From NCBI RefSeq assembly GCF_002119765.1, contig NZ_CP021112.1:4458501-4522500 (forward strand): a stretch of 64,000 nucleotides of DNA, in the 5' to 3' direction. A program made the position numbers and the translations under genes. Positions within the stretch are counted from its first letter, which is position 1; every line of letters starts with the position of its first letter. Under the pieces are notes generated by a model that was not told the DNA's origin, did no database searches, and saw only the letters and a program-made list of their open reading frames with translations. Shown here piece after piece: positions 1 through 64,000 of this stretch. Origin of the DNA: Pseudorhodoplanes sinuspersici (GTDB taxonomy: Bacteria; Pseudomonadota; Alphaproteobacteria; Rhizobiales; Xanthobacteraceae).

Positions 1-312
1 GAGCGCAGTATTCTCGGTGTGACTGCGGTGGCGCTGATCTCATTCACCGCCGTCATTTTCCTGGCGGTAATGCTGGTCCTGCAGGTCAGTGATACGAGCG
101 CAAACGCCGTCGGATCATGGTTGCCGGCATCGATCGGACTGCTGCTCTATCCCTTTGTGTTCTTCTTCAATCTTGTGACCGGCCCCGCAACCAGTGCGCA
201 GGATCTGCACATCGCGTTGCTGGCGCTAATGATCGTTGCTCCACCCTTGCTGACGATCTGGTGGTCGGTCTGGGCGGCGCTGCAGCCGTCCGAACTTCAT
301 ACGACTGAATGA
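1..312 (+). CDS. Small membrane protein, 5'-partial
   Basis: The frame is open from the first base of the window, so the true start may lie outside. GTG at 19 is the first possible start inside and would give 97 residues. Two or three hydrophobic segments are visible (about residues 5-25, 35-55 and 65-85 from the GTG), which indicates an inner-membrane protein. The stop codon overlaps the ATG of the next gene (ATGA at 309-312), so the two are probably co-transcribed and translationally coupled. I do not recognise the family and assign no function. Confidence 0.6.
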   Translation, partial: ERSILGVTAVALISFTAVIFLAVMLVLQVSDTSANAVGSWLPASIGLLLYPFVFFFNLVTGPATSAQDLHIALLALMIVAPPLLTIWWSVWAALQPSELHTTE

Positions 313-776
313 TGCTGTTGCATTTCGCTTATGGCTCGAACATGAGCCGTGTGCCGATGCGACAAAGATGTCCAGGCGCGGCTGAGGCTGGTCTCGCCAT
401 TTTGCGTCACCATCGCTTTGTCGTTATGACGAATGGCTACGCTTCGGTGGTGCCCGCACCGGGCGAAACGGTTCATGGCGTGCTGTGGCGGATCACGCCG
501 CGCGATTTGGCCGCACTCAACGCCTATGAAAATGTGGCCGGCGGTCTTTATCGTCAGGCGATGCTTCCCGTCATTCAGGGTGCAAAAACGATGGCGGCCT
601 TGATCTATCTCGGAAACGACATGGGCGAGGGGCGTCCTCGTCCTGGATATATCGAGCTCGTTGTCGAGGCAGCACGCGAATGGAATCTGCCTTCTGATTA
701 TATTGAAGGTTTGGCGCGCTGGTCGCCTGGTGGTTGGCGTGGTGCGTCCGCGCCGGACACAGGAGCGATCGGATGA
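309..776 (+). CDS. Gamma-glutamylcyclotransferase-like (AIG2/GGCT fold) protein
   Basis: The 155-residue protein carries the family hallmark YGSNM near the N terminus (residues 8-12), which forms the substrate-binding loop of the GGCT/AIG2 fold. Later AYENVAGGLYR places a conserved acidic residue (Glu74) where the catalytic Glu of gamma-glutamylcyclotransferases sits. Such enzymes cyclise gamma-glutamyl amines or amino acids to 5-oxoproline; the substrate here cannot be read from sequence. It is sandwiched between the upstream membrane protein gene and the acylphosphatase gene with 4-base ATGA overlaps at both ends, so the three form one operon. ATG at 312 is an alternative start. Confidence 0.8.
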   Translation: MMLLHFAYGSNMSRVPMRQRCPGAAEAGLAILRHHRFVVMTNGYASVVPAPGETVHGVLWRITPRDLAALNAYENVAGGLYRQAMLPVIQGAKTMAALIYLGNDMGEGRPRPGYIELVVEAAREWNLPSDYIEGLARWSPGGWRGASAPDTGAIG

Positions 777-1072
777 GTGAGCGCGTCATTCGCCAGGTTG
801 TCATTCGCGGCCGTGTGCAAGGTGTCGGATATCGCGACTGGACACGCCACGTCGCGCGGGACCGGGGCATCGAAGGCTGGGTGCGCAACAGACAAGATGG
901 GAGTGTGGAGGCTGTGTTTGCCGGCACGCCGCAAGCGGTGTCCGGCATGATCGCGGCTTGCCGTAAAGGGCCCTCGAATTCAGCCGTTCAGGCAATTCAG
1001 GAGCGTGACGGAACGGCGGAAGAGTTCGAATTGCGCGGCGACAGGGCGTTCGCGGTTCTGCCGACAGCCTGA
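773..1072 (+). CDS. acyP: Acylphosphatase
   Basis: This 99-residue protein hydrolyses acyl phosphates such as carbamoyl or acetyl phosphate in the cytoplasm. The phosphate-binding loop is RGRVQGVGYRDW (residues 12-23), with the catalytic Arg21. The catalytic Asn39 lies in GWVRNRQDGSVE. Both signature motifs and the usual family length are present. The start ATG at 773 overlaps the stop of the preceding gene (ATGA), which fixes it against a longer frame opening at 734. Its end is 2 bases from the end of the convergent lipB. Function is confident by family; the physiological role of bacterial acylphosphatases is generally unclear. Confidence 0.93.
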   Translation: MSERVIRQVVIRGRVQGVGYRDWTRHVARDRGIEGWVRNRQDGSVEAVFAGTPQAVSGMIAACRKGPSNSAVQAIQERDGTAEEFELRGDRAFAVLPTA

Positions 1073-1074
1073 TT

Positions 1075-1818
1075 TCAGTCTGTCCCCCTGCGAGCTTCCG
1101 CCTCCGCGGGAACAGCCAATTCGGATGACCCGAACAATCCTTCAAACTCAACCTTCAGCGCCATATCGAGATCGCCCATCGTGACCGGCAAGCCGAGGTC
1201 GACAAGGCTGGTCACGCCGAATTTCTGCTCGCGCACCCCGCAGGGGACGATGCCGGCAAAATGCGACAGGTCGGGCTCCACATTGACGGCAATCCCGTGC
1301 AGCGATACCCAGCTTTTCAGCCGGATGCCTATCGCTGCGATCTTGTCCTCATAACCGTCGCCCTTGACCGGCCGCCGCACCCAGACGCCGACGCGATCGT
1401 CACGCCGCTCGCCCTGCACGTTGAAATGGGCCAGCGCCCGGATGATCCATTCTTCCAGCGTCGCGACGAAAGCCCGGACATCCGGCCGGCGGCGCTTCAG
1501 GTCCAGCATTAGATAGACCACACGTTGGCCAGGCCCGTGATAGGTCATCTGACCGCCACGGCCGGCCTGGTAGACGGGGAAACGGGCCTCCAGCAATTCG
1601 GTCTCACCGGCGCTGGTGCCCGCGGTATAGAGCGGAGGGTGTTCCACCAGCCAGATCAGCTCCGGCGCCTGGCCAGCCGCCACGTCGGCGACGCGAGCCT
1701 CCATGCCGGCCAGCGCCACGTCATAGGGCGTCAAGCCGCTGTCCACCCGCCATTCGGGGGCAGGACTGCCGGGACGGGCAGGAAAGCCCAGAGAGAGCTG
1801 ATTTCGGGAATTAACCAC
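1075..1818 (-). CDS. lipB: Lipoyl(octanoyl) transferase
   Basis: LipB transfers octanoyl groups from acyl carrier protein to lipoyl domains of 2-oxoacid dehydrogenases and the glycine cleavage system, the first step of de novo lipoylation. The signature [12 protein letters not shown] is at residues 87-98. The catalytic Lys lies in KIAAIG (Lys159) and the acyl-accepting Cys in VPCG (Cys193). The length of 247 is normal. The start used is GTG at 1818; no good Shine-Dalgarno precedes it, and an N-terminal tail before PEWRVDSG is poorly conserved in the family, so the start is uncertain. A CtrA-like box overlaps this start region. Confidence 0.95.
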
Positions 1819-1827
1819 CGATTAACC
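1811..1827 (+). promoter_or_regulatory. Candidate CtrA-binding box TTAA-N7-TTAACC
   Basis: TTAA (1811-1814), seven bases, then TTAACC (1822-1827) match the full CtrA consensus TTAA-N7-TTAA exactly in spacing. It lies about 75 bases upstream of the FliN-like start at 1903. CtrA activates flagellar genes in many alphaproteobacteria (known); use of this site is inferred. It overlaps the annotated lipB start codon, which suggests either dual control or that lipB starts a little further in. Confidence 0.45.
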
Positions 1828-1902
1828 ATAGCATGGTGACCTGCCTGCACATCACTCCGGTACCCGAATCCGGGTGCCGACAGGCCGCAAGGACATAACC
1901 AC

Positions 1903-2145
1903 GTGCCCACACTCGACAAGGTCTCTCTCGATATTTCGGTTGTTCTCGGTACCTGCGTGATGCCGGTCCATCAGGTCCTGCGGCTCGGCCGAGGCGCGAT
2001 CATCGAGCTGGACGCCAGCGAGGAGGATAACGTGAAGATCCTTGCCAATAATATGCCGGTCGCGGAAGGCACTGTTGCCGTCCACGGCAACCGGATCGCG
2101 GTCGAGGTTCAGCGCCTTTTGCCGAAATCGCCTGATATCCGCTAG
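1903..2145 (+). CDS. Stand-alone FliN/FliM C-terminal (SpoA) domain protein
   Basis: This 80-residue protein is almost entirely a SpoA domain, as found in the flagellar C-ring switch protein FliN. The pattern VSLDISVVLGTCVMPVHQVLRLGRGAIIEL followed by ILANNMPVAEGTVAVHGNRIAVEV is diagnostic although given here in two parts. It would sit at the base of the flagellar rotor or take part in a SpoA-type complex. GTG at 1903 is preceded by an AAGGA-like ribosome site at 1889-1893. There is no other flagellar gene in the window, so it is an orphan copy; whether it is the main FliN or a paralogue cannot be decided here. Confidence 0.8.
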   Translation: MPTLDKVSLDISVVLGTCVMPVHQVLRLGRGAIIELDASEEDNVKILANNMPVAEGTVAVHGNRIAVEVQRLLPKSPDIR

Positions 2146-2273
2146 CAGCGGCAAAATTTTCTGGAGGTTTATTCGGCAGACGGGGCGGCTCTTCGGATTG
2201 CGCTCTTGTCCGTCCGGATTCCTTTTGTTACATGCTGCCGACCTCACGCCGGAATACCGGCGCTTACCCAAAC

Positions 2274-2358
2274 GCGGCCGTGGCGGAATTGGTAGACGCA
2301 CTGCCTTGAGGTGGCAGCGGGTAACACCGTGGAGGTTCGAGTCCTCTCGGCCGCACCA
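2274..2358 (+). tRNA. tRNA-Leu (GAG anticodon)
   Basis: The acceptor stem GCGGCCG (2274-2280) pairs with CGGCCGC (2348-2354), followed by A and an encoded CCA. The anticodon arm is CTGCC-TTGAGGT-GGCAG with anticodon GAG. The variable arm is long, as expected for a class II leucine tRNA, and the T arm reads GGTTCGAGTCC. GAG decodes CUC, and CUU by wobble. Confidence 0.97.
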
Positions 2359-2412
2359 AATTTTCCAAAACCTGATCGCGCAAGACCCTGATCGGGATTG
2401 AAGCGTCGAACG

Positions 2413-2455
2413 AACGCGCAATGCTCGTGTCCACACGAACATTGCGCGTTTGTTT
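2413..2455 (+). terminator. Strong hairpin after tRNA-Leu
   Basis: AACGCGCAATG (2413-2423) pairs perfectly with CATTGCGCGTT (2440-2450); after one C-A mismatch the stem continues TCGTG with CACGA, leaving the loop TCCA. A T-rich GTTTGTTT follows. It lies 55 bases after the tRNA and 70 bases before mgtE, so it is most simply the tRNA terminator, but it could also be a leader element of mgtE. Confidence 0.65.
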
Positions 2456-2523
2456 GCGGGCCGCCATACCAGCGCGTACAAGCCGCGACACGTCACCAGC
2501 ACCGATCAGGGCCTTCCGCTTCC

Positions 2524-3933
2524 ATGCTCGAGCCAAACGACCAGAGCGAGACGAGGGCATCCGAGGACGAGTTCCGCGACGAGGATGGCGCGATTCGTCA
2601 CGACTTTCTCGAACGGGTCCGCGACGCCGTGACCCATCATGACAGCGCCGTCCTGCGTAGACTGGTCGGCGCCCTGCACGAGGCCGATACCGGCGACCTG
2701 ATCGAAGCGCTCGAACCCGATTTGCGACCGCAGCTCATCGAGCTGATGGGCAAGGACTTCGATTTCTCCGCCCTTACGGAAGTCGATGACGCCGTCCGCG
2801 AGGAAATCCTTGAGGAACTGCCGCCCGAAACCGTCGCCGAAGGTGTCCGCGAACTCGACTCGGACGATGCAGTCTACATTCTCGAGGATCTCGACCGGCA
2901 GGACCAAGTCGAAATCCTGCAACAATTGCCTGCGACGGAGCGCATCGTCCTTGAGCGTAGCCTGCTGTATCCGGAGGAATCTGCCGGCCGGCGGATGCAG
3001 ACCGAATTCATCGCCGTGCCGCCGTCATGGAATGTCGGGCAGGCGATCGACTACATGCGCGAGACTGCCGATCTGCCCGACCGCTTCTACGAACTCTATG
3101 TCGTCGATCCTGACCAGAAGCTGCGCGGCGCTGTCGCTCTCGACCGATTGCTGCGGACAAAACGTCCGGAGTCGGTCCTCGATCTCATGGACGAGGATCG
3201 CCGCCGTGTGAAGGCGACCGACGATCAGGAGGAGGTGGCGCGCATGTTCGAGCGCTATAACCTCGTCGCAGCGCCGGTTGTCGATGAAAATGACCGCCTC
3301 GTGGGTGTCCTGACCTTCGACGACATCGTCGACGTGATCGAACAGGAGGCGGAAGAGGATATCATGGCCCTCGGCGGCGTCGGTCCGGAAGAAGAGCTCT
3401 CCGATCCAGTCTGGGTCACCGCCAAAGGCCGATTCACATGGCTGTTTGCCAATTTGCTGACGGCGCTGATGTCCGCCTGGGTGATCAAGCAGTTCGAACA
3501 TTCGATCGAGAAAATGGTGTCGCTCGCCGTGCTGATGCCGATCGTGGCCTCGATGGGCGGCAATGCCGGGACGCAGACCATGACCGTCGCCGTGCGGTCG
3601 CTGGCGACGCGCGATTTGAGCGATGCCAACGCGGCCCGTTTTGCGCGGCGCGAATTGCTGGTCGGGCTTTTGAACGGCATCGCCTTCGCGGTCATCATGG
3701 GTGTCATCGCTGTGGTGTGGTTCAATGTTGCTGATCTTGGCCTTGTCATTGCGCTGGCGATGGTCTGCGTTTTGACGGCCGCGGCGCTCGGTGGTTTTGT
3801 CATTCCATTGGCGCTGACCAAACTTGGCGTCGATCCGGCGGTATCGTCGGGACCTTTCGTGACGACCATTACGGACGTCGTCGGCTTTTTCTCGTTTCTG
3901 GGGATTGCAACACTCTGGTTTGGACTGCGTTGA
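2524..3933 (+). CDS. mgtE: Magnesium transporter MgtE
   Basis: MgtE is a dimeric Mg2+-gated Mg2+ channel of the inner membrane. The 469-residue protein has an acidic cytoplasmic MgtE_N domain (about 20-140), a tandem CBS pair (about 145-260) that senses Mg2+, and five membrane segments from about 295 to the C terminus. The pore signature MPIVASMGGNAGTQT is present in the membrane part, and the C-terminal PFVTTITDVVGFFSFLG matches the family end. The frame is open further upstream, but ATG at 2524 gives the normal length and places the start after the hairpin at 2413-2450. A thioesterase gene follows after 12 bases. Confidence 0.95.
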   Translation: MLEPNDQSETRASEDEFRDEDGAIRHDFLERVRDAVTHHDSAVLRRLVGALHEADTGDLIEALEPDLRPQLIELMGKDFDFSALTEVDDAVREEILEELPPETVAEGVRELDSDDAVYILEDLDRQDQVEILQQLPATERIVLERSLLYPEESAGRRMQTEFIAVPPSWNVGQAIDYMRETADLPDRFYELYVVDPDQKLRGAVALDRLLRTKRPESVLDLMDEDRRRVKATDDQEEVARMFERYNLVAAPVVDENDRLVGVLTFDDIVDVIEQEAEEDIMALGGVGPEEELSDPVWVTAKGRFTWLFANLLTALMSAWVIKQFEHSIEKMVSLAVLMPIVASMGGNAGTQTMTVAVRSLATRDLSDANAARFARRELLVGLLNGIAFAVIMGVIAVVWFNVADLGLVIALAMVCVLTAAALGGFVIPLALTKLGVDPAVSSGPFVTTITDVVGFFSFLGIATLWFGLR

Positions 3934-3945
3934 GGATCTTTGCCG

Positions 3946-4413
3946 ATGACTATTTTCAAGCCACGCAATGCGGACTGGGAAACCTGCGTGCGCGACAGCT
4001 TTGCCCGCCAGCCATTCATGACCTTGGTCGGTGGTGAGATCACGTCCTTGTCGCCCGGTTTTTGCGATGTCGCGCTGAAAGCGCGGCCCGACCTCTGCCA
4101 GCAACGCGGCTTTTTGCACGGCGGCGTGACCACAGCGCTGGCCGATACCGCGGCCGGCTTTGCGGCTTATTCGCTAATGCCGCCGAATTCGGCTCCGCTG
4201 ACCGTCGAACTCAAAATTAACCTCATGTCGCCGGCGCTGGGTGAGCGCTTCGTTGCCTGCGCTCGCGTCTTGCGGCCAGGGCGGACACTCACCATTGTGG
4301 AAGTGGATGTGAATGCGTACGGCCAGGGCGGATCGAAGTTGATTGCCCGGATGCTGGCAACCATGATCTGCATGGAAAATACACCCGATGCACCGCAAGA
4401 GTTGCACGGGTAA
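3946..4413 (+). CDS. PaaI-type hotdog thioesterase
   Basis: This 155-residue protein belongs to the PaaI/YdiI branch of hotdog-fold acyl-CoA thioesterases. The helix motif QRGFLHGGVTTALADTAAGFAA (in two halves QRGFLHGG and ALADTAAG) contains the conserved HGG and the acidic residue of the active site. It probably hydrolyses an aromatic or short-chain acyl-CoA in the cytoplasm. ATG at 3946 has a GAGGA ribosome site at 3932-3936. It lies 18 bases ahead of isovaleryl-CoA dehydrogenase in the same direction, so it may salvage CoA from branched-chain intermediates; that role is inferred. Confidence 0.85.
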   Translation: MTIFKPRNADWETCVRDSFARQPFMTLVGGEITSLSPGFCDVALKARPDLCQQRGFLHGGVTTALADTAAGFAAYSLMPPNSAPLTVELKINLMSPALGERFVACARVLRPGRTLTIVEVDVNAYGQGGSKLIARMLATMICMENTPDAPQELHG

Positions 4414-4431
4414 GTCCGCAGGAGGAATGTG

Positions 4432-5604
4432 ATGATCCCGAATGCCTGGTCCGGCTTTGATTTCGGCCTCGGCGAAGAGGCTGACATGCTGCGGCACTCG
4501 GTATCTTCTTTCGCGCAGGACAAGATCGCGCCGCGCGCCGACGAGATCGACCGCAGCAATACCTTTCCGCGCGAGCTCTGGCCGCAAATGGGCGCGCTCG
4601 GTTTGCTCGGCATCACCGTCGAGGAAAAGTGGGGTGGATCGGGCCTCGGCTATCTGGATCATTGCGTTGCGATGGAGGAAATTTCGCGTGCCTCCGGCTC
4701 GATCGGCCTGTCTTATGGCGCCCATTCCAACCTCTGCGTCAACCAGATCCGCCGCAACGGCAGCAACGACCAGAAGAAGCGCTATCTGCCCAAGCTGATC
4801 TCCGGCGAACATGTCGGTGCGCTGGCGATGTCCGAGCCGAACTCAGGCTCCGACGTGGTATCGATGCGCACCCGTGCCGACAAGAAAGGCAGCCGCTACA
4901 TCCTCAACGGCTCGAAGATGTGGATCACCAACGGTCCCATCGCTGAAACCCTCGTCATTTACGCCAAGACGGATGCGACCGCCGGCGCGCGCGGCATGAC
5001 GGCTTTTATCGTCGAGAAATCGTTCAAGGGATTTTCGACCGCGCAGAAGCTCGACAAGCTTGGCATGCGCGGATCCGACACCGGCGAGATCGTTTTGCAG
5101 GATTGCGAAGTGCCGGAAGAGAATGTGCTGGGCGCCGTCGGCAACGGCGTCAATGTATTGATGTCCGGTCTCGACTATGAGCGTGTGGTGCTGGCAGCCG
5201 GTCCTCTCGGACTGATGCAGGCCTGTCTTGATCTTGTCGTGCCCTATGTCCACGATCGCAAGCAGTTTGGTCAATCGATCGGCCGTTTCCAGCTCATGCA
5301 GGCCAAGCTCGCCGATATGTATGTGAACATGAATGCGGCCAAGGCTTATGTGTATGCCGTCGCCAAGGCGTGCGACGAGGGCCGCACCACGCGCGAGGAT
5401 GCCGCGGGAGCGATCCTGTTTGCGTCAGAGAAGTCGACACAGATGGCGCTCGACGCGATCCAATGCCTCGGCGGCAACGGCTATATCAACGAGTTTCCCG
5501 CCGGACGCCTGCTCCGCGATGCCAAGCTGTACGAGATCGGCGCGGGAACGAGCGAAATCCGCCGCATGCTGATCGGCCGGGAGATTTTCGAGAAGACGAA
5601 GTGA
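4432..5604 (+). CDS. ivd: Isovaleryl-CoA dehydrogenase
   Basis: This FAD enzyme oxidises isovaleryl-CoA to 3-methylcrotonyl-CoA in leucine catabolism and passes electrons to ETF. The 390-residue protein has the full acyl-CoA dehydrogenase fold. The acyl-CoA-binding segment [11 protein letters not shown] and the flavin-binding WITNG are visible. The catalytic base typical of the isovaleryl branch lies in GLDYER (Glu250), rather than in the C-terminal YEG position used by other family members. ATG at 4432 has GGAGGA at 4421-4426. It continues the operon of mgtE and the thioesterase. The next pathway enzymes, the two carboxylase subunits, are encoded far downstream at 20.4 and 29.5 kb. Confidence 0.93.
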
Positions 5605-5649
5605 TGGCATCCCTTTGCCGCTCGTCCCCCGCCGAAAACGGGGAACCAA

Positions 5650-5690
5650 AACTTTATGCGCTGGATTCCCGCATTCGCGGGAGTGAGCGG
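5650..5690. repeat. Short intergenic inverted repeat (CCCGCATTCGCGGG)
   Basis: TTCCCGCATTCGCGGGAG forms a short hairpin (CCCGC with GCGGG) between the convergent ivd and adc genes. This type of GGATTCCCGC...GCGGGAATGA element is common between genes in this bacterial group. It may act as a weak bidirectional terminator. Confidence 0.45.
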
Positions 5691-5698
5691 AGATTAGT

Positions 5699-6448
5699 TC
5701 ACGCGTCTTTCAAATAATCATGCAGCACGCGGCCATAGGGCAGCGTCAGATCCGCAACGAAATGATGCGCGCCGACAACCTTGCGAACCGGCAGGTCGGC
5801 AACCGGTGCATTTACATGCGGGATCAAGTGCAGCCGGCCCGGTCCGAGCCATGAGCCCTTCACGGTGATGTCGGTGAGGTTATAGGCGACGAGCTGACAA
5901 ATCTGCGGTTCGCCGTCGACGCCCGGAACGATTTTGAGATTGACGGCGGTCTTGGACAGTGTCGCCGTCGTGCGCTCGCCGTTGCCAGCCATCTTCTCGT
6001 GCTTGTAGCCCATGGTGCCCATAGCGACGAGCTGGTTGGAATAGGCGAGGGTACCGGTCAGCGTGTCCTTGACAATTTCAAGCTTGGGATGCGCGTATTT
6101 TTTCGGGAAGCCCCAGATCTCGCGGCCGGCTGCAATCGGTGGATCATCGTCGAGATACATCTGCGAGACGAAGTTGACCTCGTCATCGCCAAATTTACAC
6201 GGAATGACAATACCGGATTCCGTATAGCTGCCGAAGCCGGATGAATCCGGCATCTTGATCCATTCGTAATGCACGAGCGGCTGCGCGACTGGTTCCAGCG
6301 GCTCCGGCAATTGCTCGCGGATCACCTCCGGGTCGGTCTCGTAGGTGATGATCATGTACTCTCGGTTGACGAAACGGTACGGGCCGGCCGGGTAGCTAGG
6401 GCCGGCCGCGGGCATCGACGGCAGGTCGAGGATCTGCTGCTTGCGCAT
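5699..6448 (-). CDS. adc: Acetoacetate decarboxylase
   Basis: Adc decarboxylates acetoacetate to acetone and CO2 through a Schiff base on lysine. The signature GREIWGFPKKYAHP is at residues 108-121; the paired lysines K116 and K117 match the Schiff-base lysine and its pKa-lowering neighbour. The length of 249 is normal. The gene is transcribed in the same direction as bdhA, 127 bases downstream of it with a dispersed repeat between them. Acetoacetate is the end product of leucine breakdown and the oxidation product of 3-hydroxybutyrate, so the position between ivd and bdhA makes metabolic sense. Confidence 0.93.
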   Translation of the reverse strand: MRKQQILDLPSMPAAGPSYPAGPYRFVNREYMIITYETDPEVIREQLPEPLEPVAQPLVHYEWIKMPDSSGFGSYTESGIVIPCKFGDDEVNFVSQMYLDDDPPIAAGREIWGFPKKYAHPKLEIVKDTLTGTLAYSNQLVAMGTMGYKHEKMAGNGERTTATLSKTAVNLKIVPGVDGEPQICQLVAYNLTDITVKGSWLGPGRLHLIPHVNAPVADLPVRKVVGAHHFVADLTLPYGRVLHDYLKDA

Positions 6449-6464
6449 TGTTGTTGCTGCGTCA

Positions 6465-6577
6465 GATCACGATGATTTTGGATCGAAGCGATCCAAAATC
6501 ATGGCGTGACCGATTCTAATACGTTGGAGCATGATGTTGTCCGAAAGCCGCTTCGCACGTTTCGGCATCATGCTCTA
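6465..6577. repeat. Dispersed Rhizobiales-type inverted repeat, copy 1
   Basis: Two hairpins joined by a conserved linker. The first is a perfect 14-bp stem with 3-base loop, ATGATTTTGGATCG (6472-6485) against CGATCCAAAATCAT (6489-6502). The second pairs GAGCATGATG (6527-6536) with CATCATGCTC (6566-6575), with CCGAAA/TTTCGG inside. The linker CGATTCTAATACGTTGGAGC recurs at 37.9 kb and in part at 42.4 kb. The last bases of this copy supply the TAG stop codon of bdhA. Confidence 0.85.
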
Positions 6578-7393
6578 GTGTGCGGTCCAGCCGCCATCGA
6601 CCGGCATGATCGCGCCAGTGATTGAGCGTGCGCCATCAGAGCACAGGAACACAGCCAGCGCGGCGAGTTCGTCGACTTCGACAAAGCGCTTGGTCGATTG
6701 CGCTGCCAGCAGCACGTCACGAACGACGGCTTCTTCGGAAATCCCGCGCGCCTTTGCTGTATCCGGGATCTGCTTTTTTACCAGCGGCGTCATCACATAG
6801 CCCGGGCAGATGGCGTTGGCGGTGATGTTGTGCTCGGCCAATTCCAGCGCGATGGTCTTGGTGAAGCCGGCGATGCCGTGCTTGGCGGCCACGTAGGCCG
6901 ACTTGTAGGGCGAGGCCACGAGCGCATGTGCAGAGGCGATGTTGATGATGCGGCCCCAGCCCTTCTTTTTCATGCCGGGCACGACGAGGCGCGAGGTATG
7001 GAATGCGCCGCTCAGATTGATGGCGATGATCGCATCCCATTTCTCGACGGGGAATTCCTCAACGGGCGCGACATGCTGAATGCCGGCATTGTTGACCAGG
7101 ATATCAACGCCGCCGAATTCCTCTTCGGCGAGGGTGATCATCTGTGCAATCTGGTCTGGCTTGCTGATATCGGCGTTGCTGTAGATGACATCGACATTAT
7201 GGTTGCGTGCGAGATTGTCGCGCTCATCGGCAATGTCTTTCGGATCGCCCATGCCATTGAGGACGATATCGGCGCCGGCCCGCGCGAAGGCGGTGGCGAT
7301 GCCAAGTCCGATGCCGCTGGTTGATCCAGTCACGATCGCGGTCTTGCCGGCAAGGAAACGAGCGCTTTCGGTCAGGCTGAGGGGTTCATGCAT
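6575..7393 (-). CDS. bdhA: D-3-hydroxybutyrate dehydrogenase
   Basis: This short-chain dehydrogenase interconverts D-3-hydroxybutyrate and acetoacetate with NAD, the entry step for using depolymerised PHB. The 272-residue protein has the cofactor loop TGSTSGIG, the NNAG motif, and the catalytic Ser154, Tyr167 and Lys171 (SAYVAAKHG). The C-terminal VMTPLVKKQIPDTAKARGISEEAV stretch, seen here in overlapping short segments, is specific for the hydroxybutyrate branch. ATG at 7393 is the natural start; a longer frame exists upstream without support. The stop codon lies inside a dispersed repeat. It is divergent from the patatin gene. Confidence 0.93.
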   Translation of the reverse strand: MHEPLSLTESARFLAGKTAIVTGSTSGIGLGIATAFARAGADIVLNGMGDPKDIADERDNLARNHNVDVIYSNADISKPDQIAQMITLAEEEFGGVDILVNNAGIQHVAPVEEFPVEKWDAIIAINLSGAFHTSRLVVPGMKKKGWGRIINIASAHALVASPYKSAYVAAKHGIAGFTKTIALELAEHNITANAICPGYVMTPLVKKQIPDTAKARGISEEAVVRDVLLAAQSTKRFVEVDELAALAVFLCSDGARSITGAIMPVDGGWTAH

Positions 7394-7573
7394 GGAGTGA
7401 TCCTTGCGCGTTTGCTGTCCCAAGCCTTGCGCCCGTGCTGTGACAGCGATGTGAAGCAGGCCACCGTAAGCCGTAAACCACACACCATTTTAATGCCGAG
7501 TGTTTCGGCAAAGTGTCATCCCGGCGTCACGTCTCCATCGTCACATTTCGGCGGCCATGAAGGAGACAGTCAG

Positions 7574-8731
7574 GTGGATGCCAGAGTCACAAACACGCGC
7601 CGTCCGTCCGGTGTGACGCGGCCTGAGCGCTGCGATCGGATTGCCTTGGTGCTTCAGGGCGGCGGCGCACTCGGAGCCTATCAGGCCGGTGTCTATCAGG
7701 CTTTGCACGAAGTCGGGCTCGAGCCGGAATGGGTATCCGGGGTGTCGATCGGCGCAATCAACTCGGCTATCATTGCCGGCAATCCGCCGCGCCGCCGGCT
7801 TGAACGCCTGCGTCAGTTCTGGGAGCGGATCACCGAGCGAAAGATCTGGAATTACACGCCGGATGGCGACGTGTTCCGACGCATGCGCAATACCCAAAGC
7901 TCATGGATGACCATGATGCAGGGGCAGCCCGGCTTCTTCACGCCGCGTAAATCCGGCCCGTGGCTCAGTGTTGCGGGGGCGGAGGATGCGACGAGCTACT
8001 ACGACAACGCGCCTTTGCGCGAGACCTTGCTCGAACTGGTCGACTTCAACCTCATCAATGAGCAGCAGGTTCGCTTTTCGGTCGGCGCGGTGAATGTGCT
8101 GAACGGCAATTTCCTCTATTTCGACAATGCCAAGGAGGACATCGAACCAGAGCATATCATGGCCAGCGGGGCGCTTCCGCCGGCCTTGCCGATGACCAAG
8201 ATCGGGACCGATTATTTCTGGGACGGCGGCATCGTCTCCAATACGCCGCTGCAGCATCTGCTGGACCAGGACGACGACCTCAACACACTTGTGTTTCAGG
8301 TCGATCTGTTCAGCGCGCGGGGGACACTGCCCCGTGACATCCAGGACGTCATGGCCCGGCAAAAGGACATCATGTATTCCTCGCGCACGCGCTACACGAC
8401 CGACGTGTTCCGCCGGATGTATAATCTGAAGACCAAACTCCATCAGGTGCTGAGCAAGGTGCCGGAAGATCAGCTTTCGGATGACGAGCGCAAGCTCAAG
8501 GAAGAATTGAGGGATCTGCCGGAGATTGCCATCCTGCATCTGATCTATCAGCAGAAGGCCTATGAGAGTCACGCCAAGGATTACGAATTCTCCGGCACAT
8601 CGATGCGTGAGCACTGGCAGAGCGGTTACGAAGATACCAAGCGCACGTTGCGCCGGCACGACTGGCTCGAGATTCCGCCGGAAGGCGAAGGCATCGTCGT
8701 GCATGACGTGCATCGCGAAGAACGTGGATGA
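7574..8731 (+). CDS. Patatin-like phospholipase (DUF3734-type C terminus)
   Basis: Patatin-like enzymes are Ser-Asp dyad acyl hydrolases. The oxyanion loop LQGGGALGAYQAG is at residues 27-39, the nucleophile in GVSIG is Ser58, and the Asp of WDGG is Asp217. The rest matches proteins with a DUF3734 C-terminal region. The start chosen is GTG at 7574, preceded by AGGAGA at 7561-7566; the frame is open further upstream through the promoter region. It is divergently arranged with bdhA, a pairing often seen in this group, which suggests a role in lipid or PHB metabolism, possibly as an intracellular esterase (inference). Confidence 0.87.
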   Translation: MDARVTNTRRPSGVTRPERCDRIALVLQGGGALGAYQAGVYQALHEVGLEPEWVSGVSIGAINSAIIAGNPPRRRLERLRQFWERITERKIWNYTPDGDVFRRMRNTQSSWMTMMQGQPGFFTPRKSGPWLSVAGAEDATSYYDNAPLRETLLELVDFNLINEQQVRFSVGAVNVLNGNFLYFDNAKEDIEPEHIMASGALPPALPMTKIGTDYFWDGGIVSNTPLQHLLDQDDDLNTLVFQVDLFSARGTLPRDIQDVMARQKDIMYSSRTRYTTDVFRRMYNLKTKLHQVLSKVPEDQLSDDERKLKEELRDLPEIAILHLIYQQKAYESHAKDYEFSGTSMREHWQSGYEDTKRTLRRHDWLEIPPEGEGIVVHDVHREERG

Positions 8732-8744
8732 GATAAAAAAGCGC

Positions 8745-8769
8745 ACGGCTCGGTCGTTGACCGAGCCGT
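8745..8769 (-). terminator. Hairpin with minus-strand T tract
   Basis: ACGGCTCGGTC (8745-8755) pairs perfectly with GACCGAGCCGT (8759-8769) around a GTT loop. On the minus strand it is followed by GC, then GCTTTTTT, a classical terminator. On the plus strand it ends the patatin gene with an A tract before the stem. Confidence 0.7.
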
Positions 8770-8812
8770 CATGTTAAGGGTTCATTGAACGATTGCGCGG
8801 ATGATTGGGCGC

Positions 8813-9160
8813 ATGAATCACAAACCCGATTTGCGATTGCGTCTGAAAGCCGACGGCCGGATTGTCGAGATCCTCGCCGATGGCAGCGAACGCGTTGTTT
8901 CCGAAACAACTCATTTTCCGCAATTCGCGGCGCCCGCTGCCCCAGCATCGGCCGGTCGCGATGCCGTTTATGCTCGGGCAATCCGCTCCGCCGCGCGCAT
9001 GACCCAGGCCGAGTTTGCAGCCCGGATCGGCGTACCGGTCGAGACGGTGCGTAACTGGGAGCAGGGCAAGCGCTCGCCCCGTGGTCCGGCCCGCGCATTA
9101 CTCCGCATGATCGAGGGCGCGCCGGACGTCGCCTTTTCGGTTCTGTCGAAAAAACACTAG
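8813..9160 (+). CDS. XRE-family helix-turn-helix regulator
   Basis: The 115-residue protein ends with a Cro/CI-type helix-turn-helix: MTQAEFAARIGVPVETVRNWEQGKRSPRG (as the segments MTQAEFAARIG and VETVRNWEQG). The N-terminal half reads like the fragment seen in NadS/HigA-type proteins. No toxin-like partner is adjacent, so I call it a solitary regulator and not an antitoxin. ATG at 8801 would add MIGR; neither start has a clear ribosome site. It lies between the patatin hairpin and the aldo/keto reductases and could autoregulate, but no operator was identified. Confidence 0.75.
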   Translation: MNHKPDLRLRLKADGRIVEILADGSERVVSETTHFPQFAAPAAPASAGRDAVYARAIRSAARMTQAEFAARIGVPVETVRNWEQGKRSPRGPARALLRMIEGAPDVAFSVLSKKH

Positions 9161-9258
9161 CAGCCCGATTTACCCGCCGCATGGCTTGGCAGGCGTCCGC
9201 CCGCGCGGCATTCTCGTGCCCAATACCGTCCTGGATTTCCCCCAACTGTGAGGATTGA

Positions 9259-10083
9259 ATGATTCCCGTCGTCGAGGCCAAAGGTACAAAAATTCCCTCC
9301 ATTGGGCTTGGCACGATGACCCTGAAGGACGATGTCTGCATCGAGGCTGTCAGCGCGGCCTTGAAAATGGGATATCGACATGTCGATACAGCCACCTTCT
9401 ATGCCAACGAAGCTGAAGTGGGTGAGGGTATCCGCACGTCCGGCATTCCGCGGGACGAGATTTTTCTCACCACCAAGGTCCGGCATGGCGATCTGGCGCC
9501 CGATGATTTCGAAGCTGCGGTCGACGCAAGCTTGAAGCGGCTTGGCGTGCCCTATGTCGATCTTCTGCTGATCCACTGGCCCAATCCGGCCATTCCGCCG
9601 GCAGCCTATATTCCTAATCTATGTAAGGCGAAGCGCACCGGGCAGGCCAAGAATATTGGCGTTGCCAATTTCACGATCGCTTTGCTCGACGAAGCCGAGA
9701 GACTGGCCGACGAGCCACTGATCAACAACCAGATCGAAGTCCATCCGTTTCTGGACCAAAATACCATTCTCGCGGATTGCGAGCGGCGCGGCATTTCAGT
9801 AACCGCCTATTGTCCGCTCGGCCGCGGGCGTATTCCCGGCCATGCCGCGCTCGACCGCATCGCCACGGCCTACAACAAAACCGAAGCCCAGATCGCGTTA
9901 CGTTGGTTGGTCCAGCAGGGTCTCAGTGCTATTCCGCGAACGGCCACTCCGGAAAAGATGAAGCTCAATATCGACATATTCGATTTCAAACTATCGGAAG
10001 CGGAAATGACCGAGATCGGAACGCTCGCCGAGCCGAATGGGCGCCTGATCAACCCACCTCAAGCGCCGAAATGGGATATCTGA
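9259..10083 (+). CDS. Aldo/keto reductase (first of tandem pair)
   Basis: NADPH-dependent carbonyl reductase of the AKR superfamily, 274 residues, cytoplasmic. The catalytic tetrad is visible: Asp in HVDTA, Tyr in TFYANE, Lys in LTTKV and His in LLIHWPN. The C-terminal cofactor segment AIPRTATPEKMKLN is typical of the 2,5-diketo-gluconate reductase-like group. ATG at 9259 has GAGGA upstream. The next gene encodes a second member of the same family 7 bases later, evidently a tandem duplication. Substrate unknown. Confidence 0.9.
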   Translation: MIPVVEAKGTKIPSIGLGTMTLKDDVCIEAVSAALKMGYRHVDTATFYANEAEVGEGIRTSGIPRDEIFLTTKVRHGDLAPDDFEAAVDASLKRLGVPYVDLLLIHWPNPAIPPAAYIPNLCKAKRTGQAKNIGVANFTIALLDEAERLADEPLINNQIEVHPFLDQNTILADCERRGISVTAYCPLGRGRIPGHAALDRIATAYNKTEAQIALRWLVQQGLSAIPRTATPEKMKLNIDIFDFKLSEAEMTEIGTLAEPNGRLINPPQAPKWDI

Positions 10084-10090
10084 AAGGACC

Positions 10091-10909
10091 ATGCTGTTTC
10101 TCGATACCAAGGGCGCGCATATTCCGATCCTCGGCCTCGGTACCTGGGAGCTGAGGGGACGTGAATGCGCGCGGCTGGTCGAGCAGGCGGTTCGGCTCGG
10201 GTATCGGCATTTTGACACGGCGCAGATGTATGGCAATGAGCGCGACGTCGGTGACGGCATCCGCGCCTCAGGCATCAAGCGAAGCGAAGTCTTCGTTGTC
10301 ACCAAGGTAGCGCCCGATCATCTTGCTCCGGGTTTGCTTGAGCGCTCGGTGAAGGAATCCATTGGGTACTTGCGGCTCGGCGAGATCGATCTGCTGCTCT
10401 TGCACTGGCCCAACAAGGGTATCCCGCTAAGTGAAACAATCGATGCATTGGTCCGGGTCAAGCGCGAGGGGCTGGTTAGAAATATCGGTGTATCGAATTA
10501 TACCGTGGCATTGATCGAGGAAGCGGCGAAGCTTTCGGACGAACGGCTGGTCTGCAATCAGATCGAGTGTCATCCCTATCTCGATCAGTCCAAGGTCATC
10601 GCCGCTTGCCGGGCTCATGATATGGCCGTGGTCGCCTATTCGCCGATCGCGCGAGGCCATACCATCGACGACGCCGTGATGTCCCGCATTGGCAAGGTGC
10701 ATGGCAAGACGCCGGCACAAGTCTCGCTTCGTTATCTCATTCAGCAGGGCATCGGTGCCATTCCACGTACCAGCCGGGTCGAACGCCTTGCGGAAAACAT
10801 CGCTATTTTCGATTTCGAACTGACCGATGCCGAGATGGTCGAGATCGCAGCGCTCGCGCATCCGGACGGACGCATCGTCGACTGGTCGTGGTCGCCGCAA
10901 TGGGATTGA
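10091..10909 (+). CDS. Aldo/keto reductase (second of tandem pair)
   Basis: A 272-residue paralogue of the preceding gene with the same tetrad: Asp in HFDTA, Tyr in QMYGNE, Lys in VVTKV and His in LLLHWPN. It shares the C-terminal [14 protein letters not shown] cofactor-binding region and the ending PQWD against PKWD. The two copies differ at many positions, so the duplication is not recent. Its end overlaps the queC start at 10900, so the reductases and queC are on one transcript. Confidence 0.9.
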
Positions 10910-11625
10910 GTGTGGCGGCATCGGAACGGGCGATCGTTCTGTTTTCGGGCGGGCAGGATTCGACCGTTTGTCTGGCCTGGGCGCTTGAGCGGTTTGCGGA
11001 AGTCGAAACCATCGGCTTCGACTATGGCCAACGCCATGCGGTTGAGCTGGCGGTCCGTCCGGTCATCCGCGAGAAAATGCGCAGCCTCAAGCCGGAATGG
11101 GGGGGGCGGCTCCGCGACGATCACGTGATCGACCTGTCAGTCCTCGGCGAAATCTCCGAAACGGCGCTGACCCGCGATGTCGCCATCGATATGGCCGATA
11201 GCGGTTTGCCGACCACCTTTGTTCCCGGCCGCAACCTCATGTTCCTCACCTTCGCCGGGGCTTTGGCGTATCGGCGCGGGGCCAAAAACCTCGTCGCCGG
11301 GATGTGCGAGACCGATTATTCAGGCTACCCGGATTGCCGGGATGACACCGTCAAGGCGATGCAGGTGGCTTTGACCCTTGGCATGGACCGCCGTTTTGTG
11401 GTGCATACGCCTCTCATGTGGATCGACAAGGCCGCCACATTCGCTCTCGCCTATGAGATCGGCGGGCAGGCGCTGTTGGAATTGGTCGTCGAGGATACGC
11501 ATAGCTGCTATCTCGGCGACCGCTCGCAGCGCCATGATTGGGGCTATGGCTGCGGCGAATGTCCGGCCTGCCAGTTGCGGGCGGCCGGGTTTGCGAAATG
11601 GAACGACGAATGCAGAAAGAGCTAA
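10900..11625 (+). CDS. queC: 7-cyano-7-deazaguanine synthase
   Basis: QueC converts 7-carboxy-7-deazaguanine, ammonia and ATP to preQ0 in queuosine biosynthesis. The 241-residue protein has the PP-loop LFSGGQDST near the N terminus, the family motif FVPGRN, and the C-terminal zinc cluster with cysteines in [19 protein letters not shown] at 10900 overlaps the end of the upstream reductase; GTG at 10912 is possible. The downstream VUT transporter gene overlaps its end, which fits a queuosine unit. Partner genes queD, queE and queF are not in the window. Confidence 0.95.
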
Positions 11626-12188
11626 CAAATAACGAGACGCGACGCTGGGTGGAAGGTGCGCTGTTTTTTGCCTTGTTTTGTTTGACCATCCCGGCGGCCA
11701 ATTGGCTGATTCAGCATGTCGGCACCGTCTGCACCCGCAATGGCCCCTGTCTCATTCCGGTCGCTCCCGGCCTGATGGCGCCGTCGGGTGTGTTGATGGT
11801 CGGCGCAGCCTTGGTGCTGCGCGACCTGGTGCAGCGGCGGCTTGGTTTCCTCGCGGCTGTCGCTGCGATCCTGATCGGCGCTGCCATTTCGGGGCTTGTG
11901 GCGCCGCTCGCGCTCGTGACCGCATCGGCGGCGGCCTATCTGCTGTCGGAATTTTCCGATCTCGCTGTCTATACACCGCTGCAGGAGCGTCGCTTCGTGA
12001 CTGCCGTGATCGCATCGAGTGTGGTTGGGCTGATCGTCGATTCCATCGTGTTTCTGTGGCTTGCCTTCGGTTCGCTGGAATTCCTGGCGGGGCAAGTCGT
12101 CGGCAAAGGCTGGATGGTGCTGTTGTCGGTCCCGCTGATCATGTATTTGCGACGCCGCGATCGGGAAATCGGACTTGGCCCGGCGTAA
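11598..12188 (+). CDS. VUT family (queuosine precursor-type) transporter
   Basis: About six hydrophobic segments in 196 residues and the family-typical N-terminal layout match the VUT/YhhQ family, whose studied members import queuosine precursors such as preQ0 or preQ1. The segment [22 protein letters not shown] lies between the first two helices; [17 protein letters not shown] and [17 protein letters not shown] are characteristic. Overlap with the end of queC supports a role in queuosine precursor uptake. Starts at 11598 (MERRMQ) and 11610 (MQKEL) are both possible; the first is taken because it is the outermost with an overlap. Confidence 0.85.
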
Positions 12189-12203
12189 CGCGACAGGAAA
12201 AAG

Positions 12204-12896
12204 ATGAGCGCCCTCGAAGACCTTCGGCATATCACCACCGGCACGATCACCACCTTGTTGCTCAAGCGAGGCATCCGGCATAGCTGGATGACCGGACCGA
12301 TGCCGCTGACGCCCGGCGGCAAACGCGTCGTTGGTCCGGCCTTCACGCTGCGCTTCGTGCCTGTCCGTGAAGATCTTGCGACACCGGAAAGCTGGGGCAA
12401 GCCGATCTCGACCCGTGCCGCCATCGAGGACATGCCGGAAGGCTGTGTCGCCATCGCCGATGCGATGGGCGTGAAGAATGCCGGCATCTTCGGTGATATC
12501 CTGTGTATGCGCATGGTGAAGCGTGGCGTGCAGGCGCTGGTGACCGATGGCGTCATGCGCGACAAGACCGGCATCCTCAAAACCGCTCTGCCGCTCTGGT
12601 GTTCGGGCATCGCAGCGCCGGCCTCGGTCAACGGACTGACCTTCGTCGGCTGGAACGAACCGATCGCTTGCGGCGGCTGCGCGATTTTTCCCGGCGATAT
12701 CATCGTTGCGGATGACGATGGTGCGGTGGTCATTCCTCAGGCGCTGGTCGAAGCCATTGCCAAGGAAGGCCTTGAACACGAAGAATACGAGGAATGGGTC
12801 GTTAAGGAAGTGGAGAAGGGTGTGAAACTGCCCGGCCTCTATCCGATGAATGACGAAACGCGGAAGCGCTACGAAGCAGAACGGAAGAGAAAATAG
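12204..12896 (+). CDS. RraA-like / HMG-aldolase family protein
   Basis: This 230-residue protein belongs to the RraA/4-hydroxy-4-methyl-2-oxoglutarate aldolase family. The metal-binding and phosphate motif is visible in GIFGDILCMRMVKRG and VTDGVMRD. Databases label such proteins ribonuclease activity regulators, but longer members with this motif are often divalent-metal aldolases or decarboxylases of 2-oxo acids. The C terminus is a charged helix rich in Lys and Glu. It starts 15 bases after the VUT gene with an AGGAAA ribosome site, so it shares the operon. Exact activity is unknown. Confidence 0.8.
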   Translation: MSALEDLRHITTGTITTLLLKRGIRHSWMTGPMPLTPGGKRVVGPAFTLRFVPVREDLATPESWGKPISTRAAIEDMPEGCVAIADAMGVKNAGIFGDILCMRMVKRGVQALVTDGVMRDKTGILKTALPLWCSGIAAPASVNGLTFVGWNEPIACGGCAIFPGDIIVADDDGAVVIPQALVEAIAKEGLEHEEYEEWVVKEVEKGVKLPGLYPMNDETRKRYEAERKRK

Positions 12897-12935
12897 CGCC
12901 GATCGCGCTTCGATCACGACCAAACGAGGGCTTGC

Positions 12936-13763
12936 ATGTTTGGATTATCCAAGCTTCTCGGCTTTTTTCTCCTCCCATCCAATCTTCTGATCCTGTTGGC
13001 GCTGATCGGCATCCTCTTGATGGGGACCCGCTACAAGCGCCTTGGACAGATTCTGACGATCGGGGCCGTGCTGTTGCTGACGATCATCGGCATCGGGCCC
13101 GTGGGCAACGCACTGATGGTGCCGCTCGAGGATCGGTTTCCGAAATGGGATCCGCGGTCCGGTTCGCCTCAGGGCATCATCGTTCTGGGCGGAGCGGTTT
13201 CGCCGGATGTTTCGGCGGTCCGTGGCGAGATTGCTTTGAATGAGGCCGCTGAGCGCATGACGGCCGTCGCCAAGCTTGCGCGCGAATATCCCGACGCGAA
13301 GATCGTTTTCACCGGTGGCAGCGGGCGGTTATTTGGCGGCGCCAGCGAGGCCGACTTTGTCGCTAGTCTGTTCGAGAGCTTTGGCGTCGCGCGTCATCGG
13401 ATCGTCTTGGAGAACAAGGCGCGCAATACCATCGAGAACGCGGTTTTGACCAAAGCTCTAGTCAATCCGAAGCCACAGGAGCGCTGGCTGCTGGTCACAT
13501 CGGCCCATCACATGCCGCGTTCGGTCGGCATCTTCCGCAAGGCGGGATTCCCGGTCGAGGCGCATCCGGTCGACTTCCGGACGAGAGGTGCTGACGATCT
13601 CACCACGACCTTCGGATCGATCGCCAGCGGCTTGGCGCGGACGGACACCGCCATCCACGAATGGGCCGGATTGCTGGTCTATTGGCTGTCGGGAGACAGC
13701 AGCGAGCTATTTCCAGGCCCGCGAGCCGCTACGACCATCCGAGCGGAGAGCCGCCGCCGCTAG
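12936..13763 (+). CDS. YdcF/ElyC (DUF218) family envelope protein
   Basis: A 275-residue protein with two N-terminal membrane helices (about 5-27 and 35-55) and a DUF218 domain (about 75-245). The domain motifs IIVLGG, IVFTGGSG, and LVTSAHHMPRS are all present. E. coli ElyC of this family influences peptidoglycan assembly and undecaprenyl-phosphate use; the catalytic role is not settled. GAGGG at 12926 precedes ATG at 12936. Convergent neighbours are absent, and a small membrane protein follows in the same direction. Confidence 0.88.
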   Translation: MFGLSKLLGFFLLPSNLLILLALIGILLMGTRYKRLGQILTIGAVLLLTIIGIGPVGNALMVPLEDRFPKWDPRSGSPQGIIVLGGAVSPDVSAVRGEIALNEAAERMTAVAKLAREYPDAKIVFTGGSGRLFGGASEADFVASLFESFGVARHRIVLENKARNTIENAVLTKALVNPKPQERWLLVTSAHHMPRSVGIFRKAGFPVEAHPVDFRTRGADDLTTTFGSIASGLARTDTAIHEWAGLLVYWLSGDSSELFPGPRAATTIRAESRRR

Positions 13764-13857
13764 GCGTCGGTTTTTTCAAGCCGGGAATCGTCATGGTTAC
13801 CAAATTGAAAACATTTCAGCCCACACTCCCGACCCATGGGTTGAGGGGGATCGTGTT

Positions 13858-14037
13858 GTGTCAGCCAATATACGTGTCATTCCGGTCGACGGTGTCACGG
13901 CGCTTCCGGACATTGACGAACTACCCAATGAAATGGACATTCGCCGCGACAAGCGCGAATTGCTGCTTCTGAATATTGCAGCCGGGCTTGCTGTTTCGCT
14001 TGTGTCCTTCGCCTGGATTCTACTCGCGCTCGAATAA
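13858..14037 (+). CDS. Small single-helix membrane protein
   Basis: GTG at 13858 is preceded by GAGGGGGA (13843-13850), a strong ribosome site at ideal spacing. The 59-residue product has an acidic, soluble N-terminal half (DIDELPNEMDIRRDKRE) and one C-terminal helix (about 37-57). The frame is open much further upstream, but that part overlaps the ydcF-like gene and has no start context. I do not recognise the family. It may share the transcript of the upstream YdcF-type gene. Confidence 0.6.
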   Translation: MSANIRVIPVDGVTALPDIDELPNEMDIRRDKRELLLLNIAAGLAVSLVSFAWILLALE

Positions 14038-14038
14038 G

Positions 14039-14722
14039 CTATTCTGCCTTGATCGAAGCGCTGGCGTCGGACACGAATTGCCGCGCCCACATCACGGCGA
14101 AGATCGCGAGGGTCGAGAAGAACAGCAACCATGGAGAAATGAACCAGCCGAGATAGCCAAGCGCGAAAAAAAATGCGCGCTGGCCGCGATTGAAGTGGCG
14201 GCCCGCCGCCTCGCACAGTTTTCCCGTGCGGAGCGCGTGACGTTTGGCCTCCACCGTATCTTTCTCTGTCGACGGCGGCATCGCACCGATCATGATCGCA
14301 ACGTAATTGTAGAGCCGGTACGACCAGGCGAATTTAAAAAATGCATAGACAAAGATCGTCGCGAGTCCGATGGTCTTGATCTCCCACTGCATCCGCGTAG
14401 TCGGAAAGCCGAATGGCAGCGTCGACACGATCGTGATGAGATCTTCCGTCGACCGCAGCACGGTCAGTGTGCCACCGATCGCGATCAGCGAGGTGGAAGC
14501 AAAGAATGCCGTGCCGTTCTGCAGGGAGGCCATGATCTGCCCGTCGACCATGCGCATTTCGCGGTTGAGCATCTGCTGCATCCACGCATCGCGATAGTCG
14601 TGCATACGCGCATTCAGGCCGCCACGGCCGTGTGGGGTCAATTCAAGCAGAGCCGCATAGCCCGCCCAGGTCACGATAAAAAAGGCCAGGGCGAATAGAT
14701 CGAGGGGACTAAACAGCGTCAT
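14039..14722 (-). CDS. DUF599 integral membrane protein
   Basis: The 227-residue protein has about four or five membrane segments and the DUF599 pattern: LNARMHDYRDAWMQQMLNRE (as LNARMHDYRD and WMQQMLNRE), then NGTAFFASTSLIAIGG. Between helices lies a soluble loop with FKFAWSYRLYNY. The family is widespread in alphaproteobacteria and has no known function. It is convergent with the small gene ending at 14037, with 1 base between stop codons, and divergent from the microgene at 14904. Confidence 0.85.
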   Translation of the reverse strand: MTLFSPLDLFALAFFIVTWAGYAALLELTPHGRGGLNARMHDYRDAWMQQMLNREMRMVDGQIMASLQNGTAFFASTSLIAIGGTLTVLRSTEDLITIVSTLPFGFPTTRMQWEIKTIGLATIFVYAFFKFAWSYRLYNYVAIMIGAMPPSTEKDTVEAKRHALRTGKLCEAAGRHFNRGQRAFFFALGYLGWFISPWLLFFSTLAIFAVMWARQFVSDASASIKAE

Positions 14723-14820
14723 GGCAGGCTCTGGAAGGGATGAGCAGGACTTATTTTTGTGGATCGAGGGGAGCGCCGAAAATGCAACCTGTGATTGTGT
14801 TTGGTTTGCCTCAAGTGTAT

Positions 14821-14897
14821 TATACTAAAGTAGTGGTGCGTGGGGCGTCCGGTGCGAATCCCATGTGCAGACCGGCCCTCCACAATCTTTCAGGAGA
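14821..14897 (+). promoter_or_regulatory. Structured leader of the microgene at 14904
   Basis: A TATACT box (14821-14826) is followed by a compact fold: GTGGGG (14840-14845) pairs with CC-CCAC (14877-14883, one bulge) and CCGGT (14849-14853) pairs with ACCGG (14871-14875). The 17-base internal loop contains GCGAATCC. The Shine-Dalgarno AGGAGA (14892-14897) lies just after the fold. The core recalls a cobalamin-riboswitch segment but is far too short to be one. Confidence 0.45.
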
Positions 14898-14903
14898 TGG
14901 CCT

Positions 14904-15014
14904 ATGCCACAACAACAGACCCAGCAACCCCAGGAATCGACCCTGGCCACAATGCTGTGGACCGGCGGTGCGCTTCTCGTCGTTGCGTTGATTGCGATTT
15001 ACGTCGCCATGTGA
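14904..15014 (+). CDS. Microprotein, 36 residues, single membrane helix
   Basis: ATG at 14904 has a consensus AGGAGA ribosome site 6 bases upstream, and the stop at 15012 is followed by a strong terminator, so it is a self-contained gene. The product begins with a Gln-rich, Pro-containing soluble tail of about 13 residues and ends in one helix (about 17-35) that finishes the protein directly, IAIYVAM. It recalls single-helix membrane subunits or CbtB-like proteins but lacks the histidines expected of CbtB. No family assigned. It stands alone between divergent DUF599 and the rhodanese gene. Confidence 0.6.
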   Translation: MPQQQTQQPQESTLATMLWTGGALLVVALIAIYVAM

Positions 15015-15021
15015 TTCAGCG

Positions 15022-15052
15022 GCGGAGCGGCGCGACCTCTCTGGCCGCGCCG
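15022..15052 (+). terminator. Terminator-like hairpin after the microgene
   Basis: AGCGGCGCG and CGCGCCGCT form a 9-bp GC-rich stem around ACCTCTCTGGC. There is no T tract, so it could act as a stabilising 3' end rather than an intrinsic terminator. Confidence 0.5.
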
Positions 15053-15116
15053 CTGACTGAGGCTTGACCTACGCATCGATGCCCGTGGATGCTGCATCGG
15101 TGCAGGAGCTTTGAAG

Positions 15117-15524
15117 ATGCCTCAGACCATCACGACAAGCGTGCGCTCGCTGGTCGACGCTGCCGAGAAGGAAATCGAAAATCTCTCGGTGAAAGAGGCG
15201 ATCGGCCTACATGGCCGTGACGATGTGATCCTTGTTGATATCCGGGACATTCGTGAATTGCAGCGCGACGGCCGCATCCCTGGCGCGTTCCATTGTCCGC
15301 GCGGTATGCTGGAATTCTGGATCGACCCGGAAAGCCCGTATCACAAGGACATCTTCGCGCAGGACAAGACTTACGTTTTCTTCTGCGCCGGCGGCATGCG
15401 ATCGGCATTAGCGGCCCAGACGGCGAAGCACATGGGTTTGAATCCGGTTGCGCATATTCGAGGCGGCTTCGGTGCCTGGAAGAAAACCGGCGGGCCGATC
15501 GAAGTGCCTGCACCCAAGACCTAG
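15117..15524 (+). CDS. Rhodanese-like sulfurtransferase domain protein
   Basis: A single rhodanese domain of 135 residues. The active-site loop is FFCAGGMRSA with the persulfide-forming Cys90. The N-terminal motif VILVDIRDIRELQRDGRIPGAFHCPRGM (in parts LVDIRD and GRIPGAFHCPRG) is typical. Such proteins carry sulfane sulfur for cytoplasmic sulfur transfer or detoxification. AGGAGC at 15105-15110 precedes ATG at 15117. It stands 100 bases after the microgene and upstream of a GST gene; no specific partner can be named. Confidence 0.9.
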   Translation: MPQTITTSVRSLVDAAEKEIENLSVKEAIGLHGRDDVILVDIRDIRELQRDGRIPGAFHCPRGMLEFWIDPESPYHKDIFAQDKTYVFFCAGGMRSALAAQTAKHMGLNPVAHIRGGFGAWKKTGGPIEVPAPKT

Positions 15525-15614
15525 TATTCATTCGCGCGCCTGATTGCCGCGATCAGTTCTTTTCGCTTGCGAAGCAAGGCACCCCGCATCAGAAATGCGG
15601 CGGGGAAATTTCAC

Positions 15615-16265
15615 ATGTCACTCAAGCTTATTCTCGGCAACAAGAACTATTCGTCCTGGTCGCTGCGGCCATGGATTGCCATGCGCAATGCCGGCATTCC
15701 TTTTGAAGAAGAGGTGATCCCGCTTTATGAGCCTGGCAGTGTCGAGCGTATGGCAACCTATTCGCCAACGGGTAAGGTGCCGGTGCTGCTCGATGGCGAC
15801 ATGGTGATCTGGGAATCGCTTGCGATCCTCGATCATATTGCGGAACGTTTTCCGAAAGCCCAGCTTTGGCCGGACGATCAGAAGGCACGGGCGCATGCAC
15901 GTGCCATCTCCGCCGAAATGCATGCTGGCTTTCTCCCGCTGCGTCGTCATTGCCCGATGAATATGCGGCGCGAAAGCAGGAAGCGGGAATTGACCGGTGA
16001 TGTAGCGGCCGACGTTCGGCGGATCGAGCGGATCTGGACGGAATGCCGCGAATGCTTTGGTGATGGCGGACCGTTCCTGTTCGGGGCATTCGGTGCCGCG
16101 GATGCGATGTATGCACCGATCGTGTCACGTTTCGCCAGTTATGCGATCGGTGTCGGCGCAGCGGCAGAAGCCTATATGGCCGCTGTGATGGCGCTCCCGG
16201 CCTGGGTGGAGTGGCGCAATGCCGGGATTGCGGAACCATGGGTTATGCCCGGTAACGAGGTGTAG
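15615..16265 (+). CDS. Glutathione S-transferase family protein
   Basis: The 216-residue protein has the thioredoxin-fold N-terminal domain starting LKLILGNKNYSSWSLRPW, where a serine in the SSWS turn is the likely glutathione-activating residue, then the glutathione-binding GKVPVLLDGDMVIWESLAI. The helical C-terminal domain follows from about residue 90. This branch is common in proteobacteria with unknown substrates. ATG at 15615 gives the normal family N terminus although the frame is open from 15567. Confidence 0.9.
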   Translation: MSLKLILGNKNYSSWSLRPWIAMRNAGIPFEEEVIPLYEPGSVERMATYSPTGKVPVLLDGDMVIWESLAILDHIAERFPKAQLWPDDQKARAHARAISAEMHAGFLPLRRHCPMNMRRESRKRELTGDVAADVRRIERIWTECRECFGDGGPFLFGAFGAADAMYAPIVSRFASYAIGVGAAAEAYMAAVMALPAWVEWRNAGIAEPWVMPGNEV

Positions 16266-16353
16266 AAATAGTTCCGCATAAGTCCCCTGTGGAACCGGCT
16301 TTGGACCGAGGACGTTTCCGGTTGGCATTGGATAGCCAACATGACGAGCCTCG

Positions 16354-18471
16354 ATGCCTGCCTCTCTTTTTCGCGAAACTGAAAATGTCTGGCGCATCGC
16401 GCATGCAAACCGGGCCTCGATGCTTGTCGATGGTGCTGCTTGTTTCGGCGCCGTGCGCGAAAGCCTGCTCAAGGCGCAGCATTCGATCTATATCGTGGGC
16501 TGGGATATCGACAGCCGGATGCGTCTCGTTGGAGCCAGCGGCCGTGCTGATGATGGACTTCCCGAGACATTGGCAGAGTTCCTGTCGGCCTTGGTGGAGC
16601 GCCGGCCCGAACTGACAATTCGTCTTTTACTGTGGGATTTTTCCGTTTTGTATGCGCTTGAGCGGGAAATTTTCCCGTCTCTGGCGCTCAATTGGAAGAC
16701 GCCGGATCAGATTCAATTTTGCCTCGATAACGACGTGCCGCTCGGGTGCTCTCAGCATCAGAAGATTGTGGTCGTCGATGACACAGTGGCCTTTTCCGGT
16801 GGTCTCGATCTGACCATCCGACGCTGGGACACATCCGACCATGCGCTTGAAAATGACCGGCGTGTCGATCCGTTCGGCCGCAGCTATCGTCCATTTCATG
16901 ACGTCCAAGCCGTCGTTGACGGGGAGGCGGCTCGCGTGCTCGCCGATCTTGTGCGCGATCGTTGGCTGCGGGCCCAGTGCGCTGAACTGCCGGAGGCTTT
17001 ATTACAAGGTGATTGCTGGCCCGACAGCGTGAAGCCGGACTTCACCGAAGCTCACGTCGGCATCGCGCGCACGCAACCGGCCTGCAACGGCATGAAGGAG
17101 GTGCGGGAAGTCGAGCGTCTGTTCATGGACATGATCGATGCCGCCGAGCGCAGGATCTATATCGAAAACCAGTTCATGACCTCGCACGCGATTGCCGAGC
17201 GGTTGGCGCAGCGGCTGCGGCGCAAGACGAAGCTCGAAGCCGTTCTGGTCGCCCCCAACACTCCGGAATCCTGGATCGAAACGCATACGATGCGGAACGG
17301 CCGCATTCGCTTTCAGGAGATTCTGCAGAAAGCCGGCGTCAGCGCTCGTGTCCGGATCGTCTATCCGGAGGTTGCGAGCGACGATAGGACCGTCGACACC
17401 ATGGTCCATTCCAAGATCATGGTGGTGGATGACCGATTGCTTCGAATCGGCTCTGCCAATCTCAACAATCGTTCGATGGGCGCCGACACTGAATGCGATC
17501 TCGTGATTGAGGCGAAAAGCCATCGGCAACGCAAGGTCATCGAACGCTTGCGTAACCGGCTTCTCGGTGAGCATTGCGGGGGCTCGGCGGAAGACGTCGC
17601 GGAACTGCTGGACGATACCGGTTCGCTGGTGGCGGTCGCCGATATCCTTTCGCGCAACGGCCACAGCCTGCGGCCGATTGAAGACGGCGCACCCGATCCT
17701 GACGAAGTGACCGCCTATCTCGAAAGCCTGGCTGACCCGCCACGGCCGGTCACATGGCGGTCGATCTTCGGGTCCACATGGCACTCGGTCCGTAAAGTGA
17801 TGTCGGCTGGTCTCTTCAAATTCACGATGATCGCCTTGCTTCTGCTGGGGCTCACTCTTGCATGGCGTCTGACGCCACTGGCAGAGATGGCCAGTGCCGA
17901 GGCGGCAGGAGCCTTTCTTACAACGATGGCCCAGTCCTATTGGGGGCCGCTTGCCGTGCTCGGTGCATTTCTGGCCGGGGGGCTCGTCGCCTTTCCCGTC
18001 ACCATCCTGATTGCGGCAACGGCTGCAAGCTTTGGCCCCTGGCTCGGGTTCACCTATGCGCTGATCGGCGCGATGGCCAGCGCATTGCTCACCTATGCTA
18101 TCGGCGCGATGATGGGACGCGCCGCATTGCAAAATATTCTTGGGCATCGGCTGACGGATATTCGCAACAAAATCGCGCGGCAGGGGGTGCTGGCAGTTGC
18201 CGCCATCAGGCTCGTGCCGGTCGCGCCTTTTACGCTGGTCAATCTTGTAGCCGGCGCCAGCGGCATCGGCCTGACGCATTACCTCGTCGGCACCGTGCTC
18301 GGGCTTCTTCCGGGGCTCGTGCTGATGTCGCTACTCGGCAACCAGATCATGCGGATCGTGGCGTCGCCGAGCCCTGTTGATATTGTTATCTTCGTCGCGC
18401 TTATCGCGGCCTGGATTGTCACTGCCCTCGCGATCCAGTCGGCATTCTCGAAATACGGACAGACCTCTTGA
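16354..18471 (+). CDS. Phospholipase D / cardiolipin synthase-like protein fused to a VTT (DedA-type) membrane domain
   Basis: The 705-residue protein joins two known domains. The N-terminal part (about 10-420) has two HKD phospholipase D motifs, HQKIVVVDD with His135 and HSKIMVVDD with His352, the second followed by GSANLNNRSMG. The C-terminal part (about 485-700) is a VTT/SNARE-associated domain with about six membrane segments, a family implicated in lipid scrambling. So one polypeptide could both cut or transfer phosphatidyl groups and move lipids across the inner membrane; that coupling is inference. The downstream EEP-family gene overlaps by 4 bases, so the two proteins are co-produced. 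Confidence 0.9.
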   Translation: MPASLFRETENVWRIAHANRASMLVDGAACFGAVRESLLKAQHSIYIVGWDIDSRMRLVGASGRADDGLPETLAEFLSALVERRPELTIRLLLWDFSVLYALEREIFPSLALNWKTPDQIQFCLDNDVPLGCSQHQKIVVVDDTVAFSGGLDLTIRRWDTSDHALENDRRVDPFGRSYRPFHDVQAVVDGEAARVLADLVRDRWLRAQCAELPEALLQGDCWPDSVKPDFTEAHVGIARTQPACNGMKEVREVERLFMDMIDAAERRIYIENQFMTSHAIAERLAQRLRRKTKLEAVLVAPNTPESWIETHTMRNGRIRFQEILQKAGVSARVRIVYPEVASDDRTVDTMVHSKIMVVDDRLLRIGSANLNNRSMGADTECDLVIEAKSHRQRKVIERLRNRLLGEHCGGSAEDVAELLDDTGSLVAVADILSRNGHSLRPIEDGAPDPDEVTAYLESLADPPRPVTWRSIFGSTWHSVRKVMSAGLFKFTMIALLLLGLTLAWRLTPLAEMASAEAAGAFLTTMAQSYWGPLAVLGAFLAGGLVAFPVTILIAATAASFGPWLGFTYALIGAMASALLTYAIGAMMGRAALQNILGHRLTDIRNKIARQGVLAVAAIRLVPVAPFTLVNLVAGASGIGLTHYLVGTVLGLLPGLVLMSLLGNQIMRIVASPSPVDIVIFVALIAAWIVTALAIQSAFSKYGQTS

Positions 18472-19217
18472 GCGCTGAGCGAAGGCGCGCCATCCGGGTC
18501 ATGACCTGGAACATCCATGGAGCGATCGGCCGCAATCCGCGTTTCGATCTTGAGAAAGTTGTCGCGCTGATCCTGCGCGCCGATCCGGATATCGTTGCCC
18601 TGCAGGAGGTGGATTCGCGCCGCGCGATGGATGGCGATCCGTTTCTGGTGCTGCAGGAAATGCTCGGCCATTATGGTGTCGGCGCCAAATCGATCGTTAC
18701 CAGTGACGGCGATTACGGACAGATCCTGATGAGTCGCTGGCCGCTCAGCGATACCGAAATTCACGATATTTCCTACGGCGAACTCGAGCCGCGCCGTGCT
18801 ATCTGCACGCGGATCGCGACGCCGGATGGAAGACTATATGTGGTGGCAACCCATCTCGGTCTCAGCATCCGCGAGCGCAGGCGACAGGCGCGCGAACTGC
18901 TGAAAATCATCGGCGAGGCCACACCTTTCGTTCTGATGGGAGATTTCAACGATTGGTTCTGGCCAGGCTCGATCCGTCGGATGCTCGCGCGCATCCTTCC
19001 GGATCACTCGGACTACCGGACATTCCCGTCTTTCAGTCCGCTATTCCGACTGGATCGGATCTATTGTCGTCCACATGGGATCTTGCTGCAAAGCTGGACA
19101 GACGGGGAAGCGCGGCATCTGTCCGATCATCTGCCGGTAATTGGGGATGTCGTGCTTGACCGTACACCAGACATCGATGCAGCCGTTTCCATCGCTGCGG
19201 CAACAACGAATGGGTAG
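18468..19217 (+). CDS. Endonuclease/exonuclease/phosphatase family protein
   Basis: The 249-residue protein has the EEP fold motifs: MTWNIHGAIG with the Asn/His pair, IVALQEVD with the metal-binding Glu, GDFNDW, and the terminal SDHLPVIGDV with the catalytic Asp-His. Family members act on nucleic acids, inositol phosphates or sphingomyelin; its place directly behind the PLD-VTT gene suggests a phospholipid phosphodiesterase. The start is TTG at 18468 overlapping the upstream stop (TTGA). ATG at 18501, right before TWNIHG, is too deep to be the start. Confidence 0.87.
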   Translation: MSAERRRAIRVMTWNIHGAIGRNPRFDLEKVVALILRADPDIVALQEVDSRRAMDGDPFLVLQEMLGHYGVGAKSIVTSDGDYGQILMSRWPLSDTEIHDISYGELEPRRAICTRIATPDGRLYVVATHLGLSIRERRRQARELLKIIGEATPFVLMGDFNDWFWPGSIRRMLARILPDHSDYRTFPSFSPLFRLDRIYCRPHGILLQSWTDGEARHLSDHLPVIGDVVLDRTPDIDAAVSIAAATTNG

Positions 19218-19247
19218 AGACCGTGCGGCAGGCCTGAAAACAGAAAA

Positions 19248-19270
19248 CCCGGCCACTGGCCGGGCTTCCC
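19248..19270 (+). terminator. Rho-independent terminator
   Basis: CCCGGCC (19248-19254) pairs with GGCCGGG (19258-19264) around ACT, followed by CTTCCCTT. An AAAA tract precedes it. It ends the PLD-VTT/EEP operon. Confidence 0.7.
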
Positions 19271-19461
19271 TTCGATGAACGCTACACGGGGAGTACATCC
19301 GTCCCCAACGCGCATCGAACTTCTGAAACTATCTCAATCAGGTGTTAACGTTTTATGACATTTCGCAAGTTTAACGGCGAAGTCGGCGCTTAGTTCCACC
19401 GGTAAGCTGAAAAAAGCGGAGGGGATTGGCAAATCTCCTCCGCTGGCAGGTGACGGTCTTC

Positions 19462-20163
19462 CTACGCCTCGATCACCGCGACGATGCGGTAGGTGTCCGG
19501 CTCGATGATGACGATCTCATCGCCCACAAGGATGAAGCGGTAAGAACGCCATTCCGGATAGACTTCAACAACGGTCGCGGGCAGGGCATGCAGCGTCACG
19601 CTTCGCGGCACAACTGTACCGACCGACACGTTGAAGTTCACGTTCGTGACCGGCCGCACATTGGTCTGCTTGATCGTCGTCGAGATCTTGGTGCGCTGCT
19701 CGGTCGTCAATGATGCGCCACCCGCGGAGCCGGCTGCACCCTGACCGGTGGTTCTGTCAGGACGCGACTTGGTGTCGGTAGCACCTTTCTTGTCGGATTT
19801 CTCCTGTGCGCGGTTTTCCCGCTGGTTCTGCTGATCCTGCGCACCCTTCCGGTCATTCTGACGCTGCTCCTGACTGCGCTGCGGACGATCGCCTTTCTGA
19901 TCCATCTGCTGTTCGGTCCGGCCACTCTCGGCTCCGCCGCGCGGCTCGCCCTGGCCGGTCGTGCCACCACGCATCTCACCTCCGCCACGCATTTCGCCAC
20001 CACCCGGCTGAGCCGACGGGGCCGATTGTTGGGCGGGAGATGTACTCTGTGGCGGCTGCGCAGCGCCTCCGCCGCCCATTCCCCCCTTATCCTGCGCTAC
20101 GACGACGCCGGCACTGGCTATCAGCGCGATGGCGGAAACGGACATCAACACATTTTTCCTCAT
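19462..20163 (-). CDS. DUF1236 domain protein, secreted
   Basis: A 233-residue protein with a clear signal peptide (about 1-23, ending VVVAQ). The middle (about 25-150) is low-complexity, rich in Gly, Gln, Arg and Lys with repeated GGGEMRGG units and a QKGD/QRQND charged stretch. The C-terminal part (about 155-233) carries the DUF1236 region, with VEVYPEWRSYRFILVGDEIVIIEP and a preceding TVVPRSVTLHALP. DUF1236 proteins are abundant in Bradyrhizobium relatives and have no known function; they are presumed periplasmic. It is convergent with the EEP gene. Confidence 0.85.
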   Translation of the reverse strand: MRKNVLMSVSAIALIASAGVVVAQDKGGMGGGGAAQPPQSTSPAQQSAPSAQPGGGEMRGGGEMRGGTTGQGEPRGGAESGRTEQQMDQKGDRPQRSQEQRQNDRKGAQDQQNQRENRAQEKSDKKGATDTKSRPDRTTGQGAAGSAGGASLTTEQRTKISTTIKQTNVRPVTNVNFNVSVGTVVPRSVTLHALPATVVEVYPEWRSYRFILVGDEIVIIEPDTYRIVAVIEA

Positions 20164-20404
20164 AGAAGGCTCCTCTGGTTTCTTTTCCTGATGTCCCCGT
20201 GCTCAGGCTATTTGCCCAGTCCTGCAATGAACGCGTGGTGCATAGTGACGTTCCGGAATCGGCGAGAAATCTTCTTAACGCACGTTCAGTTCCTTCGCGT
20301 TTGCTTGAGGGATCAGGTGCTTGCGGCATTGCAGCGCCAAAGCCCCAATTTTCTTTCCTGGCCAGGCGCGGCATAGTTCCGCCGAATGGAATCGGGAGAT
20401 TGAT

Positions 20405-22012
20405 GTGGCGCGCATTGAATCGAACCTTGAAACGCAATCGCGGGATTTTCGCGCCAACGCCGCGCAATGGCGCGACCTCATCGATGAGTTGAAAGAAGCG
20501 CGTTTTACAGCCTCGCTCGGCGGCAACGAAAAATCGCGTGAGCGCCACGTCGCGCGGGGCAAGCTGCTGCCGCGCGATCGTGTGATGCGGTTGATCGATC
20601 CGGGCTCCCCCTTTCTTGAACTATCGCCGCTGGCCGCTTTCGGCCTCTACGAGGACGCGATCCATGCCGCCGGCATTATTACCGGCATTGGTCGCGTATC
20701 TGGCCGCGAATGCATGATCGTGTGCAATGACGCCACCATCAAGGGCGGTACCTATTACCCGCTGACGGTGAAGAAGCACATCCGCGCGCAGGAGATCGCA
20801 CGCGAGAACCGGCTGCCGTGCATCTATCTCGTCGATTCCGGCGGCGCCAATCTGCCGAACCAGACCGATGTATTTCCTGACCGCGAGCATTTTGGTCGCA
20901 TCTTCTATAATCAGGCGCAGATGTCGGCGGCCGGCATTCCGCAGATCGCGGTGGTGATGGGCTCTTGCACTGCTGGCGGCGCCTATGTGCCGGCGATGTC
21001 GGATGAGACTATCATCGTCAAAAATCAGGGCACGATCTTCCTCGGCGGGCCGCCGTTGGTGAAGGCCGCAACAGGCGAGGTGGTGTCGGCCGAGGACCTG
21101 GGCGGCGCCGACGTGCATACGCGAAAGTCCGGCGTGGCCGATCATCTGGCATCGAACGACGAACATGCGCTGGCGATCGCACGCCGCATCGTCGCCAATC
21201 TCAACACGACAAAGCAGGTGAATATTCCGCTGCTGGCTTCGCGCGAGCCGTTGTATGATGCCGCCGAGCTCGAGGGACTTGTGCCGACCGATCTCAAGAA
21301 GCAATATGATGTGCGGGAAATCATCGCACGCATCGTCGATGCATCGGAATTCGACGAGTTCAAGAAGCTCTATGGCACAACGCTTGTCACCGGCTTCGCG
21401 CATCTGCATGGCATGCCCGTCGGCATCATCGGCAATAACGGCATTCTTTATTCCGAGAGCGCGCTGAAGGCGGCGCATTTCGTCGAGTTGTGCTGCCAGC
21501 GCCGCATTCCACTGCTGTTCTTGCAGAACATCGTCGGCTTCATGGTTGGCCGGGATTACGAGGCCGGTGGTATCGCCAAGGACGGCGCCAAGATGGTGAT
21601 GGCTGTGGCTAACGCGCGCGTACCGAAGCTCACGCTGATCGTTGGCGGCTCGTTTGGCGCCGGCAATTATGGCATGTGCGGTCGTGCCTATGGTCCGCGA
21701 TTCCTGTTCACCTGGCCGAATGCCCGCATCTCGGTGATGGGAGGCGAGCAAGCAGCTTCGGTTCTTGCGACTGTCAAGCGCGACAATATCGAAGCCGGTG
21801 GCGGCAAGTGGTCGGAAATCGAGGAAGAGGAATTCAAGGCGCCGATCCGCGATCAATATGAGCGCGAGGGAAATCCCTATTATGCGACTGCGCGGCTATG
21901 GGATGACGGCATCATCCTGCCGAGCGAAACGCGCCGCGTGCTGGGATTGGCGTTGTCAGCGTCCTTGAATGCGCCAGTGGAAGAGACGAAATTTGGCGTG
22001 TTCAGGATGTAG
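20405..22012 (+). CDS. mccB: Methylcrotonyl-CoA carboxylase, carboxyltransferase (beta) subunit
   Basis: The 535-residue protein is the carboxyltransferase of the biotin enzyme that carboxylates 3-methylcrotonyl-CoA to 3-methylglutaconyl-CoA in leucine catabolism. The acyl-CoA side shows [16 protein letters not shown] ([10 protein letters not shown] and FPDREHFG) and [17 protein letters not shown]; the biotin side shows [11 protein letters not shown] and [20 protein letters not shown] (as [12 protein letters not shown]). These are the methylcrotonyl-specific forms. The start is GTG at 20405 with GGGAG 6 bases upstream. The alpha subunit lies 7.5 kb downstream. Confidence 0.94.
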
Positions 22013-22014
22013 CC

Positions 22015-22311
22015 ATGAAGACTCTATCGCCCCCAACATTTCCAATTGTTGTCATCGAGGATCGATATGGAGGGGCCTACAGTCGAGGCATTTGGTTTGC
22101 CGTTGCGCGAGCGGACGTCATCATAGAGGGACAAAGCCGCGGTGCTTGGTGCCTCGATCATGGCCCAAATGGCGGTGATATCGAGGCAAATATCTTTTGG
22201 CATGAGCCGCCGATGTGGGTCGCCAGTGGCGCAAGCCCGGATGCCGCTTTGCTCGCTCTGGAATGCAAAATCCAACGCCCCCTCGGTATGGCTCTTCCAA
22301 ATCTGGAATAG
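22015..22311 (+). CDS. Conserved hypothetical protein, 98 residues
   Basis: The start lies 2 bases after the mccB stop, so it is in that operon. The soluble, mixed alpha/beta-looking protein begins with PIVVIEDRYGGAYSRGIWFAVARAD (seen as VIEDRYGGAYSRG and WFAVARAD) and contains Trp-rich and Cys-containing loops (SRGAWCLDHG). I do not recognise a family or a catalytic motif. Possibly an accessory of the carboxylase or simply a linked gene; no function assigned. Confidence 0.6.
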   Translation: MKTLSPPTFPIVVIEDRYGGAYSRGIWFAVARADVIIEGQSRGAWCLDHGPNGGDIEANIFWHEPPMWVASGASPDAALLALECKIQRPLGMALPNLE

Positions 22312-22353
22312 CGCGCAGCCGTTTCGCCGCGTTTCGAACGGAACGTGAATAGT

Positions 22354-22383
22354 GAGGGCATCGACGACTGCGTTGATGCCCTC
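22354..22383. terminator. Bidirectional terminator
   Basis: GAGGGCATC (22354-22362) pairs with GATGCCCTC (22375-22383). It sits between the convergent gene at 22015-22311 and the RidA gene at 22394. Confidence 0.6.
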
Positions 22384-22393
22384 AAATCAAAAC

Positions 22394-22867
22394 CTACTTC
22401 GCAGCCACTGCCGCAACAACATCCACCTCGAACATCATGCCGGGCCGCGCGAGCTGTACCACGTTGAGGAAGGTGTGCGGCGGCAAGGGGAGGTCCTTGA
22501 AAGTCTCTTCGCGGCATTTGCGCATCTCCTCACGATAGCGCACATCGGTGACGTAGGATGTCGCCTTCACGATATCCGCGAGCGTTGCGCCATTGGCCTC
22601 CAGTGCCTTTTTGACCTTGGCCCACGACATGCGGCATTGCTCGAGGAAATTGTCCTTGTGGTGGATCGAGCCATTGTCCGGGTCTTCCGAGCCGATGCCG
22701 GCGAGATAGATCGTCTTGGCCGGGCCAGTCACGACCACTGCTTCCGAAAAGGCGCCGGTCGCGAACTTGCTGTAATTGTAATTCTTCTTCTCGAATTGCT
22801 GAGAAAAGGCAGGGCTCACACTCATACTGATGAGGGTGAGCAAAGCGGTTGCGGCTCGTATGAGCAT
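22394..22867 (-). CDS. Exported RidA (YjgF) family protein
   Basis: The 157-residue protein has a signal peptide (about 1-24, ending SPAFSQ) in front of a full RidA fold. RidA proteins are normally cytoplasmic enamine/imine deaminases. The active-site region LARPGMMFEVDVVA keeps the Arg and the Glu used by active RidA. The start ATG at 22867 gives the signal peptide; a longer frame upstream lacks it. Export points to a periplasmic imine or reactive-metabolite function (inference). It is convergent with the mccB operon. Confidence 0.85.
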   Translation of the reverse strand: MLIRAATALLTLISMSVSPAFSQQFEKKNYNYSKFATGAFSEAVVVTGPAKTIYLAGIGSEDPDNGSIHHKDNFLEQCRMSWAKVKKALEANGATLADIVKATSYVTDVRYREEMRKCREETFKDLPLPPHTFLNVVQLARPGMMFEVDVVAAVAAK

Positions 22868-23006
22868 GACAGCTCCTTGTGCTGGCAGAAATTGCGGGTT
22901 TGCGCGGCGCGTGCAGCAAAGATCGTGCCATCGCCCCAAAAAATGCGGAACCTTCAAGGCCTCGCCGCCATTGAAAGAATCCAACCCACGAGAAAGGGAG
23001 AGGCGC

Positions 23007-23246
23007 ATGTACAGGGTTTACTCAGGACCTCCGGGATCCGAACCGATCAGCCCGCTCAACAAGGGCAAGCACCTGTTCAAGGAATTTACAGCGCTCGATG
23101 AGGCGATGGGGTTTGCACACCACCTAAAAGCCACGGGACGCGTCGCATTGCTCATCGAGGGCGACGACGGCACGCATCTCGACCGTAAGGATCTGGCCAA
23201 GGCTCTGCATCACCGCGGCAATGAACAGACGCACGGAGCCTGGTAA
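23007..23246 (+). CDS. Conserved hypothetical protein, 79 residues
   Basis: ATG at 23007 has an AGGGAGAGG-type ribosome site. The soluble product starts MYRVYSGPPGSEPISPLNKG and has a helix FKEFTALDEAMGFAHHLKATG, then a strand VALLIEGDDGTHLDRKDLAKAL. I recognise only a short conserved protein style known in Bradyrhizobium relatives, with no assigned function. It stands alone between the divergent RidA gene and the SDR. Confidence 0.6.
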   Translation: MYRVYSGPPGSEPISPLNKGKHLFKEFTALDEAMGFAHHLKATGRVALLIEGDDGTHLDRKDLAKALHHRGNEQTHGAW

Positions 23247-23358
23247 CCACGTCTGAAGGTGTCATGAGAGAATAGCGGATAAGCCATTCAGGCCGTTCGC
23301 TTGTGCTTCTGCCGGCATAGACATTATCTTCTGCCGCATTTCAGCAGGAGATCTGTTC

Positions 23359-24060
23359 ATGCCGGCTTCCTCTCATAAAACGGTGCTGATTGTTGGTGTG
23401 GGGTCAGGTCTCAGCGCATCTCTCGCACGACTTTTCTCCAAGTCTGGGCTGAAAATCGTGCTGGCGTCGCGCTCGACCGACGGTCTTGCCGGGCTGGCGA
23501 GTGAAACCGGTGCCAAGGTTTTTGCTTGTGATGCCTCTCAGGAAAATCAGGTCGAGCAGCTTTTCAGCGACATCGACGCGACGCTCGGTTCGCCCGATGT
23601 TGTGATCTACAATGCGAGCTTCCGGACGCGTGGTGAGTTCATCGAACTCGTTCCCAAGGATGTTCAGAAAGCGATTGCGATATCCGCCTTCGGCGCTTTC
23701 CTGGTGGCGCAACAGGCGGCGCGCCGCATGCTGCGGAACAAGCATGGCGCGATCTTCTTCACGGGCGCGTCTGCCGGCGTGAAGGGCTATCCTCGATCGG
23801 CGCCATTCGCGATGGGAAAGTTTGCCTTGCGCGGGCTGTCACAAAGCCTCGCGCGCGAATTGCAGCCGCAGGGCATCCACATCGCCCATTTCGTGATCGA
23901 CGGCGGCATCCGTTCGGCGCGGCGAACAGAACCAAGTGAAAAGCCGGACTCGCTTCTGGATCCCGATGCGATTGCGCAGACTTATCTCGACGTGTTGCGG
24001 CAGCCGCGCAGTGCCTGGTCATCGGAGATCGAAATGCGGCCTTGGGTCGAAACGTTCTGA
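23359..24060 (+). CDS. SDR family protein lacking the catalytic tyrosine
   Basis: The 233-residue protein has the Rossmann glycine loop GVGSGLSA near the N terminus and YNAS at the NNAG position. Ser138 and Lys154 of the catalytic triad are in place, but the expected tyrosine is Phe150 (APFAMGKFALRG). A related clade with FAxAKFALRGL is common, so this is probably a family trait. The enzyme may therefore use another acid or serve as a binding protein. The C-terminal HIAHFVIDGGI motif supports the same clade. It is convergent with the MBL gene with 5 bases between the stop codons. Confidence 0.85.
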   Translation: MPASSHKTVLIVGVGSGLSASLARLFSKSGLKIVLASRSTDGLAGLASETGAKVFACDASQENQVEQLFSDIDATLGSPDVVIYNASFRTRGEFIELVPKDVQKAIAISAFGAFLVAQQAARRMLRNKHGAIFFTGASAGVKGYPRSAPFAMGKFALRGLSQSLARELQPQGIHIAHFVIDGGIRSARRTEPSEKPDSLLDPDAIAQTYLDVLRQPRSAWSSEIEMRPWVETF

Positions 24061-24065
24061 GGCCC

Positions 24066-24797
24066 TCAAAGCTCAATCACCATTCCATCGGCCGCGCAAT
24101 CGTAATCAACATCGGCAACGCGGGCGAGCATATCCTTGCTCATGTGCGTCAGGACCACGCGCTTCGCATTGATGCGCGGCAAATGCTGGCGAAGGACCAT
24201 ATGCGACAAGTGCGCTTTGGTGGTTCTCTCGAACGTATAGCATTCGCAGATGAAGAGATCAGCGTCACGGGCGGCATCGACCAAGGTCTCGGTCCATTCG
24301 GTATCACCTGAGAAGCAGAGCGTCTGGCCGTCGGCCTCGATCCGATAGGCGAGGCAGGGGCCGGCGCGTTCGTCGTGGACGACAGGGAAGGCGGTCACGG
24401 TCATGCCAAGGAAGGGTGTTGGCTTGCCGATTTCGATTTCATGGACCAGCAACACGAAGGGCAGGGTACGTTCTCCGGGAAAAGCCAGCGCGACAGCACG
24501 ATCAAGCCAGGATTGCAATCCCGGCGGTCCGACCAGCAGCAACGGTCGCTCCCGTTTCGCGTTGAATTGCGCGTCCAGCAGGAAAAACGGAATACCGCCG
24601 AAATGATCGGCATGGAAATGCGTGAAAAAGATCGCATCGATGGCGTTGTTGTCGATGCCCAGACGCTTCATTCCGACAACGGACGTCGCGCCGCAATCGA
24701 GCAGGAACGATCGATCGCCAGCCGTGACATGGATGCAGGTGTTGAACCGGCCGCCCGATCCGAATGCATCGCCGCAGCCTATGAATTGCACCTTCAT
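24066..24797 (-). CDS. MBL-fold metallohydrolase (RNase Z/phosphodiesterase-like group)
   Basis: The 243-residue protein has the metallo-beta-lactamase motif HFHADHFGG (residues in the first third) and GCGDAFGSGGRFNTC at the N terminus, which resembles the RNase Z/cyclic phosphodiesterase-like MBL group. A later CFSGDTEW provides the third-shell Asp and HLSH and THMS supply further ligands. It probably cleaves phosphodiesters or a thioester. Its ATG at 24797 overlaps the stop of the MFS gene, so it closes an operon YeeE-MFS-MBL. Confidence 0.85.
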   Translation of the reverse strand: MKVQFIGCGDAFGSGGRFNTCIHVTAGDRSFLLDCGATSVVGMKRLGIDNNAIDAIFFTHFHADHFGGIPFFLLDAQFNAKRERPLLLVGPPGLQSWLDRAVALAFPGERTLPFVLLVHEIEIGKPTPFLGMTVTAFPVVHDERAGPCLAYRIEADGQTLCFSGDTEWTETLVDAARDADLFICECYTFERTTKAHLSHMVLRQHLPRINAKRVVLTHMSKDMLARVADVDYDCAADGMVIEL

Positions 24798-26014
24798 GTT
24801 GTTGCTGTCGCATGGCGCCGCGCCCAGCCAGCGGCGAGTGTCAGCAGCCCAAATCCTGCAACGCTCCAGCAGACGACCGGCGCCCATTTGAGGACGGCTG
24901 CAAACTCCTCGTGGTGATGCCAGCCTGCCCAGATCACTCCCATGCGTAAGAAGGTCGCAAATGCCAGAGCGGAGAAAAGCAGGCCTACCATCCTGCCTTC
25001 GTTCCCATTGTGGCCGGTGGCAAATGCAGCGGTAAATGCGCTCATCAGGATGCAGCCCCATGCGGCACCGGCGGCGAATTGCGCAATCACGAGCAAGTTC
25101 AGTGCCGTTGCGAACTCCGCCGCCGAAATGGCGAAAGCGCCGATTACCCCAAACACCCCCATGACGCCAAATGCGCCCCAGCGCTTGACCAGCAGAGTGG
25201 CTGGGAACATCGCTATGTTGAAGCCGATCCAGAAAATCGGCATCAGCCAGTCCAGCTCACTGGTGAATTTGCGAAACAGCGGTGCCGTGTTGACGGTGAA
25301 GTGCATCTGATAACCCACCGCAAGAATCAGCATTGTGACGGCAAAGACGATGCGCGCAGTTGTCGGGCGTGCCGTCACGGACGCGGCGGTCACATTGGGC
25401 CGCTGACCCGCCATGATCCGTTCGACATGGGCAAGGCCGAAGGTTGCCAGCACCAGCGCGACGCTCGACAGCGCGAAGGGAATGCGCGGATCGAGCCCGC
25501 GCAGGGTGATGGCAAGATACGGGGCGAGGGCGCCAGCGACGCCATAACCCAGCATGACAATGGCAGAGAGAAGCGGCATCGCCGGCTTCGCGGCATATTT
25601 TCCGAGCAGCATGACCGGCGGTGCGCGCAACGCCGACGACGTCGCGGTCCACACGATGGTGGCGGCGAAGAATATCCACTGGCCAGCGGTCCCGGCGTCA
25701 GCGATGAAGGGCAACGCGAGGAAGGCGGCGCAGGATATCACAGTCACGATGGCCACCCAGCGCCCGATCTGTCCGACGATGCGCGACATCCGGTCAGCGG
25801 CAATGCCGGTTGCGACGTCGAAGATCGTGAAGATCGCCTGATCCATCATCAGGATCAGGATGACTGTGCCGGCGGCAATGCCGACGCCGGCGGCGAGCGT
25901 CGGCAGATAGATCGCGTAAACGGTCCAGCACAGTGTGAACAGTAACTGCAGAAGAGCAATATAGAGCGCGATTATGTTTGAGACCTTAGGCCCTGCTTTA
26001 ACCGCTTCGCTCAT
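24794..26014 (-). CDS. Major facilitator superfamily transporter
   Basis: A 406-residue protein with twelve hydrophobic segments arranged in two halves; the loop between helices 2 and 3 carries DVATGIAADRMSRIVGQIGRW, matching the MFS loop motif (GxxaDrxgrr). The substrate cannot be told. It is overlapped on both sides: its ATG overlaps the YeeE stop (26011-26014) and its stop overlaps the MBL start. The surrounding genes suggest uptake or export of a small sulfur- or ester-containing compound, which is only inferred. Confidence 0.85.
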   Translation of the reverse strand: MSEAVKAGPKVSNIIALYIALLQLLFTLCWTVYAIYLPTLAAGVGIAAGTVILILMMDQAIFTIFDVATGIAADRMSRIVGQIGRWVAIVTVISCAAFLALPFIADAGTAGQWIFFAATIVWTATSSALRAPPVMLLGKYAAKPAMPLLSAIVMLGYGVAGALAPYLAITLRGLDPRIPFALSSVALVLATFGLAHVERIMAGQRPNVTAASVTARPTTARIVFAVTMLILAVGYQMHFTVNTAPLFRKFTSELDWLMPIFWIGFNIAMFPATLLVKRWGAFGVMGVFGVIGAFAISAAEFATALNLLVIAQFAAGAAWGCILMSAFTAAFATGHNGNEGRMVGLLFSALAFATFLRMGVIWAGWHHHEEFAAVLKWAPVVCWSVAGFGLLTLAAGWARRHATATT

Positions 26015-27063
26015 GATCTTTCCCGCCGCGCAAGATCGGCGCTGACATCGGCAATATACAGGTCTTTGCGGCAGGCAACACGCATCTCGATGCTGAAGAA
26101 GGCGCGCATAGTCAGCAACGCAATGAAGATGCCGAGGATCAGCGCGGCATAAGCCGGCAGAGCATGTGGCGACAGGCTCGGAATTCCGTACAGTACCAGG
26201 GCATCATTGCCGCCGGGCAACAAGGCCGTTCCAAGTCCCATCAGCGTGCCGCCGATGATGTTGCGCAACCATGACCAGCGTGGCCGCCAATCCATACGGA
26301 AACTTCCGCGTTGCCAGGTTGAAACCAGCATTCCAAACAGCACCGCGCCCATGACGACCCAGCGTCCGTAAAGCGGTGGCGGGCGCGTGCCGAAATAGCC
26401 TTCGATTACCTGCTGCAAGGTCGTGGTGTATCCAGGCGATCCGAACAGCAGGAAGATCGTGCCGCTCGCGAGCCCGATCAGCAGGGCCGCGGTCGACAGG
26501 CGATATTGCGGCGCGAGCACCAGACTGCGCAGCGTTGCCCCGTCGGGGCGTGAGCGCCACAGGCGGATCAATTCGTATGCGACCCAGATGAACAATACCG
26601 CGCCGATATAAGGCGCATAGACAAGCATATCCGGCACCTTTCCGGGGACTGCGACCGGTCGTGCCACCACATTTATCCCGACCAGGCCGACAAAGATCAG
26701 CACGCCGAGCGCGAAACCGACGACGGTGATGATCATTCCTACTTCGCCGTCCACCATGCGCGCCATCGTTGCGTAAGCACAAGCGCCGTTGATTCCCGAA
26801 CCGATACCAAAAAGAAGGCCGCCAAACACGGCGGTGAATGTCAGTTGCCAGCCGCCGATGCCCGTTGCTGTTTGCGGAACCAGAAGGAAAACCGGAATCG
26901 TGATTGCGAAAACCCACACCGCCGATTTCACGATGCTTGCAAGCATGTAGCCGGTTTTTGAGTGCGTCAGTTCGGCAACCGCGCGCACAGTGCAGACGCT
27001 TGCACGATGAGCTGCAAAGCCAAGAATGCCGGCCAAAAAGCAGGAGACAATAAGCGCAAACAT
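26011..27063 (-). CDS. YeeE/YedE family (thiosulfate-type) transporter
   Basis: A 350-residue inner-membrane protein with about nine helices. The family shows conserved cysteines in short motifs near SVCTVRA and NGACAYATMARM, and LPGGNDALVLYGIPSLSPHA in the second half. YeeE transports thiosulfate using such Cys residues. The gene starts the operon with the MFS and MBL genes. ATG at 27063. The upstream region carries two AGCGGAG-type repeats (27147-27190). Confidence 0.85.
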   Translation of the reverse strand: MFALIVSCFLAGILGFAAHRASVCTVRAVAELTHSKTGYMLASIVKSAVWVFAITIPVFLLVPQTATGIGGWQLTFTAVFGGLLFGIGSGINGACAYATMARMVDGEVGMIITVVGFALGVLIFVGLVGINVVARPVAVPGKVPDMLVYAPYIGAVLFIWVAYELIRLWRSRPDGATLRSLVLAPQYRLSTAALLIGLASGTIFLLFGSPGYTTTLQQVIEGYFGTRPPPLYGRWVVMGAVLFGMLVSTWQRGSFRMDWRPRWSWLRNIIGGTLMGLGTALLPGGNDALVLYGIPSLSPHALPAYAALILGIFIALLTMRAFFSIEMRVACRKDLYIADVSADLARRERS

Positions 27064-27464
27064 TGATCTTGAAATTCCAGCGCCAACGGTCGGAACTTAA
27101 CGGCGAAGCATTGCACAGGCAAAGCGGGGAAAGCCGCATCATCGCAGTGATTTGAGCGGAGTTTTTCCAAGATTCCGTGATTTTAGCGGAGAATTCGCCA
27201 CCGTGTCGTGGCTCGTCCGCGATGAACCTGCAGGCGTTGAGGGCAGGTTTGAGGGCGCCTCATTTCACGCCACGGTTCCAATCGGGGTGGACGCTAACTA
27301 TATGATTAGAAGGGTAAAATAGCGTCCTTTGGGGTGCTGAATTTTCCCCATTAAACGGAAGATGGTGATATAATGGCCAGTGAGAATGAAAATTCAGGGC
27401 CAGAAAGTCGGCATTGGCCTTGGCGCAGGTAGGGGCGAACCTGTCGCGCAGGATGGAGTGGAGC
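27064..27464. other. Intergenic region between yeeE-like gene and the 27.4-kb gene
   Basis: About 400 bases with no convincing gene. Two near-identical 15-mers, GTGATTTGAGCGGAG (27147-27161) and GTGATTTTAGCGGAG (27176-27190), lie just upstream of the divergent YeeE gene and may be operator half-sites. The rest holds AT-rich stretches compatible with promoters, but I cannot place a -35/-10 pair. Confidence 0.4.
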
Positions 27465-27665
27465 GTGTTGAAATCTCACAAATATACCGTGGGGCAGACG
27501 GTCCGTTACATGGCGGGGCCGCTCAACCGAGCGACCGCAGATGGAAGCTACAAGATCATCAAGTTGCTTCCGCCCGATGGTGACGAGCATCAATACCGGA
27601 TCAGAAATACCGAAGAGGCGTTCGAGCGTGTGGCCAAGGAAAGCCAGCTCGATCGTCATCGCTGA
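27465..27665 (+). CDS. Conserved hypothetical protein, about 66 residues
   Basis: The product reads MLKSHKYTVGQTVRYMAGP, then YKIIKLLPPDGDEHQYRIRNTEEAFERVAKESQL (as KIIKLLPPDGDE and QYRIRNTEEAFERV). This style of small, soluble protein with LLPP-GDE-QYRI is familiar in Rhizobiales and has no known function; it looks like a compact beta-rich fold. GTG at 27465 has GGAG at 27455-27458; ATG at 27453 is an alternative. It is convergent with the next gene. Confidence 0.6.
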   Translation: MLKSHKYTVGQTVRYMAGPLNRATADGSYKIIKLLPPDGDEHQYRIRNTEEAFERVAKESQLDRHR

Positions 27666-27679
27666 TTGTCGCTGTCCAG

Positions 27680-27898
27680 CTAGGCGCGGTTGATCCGCGC
27701 ACGCAGATCGGCCCAGCCTTCCTGGACGCGAACTTTCAAGCTGTTCCAGTTGGTTTCGACGACGTCCCAATTGACCATGGGGCGGTTTTCCGCTGCGCCC
27801 GGACCCGTGGCGACAGTCGATGTCGTCATGCTGTCATGGTAATATGTGCCGGCAGCCAGAAGAATTGCGCCGAGAAGCATTCCGATGATCAATCGCAT
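27680..27898 (-). CDS. Small membrane-anchored protein, 72 residues
   Basis: ATG at 27898 has a GGAGAGGG ribosome site. The N terminus (MRLIIGMLLGAILLAAGTYYHD) is a single membrane anchor or uncleaved signal, followed by a short soluble region with WDVVETNWNSLKVRVQEGWADLRARI, a probable amphipathic helix. Not recognised. It is divergent from the GYD gene, 86 bases apart. Confidence 0.6.
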   Translation of the reverse strand: MRLIIGMLLGAILLAAGTYYHDSMTTSTVATGPGAAENRPMVNWDVVETNWNSLKVRVQEGWADLRARINRA

Positions 27899-27984
27899 AG
27901 GCCCTCTCCTGTGCGGAGTCGCCGGATCGAACGCGCGGCGCCAAAATTTGTTCCGGCAGAGGATGGGCAGTTTTGGAGGCTGAC

Positions 27985-28320
27985 ATGCCAATATTCATCA
28001 CTCAGGGCCGGTTTACCCGTGAGGCTATCAAAGGCATGGTGGTGAGCCCTGAGGACCGCGCCGATGCTGTTGGACGGCTGTTGTCGAAGGCCGGTGGCCG
28101 GTTGATCGGGTATTACGTGACCTTTGGCGAGTACGATTTTCTTGTTATCGCGGAAGCTCCCGGCGAAACGCAGATGGCGGCCGTCTTGCTTGCGGCTGCA
28201 AGCGGTGGTGGCGTTACCGATCTCAAGACAACGCTGGCAATGACCTCGATCGAAGCTAAAGGTGCGTTTGCCGCTGCGGGCGATCTGACACCCGGGTTCC
28301 GTTCGGCTGGCGGCGTTTAG
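27985..28320 (+). CDS. GYD-domain protein
   Basis: The 111-residue protein matches the GYD domain family: MPIFITQGRFTREAIKGM, then LIGYYVTFGEYDFLVIAEAPGE with the defining GYD-like motif (GEYDFLVI). GYD proteins are small dimeric alpha/beta proteins of unknown function. GGAGG at 27974-27978 precedes ATG at 27985, which decides the start over 27973. It stands alone with divergent and downstream neighbours. Confidence 0.85.
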   Translation: MPIFITQGRFTREAIKGMVVSPEDRADAVGRLLSKAGGRLIGYYVTFGEYDFLVIAEAPGETQMAAVLLAAASGGGVTDLKTTLAMTSIEAKGAFAAAGDLTPGFRSAGGV

Positions 28321-28403
28321 CGTCTTGCTAAGTTTGCCTGAAAGGGTCTTGCTTTGGCCTGTTTTCAGAGCTCCAATTTGGGGCTTCGGCAGATGGGGCG
28401 GAG

Positions 28404-29429
28404 ATGCCGGGTATACAGAGCATGGCTGATATGATTGCGCTTCCAGTTTGGGCGATAGGTGCTGCTTTACTTGCGGTCGTTGCGCTGGCCGCGGTGGCGA
28501 TCGCGCGGGTCGGGTCGCAGCAGACCTTCGGCTTTTTTGCCCAGGTCGCGGCATCCCTGCTGCTTGTCGGCGTTGCGTGGCTTTATCTGGAGCGGCTGGA
28601 CTATCAGGACCATGCCGAGCAGCGCCGCAATGTCGAAGCGCGTTTGTCGTCTTTGACGGTGCAGGCTTTGTCGCCCAATTCGAGCCTCGCCTGTTTGGAC
28701 AGCGAGGCCGGGGAGGCCGTCACCGAGTCCTGCGAAAAGGCGGTGTATGCCAGTCCCGAACAGGTCGCCGCCGCGCTGGCCTATGTGGGTCTTCGTCTCG
28801 ATATTCTCCGGGACATCGCGGCGATTTCCGATCCCAGGGACGAACGCTTTGCCCAGCTCCGCGCTCCGCTTGCCCGTAGCATCGAGGCCGATCGTTACGG
28901 CCTTGTCGCGCAGGTATTGCAAGGCCGCGATAGCTGCACACCCCAATCCTGCTATGCCTTTGCACTGGTGCAGCGCCGCGACCAGCTTGTCGCGAACATG
29001 ACCGAGCGCGCCTATGATGCCAAGGTCGTGCGCTATGCTTCCGGCTGGGGCGAGAGGCAGCCATCTGGCCCCGCACTTGCGTCGCAATCTCCGCAGCCGA
29101 CCGGCAAGCCGGTCGACATGAATTTCCCGACCGCGGCATCCATTCCACCGGTCAGCATCATGTCGAACGAGCCAGGCATGCCTGGCCAGAACGGCATGGA
29201 TTCGACGACTGTCAAACCTGAATCGAAAGCGGCTGAAGCCAAGGCCGAATCACGCGAGCGGGCACCGGCCGCCCAACCGCAGCAAAAGCGCACTTCAGCG
29301 CAAAAGGCCGCTCCAAAGCAGCAACAGCCCGCGCCACAAGCGGCTGGGTCCGCGGCGGATCCATTCCCGCAGCCGATCTCGTCGGCCCAGACGACGGGTG
29401 GTTCGCCAACGCCAATCTCCCCGCAATAG
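28404..29429 (+). CDS. Conserved hypothetical membrane protein with proline/glutamine-rich tail
   Basis: The 341-residue protein has two N-terminal membrane helices (about 9-30 and 42-60), a soluble helical part with cysteine pairs (LACLDSEAGEAVTESCE and DSCTPQSCYAF), and a disordered C-terminal region rich in Pro, Gln, Ala and Lys. The four cysteines might form disulfides if the part is periplasmic. The architecture resembles proteins of unknown function common in Bradyrhizobiaceae. It sits 64 bases ahead of mccA and may share its transcript. Confidence 0.7.
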   Translation: MPGIQSMADMIALPVWAIGAALLAVVALAAVAIARVGSQQTFGFFAQVAASLLLVGVAWLYLERLDYQDHAEQRRNVEARLSSLTVQALSPNSSLACLDSEAGEAVTESCEKAVYASPEQVAAALAYVGLRLDILRDIAAISDPRDERFAQLRAPLARSIEADRYGLVAQVLQGRDSCTPQSCYAFALVQRRDQLVANMTERAYDAKVVRYASGWGERQPSGPALASQSPQPTGKPVDMNFPTAASIPPVSIMSNEPGMPGQNGMDSTTVKPESKAAEAKAESRERAPAAQPQQKRTSAQKAAPKQQQPAPQAAGSAADPFPQPISSAQTTGGSPTPISPQ

Positions 29430-29493
29430 AGTACGCTCTTTTATTGCCGTCCATGCGCAGGCATTCTGCGCGTCCACGCGGGGTCGGTGATTC

Positions 29494-31449
29494 ATGTTGA
29501 ACTCAGTTTTGATTGCCAATCGCGGCGAGATCGCCTGCCGGATCGCACGCACGGCAAAGCGCCTCGGGATGCGGACGGTTGCCGTTTATTCGGAAGCCGA
29601 CGCTGCGGCGCTGCATGTTCGTTTATGCGATGAAGCCTACCTCATCGGTCCGGCACCTGCGCGTGAGAGCTATCTGTCGATCGGCAAGCTGCTGAAGGTC
29701 GCGCAGGAGAGCCGCGCAGCCTGTATTCACCCGGGTTACGGCTTTCTCTCCGAGAACCCTGACTTTGCCGAAGCTTGCGCCGAGGCGGGCATCGTCTTTG
29801 TCGGACCGCCGCCAGCAGCGATCCGTGCGATGGGGCTGAAGGATCGTGCCAAGGCGCTGATGCAGCAGGCCGGCGTGCCGGTAGTGCCCGGCTATCATGG
29901 AGATCAGCAGGACGCGAATTTCCTCAAACGCAAAGCGTATGAGCTTGGCTATCCCATACTGATCAAGGCGATCGCCGGCGGTGGCGGCAAGGGCATGCGC
30001 CTTGTCGAGCGCCATGCAGATTTCGAAACGGCGATAGAAGCTGCGAAACGCGAAGCGGCATCTGCGTTCGGCGACGATCGCGTGTTGATTGAGAAGTATA
30101 TTTCGGCGCCGCGCCATATCGAGATCCAGATATTCGCCGACAAGCACGGTAGCGCCATTCATCTCAACGAACGTGACTGCTCGCTGCAGCGGCGTCATCA
30201 AAAGGTGATCGAGGAAGCGCCGGCGCCCGGAATGACGCCGCAACTGCGTGCGCGCATGGGAGAAGCCGCCGTCGCCGCCGCCAAGGCTGTCGGCTATGCT
30301 GGTGCCGGCACCGTCGAGTTCATTGCCGATGGCTCCAATGGTCTGAAAGCCGATGGCTTCTGGTTCATGGAAATGAACACCCGTTTGCAGGTCGAGCATC
30401 CGGTGACGGAAGCCGTCACCGGCTTCGATCTGGTCGAATGGCAATTCCGTGTGGCCGATGGCAAGCGATTGCCGATCGTGCAGGCCGACGTACCGTTGCA
30501 GGGGCATGCGATCGAAGCGCGGCTTTACGCCGAAGATCCCGAACGCGGCTTTCTGCCGTCGACCGGCAAGCTCGTCGCTCTGTCGTTTCCGCAAGGTGAT
30601 GGCATTCGTATCGATAGCGGCGTTGAGCAGGGCGGCGAGATTACCCCTTACTATGATCCAATGATCGCGAAGGTCATCGCCCATGCCGACACGCGAACCG
30701 AAGCGCTTAACAATCTCGCACGCGCGCTCGGCGAAACGATAGTCGCCGGTCCGCGCACCAATCTCGCATTCCTCGGCGCCTTGTGTCGATCGGCCGATTT
30801 CCGCGATGGCAAATTCGATACCGGCTATATTGCGCAGCATCACGACGAACTCGGTCTCGATGTTCACGGTATCGATGCTGGCGCGGCTGCGCGTGGGGCT
30901 TTGCATTTGCTGTCGCGTACGGATCGCAAAAGCCAGGACGAAACCGAGGTTGCGCCATCACCGTGGGATATCGCCGACGGTTTCCAACTCTCGGGTCCGC
31001 GCAAGACAATCTTGCCGATCCTCATCAACGGCGAGCCGGATGTTGCCGTCCTGGATTATGGTGGAAGGCAGAGCGTCTTCGTGCATGGTGCAGAACCCGA
31101 TATGGCGGTGCAATTGGTCGAGACACCGGGCGCTGTCTACGTGCTGCGCGCGGGACGACAGACACTCGTTGCGCTGAGAGACTTCGAGGCAGCGGAGGCC
31201 GACCATGCCGACAGCGACGGGGTCATCCGCGCTCCGATGCATGGTAAATTGCTGGCTGTCCTCGTCACGCCGGGTGAGGCGGTGACCAAGGGCCATCGGC
31301 TGGCCGTGATCGAAGCCATGAAGATGGAACATGCCTTGGTTGCACCGCGCGACGGCGTGATCGGCGATGTCGCGGCGGAAATCGGTGCTCAATTGGCAGA
31401 GGGCGCCCGCATCCTGTCGATTGAACCTGCGGGAACCGGTGCGGCCTGA
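29494..31449 (+). CDS. mccA: Methylcrotonyl-CoA carboxylase, biotin carboxylase (alpha) subunit
   Basis: The 651-residue protein has a biotin carboxylase domain (about 1-450) with the ATP-grasp loop GGGGKGMRLV, the catalytic EMNTRLQVEH, and a C-terminal biotinyl domain with EAMKMEHAL near residue 610, where the lysine takes biotin. The length and layout fit MccA, not the longer pyruvate carboxylase. It pairs with mccB 7.5 kb upstream. ATG at 29494. Two unrelated genes follow it in the same direction (DUF1489 and the intradiol dioxygenase). Confidence 0.92.
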   Translation: MLNSVLIANRGEIACRIARTAKRLGMRTVAVYSEADAAALHVRLCDEAYLIGPAPARESYLSIGKLLKVAQESRAACIHPGYGFLSENPDFAEACAEAGIVFVGPPPAAIRAMGLKDRAKALMQQAGVPVVPGYHGDQQDANFLKRKAYELGYPILIKAIAGGGGKGMRLVERHADFETAIEAAKREAASAFGDDRVLIEKYISAPRHIEIQIFADKHGSAIHLNERDCSLQRRHQKVIEEAPAPGMTPQLRARMGEAAVAAAKAVGYAGAGTVEFIADGSNGLKADGFWFMEMNTRLQVEHPVTEAVTGFDLVEWQFRVADGKRLPIVQADVPLQGHAIEARLYAEDPERGFLPSTGKLVALSFPQGDGIRIDSGVEQGGEITPYYDPMIAKVIAHADTRTEALNNLARALGETIVAGPRTNLAFLGALCRSADFRDGKFDTGYIAQHHDELGLDVHGIDAGAAARGALHLLSRTDRKSQDETEVAPSPWDIADGFQLSGPRKTILPILINGEPDVAVLDYGGRQSVFVHGAEPDMAVQLVETPGAVYVLRAGRQTLVALRDFEAAEADHADSDGVIRAPMHGKLLAVLVTPGEAVTKGHRLAVIEAMKMEHALVAPRDGVIGDVAAEIGAQLAEGARILSIEPAGTGAA

Positions 31450-31538
31450 CCTGTGGATCGGCTGCCGGCGCCCTTTACCCGGACGGTCAGCGCTTTATTG
31501 AAGAGGCGGGGGGCGTGGAGTGAAATACAAGAGAGATG

Positions 31539-31976
31539 ATGCCACTTCATCTGATCAAGCTTGCCGTGGGTTGCGACTCCATCGATGACCTGAAGGAGTG
31601 GGTTTCTGCCCGCCTCAAGGAAAAGAAGAAGCGTGGGCAGAAGCCCGAGCATATCCACACCACCCGCATGGTGCCCAAGCGCGCGGACGAGTTGACCGAC
31701 CGCGGCTCGCTTTATTGGGTGATCAAGGGGCAAGTGATGTGCCGCGAGCGCATCCTTGCCATTCGTCCATTCGTGGACAAGGAGGGTATTGGGCGCTGTC
31801 ACATCGTGCTCGACGGCAAGATCAAGCCGGTGATGCCGCGGCCCTACCGGGCCTTCCAGGGCTGGCGTTATCTCGCCGACAAAGACGTGCCAGAAGACAT
31901 CAGCAAGGCCGCCCCTGGCGTGGCCATCATGCCAGAGCATCTGCGCCGCGAACTGCGTGAACTCGGATTGCTTTGA
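31539..31976 (+). CDS. DUF1489 family protein
   Basis: A 145-residue protein with the DUF1489 pattern: PLHLIKLAVGCDSIDDLKEW at the N terminus, THTTRMVPKR-type middle (IHTTRMVPKRADEL), then GSLYWVIKG and PRPYRAFQGWRYL. The family is alphaproteobacterial and of unknown function, thought to be cytoplasmic. The first two codons are both ATG (31536 and 31539); the second gives the usual N terminus. It lies 90 bases after mccA. Confidence 0.85.
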   Translation: MPLHLIKLAVGCDSIDDLKEWVSARLKEKKKRGQKPEHIHTTRMVPKRADELTDRGSLYWVIKGQVMCRERILAIRPFVDKEGIGRCHIVLDGKIKPVMPRPYRAFQGWRYLADKDVPEDISKAAPGVAIMPEHLRRELRELGLL

Positions 31977-32047
31977 GCTTTTCCAGAAAGAGGGTGCTAT
32001 AAACCCCGGCAGGAAACGTCCGCAAGAAAAGCCAAGCGAGAACTGCC

Positions 32048-32986
32048 ATGATCATTTCCGACCAGAACGAAGTTACCGTCGCCGTCCTTGAGGCGATGGA
32101 GAAAACGCCGGACCCGCGTCTGCGAGAGATCGTGACGCTGATGATCAAGCACCTGCACGGGTTCATCCGCGAAGCGCGGCTGAGCGAGGAGGAGTTCCAG
32201 CAGGCTTGCAACTTCATCGTCCGGATTGGCCAGAAGTCCAACGCGTCGCACAACGAAGCGGTGCTGATGGCCGGTTCGCTCGGCGTGTCGTCGCTGGTCT
32301 GTCTGCTCAACAACGGCAATAAGGGCCAGACCGAAACCTCAGCCTCGATGCTTGGACCATTCTGGCGGCTGGAATCGCCGCATACCGAAAACGGTGGTTC
32401 GATCGTCCGTTCGGCGACTCCCGGACCTGTGCTCTTCGTCAACGGCTCTATTGTTGACAGCAAAGGTGCGCCGATCGCCGATGCGATCATCGATGTGTGG
32501 CAGTCATCGCCGGAAGGGCTTTACGAAAATCAGGATCCCAGCCAGGCCGATATGAATCTGCGTGGTCAGTTCCGCAGCGATGCCAATGGCAAGTTCCGGT
32601 TTCGCAGTGTGATGCCCGCTGGCTATCCCATTCCGGTCGATGGTCCGGTGGGTGATTTCATCCGCGCGGTGAAGCGGCCGCACAATTACCGGCCGGCGCA
32701 TGTGCACTTCCTGATTTACAAGCCGGGCTTCAAGACGCTGATTTCGCAGATCTACGTGAATGATGATCCGCTGCTTGAGACCGACGTGCAGTTCGGCGTC
32801 ACCAAGGCGCTGATCGGCAATTACGTGCGGCATGAGAACGAGCCCGCGCCGGAAGCCGATGTGAAGGGCCCGTGGTATTCGCTCGACTACACCTTCGCCA
32901 TGGAGAATGGCGAGGCAAAGCTTCCGCGTGCGCCGATCACCGGCAAGCAGGTCGCGGATGTGCCGTCGCCGGCGATGGCGAAGTAA
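32048..32986 (+). CDS. Intradiol ring-cleavage dioxygenase (hydroxyquinol/catechol 1,2-dioxygenase type)
   Basis: The 312-residue protein has the non-haem Fe(III) ligands in order: Tyr159 (GLYENQ), Tyr193 (GYPIPVDGPVG), His218 and His220 (RPAHVHF). The N-terminal dimerisation domain with LGPFWR linker typical of catechol/hydroxyquinol 1,2-dioxygenases occupies about 1-105. It opens catechol, hydroxyquinol or a similar ring between the hydroxyls. The N-terminal domain style and length are nearer to hydroxyquinol dioxygenases, but the substrate is uncertain. It is convergent with an MFS gene. Confidence 0.9.
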   Translation: MIISDQNEVTVAVLEAMEKTPDPRLREIVTLMIKHLHGFIREARLSEEEFQQACNFIVRIGQKSNASHNEAVLMAGSLGVSSLVCLLNNGNKGQTETSASMLGPFWRLESPHTENGGSIVRSATPGPVLFVNGSIVDSKGAPIADAIIDVWQSSPEGLYENQDPSQADMNLRGQFRSDANGKFRFRSVMPAGYPIPVDGPVGDFIRAVKRPHNYRPAHVHFLIYKPGFKTLISQIYVNDDPLLETDVQFGVTKALIGNYVRHENEPAPEADVKGPWYSLDYTFAMENGEAKLPRAPITGKQVADVPSPAMAK

Positions 32987-33010
32987 GCGGTCCGTCAAGC
33001 GGAACCGCCG
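32986..33010. terminator. Weak bidirectional hairpin
   Basis: GCGGT-CCG pairs with CGG-AACCGC with a short internal asymmetry, between the convergent dioxygenase and MFS genes. No T tract on either strand. Confidence 0.4.
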
Positions 33011-33017
33011 CTACAAT

Positions 33018-34664
33018 TCAGGTCGATCTTGCAGGTCTTGCTTCATCTGCCGGTATCTCACCCGGGATGTAGTTCGGCAGCCGTCCGGCAGGGATGATCG
33101 AGAGTAATGCCAGGCCAGCCATGATCAGCAGGCCAATCTTCAGGGCCCGCAGGCGCGCTTCCGTATTGATACGGACCGCCTCCGCGACCTGAGCATGATT
33201 GGCCGTCGTTCCGGAAAGAATGGTTTCCAGCCGATCGTTACTGATGAAATTAATATTGTCGAGATCGACTTGCGCCTGAAGCTCGGGCGTTAATTTTGGT
33301 GTGGCGGCAACGCTGCCGAGAACGAGCCCGCTCAGCAATCCGACAAGGAGCGCCCCGGCGACCGCGGTTCCAACCGCGGCGGCAAGGTTTTGCGTTGTCC
33401 CGCGCAGCGAGCCGACATCGCCGGCGAGATCCTTCGGCGATGCCGTAACCAGAACATTGAACAGCAGCGTCACCAGCGAGCCTTGTCCGATGCCGAACAG
33501 CACGAGGCCGACCAGCACGGGCACGGCGCTCCAATCGTTGCGCACGACATAAGCAAGCCATACAAGCGCGATCGTGCACAGCACGAAGCCATAGCGGCCG
33601 ATTTGCCGTGGTGTCAGCCGGTCATAGAATCTGACGATCAGCATGGCGGTGAAAAACACCGTGAGATTGAAGGGCATCATGGCAACGGCAGTCGCCAGAG
33701 GCGAGCGGCCTTGCACGATCTGGATATAGAGCGGAACCGTGAAGTTCAGCGCTGCTTCCAGTGCGACGACAGCAAACAACGCATAAACTGCGGCGCGCTC
33801 CTCCGGTGAATCGATCACTGCGAGTGCCAGAAGCGGTGTTTTGCCGGCCGCCTGGCGGCGATGGGTCCACATCAGGAAGGCTTGGCCGAGCACGATGCCA
33901 AGCACGATAAAAATGGGGGCGGGGGATAGCCCGAACAGGCTCATCGGCGCGTTCTGGGTCGCCAGCATCACGCCCCAGTTATTCAGATTGTTGAAGCCGA
34001 AGCTGATCAGGATGATGGCCGCAGCCGCTAATACGACCCCCACCATGTCGATCTGCACATCCGCCCGGCCGGTATCCGGCTTAAGCCGGAAGCTCAGGAC
34101 AAACACGAGAGCCGAAACGGCGATCAGAATTCCAAATGCCGGACGCCACCCGATATAGGTGCCGAGAATACCACCGATTACGAAAGCCAGGACGCCTGCG
34201 CCAGCACGCGCGGAGCCTAGTGCGCCGACTGCGGTCGCTTGTTGCCGCCCTTTGTAATTCTCTGCGATGAGAGCGACAAGCGATGGCACGATGACGGCAG
34301 CCGCCGCACCGCACAGCGCCTGCGCCGTGATCATTAGCGTTGCGTTCGGGCTGAACGTCATCAGGAGTTGTGCCAAGCCGAACACGACCACGGCTGCACG
34401 AAAAACCTGTAACGCCCCGTAACGCTGCGCCAGCTTGGCACCGAGCATCACAAATCCAGCCACCAGCATGGAATAGGCGACAATGCCGGTTGCGATCGTG
34501 GTTGGCGGAACACCGAAGCTTTTGACCATGCCCCCAAGCGCGACGGGCAAAGAGGCGACGTTGAAGGACATGATCATCTGGCCGAGCGCGATGGCGATCA
34601 TCGGCACCCATGAATCACGCGCTTCGGTATGGGCGTGGTCGATATAAGCGGTATCTGTGCTCAT
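33018..34664 (-). CDS. MFS transporter, DHA2-like (14 TMS)
   Basis: A 548-residue protein with about fourteen hydrophobic segments, which fits the DHA2 group of drug or aromatic efflux/uptake. The loop motif GAKLAQRYGALQVFRAA and the motif C-like GALGSARAGAGVLAFVIGGILG support an antiporter. ATG at 34664 has GGAGAAGG upstream. It lies divergent from nothing close, convergent with the dioxygenase, and follows glutaminase in the same direction 48 bases away; a link to aromatic transport is only inferred. Confidence 0.85.
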   Translation of the reverse strand: MSTDTAYIDHAHTEARDSWVPMIAIALGQMIMSFNVASLPVALGGMVKSFGVPPTTIATGIVAYSMLVAGFVMLGAKLAQRYGALQVFRAAVVVFGLAQLLMTFSPNATLMITAQALCGAAAAVIVPSLVALIAENYKGRQQATAVGALGSARAGAGVLAFVIGGILGTYIGWRPAFGILIAVSALVFVLSFRLKPDTGRADVQIDMVGVVLAAAAIILISFGFNNLNNWGVMLATQNAPMSLFGLSPAPIFIVLGIVLGQAFLMWTHRRQAAGKTPLLALAVIDSPEERAAVYALFAVVALEAALNFTVPLYIQIVQGRSPLATAVAMMPFNLTVFFTAMLIVRFYDRLTPRQIGRYGFVLCTIALVWLAYVVRNDWSAVPVLVGLVLFGIGQGSLVTLLFNVLVTASPKDLAGDVGSLRGTTQNLAAAVGTAVAGALLVGLLSGLVLGSVAATPKLTPELQAQVDLDNINFISNDRLETILSGTTANHAQVAEAVRINTEARLRALKIGLLIMAGLALLSIIPAGRLPNYIPGEIPADEARPARST

Positions 34665-34712
34665 GACCTTCTCCAGCGCTGCTATCTTGTGGATGTCGAT
34701 GCCCTATTGTGT

Positions 34713-35717
34713 TCAGACTTCCGGTTGCGATACGAACAAATCCATTCCCAGCCGTTGCGAAAGAAATTTCGCGGCAAGTTGTCCCTTGATGCTGTTTCCG
34801 GCCGCATCGAGCGGCGGCGCAAATGTGCCTAATCCGCCTTTGCCGGGGGACACCGTGACAATTCCGCCTCCGATGCCGCTCTTTCCTGGTAGACCGATTT
34901 CGTAGAGCCAATCGCCAGACGTTTCGTAAAGGCCTGCCGTGGCCATCACTGCGAGGGTGTGGTGGCAAACGGAAGCGCTGACCACGCGGTCCTTTGTGAT
35001 GGGATTGACGCCGCCATCGGCAAGGGTCGCGCCCATTACTGCAAGGTCTTTGGCGCTGACATTCAGCGAACATTGCCGCGTATACAAGTCTGTCGCTTCC
35101 GCCGGATCAGAGTAGATTCGATCGAGGCTCTGGAGCAGACGCGCGATCGAACGGTTCCGGAAATTTGTATCGGATGCTGATGTGTAGACTTCCTCATTCA
35201 ACGGCAAAGTTCGACCTGCAAATCGCGAAAGGCCATCGTGGATGAAGATCCATTTGTCTGCCTTGGTCTTGCCCGGCACAAGGCTCGTTGTTGCGATCGC
35301 GCCGGCATTCACCATCGGATTTGTGAGGCCGTCGGGACTGCGTTCGATGGCCGTAAGCGAATTGAAGGGCAGGCCGGTGCTATTTGCGCCAAGTTTTTCT
35401 CGTGCTGCCTCGGGGCCGATCAGTTCGCAGATCAATGCGAACAGGAATGGTTTCGACACACTCATGATCGAGAAGTCGTAGTCCGTATCTCCGACAGCGT
35501 AGAGACTACCATTCGTTCCCGCGACGCAGATGCCAAACAGGTCGTCCGGGACCCGCGCGAGTGCCGGGTAAATTTGTGAATTCTCACCGTCCAGATTGGA
35601 CTGAAAGCGGACATACGCTTCGTCCACCAGCCTTTTGACTTCGTCTGGTGTAGGCAGGTGACCTGTCGATATGTAAGACAATTCACTCGAGTGACCGCCC
35701 GGGGGCTTCGCTTCCAT
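34713..35717 (-). CDS. glsA: Glutaminase A
   Basis: Serine-dependent L-glutaminase, 334 residues. The SxxK nucleophile-base pair is S86-V-S-K89 (MSVSKPF). Family motifs VNAGAIATTSL, SKDLA-like SAKDLAVMGATLADGG and GLPGKSGIGGGI are all present. It converts glutamine to glutamate and ammonia in the cytoplasm. Its MFS neighbour in the same direction could form an operon, but the function of that linkage is unknown. Confidence 0.94.
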   Translation of the reverse strand: MEAKPPGGHSSELSYISTGHLPTPDEVKRLVDEAYVRFQSNLDGENSQIYPALARVPDDLFGICVAGTNGSLYAVGDTDYDFSIMSVSKPFLFALICELIGPEAAREKLGANSTGLPFNSLTAIERSPDGLTNPMVNAGAIATTSLVPGKTKADKWIFIHDGLSRFAGRTLPLNEEVYTSASDTNFRNRSIARLLQSLDRIYSDPAEATDLYTRQCSLNVSAKDLAVMGATLADGGVNPITKDRVVSASVCHHTLAVMATAGLYETSGDWLYEIGLPGKSGIGGGIVTVSPGKGGLGTFAPPLDAAGNSIKGQLAAKFLSQRLGMDLFVSQPEV

Positions 35718-35978
35718 GCCAAAAACGCTCCCATGCCAGCTTCGATTTTGGTTATGACACGGCTTACCTTCCTAAGATTCAGCCTTGCTGGAGCGTAAAG
35801 TTTTCGGCGAATAAGATCGCGGCGTATGCAACGGCAAACGATGATCCCTTAGTTTACCGCTAATCACGCGCGAGTGACATCCCCGTGAGATCGTCGAATC
35901 CGGCTTGCGGCAAATTTTCCTGTCCGTTAGTCAGCAGCGCCCTCCTTAAGCGACTCTCTCTTGACAATCAGGACTGAC

Positions 35979-36947
35979 ATGGCCGGGTTTCGACGTCTTG
36001 CGACGCTTGCGTTGTGCGCTGGTCTCGCATTTGCACCGTTGAATGCGGTCGCACAGGACATGCGATTCGTGCAGGACGCGCAAATTACAGGGGACATTCA
36101 GGCGGAGCAGAAGATGCAAATCGCGCAGGCCAACCCGTTTCCGCAGCCGGTCGGCAAGCCGCCGGCGGGGCCGAAGAGCACCCAGCAACAGGCAAGCGGC
36201 AGCAATCCCGGTGCGGCGACCGCCTCAAGCGCTGTCGGCAATGTCGCAAGCGTCACGCAGCCCGCCAGTGTGGCCCGTGGTGGCGCCGGCTCTGCGGCGC
36301 TGAAGAAGGGTGACGAGATCAGGAAAGGAGACCGGCTGCAGACAGGTGCGGGCGGAACACTCGGCGTGACTTTTGACGACGAAACATCGTTCAGTCTCAG
36401 CTCGAACGCGGCCATTACGGTCGACGATTATCTCTATAAGAAAGGTTCGAAAAGCCGGGCGCTTGTCAGCGTCACGCGCGGGACCGTGGGTTTTGTTGCG
36501 GCGCAGGTGGCCAAGACTGGTGACATGAAGATCAATACGCCGACAGCGGTGCTTGGCATTCGCGGCACTACCGGCGTTATCGATGTGCCGGCCGGTCAGC
36601 CGACCAATGTCAAGCTTTATCCCGACGCCAATGGCACGGTTGGACGTATCGAGGTGTTTGGCCGTGACGGACGATTGCTCGGCCAACTGACACAGGCGGC
36701 CACTGGTCTTGCGCTGCAGTTCGTCGCGCAGCAACTGAATGCTGTGCCTCTGACGATTTCACCGGAGCAATTGCTGCGCGACCGCAATCTCGTGCAGAAC
36801 CTGTTCAACCTGCAGAATATCGGCCGTCAGTTGATCAACCGGCGCCTCAACCTGCGCAATATAGACCCGCGCAACATCCCGGGTGCGCCGCAAATCCCGT
36901 CAATTCCGGGCCTGCCGTCGATCCCAGGGCTGCCGAGGCTGCCGTAA
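35979..36947 (+). CDS. FecR domain protein, secreted, with IPGLP-repeat tail
   Basis: The 322-residue protein has a signal peptide (about 1-26, ending NAVAQ), a disordered Pro/Ala/Ser region, then a FecR domain (about 105-225) with DRLQTGAGGTLGVTFDDETSFSLSSNA (as GAGGTLGVTFDD and SFSLSSNA) and TPTAVLGIRGTTG. The C terminus repeats IPGAP-IPSIPGLPSIPGLPRLP, giving an extended proline-rich tail. TonB-coupled anti-sigma FecR is not meant here; this looks like a stand-alone secreted FecR fold of unknown function. ATG at 35979 gives a clean signal peptide. A perfect terminator follows. Confidence 0.85.
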   Translation: MAGFRRLATLALCAGLAFAPLNAVAQDMRFVQDAQITGDIQAEQKMQIAQANPFPQPVGKPPAGPKSTQQQASGSNPGAATASSAVGNVASVTQPASVARGGAGSAALKKGDEIRKGDRLQTGAGGTLGVTFDDETSFSLSSNAAITVDDYLYKKGSKSRALVSVTRGTVGFVAAQVAKTGDMKINTPTAVLGIRGTTGVIDVPAGQPTNVKLYPDANGTVGRIEVFGRDGRLLGQLTQAATGLALQFVAQQLNAVPLTISPEQLLRDRNLVQNLFNLQNIGRQLINRRLNLRNIDPRNIPGAPQIPSIPGLPSIPGLPRLP

Positions 36948-36962
36948 CGGTCTCTGTAAAAG

Positions 36963-36992
36963 CCAATGGCGGGCTTGAGAGCCCGCCATTGG
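36963..36992. terminator. Bidirectional terminator
   Basis: CCAATGGCGGGCT (36963-36975) pairs perfectly with AGCCCGCCATTGG (36980-36992) around TGAG. It sits between the FecR gene and convergent panC. Confidence 0.75.
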
Positions 36993-37011
36993 TATCGGTG
37001 TTGCAATGCGT

Positions 37012-37866
37012 TTAAACACCCAGATTGTCGATCAGCCGCGTCTTGCCAAGTTTCGCTGCGACCAGCAGACGGATCGGTCCGTCTGCGGCCGGGGCAATTG
37101 GCGCCAATGAATCCGCGTGTCGCGCTTCCAGATAGTCGACCTTAAAGCCGGCGCGCTCGATCGTTGTCCGGCCTGTCGCCATGACATCGGCAATCGGCTT
37201 GCCGGCTCTGATTTTGGCGGCGCTGTCCTTCAGCACACGATGCAAGGTCGGCGCGACCGTGCGCTCTTCTACCGACAGGTAGACGTTGCGGGACGACATC
37301 GCCAGTCCGTCCTTGTCCCGCATCGTCGGAACGCCGACGATGGTCACGGGGATGTCGAGGTCTTTCGCCATCCGCGTGACGACCTTCAATTGCTGATAGT
37401 CCTTCTGGCCGAACAGCGCGATGTTCGGAGCCACCTGGAGGAACAGCTTCGAGACCACGGTCGTCACGCCGCCGAAGAAATGCGGCCGGAAGGTATCTTC
37501 AAGTCCCGCCTTGGCCGGACCGCCTGGCGTCACCGCTGTGGAAAACCCGTCCGGATACATGACCTTTTCGGTCGGCGCCCAGACGAGGTCGACACCAAGA
37601 TCGGTCAAGGCAGCGAGGTCGCGCTGGATGTCGCGCGGATAGGACGCGAGGTCTTCGGTCGGCGCGAATTGGGCGGGATTGACGAAGATCGAAACCACCA
37701 CGACGTCCGCGCGGCGGCGCGCCTGTTTGATCAGTGCAAAGTGGCCGTCATGGAGGGCGCCCATCGTAGGAACCAGTGCAACTTTCCGGTGCTTTCCGCG
37801 CAGCCCGGCGACCGCCTTCCGCAATGGCGCGATCGACCTGACGACGATTGGTTTCTTGATGGCCAT
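37012..37866 (-). CDS. panC: Pantoate-beta-alanine ligase (pantothenate synthetase)
   Basis: The 284-residue protein joins pantoate and beta-alanine with ATP to pantothenate for CoA synthesis. The HIGH-like signature is HDGH (His39-His42) in [15 protein letters not shown], followed by [18 protein letters not shown] and the KMSKS-like MSSRNVYL. Length normal. Transcription points away from mipZ, with a dispersed repeat between them. No panB or panD in the window. Confidence 0.95.
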
Positions 37867-37918
37867 GAAAACTCCGTGGATGGCGGGCCGATAGATCGCA
37901 TCGATCCAAGTCGTAAAC

Positions 37919-37990
37919 GTGATCGATTCTAATACGTTAGAGCATGATGTCGTCCAAAAAACGCTTCGCCCTTCTCGGCATCATGCTCTA
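37919..37990. repeat. Dispersed Rhizobiales-type inverted repeat, copy 2
   Basis: GAGCATGATG (37940-37949) pairs with CATCATGCTC (37979-37988). The linker GATTCTAATACGTTAGAGC matches the 6.5-kb copy except for one base. The first hairpin seen at 6.5 kb is missing or badly eroded here. Confidence 0.8.
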
Positions 37991-38163
37991 GGAGTCCGTG
38001 ACATTAGCAAAGCGCAAGTAAAAGCATCTGACGGTGGCGTAGTGCCAACACCTGGCCTGCGTGGGTTAAGGATGAACCGGTTAATCCCAAGCTTAGTCAT
38101 GATAGGGCTCTTGACCCGACGCCACACAAAAATGAGGATGCCGGAAGCAGGGATTTTTGAGTC

Positions 38164-39078
38164 ATGTTGGTTCAGGCGAATCCCCATAAGTCAGCGCACG
38201 TCATTGTCGTTGGAAATGAAAAGGGCGGGTCGGGGAAATCCACGACAGCCATTCATGTCGCGATCGCGCTCTTAAGGGCAGGGCAGAAAGTTGCGACCGT
38301 CGACCTCGACTCGCGCCAGAAGAGCCTGACCCGTTACGTCGAAAACCGCAGGCTCTGGGCACGACGTGAAAAGCTGCCGCTCGATATCCCGCTGCATTTC
38401 TGCGTCGCGCGCAGCGAAGGCGTTCGCAACGACGAGAACGAGCACGCCGAATTCACAGTTTTCGCCGAAACCGTTGCCGCGGTTGAGCACAGCCATGATT
38501 TTGTGGTGATCGATACGCCGGGTTCGGACAGCTATCTGATGCGTCTTGCGCATGCGATGGCCGATACCCTAATCACTCCGTTGAATGACAGTTTTGTCGA
38601 TTTCGATGTGCTGGGCACCGTCGATCCGCAAACCTATGCGCTGACCGGAACCAGCCATTATTCGGAGATGGTCCGCGAAGCTCGCCGCCAGCGTCGCAAG
38701 GTCGATCAGGACGCGGCTGACTGGATCGTGGTGCGTAATCGTCTGTCGACGCTCGGGTCCCGCAACAAGCGGCTGCTGTCGGAGGGCCTGCGCCAGCTCG
38801 GATTGCAGCTCGGCTTCCGTGCCGCTGACGGCTTTTCGGAGCGGGTGGTCTACCGCGAGTTTTTTCCGCGCGGGCTGACAGCCCTCGACGATATCAACGA
38901 GTCGACGCTTGGAACCCGGCCAAACATGTCCCATGTCACCGCCCGGCAGGAAGTGCAGGGTCTTCTGGCCGCGCTCAAGCTGCCGATCGACGAAAAGGGC
39001 CGCCGCCGGGCCGCCGCCCGGGCAGAGTGGTTCAATTCGGCCAACAAGCCGCTCGAGGTTCAAGACATCCTCGACTGA
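38164..39078 (+). CDS. mipZ: Division plane positioning ATPase MipZ
   Basis: MipZ is a ParA/MinD-type ATPase that forms gradients from the poles and inhibits FtsZ, placing division at midcell. The 304-residue protein has the deviant Walker A KGGSGKST (about residues 20-27), Walker A' DLDSRQ and the Walker B FVVIDTPGSDS. The length and sequence match alphaproteobacterial MipZ rather than plasmid ParA. The flanking genes panC and the VWA/J-protein pair are a familiar neighbourhood. ATG at 38164. Confidence 0.94.
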   Translation: MLVQANPHKSAHVIVVGNEKGGSGKSTTAIHVAIALLRAGQKVATVDLDSRQKSLTRYVENRRLWARREKLPLDIPLHFCVARSEGVRNDENEHAEFTVFAETVAAVEHSHDFVVIDTPGSDSYLMRLAHAMADTLITPLNDSFVDFDVLGTVDPQTYALTGTSHYSEMVREARRQRRKVDQDAADWIVVRNRLSTLGSRNKRLLSEGLRQLGLQLGFRAADGFSERVVYREFFPRGLTALDDINESTLGTRPNMSHVTARQEVQGLLAALKLPIDEKGRRRAAARAEWFNSANKPLEVQDILD

Positions 39079-39170
39079 GGCCTAAGTGTCGCGCCGAAGT
39101 TGCGCGCGGCAGGGGCGATAACGACCTATATAAATCCGGAGGAGTCGAACGGATTCCAACAAAGGACCGC

Positions 39171-39899
39171 ATGGGCAACGATCGTTCTGACGCCAAGGTC
39201 ACGAAAACGGGTGCGGGCAAGCCGGTTGCCTCGCGCGCCGAAATTGATTCCTTCCTCGCCAAGGTCGCGACGATGACCCCGACGGTTGCTGCGGGCCAGC
39301 GCGGGCGGCTGGTTTTCGCGCTCGACGCCACCATGAGCCGCCAACCGACCTGGGACGCCGCCTGCAGCCTGCAGGCCGATATGTTTCAGGAGGCGGCATC
39401 CATCGGTGGCCTCGATGTGCAACTTGTCTATTTCCGTGGGTTGGACGAATGCCGAGCTTCGGGTTGGGTCGCCCATCCGGAACGACTTGGCACGCTGATG
39501 GAAAAGATCGACTGCCGGGGTGGACATACCCAGATCGGCAAGGTGCTGGGCCATGTCCGCCGTGAATCCGAAAAGCGCAAGGTTCAGGCGTTGGTCTATG
39601 TCGGCGATGCGATGGAAGAATCTGTCGACGACCTTTGCGCGGCCGCTGGTGAGCTGGGGCTGCTTGGTGTACCCGCTTTCATGTTTCAGGAAGGCCACGA
39701 CAGCATCGCCGAGAATGCCTATCGCGAAATTGCCCGTCTCAGCCGAGGAGCCTACAGCCGCTTTGCACCGGGTGCGGCACGGGAGCTTGCGGAATTGCTG
39801 CGCGCGGCCGCTGCCTATGCGGCGGGTGGTATGAAGGCGCTGGCCGATCTCTCGCGCAAGCAGGGCGGCGCACAAAAATTGCTGCGCCAGATGAGCTGA
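39171..39899 (+). CDS. VWA domain protein linked to mipZ
   Basis: The 242-residue cytoplasmic protein has a von Willebrand A-type fold. The MIDAS motif is degenerate, D-A-T-M-S in LVFALDATMSRQPTW, and a later VYVGDAMEESVDDL provides the fourth ligand region. A GGHTQIGKVLGH segment supplies the conserved Thr. It probably binds a partner via metal. ATG at 39171 gives a normal N terminus. It starts 92 bases after mipZ and ends just before the J-protein gene; the three likely form one operon. Confidence 0.85.
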   Translation: MGNDRSDAKVTKTGAGKPVASRAEIDSFLAKVATMTPTVAAGQRGRLVFALDATMSRQPTWDAACSLQADMFQEAASIGGLDVQLVYFRGLDECRASGWVAHPERLGTLMEKIDCRGGHTQIGKVLGHVRRESEKRKVQALVYVGDAMEESVDDLCAAAGELGLLGVPAFMFQEGHDSIAENAYREIARLSRGAYSRFAPGAARELAELLRAAAAYAAGGMKALADLSRKQGGAQKLLRQMS

Positions 39900-40604
39900 G
39901 TGTCGATGGCTCCGCTTCTTCTCGGCATTGCGGTTCTGCTCGTCCTGATCTGGGCGATGTATGGATTTGCGCGCATCGATGTGAAGGTGCTCGCTCCCGT
40001 GCTGCGCAAGGCCGGTGGCTATGCCGCACTGGCAGGGGCGGTGTTTCTGACGGCGCGCGGCCAATTCGGACTGGCGCTGCCATTGGGTTTCGCAGCGTTG
40101 ACGATGCTGGGCTGGCTGCCGGGTACTGCGAGCCTCGGCAAGCGCACAAACAAGAGCGCCGGTCAGATTTCTCGTGTGCGTTCGGCCTTTCTGGAAATGG
40201 AACTCGATCACGATACCGGTGCAATGCGCGGCCGTATTCTCGCCGGCCGCATGGAAGGCGTTACACTTGACGCACTCGACGTACCGGCGATGGTATCGCT
40301 GCTGCCGGAAATCGATGAGGAAAGCCGCGCCTTACTGATGGCGTATCTTGACCGCCGCGATCCCGCTTGGCGTGAGAACGCGGATGCGGGTGCGGCAGCG
40401 GGGCCTGCTCACGTCGACCGTGGAAAAATGACGGAAGAGGAGGCTTATCAGGTCCTTGGCGTTAAGCCGGGGGCGAGCGCTGCGGATATCGGCCGCGCGC
40501 ATCGGGCGCTGATGAAGAAACTGCATCCCGACCAGGGAGGGTCGACTTACCTCGCGGCGCGAGTCAACGAGGCCAAAGACCTTCTTTTGCGACGACATCG
40601 CTAA
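39900..40604 (+). CDS. Membrane-anchored DnaJ-domain protein
   Basis: The 234-residue protein has two or three N-terminal membrane helices (about 5-22, 38-58 and 60-80), a soluble segment, and a C-terminal J-domain (about 180-232) with the HPD motif (KLHPDQGG) that stimulates DnaK. Such inner-membrane J-proteins recruit Hsp70 to the membrane. GTG at 39900 abuts the VWA stop; ATG at 39906 is an alternative. Role presumed to be chaperone recruitment to an unknown client. Confidence 0.85.
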   Translation: MSMAPLLLGIAVLLVLIWAMYGFARIDVKVLAPVLRKAGGYAALAGAVFLTARGQFGLALPLGFAALTMLGWLPGTASLGKRTNKSAGQISRVRSAFLEMELDHDTGAMRGRILAGRMEGVTLDALDVPAMVSLLPEIDEESRALLMAYLDRRDPAWRENADAGAAAGPAHVDRGKMTEEEAYQVLGVKPGASAADIGRAHRALMKKLHPDQGGSTYLAARVNEAKDLLLRRHR

Positions 40605-40657
40605 CACCCCACACGCAACGACGCTACAAATGCTACAGAGACTTTAGTTTTTGGACG

Positions 40658-42364
40658 TCAGTTCTTGACCGCGAAACACGCGATCTGATTTTTCTTCAAC
40701 TGACGGCACGCCTGTTCGGCAGCGCTTTCACGCAATCCGGCAAACCGTGCCCGGTAGTAACGCTTATCGCCTTTTTCAAAAATTTCGGTAAACGGCTCGG
40801 CGTCCTTCAGCAGGCTTGTCTTGTTTTTCGCGTCAGCGAGTTTTTCCTTCGCTTCGCTTGCATCTTCAAAAGCGCCGACCTGAATGATCCAGCCGCTCCG
40901 CTTTTTGGTTTCGCTGACTGTTGGTGTCTCAGCTTTGGCGGTTTGAACCGGAGCTGCGGCTTCAACGCGTGCAGCAGGAACCGGCATTGGCGTCACTGAA
41001 GCCGTGACGGTGCGGGGCATCTCATCGCGAGACGCGAGATCTCTTGATGACAAAACTCCTAGGACGCCGGGCCGCGCACCAGGCGGTGCTGGCGGCAGGG
41101 CATCGGAAATGGTTTCAGTCCGTGCCGGTTCACCATTCGATGTTCGCGTTGCGATCGGTTCCGGCGCAAGTAGCGACATCGGTGCTGATGCGGTCCTGAC
41201 CGGGCCTGCTTTGACCGACAATGTCTTAACCAGCCGCGGCCTGATCGGTTCGGTCGAGCCCGGTGTCGGCTGTTCAGATTGGGAAGCGGATTTTGTCGGC
41301 ACGTTCGCCGCAGCCGATGCGACGCGAACTGGACGTTCCACAGGGCGTTCAGCTTGCGCGGGAGCCGCTGCAGGCTGGGGCGCAGGAACTGGCTGCGCGG
41401 CTGGACCTGGGGAACCAATCGGTGTTGGGAAGGCCACGCTGGCGTCGGCAACTTCAACGATCTTCGGCGCTGTGCGCTTCACCGCGGCGAGCGAGATTTT
41501 CTGCTCGATCAGGCTGCGCATCTTCGCATCGCGCGCACCGCCCGAAGCGCCGCCGAGGACGACTGCAACAAGCCGGCGATCGCCACGCTGCACCGCACTG
41601 ACGAGATTGAATCCTGACGCATTGGTGTAGCCGGTCTTGATCCCGGTCACGCCCTGAACGCGTCCGAGCAGCCGGTTGTGGTTGGCCATGCGGACGCCGC
41701 GATAGGCAAAGGACTCGGTCGCGAAGTAACGATAATAACGCGGAAAACGATCCTGGATGGCGAGACCGAGTAAGGCTTGGTCGCGGGCTGTCGTCACCTG
41801 ATCCGAATTCGGCAGGCCGGAGGCATTCTTGTAGACCGTGCGCGTCATCCGCAGTGCGCGCGCCTTGCGGGTCATGAGGACGGCAAACTGATCTTCCGAG
41901 CCGGCTAGCGCTTCGGCAACCACAACAGCGGCGTCATTGGCCGATTTCGTCACCAGCGCCTTGATGGCGTCTTCGACCATCAGCGTTTGTCCAGGACGCA
42001 AGCCGAGTTTGGTCGGCGCCTGAGCGCTGGCATGGGCCGACACTTCCATCTGGCTATCGAGCCTGATCTTGCCAGCTTCAAGCCGCTCGAAAAGGAGATA
42101 GAGCGTCATGATTTTGGTGAGCGACGCTGGATGACGCTGCGCGTCGGGATTGGTCGAATGAAGGACGTCGCCGGTGTTGGCGTCGACGACGATGTCGGCA
42201 TAGCGAGGGCTGTAGGATTGGCTGACTGCAGCGCGCTTTGAAAAAGATTTGCGTTTGCTGCGCGCGTCGGCAGATGCCGTCAGCGAAACAAATGCAAAAG
42301 CCGATACAAAAACGACAACGCTACAACGTAGGCCAAACGAGGCCTTGGTCGATACGCGAAACAT
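40658..42364 (-). CDS. D-alanyl-D-alanine carboxypeptidase with SPOR domain
   Basis: The 568-residue penicillin-binding protein has an uncleaved or cleaved N-terminal signal (about 13-35), the three serine-protease-like motifs SLTK (Ser81-Lys84), SAN and KTG of PBP carboxypeptidases, a long disordered linker (about 280-480, rich in Pro, Ala, Glu and Thr), and a C-terminal SPOR domain (about 490-565) that binds denuded glycan at the septum. It trims pentapeptides in the periplasm, probably at division sites. ATG at 42364 gives the clean signal; a TTG lies 6 bases upstream. Confidence 0.92.
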   Translation of the reverse strand: MFRVSTKASFGLRCSVVVFVSAFAFVSLTASADARSKRKSFSKRAAVSQSYSPRYADIVVDANTGDVLHSTNPDAQRHPASLTKIMTLYLLFERLEAGKIRLDSQMEVSAHASAQAPTKLGLRPGQTLMVEDAIKALVTKSANDAAVVVAEALAGSEDQFAVLMTRKARALRMTRTVYKNASGLPNSDQVTTARDQALLGLAIQDRFPRYYRYFATESFAYRGVRMANHNRLLGRVQGVTGIKTGYTNASGFNLVSAVQRGDRRLVAVVLGGASGGARDAKMRSLIEQKISLAAVKRTAPKIVEVADASVAFPTPIGSPGPAAQPVPAPQPAAAPAQAERPVERPVRVASAAANVPTKSASQSEQPTPGSTEPIRPRLVKTLSVKAGPVRTASAPMSLLAPEPIATRTSNGEPARTETISDALPPAPPGARPGVLGVLSSRDLASRDEMPRTVTASVTPMPVPAARVEAAAPVQTAKAETPTVSETKKRSGWIIQVGAFEDASEAKEKLADAKNKTSLLKDAEPFTEIFEKGDKRYYRARFAGLRESAAEQACRQLKKNQIACFAVKN

Positions 42365-42391
42365 GGTCAACCTGCGTCCCCGTTCGCTAGG

Positions 42392-42497
42392 TCATGATGA
42401 CTTTGGATCGGTTCGATCCAAAGTCATCATGATCGCTTCATTACGTTGGAGCATGATGCGGGCCGAAACCCGCTTCGCACTTTCGGCATCATGCTCC
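42392..42497. repeat. Dispersed Rhizobiales-type inverted repeat, copy 3
   Basis: Both hairpins are complete: TCATGATGACTTTGGATCG (42392-42410) pairs perfectly over 19 bp with CGATCCAAAGTCATCATGA (42414-42432), and GGAGCATGATG (42448-42458) with CATCATGCTCC (42487-42497), enclosing CCGAAA...TTTCGG. The copy lies upstream of the carboxypeptidase and phasin genes. Confidence 0.85.
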
Positions 42498-42676
42498 AGG
42501 CGCCCTCACGCCCGATGGCCTTCCCCAAAGGCGGATCTCCAGCCGCCAATCCGGAGGACCCGAACCGGCTCCTAAACCACAGTCAATCAAGGTATGAGCG
42601 TGGCATTGCTAAAAAGTTAATAAAAACTGAGGCTTAGATTTTGTACGCAGGCGCAATAAAACATCTTGCAAATTTG

Positions 42677-42688
42677 TGCAATGCAACA
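42677..42688 (+). promoter_or_regulatory. Candidate PhaR-type TGC-rich site upstream of phasin
   Basis: TGCAATGCAACA (42677-42688) lies 85 bases upstream of the phasin start, within TTGCA-N6-TGCAATGCAACA. It resembles TGC-rich motifs of PhaR regulators of PHB metabolism as I recall them for this group. Assignment is tentative. Confidence 0.35.
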
Positions 42689-42772
42689 TATTTATGACAC
42701 GCGGCGGTCGCGGGACGGCCGAAAGACGGACATTTCAGTCGCGGCTTTGCGGCCGGAGCAAAGGGCAGAGAC

Positions 42773-43126
42773 ATGATCAATACGTTTGACGTGAAGTCCT
42801 TCGAAGAATTCCAGAAATTCGGCAAGGACAGTGTGGACGCTTCGATGAAGGCATTCGGTGCCGTGTCCAAGAGCGCGCAGGCGATCGCTGTTGAGAGCGT
42901 CGATTACTCGAAGCGCGCTTTCGAAGACGGCACTGCGGCGATGGAAAAGCTGTTCGGCGCCAAGTCGCTCGAATCGGCAATCGAGATTCAGCAGAGCTAT
43001 CTGAAGAGCGCCTATGAAGGCTTTGTCGCTCAGGCGACCAAGATGAGCGAACTTTACAATGATTTCGCGAAGGAAGCCTACAAGCCTTACGAAGGCTATG
43101 TCGCGAAGATGACGCCAGCGAAGTAA
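42773..43126 (+). CDS. Phasin family protein
   Basis: A 117-residue, almost all-helical protein of the phasin_2 family that coats polyhydroxybutyrate granules. Amphipathic stretches run across the whole length, e.g. FEEFQKFGKDSVDASMKAFG near the N terminus, and the protein ends KMTPAK. ATG at 42773 is preceded by GGCAGAGAC. It has its own terminator. The adc, bdhA and patatin genes at 5.7-8.7 kb support an active PHB/ketone-body metabolism. Confidence 0.9.
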   Translation: MINTFDVKSFEEFQKFGKDSVDASMKAFGAVSKSAQAIAVESVDYSKRAFEDGTAAMEKLFGAKSLESAIEIQQSYLKSAYEGFVAQATKMSELYNDFAKEAYKPYEGYVAKMTPAK

Positions 43127-43150
43127 TCGCTGCAGTTGTCACGAGACGAC

Positions 43151-43183
43151 AAAGCCCGGCATTTCAGCCGGGCTTTTTTGTTT
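43151..43183 (+). terminator. Rho-independent terminator after phasin
   Basis: AAAGCCCGGC (43151-43160) pairs with GCCGGGCTTT (43167-43176) around ATTTCA, followed by TTTTG. Confidence 0.85.
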
Positions 43184-43195
43184 TCCTTGGGATAG

Positions 43196-44938
43196 TCACT
43201 TCGCGATTCTGAGTTGCGACAGTTCTGTCCCGATCTGTTTGAAAACATCATTCAGCGCCGTACCGCTCGTCACCATCCAGAACTTGTCGGGCGAGCTCGC
43301 GCAGTTCTGCAGTAATGTCGACGTCGGGCCATTTTCCGTGTTGACGTGCACGGTATAGATCGTCATTCCGGCGGCCTTCACATTGGCGCACGTGCCCACC
43401 GTGGCGGACTCGTACATGCGCTTGTCCACCGACGTACTGGTGCTGGAGCCGTTGCCGTACCAGCGGTCGAGGGTGTTCAAGCCATCCGACATCAGCACGA
43501 TCACCTCATTGTAGGTGAAGTTCTGATCCTTGGCCGGAGGGGTCGGGAAGGGACCGCCGCCGACCAGCGACTGCCAGCCATGGACCAATCCGATCGGCTG
43601 ATTGGTGGCGCCGTCTGGATAGAGTCCGTCGATCGTGGACTTCATCGCAGTCCAATTGTAGCTCAGTGCCATCACCTGCGGTGAGCAATAGGCGTTCTGT
43701 TCTGCCGGGAACAGCGAGGCGGGAGTGCCGGTGCTGGGTGCCGTTACCTTGCGGTCATAATCATTGCTCGGCCCACTGGAGGTGCCGCGATCGGTGACGC
43801 AACCATTCCAGGTGCTGTGTGCCGGCGTTGCATATGGAACCCCACTATTGAGGGTGAGCGCGGGCGTGTAGGTCGCATTCGTATTTGTTGGGCGCCAGGT
43901 ATGCTCGTAATAGTTGGGCTTCGTCTGGCAGGTCTTGCTGGAGCCGTTGCCTGAACACGTGCAGATATTGGTGTTAGTGGTGGAGCAGGCGCAGTTACTT
44001 CCCACGCATTTCGTCCAGGTATTGTAGCAGCCGTTGTAGATGATACCTATTTTTCTAGATATCTTGTTTCCACCGTCGCGACCGGGACATATCAGCCCGC
44101 TGGAATTTCCGCTCGAGGGAATGTTCGACACGTTCGTGGTGCCCTGAGCCGCCGAGACACAGCCAAAACCTTGAGCGTAAGAAGTGAACGGGCATCCGGA
44201 TCCGGCGCTTGTCGTATACCAAGTGTTCTGGTCCGGCTTCGCGCCCCCCGCCGTCGGATTCAAGATGTCGGGTTCGGCTTCCCAATCGGTCCAGCCAACC
44301 CAGTTTGCATTGTAATTGCTCGCGCCGACATTGACGTTCTTGCTGAACGGGACGATCGAAACATAGACGTCGCCGTTGTTCGAGGCGGCCGATTGTAATT
44401 GCGTCAGCAGGTTTTTCGCCGCCGTCTTCAACGCGGGCATCTTGCCGGCACTGTTCATCGAGCCGGTGGTATCGAGAACCAGCGCGACTCTCAGTTTGGT
44501 GTTACCCCATTTGATCGTCGACTCGTCCGCGATGTTCATCTGCGTGACGCCGAGAATGCTGGCGATTGTCGTGTCGATGCTCGCATCCCCATGCAGGCTG
44601 AGCTCGCCGCCCGATGCATTATTGTAGGTCGATGTCACCGTCAGACCTTTCAAATCGGTCTGCTTCAAATTCGCCTGAACATAAGCGAGCGCCTTTTGGT
44701 CAAGTTCGCTCTGCGAGAGCGAGGACACTTCGCGCGAGAGCATGAGTGCGGCCGCATCAAGGGCACCCTGAAGCGATGTCTTCGCCGAATTGTAGCGGCT
44801 GTAATCGATTGCCACGCCGACCAGGCCGACGATCGGGATAATGGCCAGCCCGAATATCATGGCGACATTGCCGCGCTGGCACTGTTTGAGCTCCGTCAGC
44901 TTGCGCGAAAACCATGTGGCAATCCGAAGGGTCGTCAT
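43196..44938 (-). CDS. Tad-pilus-type VWA protein with Cys-rich insertion
   Basis: The 580-residue protein has an N-terminal TadG/TadE-like signal and helix (about 20-50; RGNVAMIFGLAIIPIVGLVGVAIDYSRY, in pieces) and a VWA domain from about 148, with the MIDAS D-x-T-x-S (LVLDTTGSM). Between the first and second halves of the VWA fold is a Cys-rich, Thr/Ser/Asn-rich loop (residues 249-380) with eleven cysteines, including ICTCSG and NCACST. It probably sits at the pilus tip or envelope. No tad cluster genes lie near. It is convergent with phasin. Confidence 0.85.
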   Translation of the reverse strand: MTTLRIATWFSRKLTELKQCQRGNVAMIFGLAIIPIVGLVGVAIDYSRYNSAKTSLQGALDAAALMLSREVSSLSQSELDQKALAYVQANLKQTDLKGLTVTSTYNNASGGELSLHGDASIDTTIASILGVTQMNIADESTIKWGNTKLRVALVLDTTGSMNSAGKMPALKTAAKNLLTQLQSAASNNGDVYVSIVPFSKNVNVGASNYNANWVGWTDWEAEPDILNPTAGGAKPDQNTWYTTSAGSGCPFTSYAQGFGCVSAAQGTTNVSNIPSSGNSSGLICPGRDGGNKISRKIGIIYNGCYNTWTKCVGSNCACSTTNTNICTCSGNGSSKTCQTKPNYYEHTWRPTNTNATYTPALTLNSGVPYATPAHSTWNGCVTDRGTSSGPSNDYDRKVTAPSTGTPASLFPAEQNAYCSPQVMALSYNWTAMKSTIDGLYPDGATNQPIGLVHGWQSLVGGGPFPTPPAKDQNFTYNEVIVLMSDGLNTLDRWYGNGSSTSTSVDKRMYESATVGTCANVKAAGMTIYTVHVNTENGPTSTLLQNCASSPDKFWMVTSGTALNDVFKQIGTELSQLRIAK

Positions 44939-45957
44939 GACGGGGTCAGGCCTGTTTGTTTATCGTTTGCCTGACCGGTAAACGGTTCCTCTGAAAGGGC
45001 TGTAAAATGCTGCGAAGAAAAATAGTTACAAATCGTAAACGAATTCGCTCAAGTGTTATTTGCGGCCGGACGAGAAATTGCCGGCTTATGGGCAATCGCG
45101 ACAAATACCGATATGGGCCGAGAGCTGATCCGCATTCTCGTGCGTTCAGGATGATATGCCGTCGCCGGCTACCGCAAACTGCATCGCGCTTGATGTTCGC
45201 ATCCTTAACGTTTGGTACGCCTTTCGACTTCGTGGCGCTTTAGGGCAGTCTGCCATTGCCTCCGCGGCGCCCATGACCCCGATGAGCGGCATGAGCACAC
45301 GCGCAAAGAAGATTGCGACACGCCTTCGCTTGGCCGGCGAAAAATCCGCAACGCCGCGCCGCCCGCAGGGTGGTCTCGTAAAAAGCCGTTGTCCCGCTCA
45401 TTTGCATATTCACGGAAATCCGGGGTGCGAAACTGGATGACAAGTGTCAAGCCACGGGTCGCTTACCTTCGAGCGGTTCCAACCGAGGGAAATTCGTTGC
45501 AACGCGATGAAGGAGGCGTCGGCAAGGCGCGTTTCATTCAAAGGATCGGGTTTACGGCACGTTAGCTAGGCCCAGTCAGCCTTGTCCTTTGCCGGGGAGA
45601 AATTCCGGATTTCGATTCGCGGAGCGGGCTCCGCCTCTCGAAAATCCGCCCAAGGTGCCTCTGTGGTGAGGAATTCGGGACCCGCCGCCGTGAATTGTCC
45701 GCATTTTCGCGGATCATTGACATTCGCGGCTGTGAGCGTCGTCCGGCGCTGTATGCGTCAAGCCATTTGCCGGCCTTGCCTTTTTGCCCACGACGCATAT
45801 GTGGCCCGGTCTGGCACAGCGCTTGCTCCGCGATTATGATGTGGCCAACCTGTTCCTATATATCGCGAACACCGCTCACGACCTTCGAATGCCCGAAAGT
45901 GCCATGCTTCTAGTTCGATCGACGGCCCTCCCTGCATCCTCGCGTTTCGCGCCACGG
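44939..45957. other. 1-kb stretch without a supported gene
   Basis: No frame here has a recognisable product, a credible ribosome site and gene-like composition. An AT-rich segment at 45000-45060, just upstream of the Tad VWA gene on the minus strand, looks promoter-like (AAATAGTTACAAATCGTAAACG). Near 45300-45500 and 45560-45750 there are short inverted repeats but no tRNA or known RNA. The clpS start is at 45958, and its promoter should be in the last 150 bases. Confidence 0.5.
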
Positions 45958-46293
45958 ATGGCGGATGACGACCGCAAGAAGCGCCAGGATCCGGGCGGAC
46001 CAGGCACTTCGGTCATTACCAAGACCAAGCCGCAGACCAAGCGGCCGAGCATGTACCGGGTGTTGCTGCTGAATGACGACTACACGCCGATGGAATTCGT
46101 GGTTCACGTTTTGGAACGGTTCTTCAACAAGGACCGGGAGGCGGCGACCCAGATCATGCTGCATGTCCATCATCACGGAATTGGCGAGTGCGGCATCTAC
46201 ACCTACGAGGTCGCCGAAACAAAAGTGACACAGGTCATGGACTTTGCCCGCAAACATCACCATCCTTTGCAATGTGTGATGGAGAAAAAGTAG
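45958..46293 (+). CDS. clpS: ATP-dependent Clp protease adaptor ClpS
   Basis: ClpS is the N-recognin that binds N-degron substrates and hands them to ClpA-ClpP. The core is [26 protein letters not shown], with NDDYTPM and the His of the binding pocket in HVHHHG, and the end is [19 protein letters not shown] as in the family (pieces VMDFARKH and LQCVMEKK). ATG at 45958 gives 111 residues with the usual unstructured start; the frame is open further upstream. clpA follows 80 bases later. Confidence 0.94.
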
Positions 46294-46373
46294 CCTTGGA
46301 GAGAGCGTCGTCGGGGAGAGAACGGACTGAAGGGCCGGGGGCGGCCATCAACGAGACCTGTTAGGGATATCGA

Positions 46374-48824
46374 ATGCCAAGTTTCTCGCGCAGCCTTGAA
46401 CAATCGCTTCACCGGGCACTCGCGCTCGCCAATGAGCGGCATCACGAATACGCGACATTGGAACACCTGCTGCTGGCGCTGCTGGATGACTCCGATGCCG
46501 CGGCCGTGATGCGCGCCTGCAATGTCGATCTCGACAAGCTGCGCCGCTCGCTGACGGCCTATCTGGAAGCGGAACTCGAGAACCTGATTACCGACGGCGG
46601 TGAGGATTCAAAGCCGACCGCCGGGTTCCAGCGCGTCATCCAGCGCGCCGTCATCCATGTCCAGTCCTCCGGCCGCGAGGAGGTGACCGGTGCCAATGTG
46701 CTGGTTGCGATCTTCGCCGAGCGTGAGAGCCATGCAGCGTATTTCCTGCAGGAACAGGATATGACGCGCTACGACGCCGTGAATTACATCAGCCACGGCA
46801 TTGCCAAGCGCCCGGGTCTGACCGAGTCGCGCCCGGTCCGGGGTGCTGACGAGGATACCGACGCCAAGGGCGGCGACGAGTCGAAGAAGAAGGGCGACGC
46901 CCTAGAGGCTTACTGCGTCAACCTCAACAAGAAGGCGAAAGAGGGCAAGATCGATCCGCTGATTGGCCGCGATGCCGAGATCAGCCGCACGATCCAGGTC
47001 TTGTGCCGCCGCCAAAAGAACAATCCGCTCTTCGTTGGCGATGCCGGCGTCGGCAAGACCGCGATTGCGGAAGGCCTGGCGCGTCGTATCGTCCACGGCG
47101 AAGTCCCTGACGTGCTGAAGAATTCGACGGTCTTCTCGCTTGACATGGGCACCTTGCTGGCCGGAACCCGCTATCGCGGCGACTTTGAAGAGCGCCTGAA
47201 ACAGGTGATCAAGGAGATCGAGGCCACCCCCGGCGCGATCATGTTCATCGACGAGATCCACACGGTCATCGGCGCCGGTGCAACTTCCGGTGGCGCAATG
47301 GATGCGTCTAACCTGTTGAAGCCCGCTTTGGCCTCCGGGTCGCTGCGTTGCATCGGCTCGACCACCTACAAGGAATATCGCCAGTATTTCGAGAAGGACC
47401 GGGCGCTGGTTCGCCGGTTCCAGAAGATCGACGTCAACGAGCCGTCGGTGCCGGATGCGATCGAAATCCTCAAAGGTCTGAAGCCGTATTTCGAAGAATA
47501 CCACAAGCTGAAATACACCAACGATGCCATCAAGGCAGCGGTGGAACTGTCGGCCCGCTACATCCACGACCGCAAGCTGCCGGACAAGGCGATCGACGTG
47601 ATCGACGAGTCCGGTGCGGCGCAGATGTTGCTGCCGGATTCCAAGCGCAAGAAGACCATCGGCATCAAGGAAGTGGAGACCACCATCGCGACGATGGCAC
47701 GGATCCCGCCAAAGACCGTGTCGAAGGATGATGCCGCAGTGCTGCAGCATCTCGAGCACACGCTGAAGACGGTGGTCTATGGTCAGGACAAGGCCGTGGA
47801 ATCGCTGTCGGCTTCGATCAAGTTGGCGCGTGCTGGCCTGCGCGAACCGGAAAAGCCGATTGGCTGCTATCTGTTCTCAGGCCCGACCGGCGTCGGCAAG
47901 ACCGAAGTCGCAAAGCAGCTTGCGGCCTCTCTCGGGGTCGAACTGATCCGCTTCGACATGTCGGAATATATGGAACGCCACACCGTCTCACGGTTGATCG
48001 GCGCGCCTCCCGGCTATGTCGGCTTCGATCAGGGAGGCCTGCTCACCGATGGCGTCGACCAGCATCCGCATTGCGTGTTGCTGCTTGATGAGATCGAGAA
48101 GGCGCATCCGGATCTGTTCAACGTGCTGTTGCAGATCATGGATCACGGCAAGCTTACCGACCACAATGGCAAGCAGGTCAGCTTCCGCAACGTGATCCTG
48201 ATCATGACCACGAATGCTGGCGCAGCCGATCTCGCCAAGGGCACCTATGGCTTCACCCGCAACAAACGGGAGGGCGATGATGTCGAGGCGATCAACCGGC
48301 TCTTTGCACCGGAATTCCGCAATCGTCTCGATGCCACCATCACCTTCGCGCATCTGTCGCAGGACGTCATCTCGAAGGTTGTCGAGAAATTCGTGCTGCA
48401 GCTTGAGGCTCAGCTCGCCGACCGCAATGTTACGATCGAATTGTCGGACGAGGCGTCGCGCTGGCTGATCGCAAACGGTTACGATGAACTCATGGGTGCG
48501 CGGCCGATGGCCCGCGTGATCCAGGAAAACATCAAGAAACCGCTTGCCGACGAGGTGCTGTTCGGCAAGCTCAAGGACGGCGGCCATGTCAAGGTGGTCG
48601 TGGTGAAGAACGAAGCGGGCCGGGATGCGCTCGGTTTCGAGTATGTCGAAGGCCCGGTTACGCCGAAGCCGGAGAAGCTGCCGGCCGCCGGCGCAAAGCC
48701 GAAGCGCAAACCGCCGCAGCGTAAGCCCAAGCCGCCGTCAGGCTCGGGCGGCAAAGGCGGCCCCGGTGGCACCGATCCATCTGGCCGCGGCTCGGTGCCG
48801 AAGGTCCCCTTGGTGAAGGTGTGA
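46374..48824 (+). CDS. clpA: ATP-dependent Clp protease ATPase subunit ClpA
   Basis: The AAA+ unfoldase, 816 residues. It has the N domain (about 1-150) with [15 protein letters not shown], the first ATPase with Walker A GDAGVGKT (about 222-229) and Walker B MFIDEIHT, and the second with Walker A GPTGVGKT (about 503-510) and [11 protein letters not shown]. The C terminus (about 760-816) is a Lys/Pro/Gly-rich extension, unusual compared with E. coli. It feeds ClpP. AGGGA upstream of ATG at 46374. A strong terminator follows. Confidence 0.97.
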
Positions 48825-48845
48825 TCGCTTCAATCCAATCTTTTC

Positions 48846-48879
48846 AGAAGGCCGGGCCAACACCCGGCCTTCTTTTTTT
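48846..48879 (+). terminator. Rho-independent terminator after clpA
   Basis: AGAAGGCCGGG (48846-48856) pairs with CCCGGCCTTCT (48863-48873), loop CCAACA, followed by TTTTTT. Confidence 0.92.
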
Positions 48880-48983
48880 GCCCCGGCTTGCGATAGGTCA
48901 ATGTTGTGGGCAGGCGCGGTCTGCAGCCTGATTAAGTGGAAGCGGGCGCCATTCGCCGCTCAGATCAGGCAGGAAGCCACGTC

Positions 48984-50282
48984 ATGGCCAGAATTGTTGG
49001 TGCGATCGCGACATCGCACACCCCGACCATCGGCTTTGCCTATGATCGCAACAAGCAGGACGATCCGGTTTGGGCACCGATCTTCGAGGCTTACAAGCCG
49101 ATCCAGCGCTGGATTGCCGAAAAGAAGCCGGACGTGCTGTTCATCATCTACAACGACCACGTAACGTCATTTTTCTTCGATCACTATTCGGCGTTTACGC
49201 TCGGGATCGACGACAGCTATGCGGTTGCCGATGAGGGCGGCGGCGCCCGCGCCCTGCCACCCGTGAAGGGTCACGCGCCGCTGTCGCACCATATCGGCAT
49301 GGCGCTGATGGCTGACGAATTCGATATGTCATTCTTTCAGGATCGGGCACTCGATCACGGTTGTTTCTCGCCATTGTCGATGATGTGCCCGCACACGCCG
49401 CAATGGCCGGTCTCGATTGTGCCGCTGCAGGTCGGTGTATTGCAATTTCCGATTCCGTCGGCGTTGCGGTGCTGGAAGCTCGGCCAGTCGCTGCGCCGTG
49501 CCATCGAGAGCTACCCGGAGGATATTTCGGTTGCGATCGTTGCGACGGGTGGGCTTTCGCATCAGGTGCATGGCGAGCGCTGCGGTTTCAACAATACCGC
49601 TTGGGACGCGCAGTTTCTCGATCTGATCGAGCGCGACCCGGTCAAGCTCACCGAGCTGACCCACGCTGATTACGCGCGTCTCGGCGGCATCGAGGGCGCG
49701 GAGGTCATCATGTGGCTTGTCATGCGCGGTGCGCTATCCGCCAATATCCGCAAGATCCATCAGACTTATTACCTGCCCTCGGTCACCGGCATTGCGACGG
49801 CCATTTACGAAAACGAAGCCATCGAATCGATGGCGGACACCGACGCAAGATATCTCGACCATATCGGTCGCCAGCTTCAGGGTGTGGAGCAACTGCCCGG
49901 AACCTATCCGTTCACGCATGCCCGCTCGCTGAAGGGCTATCGGCTTAACAAGTTTCTGCATCGTCTGGTCGAGCCGGCGCATCGCGCCCATTTCCTCGCC
50001 GAGCCGGAAGCAGCTTTCAGTGAGGCGAAGCTCAGCGAGGAAGAGCGCGGCATGGTGCGGCGGCGCGACTGGCGGGCGATGATCCAGTATGGCGTGAGCT
50101 TCTTCATGCTGGAAAAGCTGGCCGCGGTCACCGGCTCTTCCAATCTCCATATCTATGCGGGGATGCGCGGGCAGACGCTGGAGGATTTCATGAAGACCCG
50201 CAATGCACCCGGCGCGCTCTATTCGGTCGCCGGCAAGGATGCGAAACAATTCGCCTGGGACAAGGAGAAGGCGCCCGCCTGA
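48984..50282 (+). CDS. Fused LigBA-type extradiol dioxygenase (gallate/protocatechuate 4,5-dioxygenase)
   Basis: The 432-residue protein joins a class III extradiol dioxygenase catalytic domain (LigB-like, about 1-280) to a C-terminal LigA-like domain (about 300-415). In the catalytic part His12 (ATSHTP) and His59 (YNDHVTSF) are Fe(II) ligands and the Glu in GGIEGAE is the third. GLSHQVHG gives the catalytic His. Fused LigBA proteins act as gallate dioxygenases; the substrate may equally be protocatechuate. AGGAAG precedes ATG at 48984. It is convergent with a GST. Confidence 0.87.
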   Translation: MARIVGAIATSHTPTIGFAYDRNKQDDPVWAPIFEAYKPIQRWIAEKKPDVLFIIYNDHVTSFFFDHYSAFTLGIDDSYAVADEGGGARALPPVKGHAPLSHHIGMALMADEFDMSFFQDRALDHGCFSPLSMMCPHTPQWPVSIVPLQVGVLQFPIPSALRCWKLGQSLRRAIESYPEDISVAIVATGGLSHQVHGERCGFNNTAWDAQFLDLIERDPVKLTELTHADYARLGGIEGAEVIMWLVMRGALSANIRKIHQTYYLPSVTGIATAIYENEAIESMADTDARYLDHIGRQLQGVEQLPGTYPFTHARSLKGYRLNKFLHRLVEPAHRAHFLAEPEAAFSEAKLSEEERGMVRRRDWRAMIQYGVSFFMLEKLAAVTGSSNLHIYAGMRGQTLEDFMKTRNAPGALYSVAGKDAKQFAWDKEKAPA

Positions 50283-50306
50283 TCCTTGTCGGCGCGGCCA
50301 TTGGCA

Positions 50307-50924
50307 TCAGGCCTTGGCCGGCATCGCTGCATCGTCGAGTTCGGTTGCCCGGATATGCGCCGGACGATGTTCGAGTTTCTTCCAATAGGCTTCGAAAGCC
50401 GGCCGCTTCTCGATCGTGCCGAATTGCATGCCCCAGGCGATATGTGAGCCTACATAGACGTCGGCGGCGCTGAAGGTATTGCCGGCGATGAAGGGGTTCG
50501 CTGAAACGGCATATTCCAGCGTGTCGAGGGTCATGTTGTAATTGCCGTATCCCATCATCGCCTGCCTTTCGGCGGGTGGCTCGAAGCCGAGCGCGCGATT
50601 GCTGGCCGCATATTCCAGCGGGCCGGAGGCAAAGAACAGCCAACGGTAATAATCGCCACGCTCAGGCAGCGGCGGGGCGAGCTTGGCATGCGGGAAAACG
50701 TCGGCGAGATAAGCGCAGACCGCCGCGCATTCGGTGACGATCGTACCGTTGTGCTTGATCGCCGGAACCTTGCCCATGGGGTTGATCGCCAGATAGTCCG
50801 GCGACTTCATCACGCCGAAATCCAGCATCTCGGTGCGATAGGGAATACCCACTTCTTCCAGCATCCAGCGGGCAATACGCCCCCGCGACATGGGATTGGA
50901 ATACAAAACCAGTTCGTCAGCCAC
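50307..50924 (-). CDS. Glutathione S-transferase family protein
   Basis: The 205-residue protein has the thioredoxin-like start LVLYSNPMSRGRIARWMLEE, the glutathione-binding PMGKVPAIKHNG and a helical C-terminal domain with FIAGNTFSAADVYVGS. The start is GTG at 50924 with GGGAGGTG upstream, which decides it over the longer frame. It lies next to the aromatic dioxygenase on the opposite strand; a role in aromatic or stress metabolism is possible but not shown. Confidence 0.9.
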   Translation of the reverse strand: MADELVLYSNPMSRGRIARWMLEEVGIPYRTEMLDFGVMKSPDYLAINPMGKVPAIKHNGTIVTECAAVCAYLADVFPHAKLAPPLPERGDYYRWLFFASGPLEYAASNRALGFEPPAERQAMMGYGNYNMTLDTLEYAVSANPFIAGNTFSAADVYVGSHIAWGMQFGTIEKRPAFEAYWKKLEHRPAHIRATELDDAAMPAKA

Positions 50925-51035
50925 GCGACACCTCCCTGAAGACAATTAAGAACATAACAAGAACATTTATATTCTGTCATCAGGAAAGTGTTAGCGGCTT
51001 TCTGTGGCGAACCGGAGAAGCCACAAGCGGAATGA

Positions 51036-51101
51036 GAGCGTTTTCGAGCGAAGTGGGCACCGGTTCGCGTAAAGAAAACGCGCCAAAACAAAAAACTAGA
51101 G
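51036..51101. repeat. Dispersed Rhizobiales repeat, GCGTTTTC type
   Basis: GCGTTTTC (51038-51045) pairs with GAAAACGC (51074-51081) around GAGCGAAGTGGGCACCGG, and the element ends CTAGAGC. This sequence type, GAGCGTTTTCGAGCGAAGTG, is familiar from many Bradyrhizobium-related genomes and differs from the GAGCATGATG family. Confidence 0.75.
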
Positions 51102-51130
51102 CCCGGCTTTGATTCCATCAAAGCCGGAGC
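51089..51130 (-). terminator. Terminator of the GTPase gene
   Basis: CCGGCTTTGAT (51103-51113) pairs perfectly with ATCAAAGCCGG (51117-51127), loop TCC. On the minus strand it is followed by CTAGTTTTTTG, so it terminates the GTPase gene that ends at 51135. Confidence 0.85.
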
Positions 51131-51134
51131 GACC

Positions 51135-52340
51135 TTACGCAGCCTGCCGTTTCCACAGCGGGAAGGGGTCGGGGAGGCTCTTCCACTGTTCAATCGCCAT
51201 GGCCTTGTCGGATGACGGCACGAGGCATTCATCCAGTCGCCGGATCAGGTCCGCCTCATCCATACCGGTGCCGATGAAGACCAGCTCCTGGCGGCGATCG
51301 CCGTAATCGTCAGCCCAATAACTTTTCAGCATCTCGCGCCACTGCGCATCTTTCGGCCAATGCTGCAGCGGGATCGCGCTCCACCAGAAGCCGCTTCCGC
51401 CTGTCCGCGTGATCGTGCCGGCCTGACTGAGTTCGCCGACCCAGTCCGGCCGCGTCGCCAGCCAGAAATGACCTTTGCTGCGAATGACGCCGGGCCATTC
51501 CGACTGGATGAACTGGTGAAACCGTTGGGGATGGAAAGGGCGTCGTGCGCGATAGACGAAGCTCCGGATACCGTATTCCTCCGTCTCTGGCTTATGATCG
51601 GCAAATTCGTACAATTCCTTGAACCAGATCGGGTGCCGCTGCGCTTTTTCGAAATCGAAGCGGCCGGTATTCAGCACACGGTCGAGCGGCACCTGGGCGA
51701 AATTCGCCTCAACGATATCGGCATCGGGGTTGAGCGCACGGACGATCTTGTGCGCGGCGTCGCGTTTCTGCGGCGTTGCATCGGCGAGCTTGTTCAGCAC
51801 CACGACATCGGCAAATTCGATCTGCTCGACCAGGAGATCGACAATCGTGCGATTGTCGTCGTCGCCAAGTGACTCGCCACGCAGACGCAGAAAATCCTTT
51901 GACGAATAATCGTTGAGGAGATTGGCGGCGTCGACCATCGTGACCATAGTATCGAGGCGTGCGACATCCGAAAGGCTTTCGCCGTCTTCATCGCGAAAAT
52001 CGAATGTCGCAGCCACCGGCAACGGTTCGGAAATGCCGGTGGATTCGATGACGAGATAATCGAAACGCCCGGCTTGTGCGAGCGAGCGCACTTCCTTCAG
52101 CAAATCGTCACGCAGCGTGCAGCAGATGCAGCCATTGGTCATCTCGACCAGCTGCTCATCCGTCCTCGACAGGTTCGCACCGCCATCGCGGATCAGGTCC
52201 GCGTCGATGTTCACTTCGCTCATGTCGTTCACAATCACCGCAACCCGCATTCCCTGCCGGTTGTTGAGAATGTGATTCATCAGGGTCGTTTTGCCCGCGC
52301 CCAGAAAGCCGGAAAGAACGGTGACGGGAAGTTTTTGCAT
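51135..52340 (-). CDS. COG0523-type (CobW/ZigA) GTPase, putative zinc metallochaperone
   Basis: The 401-residue protein is a G3E GTPase with Walker [10 protein letters not shown] (11-19), the metal-binding CxCC motif GCICC (71-74) and NKLADAT-type NKxD motif. The C-terminal CobW_C domain occupies about 230-370. These proteins deliver metal, generally zinc, to client enzymes when zinc is scarce. It is behind a perfect Zur-like palindrome at 52693-52720 through the small gene 52402-52677, which supports zinc control. Confidence 0.92.
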
Positions 52341-52401
52341 GTCTGATGCCGAACAGGTTGGGAAAGGGAAGGGATGTCATCGGATGTGATGCGCGCCGTT
52401 G

Positions 52402-52677
52402 CTACTGACGCGTGGTGTTAGGCGCCGTGCCGGTGCGGATCTCGTGCGCGATCCGGGCGAGGATCAGTGCGGCATTGGCCGGTCCGTAGACATTCACCAG
52501 CCGCGGCAGGGTTTCGCTCATGAGGATCGCCAGCAGCGTCGATCCGATCAGCCCTGTAGTCTCCGCCTGCGCGATCCCGATCCGAATGGCATCGCGGCCT
52601 CTGCAATGCTGGGAGGATGGATCGGTCAGGTTGATCCCGTCCGGCTCGAGAAGCGCCCGGTCGCCTGTAACGCTCAT
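52402..52677 (-). CDS. Conserved hypothetical protein, 91 residues, in the Zur-type operon
   Basis: The start ATG at 52677 has GGAGAC 8 bases upstream, and the Zur-like palindrome lies 16-43 bases upstream, so this is the first gene of the operon; the GTPase gene begins 62 bases after its end. The protein is soluble with an amphipathic segment LIGSTLLAILMSETLPRLVNVYG and a helix NAALILARIAHEIRTG. It contains one Cys and one His in RCRGR-type context (SQHCRGRD) and no clear metal motif. Not recognised. Confidence 0.65.
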   Translation of the reverse strand: MSVTGDRALLEPDGINLTDPSSQHCRGRDAIRIGIAQAETTGLIGSTLLAILMSETLPRLVNVYGPANAALILARIAHEIRTGTAPNTTRQ

Positions 52678-52692
52678 GCCATGTCTCCATTG

Positions 52693-52720
52693 AATATGTT
52701 ATGTTATAACATAACATATT
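52693..52720. promoter_or_regulatory. Zur-like palindromic operator
   Basis: A perfect 28-bp palindrome built on GTTATGTTATAACATAAC. It is centred at 52706/52707 and lies directly upstream of the small gene, overlapping its promoter. The core matches Zur boxes of alphaproteobacteria (GTTATxxTATAAC style, known), and COG0523 GTPase genes are typical Zur targets. It could also serve the divergent azlC. Confidence 0.75.
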
Positions 52721-52863
52721 TTGGAGGCAACCCTCGCGTATGAGATCGGGAGCAGCGACACCATCGTCGGGACGCTTTGGCCCACAACCTTTGGCCGGGC
52801 GCATAAGAGGCATGAAGTGCGCCACCGTTGCATGACTCAAGGGCGCGCCGCATGGTGCGCGCG

Positions 52864-53598
52864 ATGCCGGCCCCCTACGCAATCGACTTCCCGAGCAGCA
52901 CTGCGGCTTATCTCGGCGGCCTGCGCGCGGCCGCCTTTTCCGTTTTCGCCTATGTGTTGTTCGGGACCTATATCGGCATCGGCGCGCTTGCCTACGATTT
53001 CAATTTCAGCCTGCTGTGGGTCACGACGTCCACATTGCTCGTCTGGGCGGGGCCTGCTCAGGTCATCCTCATCTCGACGCTGGGAGGCGGCGCACAGATC
53101 GTCGAAGCTGCGATCGCTGTCGGACTGAGCGGTGTGCGCCTGCTGCCGATGGTTGTCTCGCTGATGCCGCTCCTGCGCGGCCCCAAGACAAAGACCCATC
53201 AGCTACTGGCGCCGGCGCATTTCACGGCCGTCAGCATGTGGGTGGAGACGATGCGGCTGGCGCCGCAGATGCCGGCCGAGCGGCGCATTCCGTTCGCGAA
53301 CGGTATTGCCACAGGCTACATGGCTTCGGCGATGCTGGCGACCGTGCTGGGCTATTATCTTGCGGCTGGCCTGCCATCGCTTTTGACCGCTGCGCTACTC
53401 TTCCTGACGCCGATGTCATTTTTGGTGTCGATCGCCCGCAACTCCAGTTTCCTCGTTGATCGACTGGCGCTGCTGCTGGGTTTGGTCCTCGGGCCCATCC
53501 TTGCGTATCGTAATGTCGAGCTCGACGTGATGTGGGCCGGCGTCGGCGGTGGCACACTGGCCTATCTCGCACATCGTCTGCGGGACAGCCTGCGATGA
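52864..53598 (+). CDS. azlC: AzlC family branched-chain amino acid exporter subunit
   Basis: The 244-residue membrane protein has about seven helices and the AzlC pattern: PSSTAAYLGGLRAAAFSVFAY near the N terminus, then WAGPAQVILIS, VRLLPMVVSLMPLLRG and HFTAVSMWVE. Together with AzlD it forms a two-subunit branched-chain amino acid exporter. The start is uncertain; ATG at 52864 is used, ATG at 52828 and GTG at 52855 are possible. The stop overlaps the azlD start (ATGA). It is divergent from the Zur-type operon. Confidence 0.88.
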   Translation: MPAPYAIDFPSSTAAYLGGLRAAAFSVFAYVLFGTYIGIGALAYDFNFSLLWVTTSTLLVWAGPAQVILISTLGGGAQIVEAAIAVGLSGVRLLPMVVSLMPLLRGPKTKTHQLLAPAHFTAVSMWVETMRLAPQMPAERRIPFANGIATGYMASAMLATVLGYYLAAGLPSLLTAALLFLTPMSFLVSIARNSSFLVDRLALLLGLVLGPILAYRNVELDVMWAGVGGGTLAYLAHRLRDSLR

Positions 53599-53942
53599 GC
53601 CTGACCACCTCTGAATTGTGGCCTTATCTCGTGCTGGTCCTTGCCGGGTTTCTTCCGAATGAGATCTGGCGCTGGCTGGGTTTTATGCTTGCGCGCGGCG
53701 TCGATCAGGAATCGGAAATCCTGGTCTGGGTGAGGGCAGTCGCAACGGCGGTCCTTGCCGCCGTCATTGCCAAGCTGATCTTCTTTGCGCCCGGCGCGCT
53801 GGCGTCGGTACCGCTGGCGGTGCGGCTTGTCGCGATTGCCGCGGGCTTTGTAGGGTTCGTCCTATTCCGGCGCTCGGTCTTCGCCGGCGTTGCCACCGGC
53901 GAAGCGGTTCTCATTCTGGGCGCGCTCGCGTTGCGACCTTGA
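53595..53942 (+). CDS. azlD: AzlD family transporter subunit
   Basis: The 115-residue partner of AzlC with about four helices: LWPYLVLVLAGFLPNEIWRWLG at the N terminus and GFVLFRRSVFAGVATGEAVLI near the C terminus. ATG at 53595 overlaps the azlC stop by 4 bases. It probably works with AzlC in amino acid export. Confidence 0.85.
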   Translation: MSLTTSELWPYLVLVLAGFLPNEIWRWLGFMLARGVDQESEILVWVRAVATAVLAAVIAKLIFFAPGALASVPLAVRLVAIAAGFVGFVLFRRSVFAGVATGEAVLILGALALRP

Positions 53943-53946
53943 AGTG

Positions 53947-54375
53947 TCAGGCTGCTTGCATCGTCGCGGCCAGCTTCTTGGCCTGAGCGGCCAGGATTTC
54001 CGGCTTTTCCTTCTCGCTGGCCGGCGGCTTCATCATCACGCCTTCCTTGCGCGGGATCACATGCACATGCAGGTGGAAGACGACCTGGCCGCCAGCGCTC
54101 TCATTGAATTGCTGGATCGTGACGCCGTCGGCTTCGAATACCTGCATGCCGGCTTTCGCAACTTTTTGCGCGATTTTCATCACATGTGCGAAGTCGTCCG
54201 GTGCAACATCCAGCACATTACGGGCGGGGCTTTTGGGGAGCACGAGGGCATGGCCGGGCGCGCGCGGCATGATGTCGAGGAACACAAGCGCGCGGTCGTC
54301 CTCATAAACCTTGTTACACGGCAATTCGCCACGCAGGATTTTTGCAAAGATATTATTGGGGTCGTAAGCCGGCAT
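53947..54375 (-). CDS. HIT family protein
   Basis: The 142-residue protein has the histidine triad HLHVHVIPR near the C-terminal third, with the nucleophilic His in the middle. The N terminus is NIFAKILRGELPCNKVYEDD. HIT proteins hydrolyse or transfer nucleotidyl groups (Ap4A, adenosine phosphoramidates). ATG at 54375 has GGAG upstream; GTG at 54384 overlaps the stop of the FemAB-like gene. It closes the RidA-GDPD-FemAB-HIT operon. Confidence 0.92.
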   Translation of the reverse strand: MPAYDPNNIFAKILRGELPCNKVYEDDRALVFLDIMPRAPGHALVLPKSPARNVLDVAPDDFAHVMKIAQKVAKAGMQVFEADGVTIQQFNESAGGQVVFHLHVHVIPRKEGVMMKPPASEKEKPEILAAQAKKLAATMQAA

Positions 54376-54380
54376 TGTTC

Positions 54381-55634
54381 TCACTCCAAAGCGTCAGTCT
54401 TTCGGAACGGCGTCAGGGCTTCAAGCTCGCGGCCTGCGGCATCCACATAAGCGCGTTCATGTTTGAGGTAGTCCGCGATCGCCTGTCTTAGCCCGGGGTC
54501 GGCGATGTAATGCGAGGAGTAGGTTGTCACCGGCACATAGCCGCGCGTCAGCTTATGCTCGCCCTGTGCTCCGGCTTCAACGCTCTTGAGCTTGTTCGCA
54601 ATCGCGTAGTCGATGGCTTGATAATAGCAAAGCTCGAAATGCAGAAAGGGATGGTGTTCGATCGCGCCCCAGTGCCTTCCGAACAACGTATCCGACCCGA
54701 TGAAATTGATCGCGCCGGCAATATAGCGGCCATTGCGCTTTGCCATCACCAGCAGGATCTTGTCGGCCATCGTTTCGCCGATCATCGAATAGAAGGAGCG
54801 GGTGAGATAGGGCCGGCCCCATTTGCGGGAGCCGGTATCCATGTAGAAGGCGAAGAAATCGTCCCACACGGCTTCCGTCAGGTCGCTGCCAGTCAGATGG
54901 TGGATGGTAATGCCGGATTCGGACGCGTCCCGGCGTTCCCGCTTGATCACCTTGCGCTTGCGCGATGCCAACGCGCCAAGGAACTCATCGAACGAACTAT
55001 ATCCCTCGTTCTGCCAGTGGAATTGCTGGTCAGTGCGCTTCAGGAACCCCTTGGTCCCGAGGAAGTCCCAGTCCTCCTGCGGCAGAAAGGTGAGGTGCAC
55101 GGACGAGGCGTGCCGCTTCTGACAGAGCGCCACCAGGCCGGCGGCCAGCGTCTCCCGGACCGTCTTAGCGTGCGGCGACGGCGGTACCAGCAGCCGCGGG
55201 CCGCTGGCAGGTGTGAATGGCACCGCAACCTGCAGCTTGGGATAGTAGGAACCACCCGCGCGTTCATAGGCGTCGGCCCAGCCGTGATCGAAGACATACT
55301 CGCCGCGCGAATGCGATTTCAGATAGCAAGGCGCCGCCCCGAGCAAGCGGCCATCCGTCGTTTCGATCAGAAGGTGCTGCGGCGCCCAGCCAGTCCGCGA
55401 GGTGGCCGAACCGGACCGCTCAAGTGCGGACAGAAAGGCATGGGAAACAAAGGGATTACCGAGGGTTTCTGATCTGTTTCTTTGTGTTTCGCACCTGGAT
55501 TCATCCAAAATGTGAAGCGTCTTTTGCGCGGCCAGGAGATCCCAATCGGCCGGCGCGATCTCCTCAAGGCTGGAGATGATCCGGACTTGCAGGTCGAGAC
55601 GGGCGGTGGTCGGGCTTGCGGATTCAGATGACAT
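54381..55634 (-). CDS. FemAB-like/GNAT (DUF482) acyltransferase
   Basis: The 417-residue protein has a GNAT-type fold as in the peptidogalycan biosynthesis-related DUF482/FemAB family. The pattern PFVSHAFLSALERSGSATSRTGW near the N terminus, then CYLKSHSRGEYVFDHGWADAYE, and the C-terminal RGYVPVTTYSSHYIADP are diagnostic in pieces. The reaction is not established; aminoacyl or acyl transfer is likely. ATG at 55634 gives the usual start. It follows GDPD on the same strand, 22 bases apart. Confidence 0.87.
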   Translation of the reverse strand: MSSESASPTTARLDLQVRIISSLEEIAPADWDLLAAQKTLHILDESRCETQRNRSETLGNPFVSHAFLSALERSGSATSRTGWAPQHLLIETTDGRLLGAAPCYLKSHSRGEYVFDHGWADAYERAGGSYYPKLQVAVPFTPASGPRLLVPPSPHAKTVRETLAAGLVALCQKRHASSVHLTFLPQEDWDFLGTKGFLKRTDQQFHWQNEGYSSFDEFLGALASRKRKVIKRERRDASESGITIHHLTGSDLTEAVWDDFFAFYMDTGSRKWGRPYLTRSFYSMIGETMADKILLVMAKRNGRYIAGAINFIGSDTLFGRHWGAIEHHPFLHFELCYYQAIDYAIANKLKSVEAGAQGEHKLTRGYVPVTTYSSHYIADPGLRQAIADYLKHERAYVDAAGRELEALTPFRKTDALE

Positions 55635-55656
55635 CGCCGCACGTCTTACCCGACTT

Positions 55657-56382
55657 TTATGGCCGAAATCCCTCAAAAATCATCTGATCAGCCCAGCGGC
55701 TGGCGCGGGCACGGTCGGCGTCGGTTCGCACCGTCCAGGTTAGCAAGGGAAGGCCGAAGGCGTAGCGGGCCAGCAGCGGCAGGGAGGCTGGCAGGTCTTG
55801 TACCGACCAGGCTACGAAGTGCGGGCGAGCCTGGAACACCGCGCCCAAATAGGTGGCGGTGCCAACACCAATTCCGCTCAGTAACTTTCGCTCCGCCACC
55901 AGCCCGCGCGGCAGTCCCGGCGCGGTCATGGCGATGGCGGAAATCATCGCCGGATCGAACGACATGACGGCGACCGGCCCGGCATAGCTTTGCAGGACCT
56001 GCGCTGCCCGTATGGCAAGTCGCGCATCGCCGTTAAAGTGGCTTTTAAGCTCGATCACGAGCGGGACGCGGCCCTCAACCAAAGTGCAAAGATCGTCGAG
56101 CATCATCATGCGATCGGCGGTTGCTTTGAAGCTGATGGTCTTCAGCTCATGCGAGGAGAGAGCAGCGATCGGGCCTCGCCGCTCCGTCAATCGATCCAGC
56201 GTTTCGTCGTGGAAAACCATCGCTTCGCCGTCGCCCGCAAGCTGCAGGTCGCACTCGATGGCGTAATTCCCGACAATCGCGGCGGAGAAGGCCGATGCGG
56301 TATTTTCGACGATGCCGCGTGCCGTCTCATGTAATCCGCGATGTGCCACTGGCCGCGCGGTCAGCCAGTCCAATCCGGGCAT
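55657..56382 (-). CDS. Glycerophosphodiester phosphodiesterase
   Basis: The 241-residue TIM-barrel enzyme hydrolyses glycerophosphodiesters to glycerol 3-phosphate and alcohol. The active-site loop PVAHRGLHE with the His pair, IECDLQL with Glu and Asp, and VFHDETLDRLT are present, as is LVIELKS further on. No signal peptide, so cytoplasmic. It is in the RidA-GDPD-FemAB-HIT operon. Confidence 0.93.
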   Translation of the reverse strand: MPGLDWLTARPVAHRGLHETARGIVENTASAFSAAIVGNYAIECDLQLAGDGEAMVFHDETLDRLTERRGPIAALSSHELKTISFKATADRMMMLDDLCTLVEGRVPLVIELKSHFNGDARLAIRAAQVLQSYAGPVAVMSFDPAMISAIAMTAPGLPRGLVAERKLLSGIGVGTATYLGAVFQARPHFVAWSVQDLPASLPLLARYAFGLPLLTWTVRTDADRARASRWADQMIFEGFRP

Positions 56383-56409
56383 GGTGCAATCCGGGTTGGT
56401 GATCGTGCG

Positions 56410-56877
56410 TCAGGAGACCTCGAACATCCCCTCGACTTCAACGGCCGCATCCATCGGCAGCACCGAAACGCCGATCGTGCTGCGCGCATGCCGGCCCTTG
56501 TCGGCGAAAGCGGTGACCATGAGGTCGGAGGCCCCGTTCATAACCTTCGGGGAATCGAGGAAGGTTGGATCTGCATTGATGAAACCGCCAAGGCGGACGA
56601 CGCGCACGACCTTGTCGAGGTCGCCCAAGGCGGCCTTGATCTGTGCCAGTACATTGACTGCGCAGGCGCGGGCAGCCTTCTGTCCGTCCTCGATCGAGAC
56701 ATCGGCACCGAGCTTGCCTTTGGCCACCAACTTGCCATCGGCATCAAGGCAGAGCTGACCGGACACCACCAGCAGATTGCCGGTGCGAACGAAGCCGACA
56801 TAATTGGCGACTGGAGCCGCAGGCGTCGGCAACACGATTCCGAGATCGACCAGCTTTTTCTCGACGGCTCCGGCCAT
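56410..56877 (-). CDS. RidA family protein lacking the catalytic Arg
   Basis: The 155-residue protein has the RidA/YjgF fold with GNLLVVSGQLCLDADGK near the N terminus and GFINADPTF. In active RidA an Arg binds the carboxylate before the VEVE-type strand; here that position reads STIGVSVLPMDAAVEVEG with Val instead of Arg. So imine deaminase activity is doubtful and a different function is likely. It is the first gene of the operon with GDPD, FemAB-like and HIT. Confidence 0.87.
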   Translation of the reverse strand: MAGAVEKKLVDLGIVLPTPAAPVANYVGFVRTGNLLVVSGQLCLDADGKLVAKGKLGADVSIEDGQKAARACAVNVLAQIKAALGDLDKVVRVVRLGGFINADPTFLDSPKVMNGASDLMVTAFADKGRHARSTIGVSVLPMDAAVEVEGMFEVS

Positions 56878-57022
56878 TCGTTCCTCCTGCGCCGCATGCG
56901 CCTCACAATGGACGTATTCTCTTCGCCGATTGGGACCCTATCCGCAAGTGTCCAAGGCAAGTATCCAAGACAGTTGCAGCAACCCGGTGGCAATTCTATC
57001 TTCGGTGCCGCGAGGATTCCTC

Positions 57023-57892
57023 ATGACTGATACGCGTTTGGATTGGTGCACGGCCGTTGCTGTGGTGGCGTTGTCGGCCGGTCTTGCCGGAGCGGCTCCC
57101 GCACAAAAGACGGACGTGCCGAAGCCGGACGTGGTGGAATTCGTCCCGCATCGTGCGGTCTATGACCTCAAACTGTCGTCGGCGCGTGGCAACCGCCCGG
57201 TCGAGTCGGTTCGCGGCCGCATCCTCTATGATTTTTCTGGCAATTCCTGCGAAGGCTATGCGCTGCAATTCCGTCAGGTATCGGAAATCGATGCCGGCGA
57301 GGGCAGCTTGATGACGACGGATATGCGCGCCACCACGTGGGAAGATGCTGCCGCCAAGACCTTCCGTTTCAACTCGCAAAACTACATCGATCAGAAGCTG
57401 AAAAGCGCAGTCGATGGCCGTGCCGAACGCAATGGCGCGAAGGTCGGCGTCAATCTGAGCAAGCCGGCCTCAAAGAAATTCGGTATCGATTCGGGCGGTA
57501 TCCTTTTCCCCACCGATCACATGCGCCGCATCATCGTCGCCGCGCGGGCCGGGCAATCCTTATTGCAGGGCCCGGTCTTCGACGGCTCGGAAACCGGCGA
57601 CAAGGTCTATGAGACGCTGAGTGTGATCGGCCCGGTGATCGAGCCTGAGACGCGTAAGCCTGAGGACGCGGCCGCGAAAGACCAAACGCTTTCGAAGATG
57701 CGGCGCTGGCCGGTCACCATCAGCTATTTCGATCGGTCGAAGGCGGGCGGCGAGCAGACGCCGGTTTATTCGATCCGGTTTGAATTATACGAGAACGGCA
57801 TTTCGCGCGCGTTGTCGCTCGACTACAACGATTTCGTTGTGGCCGGCGAAATGACCTCGCTGGAAGTGCGTCCCGCCAAGCCCTGCAAGTAA
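57023..57892 (+). CDS. eipB: Cell envelope integrity protein EipB (DUF1849)
   Basis: EipB is a periplasmic beta-spiral protein needed for envelope stability in Brucella. The 289-residue protein has a signal peptide (about 8-28), the DUF1849 pattern with VPHRAVYDLKLSSARGNR and NSCEGYALQFRQ, and the two conserved cysteines, Cys76 and Cys288, which form a disulfide in the family. The second Cys is in the terminal PCK. ATG at 57023. A tandem 15-bp repeat starts inside the last codons. Confidence 0.9.
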   Translation: MTDTRLDWCTAVAVVALSAGLAGAAPAQKTDVPKPDVVEFVPHRAVYDLKLSSARGNRPVESVRGRILYDFSGNSCEGYALQFRQVSEIDAGEGSLMTTDMRATTWEDAAAKTFRFNSQNYIDQKLKSAVDGRAERNGAKVGVNLSKPASKKFGIDSGGILFPTDHMRRIIVAARAGQSLLQGPVFDGSETGDKVYETLSVIGPVIEPETRKPEDAAAKDQTLSKMRRWPVTISYFDRSKAGGEQTPVYSIRFELYENGISRALSLDYNDFVVAGEMTSLEVRPAKPCK

Positions 57893-57923
57893 CAAGCCTG
57901 CAAGTAACAAGCCTGCAAGTAAG
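57882..57923. repeat. 15-bp tandem repeat at the eipB stop
   Basis: CCTGCAAGTAACAAG at 57882-57896 and 57897-57911, then CCTGCAAGTAAG. The unit is 15 bases, in frame, so each copy carries its own TAA after a Cys-Lys pair: stops at 57890, 57905 and 57920. Confidence 0.92.
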
Positions 57924-57937
57924 ATTGCGCCATTGCG

Positions 57938-59206
57938 CTAGCGCTCGCCATCCTCGTCGAAGCCGATCCCGCGTATGATCGAGCCGCGCCCGAATTTGGC
58001 GCGCAGCACGTCGAGCGTGCGCTCGCTGGCGGCGGCCTTGCGCCCCTTCGGATCAAGCAGGTCATCGGGATCGGCCACGTCCGATGGCTGCAGGTGTGAG
58101 ACGCCAATGCCGATCAGGCGGAATTTTGTGCCATCGATCTCGCGGGCCAGGAGATCACGCCCGCAGTCGAAGATCCGTTTGGCAAGTTGCGTCGGATCGC
58201 TCAGCGATCGGGCCCGGGTTCGGATCTGGAAGTCGGTACTTTTAAGTTTCAGGGTCACGGTCGAGCCACTCAGCGCCTTGGCCTTCAAACGCGCGGACAC
58301 GCGGTCGCTCAAATCCCACAGGATCTTCTCCAGCGGCCGCATCGCGCCGATGTCGTGATTGAACGTGGTTTCGGCGGAAATGCTCTTGGCGTCCCGGTCC
58401 GGCACCACCTTGCGGTGGTCGATACCGCGGGACAGGCGGCTCAGACGCTGGCCTTCCGAGCCCAGCTGCCGCATCAATTCCGTCTCATCGTATTTCTGCA
58501 GGTCGGCGATGGTGCGAAAACCATCGCGGGCCAGGCGCTCCTGCGCCACCTTGCCGATACCGAAGATGACCGAAATCGGCTTTTGCGCAAGGAAACTCGC
58601 GGCTTCCGCACGCCCAAGCACAGCAAACCCACGTGGTTTGTCGAGCTCGGACGCGATCTTCGCCAGGAACTTGTTGTAGGACAGGCCGATCGAAACCGTA
58701 ATCCCGATCCGCCGCTCCACCTCCATCGCAAACTGCGCCAGCGACTTTGCCGCACTCCGGCCATGCAGCCGCTGGGTGCCGGACAGATCGAGAAACGCCT
58801 CGTCGATCGAAAGCGGCTCCACCAGCGGCGTGAGATCGCGCATGATGGTGCGGACCTCCCGTGCGACCTCGACATATTTCGCCATGTTCGGCTTGACGAT
58901 TGTGGCGTCTGGGCAGAGCTGCCGGGCCTTGAACATCGGCATTGCCGAATGCACCCCATAGGTCCGCGCGATATAGCAGGCCGTCGACACCACCCCGCGC
59001 GTGCCGCCGCCAATGATCAGCGGCTTGTCGGCCAATGACGGATCATCCCGCTTCTCGATCGTGGCATAGAAGGCATCGCAATCGATATGCGCGACCGAGA
59101 GTTCCGCAATCTCGGGGTGCCGGAGCAGGCGAGGCGAGCCGCAAGCCTTGCAGCGGCCGGCGGGACCAGCCTCCACAATGCAGTCACGGCAAAAGCCAGG
59201 AGTCAT
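57938..59206 (-). CDS. dinB: DNA polymerase IV with N-terminal zinc ribbon
   Basis: The 422-residue Y-family polymerase has an N-terminal Cys4 ribbon (Cys6, Cys9, Cys19, Cys22), then the catalytic core with [13 protein letters not shown] (Asp42, Asp44) and SIDEAFLDL (Asp-Glu), and a little-finger domain. It copies damaged templates with low fidelity. The zinc ribbon is a Rhizobiales trait. ATG at 59206 is the last of three interlocking ATGA junctions created by a 17-bp duplication. Confidence 0.92.
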
Positions 59207-59240
59207 GGACAGCCTTGGGTCATGGACAACCTTGGGTCAT
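59203..59240 (-). other. Two interlocking six-codon micro-ORFs in a 17-bp tandem repeat
   Basis: On the minus strand, two near-identical 17-bp units, ATGACCCAAGGTTGTCC (59240-59224) and ATGACCCAAGGCTGTCC (59223-59207), each open with ATG and read Met-Thr-Gln-Gly-Cys-Pro-stop. The first ATG overlaps the stop of the DUF3572 gene; its own stop overlaps the second ATG, whose stop overlaps the dinB ATG. Each unit has AAGG 6 bases before the next ATG, a fair ribosome site. Coupling by termination-reinitiation is inferred. Confidence 0.7.
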
Positions 59241-59536
59241 GGCGTATCGCGTTCCCAATCGCGGCCGGCGAGCGCTTCGCGAGCGGCGAGAATGCTCGCT
59301 GGCTCGTGAGCCGTTTCCGCCGCAAATGCCAGCATGACGGATTCATTATTGGCGAGGTGATCGAGCACGCCGGCAAGGAACAGCGGTTCGCGCGCGGCGG
59401 CCCTAATGTCGCCCGGACCGATTCCAGTTGAAGCAAGGAATAAACCCAGTCGCTCGGGGTCTGAAGCAATGAAGCTAAGTGCTTGGACTGCCACAGTTTC
59501 GGCGGCTCTGTGTGTCAGCTTTACCTTGTTCGCCAT
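59237..59536 (-). CDS. DUF3572 family protein
   Basis: The 99-residue protein has the DUF3572 pattern: ETVAVQALSFIASDPERLGLFLASTGIGPGDIRAAAREPLFLAGVLDHL (as short segments ALSFIASDPERLG, TGIGPGDIR and FLAGVLDHL). It is soluble, helical and of unknown function in alphaproteobacteria. Start taken at ATG 59536 (MANKVKLTHRAA); ATG at 59584 is possible. Its TGA at 59237-59239 overlaps the first micro-ORF. It probably forms an operon with dinB. Confidence 0.85.
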   Translation of the reverse strand: MANKVKLTHRAAETVAVQALSFIASDPERLGLFLASTGIGPGDIRAAAREPLFLAGVLDHLANNESVMLAFAAETAHEPASILAAREALAGRDWERDTP

Positions 59537-59664
59537 CTGGTTGTGTTTGCCTTTCCGTAACACATCAGCATTACCGTGATTCATAGCCCGAACCCGCATT
59601 TTGGCGAGGGGCACAATGCCTCGGATCACTGGGCGAGGTAAGAATAGCCCGGGAGGGGCGGTGA

Positions 59665-60036
59665 ATGGCCAAGACTGTCCTGATCGTGGAGGACAATGAG
59701 CTCAACATGAAGCTCTTCCACGACCTCCTGGAAGCGCACGGTTATCAGACCATCGGCACCCGGAACGGGATCGATGCGATGGACCTTGCGCGGCAGCATC
59801 GGCCCGATTTGATTCTCATGGATATTCAGCTGCCGGAAGTGTCTGGCCTCGAAGTCACCAAATGGCTGAAGGACGATGCCGAACTGAAAGCCATTCCGGT
59901 GGTCGCGGTCACCGCTTTCGCCATGAAGGGCGATGAGGAGCGCATCCGGGCTGGTGGTTGCGAAGCCTATCTCTCGAAGCCGATTTCGGTCGGCAAGTTT
60001 ATTGAAACGATCCGTCACTTTCTCGGGAATGCATAG
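59665..60036 (+). CDS. divK: Single-domain response regulator DivK
   Basis: DivK is a receiver domain that controls the CtrA pathway and the cell cycle in alphaproteobacteria. The 123-residue protein has the phospho-accepting Asp53 in [10 protein letters not shown], the acidic pair EDN near the N terminus, the conserved Thr in [16 protein letters not shown] and Lys in YLSKPIS. GGGAGGGG upstream of ATG at 59665. pleD follows 12 bases later, the usual divK-pleD pair. Confidence 0.95.
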
Positions 60037-60048
60037 GGAATTCGCCGC

Positions 60049-61422
60049 ATGACCGCGCGCGTCCTCGTTGTTGATGATGTACCGGCTAATGTGAAACTGC
60101 TTGAGGCACGGCTGTCGGCTGAATACTTCGACGTGACGACGGCCCATAGCGGTGCCGAGGCGCTCGCCGCCTGTGAGCGCGCCGAATGCGATATCGTCCT
60201 GCTCGATGTGATGATGCCGGACATGGATGGCTTTGAGGTATGCCGCCGGCTGAAGAGCAATCCGGCGACGCATCATATCCCGGTGGTGATGGTGACGGCG
60301 CTCGATCAGCCGTCGGATCGGGTGGCGGGTCTTCAGGCTGGCGCCGACGATTTCCTGACCAAGCCGGTGTCGGACATCGCTTTGATTGCCCGCGTAAGGT
60401 CGCTGACCCGCCTGAAAATGATGACCGACGAATTGCGCATGCGCGCGGTCACGTCGCGCGAGATCGGCATCGAAAGCGCCGAACGCGAATCGATCATGGA
60501 GCCGGGGCAGGGCGGCCGCATTCTGATCGTCGACGATCGTCGCTCCTCCTATGAGCGGCTCGCTTCGATGCTCGAAAAGGATCATGTGGTCGACATCGAG
60601 CCAGATCCGAGCGCGGCCTTGTTCCGGTCGGCCGAAGGCAATTACGAGTTGATGATCGTGTCGCTGAGCCTTGAGAATTTCGATGGCCTGCGGCTGTGCA
60701 GCCAGTTGCGCTCGCTCGATCGCACGCGCAGCCTGCCGATTCTCGCCTTGTGCGAGCCCGATGACAACGCCAAGCTCATGCGCGGCCTGGAAATCGGCAT
60801 CAACGATTATCTGTTGCGTCCGATTGATCGTAACGAATTGCATGCTCGCGTGCGCACGCAAGTCCGCCGCAAGCGCTATACCGAACGCTTGCGCGACAAC
60901 GTGCAGATGTCGATCGAAGCGGCGATTACCGACGGACTGACCGGCCTGCATAATCGCCGCTACATGGAAAGCCATCTTGGCAAGCTGGTCGAGCAGGCAA
61001 CATCGCGCGGCAAGGAACTTGCGGTTCTGGTGCTCGACATCGATTATTTCAAATCGATCAATGACAATTACGGGCACGATTGCGGCGACGATGTCCTGCG
61101 CGAATTCGCAATCCGCGTGCGCAAGTCGATCCGCGGCATCGATCTGGCTTGCCGGATGGGCGGTGAGGAATTCGTCGTTGTCATGCCGGAAACGGACATG
61201 GCGGTTGCTGCGACTGTTGCCGAGCGTCTTCGCCGCCGCATCGCGGCGGAGCCTTTCCCGATCGAGCAGGGCAACCGGATGGTCGATGTCACCATCTCAA
61301 TCGGGATCGCGACGCTGGAATCACAGCACGACAATGCCACGCAGATTCTGAAGCGGGCCGACCAGGCGCTGTATCGCGCGAAGCGCGACGGACGAAACCG
61401 CGTCGTGGCGGACGCCGCTTAG
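60049..61422 (+). CDS. pleD: Diguanylate cyclase response regulator PleD
   Basis: PleD makes cyclic-di-GMP at the pole during the swarmer-to-stalked transition. The 457-residue protein has two receiver domains, the first with Asp53 (LLDVMMPD), the second degenerate, and a C-terminal GGDEF domain. The active site is GGEEF (about 371-375) and the inhibitory I-site RGID lies five residues before it (RGID-LACRM-GGEEF). Allosteric product inhibition is thus likely. It is in the divK operon. Confidence 0.95.
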   Translation: MTARVLVVDDVPANVKLLEARLSAEYFDVTTAHSGAEALAACERAECDIVLLDVMMPDMDGFEVCRRLKSNPATHHIPVVMVTALDQPSDRVAGLQAGADDFLTKPVSDIALIARVRSLTRLKMMTDELRMRAVTSREIGIESAERESIMEPGQGGRILIVDDRRSSYERLASMLEKDHVVDIEPDPSAALFRSAEGNYELMIVSLSLENFDGLRLCSQLRSLDRTRSLPILALCEPDDNAKLMRGLEIGINDYLLRPIDRNELHARVRTQVRRKRYTERLRDNVQMSIEAAITDGLTGLHNRRYMESHLGKLVEQATSRGKELAVLVLDIDYFKSINDNYGHDCGDDVLREFAIRVRKSIRGIDLACRMGGEEFVVVMPETDMAVAATVAERLRRRIAAEPFPIEQGNRMVDVTISIGIATLESQHDNATQILKRADQALYRAKRDGRNRVVADAA

Positions 61423-61423
61423 T

Positions 61424-61557
61424 GCATGATGGCGAAAAGTGCGGAGCGGCTTTCCGATGGCATCTGTTCTTACGACGTCATGCTCTAATGGATGCGGGGT
61501 CGATCACTTTTACGATTTTGGATCGCTTCACTCCAATCATCGTGAACTATCGAGTGC
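61424..61557. repeat. Degenerate dispersed repeat, copy 4
   Basis: GCATGATGGCGAAAAGTGCGGAGCGG through GTCATGCTCTAATG (given here in part) and then ACGATTTTGGATCGCTTCACTCCAATCATCGTGA match the two halves of the GAGCATGATG family in eroded form. It lies between pleD and the convergent MBL gene. Confidence 0.6.
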
Positions 61558-61579
61558 GACGCGATAAGCGTTCCTGATC

Positions 61580-62542
61580 TTATCCCAAGGGACGCCAGGG
61601 GGATGGCACATAGTGGTAGCTTGTTGTGTCTCTCACGACGTGTCCGACTCCTGGAAAGGCGAGATGCATGCCTGCAATCCGCATTCGATCCGATGCAACC
61701 TGAGCAAAGATGCGTCTCCGGGTCGCGGAAGCTGCCGCCTGATCCACATCGAAAGACAAACCCCATTCGGGCTGCGCGAACTGAAACGGGGCGACATGAA
61801 CAACGTCGCCCCAGATGAACACGGCGTCATCGCCGCTCCCGATGATAAATCCGGTGTGTCCAGGCGTGTGCCCAAATATCGGCACTGAGCGGATTCCCGA
61901 AATGGGCTCGGCGCCGGGACCAAAGCTCGTCACGCGGTTGCCATAGGCGCGTAGCACCGCGTTCGCGATGCGGATCATCGGCTGCATAGCCTCAGGTGCG
62001 CGAGACGGCAGTCCTCCATCGGTCCAGAAACGCAGCTCGGGTTCGGAGACAAAGACCTCCGCATTTGGAAAGGCGCGCTCGCCCGTGGCGTCGAGTAGGC
62101 CACCGCAGTGATCAGTATGGAGGTGTGTCAGAAGCACCGCTGAAACGCGGGCGGGGTCAAGACTCGCCAACTGCATTTCCTGCCTCAGCCGTCCGGTTGA
62201 CTCACCCCGCAGAGGCCCAACACCGGCGTCGATCAGCACAAGACGATCACCACTCTCGAGCGCGAAGGCGTTTACAGCCGTGGGTATTGGGCCAGGCCTC
62301 AAAAAGGCTTTGCGAGCCAGTTCGCCCGCGCGTTCATCCGTCGCGGCCGGGAATAGGGCATGCGGGAGATCGAGATAACCATCGCAAAGTGCTGTGATCA
62401 TCGTCTCCCCCACCGGAATACGATAGTGGGCCGGAGCCTGCTGCATCGGCCCGGTGGAGGGCTGCTCCCGCGCCCGTAGACCGGACGCGGAAATTAGTGA
62501 AGCGGCTGATCCAGCAGCGATGAAATGACGACGTATGATCAC
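61580..62542 (-). CDS. MBL-fold hydrolase with Tat-like signal
   Basis: The 320-residue protein has an N-terminal RRHFIAAGSAAS signal in the twin-arginine style and a metallo-beta-lactamase domain with HLHTDHCGG and GHTPGHTGF, as in AHL lactonase-like enzymes. The substrate is unknown. The start is GTG at 62542 with GGAGG 6 bases ahead. It is divergent from a LysR regulator 109 bases away, which probably controls it. Confidence 0.87.
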   Translation of the reverse strand: MIIRRHFIAAGSAASLISASGLRAREQPSTGPMQQAPAHYRIPVGETMITALCDGYLDLPHALFPAATDERAGELARKAFLRPGPIPTAVNAFALESGDRLVLIDAGVGPLRGESTGRLRQEMQLASLDPARVSAVLLTHLHTDHCGGLLDATGERAFPNAEVFVSEPELRFWTDGGLPSRAPEAMQPMIRIANAVLRAYGNRVTSFGPGAEPISGIRSVPIFGHTPGHTGFIIGSGDDAVFIWGDVVHVAPFQFAQPEWGLSFDVDQAAASATRRRIFAQVASDRMRIAGMHLAFPGVGHVVRDTTSYHYVPSPWRPLG

Positions 62543-62651
62543 GTCCTGCCTCCGTCGAACAACTCGTGAATTGTCGGCATCATTGATTCAGGCGTTGATC
62601 TCAGCAATTCCAGATATGAAATCCCGGTTTCCGCTTTTGTGAGATGCGCCG

Positions 62652-63527
62652 ATGAGCTGGCCTGATATTCAAGCTTTCTTGGCAGTGGCGCAGGAGGGAC
62701 AGCTCTCGCGCGCCGCGGAACGTCTCGGCACCTCCGTGCCCACCCTTCACCGCCGTCTCGCCGCTCTTGAAGCGGCCGTTGGCGCCACCCTTTTCGTGCG
62801 GGGGAATGCGGGCCATCGGCTAACGGAAGCTGGCGAGCGTCTCATTGGATCGGCGACCGCGATTGAGACTGCAGTCTCGGCGTTTCATAGGAATGCCGCG
62901 TCTATACGCACTGCGCCGGAGGGCAGACTCCGTATCGCTGCTCCTGAGATGATTGTGCGCCACCTTCTTGCACCCCGCGTGGATTCGCTGCGCCGAACTT
63001 CGCCCCGCCTTGTGCCCGAGTTCATCTCAGCTCCTGGCCGCACGCGCCTTGTGGAGCGCGACGCAGATTTGGCGGTGCGCCTAGCGGATCCCGGCGAGCC
63101 ATCACTCATTGCGCGGCGCATTGGCAAGGTTCGTTTCGAGCTTTATGCGCCCGATTCAGTGAGAGCCGTTCATCGTGCCGTCCGTACCGCCGATCATTGG
63201 CTCCCCCTTCCGTGGATCGGCTGGACCAGTGAGTTCGCAAGCCTGCCTATCGCCCGTTGCGTGGCAAACCTTCTTCCTATCGAGAGCCAAGTTGGGGCGG
63301 CAAACGCTTTGCTCCAACAACTCGTTCTGGCACGCACGCTCGGGGCAGCGCTCGTGCTGCCAAGTTTCCTCGCGCAGTATGAACCGGGGTTGCGCCGGGT
63401 TGAAGCCGCGCCGTCGCCTCTGCTGGAGGAGCCGATCTGGCTTGTTGTCAATCAGGAGTTCCGCGGCACGCCGGCTGCCAAGGCGGCAATCGCCTGGATT
63501 AAAGCCAACCTGATCGACTTGCGCTGA
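62652..63527 (+). CDS. LysR family transcriptional regulator
   Basis: The 291-residue protein has the LysR helix-turn-helix at the N terminus: DIQAFLAVAQEGQLSRAAERLGTSVPTLHRRLAALEAAVGATLF (as LAVAQEGQLSRAAERLG and TLHRRLAALEAAVG). The effector-binding domain follows from about 90. It is divergent from the Tat-MBL gene and likely regulates it. Ligand unknown. ATG at 62652. Confidence 0.9.
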   Translation: MSWPDIQAFLAVAQEGQLSRAAERLGTSVPTLHRRLAALEAAVGATLFVRGNAGHRLTEAGERLIGSATAIETAVSAFHRNAASIRTAPEGRLRIAAPEMIVRHLLAPRVDSLRRTSPRLVPEFISAPGRTRLVERDADLAVRLADPGEPSLIARRIGKVRFELYAPDSVRAVHRAVRTADHWLPLPWIGWTSEFASLPIARCVANLLPIESQVGAANALLQQLVLARTLGAALVLPSFLAQYEPGLRRVEAAPSPLLEEPIWLVVNQEFRGTPAAKAAIAWIKANLIDLR

Positions 63528-63628
63528 GCGGCGCAACCTTCTTCGCGAGTCTGATGGGACGCAAAACCAACGGCCCAACCCGTGAAGCGCGTCGCAGCGC
63601 TCAAGTCTCCAAATCTTGGCAAACAAAA

Positions 63629-63652
63629 AAAGGCGGCCGCGCGGTCGCCTTT
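63629..63652 (-). terminator. Minus-strand terminator
   Basis: On the minus strand AAAGGCG pairs with CGCCTTT, with a shorter inner CCG/CGG, followed by TTTTTGTTTG. Plus-strand LysR transcription is opposed by this signal, so something is transcribed on the minus strand from beyond or within the window edge. Confidence 0.75.
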
Positions 63653-64000
63653 CCGCATTTCGGCCATTTACTACACCCTACTGTCGTAGAAACCATGTTC
63701 CTTTAGGTTGACAGAAGGTTACCCGGCCGGGTGGGGACTTCGGCTTTGATTTCCAAAGTGCAGGGGGATAGCTTTCCAATCGGGACGGGATCGGATTTGA
63801 CCGGTCCGGAAGGGACCCCGGCGCGGCGCCGGTAGCTAAGTCCCAAGGATTTGGTCCAAGTCTTTGAAAACCCTACGGAATGCTCAGGTCCGCCGCATCT
63901 CCTGGGTCCGTGGGGTTCGGCCGGTCCGGGGGCGGTGACGAGTGGCCTCCTCATGACACCGCTTCCGGCCGGCCACCTCTCCACGCAAACGAAAAAAGCG
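63653..64000 (-). other. GC-rich structured region, possibly a minus-strand noncoding RNA
   Basis: The last 350 bases hold many hairpins: ACCCGGCCGGGT (63721-63732), GGTCC...GGACC (63803-63817), CCGGCGC-G-GCGCCGG (63818-63832), and TTGGTCCAA. A minus-strand terminator lies at its left end. I see no tmRNA, RNase P, 6S or SRP signature. A minus-strand frame (63703-63984) exists but its composition and the hairpins do not look protein-coding. The region continues beyond the window. Confidence 0.35.

Follow-up and report, generated by a model that had tools for sequence, protein, structure and literature searches.

The minus strand of the window (the whole 64-kb stretch of DNA that was analysed) carries a DUF3572 gene (PF12096) at 59237..59629 and, downstream of it, dinB, encoding DNA polymerase IV of 422 aa, at 57938..59206. 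Both were recognized by Pfam, dinB through its IMS and IMS_C domains. The DUF3572 coordinates correspond to the longest ORF, opening at GTG 59629, and the true start may lie downstream, e.g., at ATG 59536. The gene ends with GAT ACG CCA TGA (Asp-Thr-Pro-stop), where the stop codon occupies 59239-59237 and the last A of CCA forms an ATGA together with the TGA. The ATG overlapping this stop opens micro-ORF 1 (59220..59240, minus strand; ATG ACC CAA GGT TGT CCA TGA), the stop of micro-ORF 1 is overlapped by the ATG (59223) of micro-ORF 2 (59203..59223, minus strand; ATG ACC CAA GGC TGT CCA TGA), and the TGA of micro-ORF 2 overlaps the ATG of dinB (59206). Read on the minus strand downward from 59242, the junction is CCATGACCCAAGGTTGT / CCATGACCCAAGGCTGT / CCATGACTCCTGGCTTT. 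The two Met-Thr-Gln-Gly-Cys-Pro ORFs and the three consecutive ATGA junctions described in an earlier note on this DNA are both borne out by the sequence, as is the position of an AAGG 6 bases ahead of the second and the third ATG (59230..59233 and 59213..59216, minus strand), while the pairing of these motifs with the 16S rRNA is weak. The displacement of dinB by 34 bases given in the same note holds as the summed length of the two repeat units, not as the gap from the DUF3572 stop to the dinB ATG, which is 30 bases. A further motif, GGGAA, is found within Trp-Glu-Arg codons of DUF3572 (59252..59256, minus strand), now upstream of micro-ORF 1, and is likely the Shine-Dalgarno site of an ancestral overlap.

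In regard to the surroundings, a LexA-type box (GAAC-N7-GAAC) was not found near the DUF3572-dinB operon, and one is present at 50950 in the window. Divergent from DUF3572 lies a response-regulator gene (59665-60036, plus strand; Pfam Response_reg), followed by an ORF (60049-61422, plus strand) in which receiver-like and GGDEF-like sequences can be discerned by eye, in an order resembling divK-pleD. At the other end of the operon, a 15-bp unit is repeated three times at 57877-57922, over the end of a plus-strand ORF (56804-57892) convergent with dinB, and these units encode Cys-Lys-TAA in one frame, giving three serial stops.

The start of dinB is set, as stop-start coupling demands, by evidence independent of the overlap. 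From the preceding stop to the Cys-Arg-Asp-Cys motif near the DinB N terminus, ATG 59206 is the sole in-frame ATG, GTG or TTG. Of the 240 junctions surveyed below, 239 have CRDC and the remaining one has CKDC at this place, in a survey that kept only rows with a motif of the Cys-Arg-Asp-Cys type. The codon score alone favours GTG 59176, and this candidate was rejected because it would remove the conserved motif.

The micro-ORFs coincide with a 17-bp tandem array at 59202..59242 (minus strand), composed of two near-identical units and a diverged third copy corresponding to the head of dinB. The two units share 16 of 17 bases, while the dinB head matches unit 2 at 13/17 and unit 1 at 12/17 positions and thus looks like a third, diverged copy. 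Tandem Repeats Finder reports the same interval (59202-59242, period 17, 2.4 copies) with a score of 75, the second-highest of 19 rows for the window. The repeat itself is not due to chance. No other adjacent pair of 17-mers with at least 16/17 identity occurs elsewhere in the 64-kb window. In the 5.97-Mb genome the unit has two exact matches, both within the array, and 14 places lie within three mismatches of it, compared with 16 for a backward control pattern. As this whole-genome search, made with a mobile repeat in mind, gave no exact copy outside the array, the unit represents a local duplication and not a dispersed element.

The state from which the array arose can be read from relatives. 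In the genus set of eight genomes, which includes the window's own (G000, L001 in the wider survey), five genomes (G001, G004, G005, G006 and G007) have a direct NTGA overlap without any 17-bp unit, while DUF3572 was not found in the other two (G002 and G003). The head of dinB in G001 matches units 1 and 2 at 13/17 and 14/17 positions, and the best of 131 directly overlapping relatives reaches 12; because the G001 head resembles the units better than any of these rows, the units may preserve an earlier version of the dinB head, with dinB's own copy having changed since. The G001 junction (L006; G001:C142:2774-4032) was read separately, its dinB match being split between two frames around residue 35, which by its sequence appears to be a frameshift or an assembly error.

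Beyond the genus, the family search gave matches in 382 of 391 genomes, and 30 of its loci were examined along with 100 fetched regions. Matches were obtained in 356 of the 397 genomes of the order search, where 30 loci were likewise examined along with 80 fetched regions, and 80 named loci were also taken in. A first survey, where the DUF3572 stop was placed by extending BLAST matches, gave 191 distinct junctions, with 11 chains among 188 usable. The second survey, where the stop was placed by profile, comprised 369 loci, of which 291 underlie 240 distinct junctions; the excluded loci had no DUF3572 match (68, of which 54 came from the order search and its regions), no dinB match (7), or no Cys-Arg-Asp-Cys in the tested frame (3, all G001). 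One locus, L195, is a chain in the first survey and none in the second, the stop placement being different, and the second survey is used here. Among the 240 junctions, 131 overlap by NTGA with the start in frame with dinB (117 GTGA, 11 ATGA and 3 TTGA), 12 have TGATG or TAATG, 13 contain closed micro-ORF chains, and 84 have neither an overlap nor a chain. The NTGA overlap is present in 123 of 190 junctions known from before the order search and in 8 of the 50 first met in it, and is mainly a trait of the family. An ancestor with a direct overlap, as the earlier note assumed, therefore agrees with all five readable junctions of the genus and with 131 of the 240 surveyed, mostly from the same family. 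Its derivation of the present state by duplication is likewise supported. The comparison of unit numbers which it called for gave zero units in the five readable genomes of the genus.

Junctions of other relatives exhibit further structures. In four related loci (L177, L199, L200 and L211), decayed repeats are present at the junction, DUF3572 ends in TAA or TAG, and the overlap is lost. Spacers of 208 and 221 bases between DUF3572 and dinB in L093 and L205 contain inverted repeats whose arms match exactly over 18 and 17 bases, respectively, and which have ATTTGAAGTTCCTAC in common, a pattern that would fit the insertion of related palindromic elements at this junction in each of two genera. 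The spacer of L213 holds about four copies, counted by eye, of a motif of ~35 bases (gagcgacctgcgggcgccctacatcaggagaa).

With regard to the consequences of the duplication, one explanation starts from the reading frame. The DUF3572 TGA is now in the same frame as dinB, and the frame past this TGA continues into the dinB frame, so readthrough of TGA-C could produce a DUF3572-DinB fusion whose frames were matched by the two 17-bp units. One in three insert lengths would, however, bring the frames into register anyway, and none of the 131 relatives with a direct overlap could form the fusion by readthrough alone, as the four-base overlap sets dinB in another frame. We regard this explanation as very improbable.

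A different course of events is suggested by the overlaps themselves. In the ancestor, DUF3572 and dinB would have shared a four-base NTGA, with the Shine-Dalgarno site in the 3′-terminal part of DUF3572. Duplication of 17 bp at this overlap would have followed, and one of the copies was presumably duplicated again later. Because 17 equals 3n+2, the ATG of each unit opens a six-codon ORF that closes at the TGA of the next unit. A ribosome finishing DUF3572 could therefore re-initiate at the overlapping ATG, translate Met-Thr-Gln-Gly-Cys-Pro, re-initiate for a second time, translate the second Met-Thr-Gln-Gly-Cys-Pro and reach the dinB start, whereby the 30-base gap, expected to uncouple the genes, would become three four-base overlaps. 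The yield of dinB would probably be below that of a direct overlap, since each hop should lose ribosomes. Judging by the sequence, the chances that such a micro-ORF relay hands ribosomes from DUF3572 to dinB after duplication of the NTGA overlap appear evenly balanced, and it is plausible that the relay keeps dinB coupled. It is favoured because a bare 30-nt gap should largely uncouple dinB and because dinB's own Shine-Dalgarno site is weak. In E. coli gene pairs, the last 15 nt of the upstream gene were sufficient for re-initiation, while an additional 14 nt cut re-initiation by 40-80% and an additional 38 nt nearly abolished it (PMC10666635). This distance limit is not absolute, as one gene pair in the same work bridged 15 nt well and re-initiation across a 73-nt gap was found in other studies (as cited in PMC10666635).

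The relay has to be weighed against neutral slippage, according to which the length of 3n+2 came about by luck, dinB starts alone from the AAGG supplied by the unit, and the micro-ORFs are inert. We consider this quite possible, if somewhat short of probable. Slippage arrays are ordinary in this genome, 30 of period 8-40 being present in 464 kb, including one at the junction of two called genes on the same strand, and the unit does bring an AAGG at a workable spacing. Moreover, 84 of the 240 relatives do without an overlap or a relay; given this number and the NTGA overlap in only 8 of 50 junctions from the order search, coupling looks dispensable outside the family. On the other side stands the pairing with the 16S tail, which before dinB amounts to -3.4 kcal/mol in the window's genome, against a median of -8.2 kcal/mol for the dinB start region at the 131 direct overlaps. 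Multi-step closed chains in three separate lineages at one junction also speak against pure neutrality.

The pairing energies of the relays follow a similar course in part of the cases. In the genome under study they are -5.4 before micro-ORF 1, -4.4 before micro-ORF 2 and -3.4 kcal/mol before dinB, a modest contrast between the first start and dinB. In the other relays the values before micro-ORF 1 and before dinB are, respectively, -8.2 and -4.7 kcal/mol in L138, -6.9 and -4.9 in L146, -8.4 and -3.5 in L152, -8.2 and -4.0 in L072, and -8.2 and -2.2 in L207, so that these five together with the window's genome have the better site before micro-ORF 1, a point in favour of the relay. In L266 they are -8.2 and -6.7 kcal/mol. 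The opposite trend is found in L337 (-7.5 and -9.2), in L099 (-4.8 and -6.0), and in an Afipia group (L071, L095, L114 and L281; -3.3 and -8.8 kcal/mol), where dinB, to judge from these values, probably starts independently.

It is also conceivable that the inserted units serve as a brake, where the short reading frames, with their less common codons (TGT and CCA) and a Pro before each stop, would slow ribosomes or lose them and thus reduce the synthesis of an error-prone polymerase. Across 58 long ORFs of the genome, CCA accounts for 14% of Pro codons and TGT for 27% of Cys codons, and every hop adds to the distance between dinB and the better Shine-Dalgarno site. Proline before a stop codon can slow termination. 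The last codon of DUF3572 (59237-59242 region) is Pro in 117 of the 131 direct overlaps, compared with 19 of the 84 junctions without an overlap or chain, and a terminal Pro occurs in 1 of the 58 long ORFs of the window's genome, hence CC-NTGA may be a slow-termination element copied by the units. This association is confounded by kinship, and the trend may come from a constraint on the protein, from kinship or from such an element. Weaker dinB expression could be reached more simply by mutating the Shine-Dalgarno site, and we find the brake improbable.

Whether the relay is peculiar to this genome can be assessed from the other chains. Multi-step chains are present at 3 of the 240 junctions, namely at the one described here (two units of 17 bp), in L138 (three of 11 bp) and in L146 (two of 14 bp). 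The chain in L138 runs through Val-Arg-Cys-Pro, Met-Arg-Leu-Pro and Val-Arg-Phe-Pro into dinB, and that in L146 through Val-Lys-Asp-Leu-Pro and Val-Lys-Asp-Ser-Pro, ending in TGATG. The nearest relative of L138 in the set (L037, 83.1%) has a plain ccGTGAgcttc, whose dinB head the L138 unit resembles, while the nearest relative of L146 (L144, 92.7%) has a plain cccTGATGg, and the L146 unit resembles the DUF3572 tail. The two relays thus arose separately, one from the dinB side of the junction and the other from the DUF3572 side. These independent multi-step relays in two further lineages are among the new findings. Slips of 13 or 19 bp involving the NTGA at the junction and the CGTGAC within the Cys-Arg-Asp-Cys codons, later trimmed, were also considered as a sole route to the relays and set aside as unlikely, because the L138 and L146 units directly resemble the dinB head and the DUF3572 tail. 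One-step chains were detected at 10 of the 240 junctions (L152, L072, L207, L099, L071, L114, L281, L095, L337 and L266, the last with 25 codons). In L152, and in L072 and L207, which are sisters of each other, the junction is 14 bases longer than in directly overlapping relatives, and these three, as well as L099, were counted as chains by frame geometry, whatever their origin.

The formation of such chains follows a length rule. For a duplicated unit bearing NTGA to close an ORF, its length has to be 3n+2 and the frame free of earlier stops, whereas a unit of 3n extends dinB in frame and a unit of 3n+1 opens a frame running beyond the dinB start; a 13-bp duplication in L167 is not closed. 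Closed frames are therefore automatic for about one unit length in three. That the steps of closed chains are all 3n+2 is true by definition and gives no evidence of selection, and this point was dropped as support for the relay; the informative quantity is the frequency with which inserts close.

As a control, a simple codon-score gene caller was run on 464 kb of this genome, made up of the window and 20 further stretches of 20 kb each, resulting in 403 genes and 234 same-strand pairs, of which 230 were usable. These 230 junctions include 53 direct overlaps, 11 one-step closed micro-ORFs and no multi-step chain, as counted by a crude caller which left the window DUF3572 uncalled (score 14.7 against a cut-off of 15), so that the relay under study is absent from the control, and which probably under-counted other small genes too. 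One-step closure is not enriched at the DUF3572-dinB junction (10/240 compared with 11/230), as neutral slippage would have it, and the one-step relays may be due to chance. Closed chains taken together do not differ either (13/240 and 11/230; p = 0.84), and for multi-step chains the comparison of 3/240 with 0/230 gives p = 0.25. If the comparison is limited to stops overlapped by a start in another frame, 13 of 26 cases are closed at DUF3572, compared with 9 of 42 control cases (p = 0.018), and after merging of sisters (L071/L114/L281 and L072/L207) the former ratio becomes 10/23 (p = 0.09). At short distances, the limits of which are not identical between the two sets, closure is found in 12 of 18 and in 8 of 22 cases, respectively (p = 0.11), or in 9 of 15 against 8 of 22 with sisters merged (p = 0.19). 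These data agree with selection for closure, short of proof. The suggestion of the earlier note that copy number tunes the dosage of dinB is not supported, as 17-bp junctions with one or three units were absent from the genomes surveyed and one-step relays are equally frequent at ordinary junctions of the genome.

A broader reading, which we consider unlikely yet far from negligible, is that micro-ORF relays recurrently repair a lost overlap, with selection keeping 3n+2 inserts since these preserve coupling. It would cover the 17 bp repeated twice here, the 11 bp three times in L138, the 14 bp twice in L146 and the single 14-bp steps of other loci. If true, it would describe an adjustable, insertion-tolerant coupling element built from the junction and not from a mobile repeat. 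Coupling by overlap is very common yet looks fragile, since inserted bases would be expected to disrupt the junction, and a chain of micro-ORFs is one way in which an insertion could be tolerated. The simple rule that 3n+2 closes and 3n+1 does not could be applied to many overlapping gene pairs. Furthermore, if the relay works, it would offer a natural ladder for counting serial re-initiations, situated ahead of the gene for an error-prone polymerase.

Among known systems, stop-start overlap coupling is treated as standard in passages of PMC6728339. In the junction described here the upstream stop overlaps the next start at all three ATGA, each a standard four-base overlap (coupling being recognized at -4 or -1), and the plain form is present in relatives. 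In contrast to the plain form, two six-codon ORFs intervene, so that three serial events would be needed. Short ORFs delivering the ribosome to the next gene are described in passages of a review (PMC12548453), and in synthetic nonsense-ORF boosters (PMC13255528) and bicistronic designs the end of a short ORF likewise feeds the next start. Unlike these synthetic constructs, the relay is natural, has two ORFs in series and is fed by an upstream gene, and its AAGG motifs, with a weak pairing of -4.4 and -3.4 kcal/mol, differ from the strong ribosome site that the boosters carry in their leader. The mgtQ ORF between mgtC and mgtB of Salmonella is also an intergenic short ORF affecting the translation of the next gene, but according to the abstract and headings of PMC8092293, where a stop-start chain is not mentioned, it acts via RNA structure and ribosome-destabilising acidic residues. 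In the literature as covered by titles and abstract openings, a micro-ORF chain at stop-start junctions was not described, and the one paper found to mention DUF3572 is a microproteome preprint.

A description of insertion sites was not found in the searched literature on MIRUs, a family of mycobacterial repeats. MIRUs insert at DTGA sites, and at senX3-regX3 tandem MIRU units of 77 and 53 bp, both 3n+2, are present. As portrayed in passages of PMC12548453, these repeats insert at start codons and contain an ORF with coupling at -4 nt. The 17-bp repeat shares this geometry, and only this, as it too contains an ORF whose end stands at -4 nt to the following start. Whereas MIRUs are dispersed and seemingly mobile, the 17-bp unit is local, far shorter and looks derived from the junction itself. 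MIRUs are the nearest parallel to the 17-bp relay, though the relay is not a MIRU.
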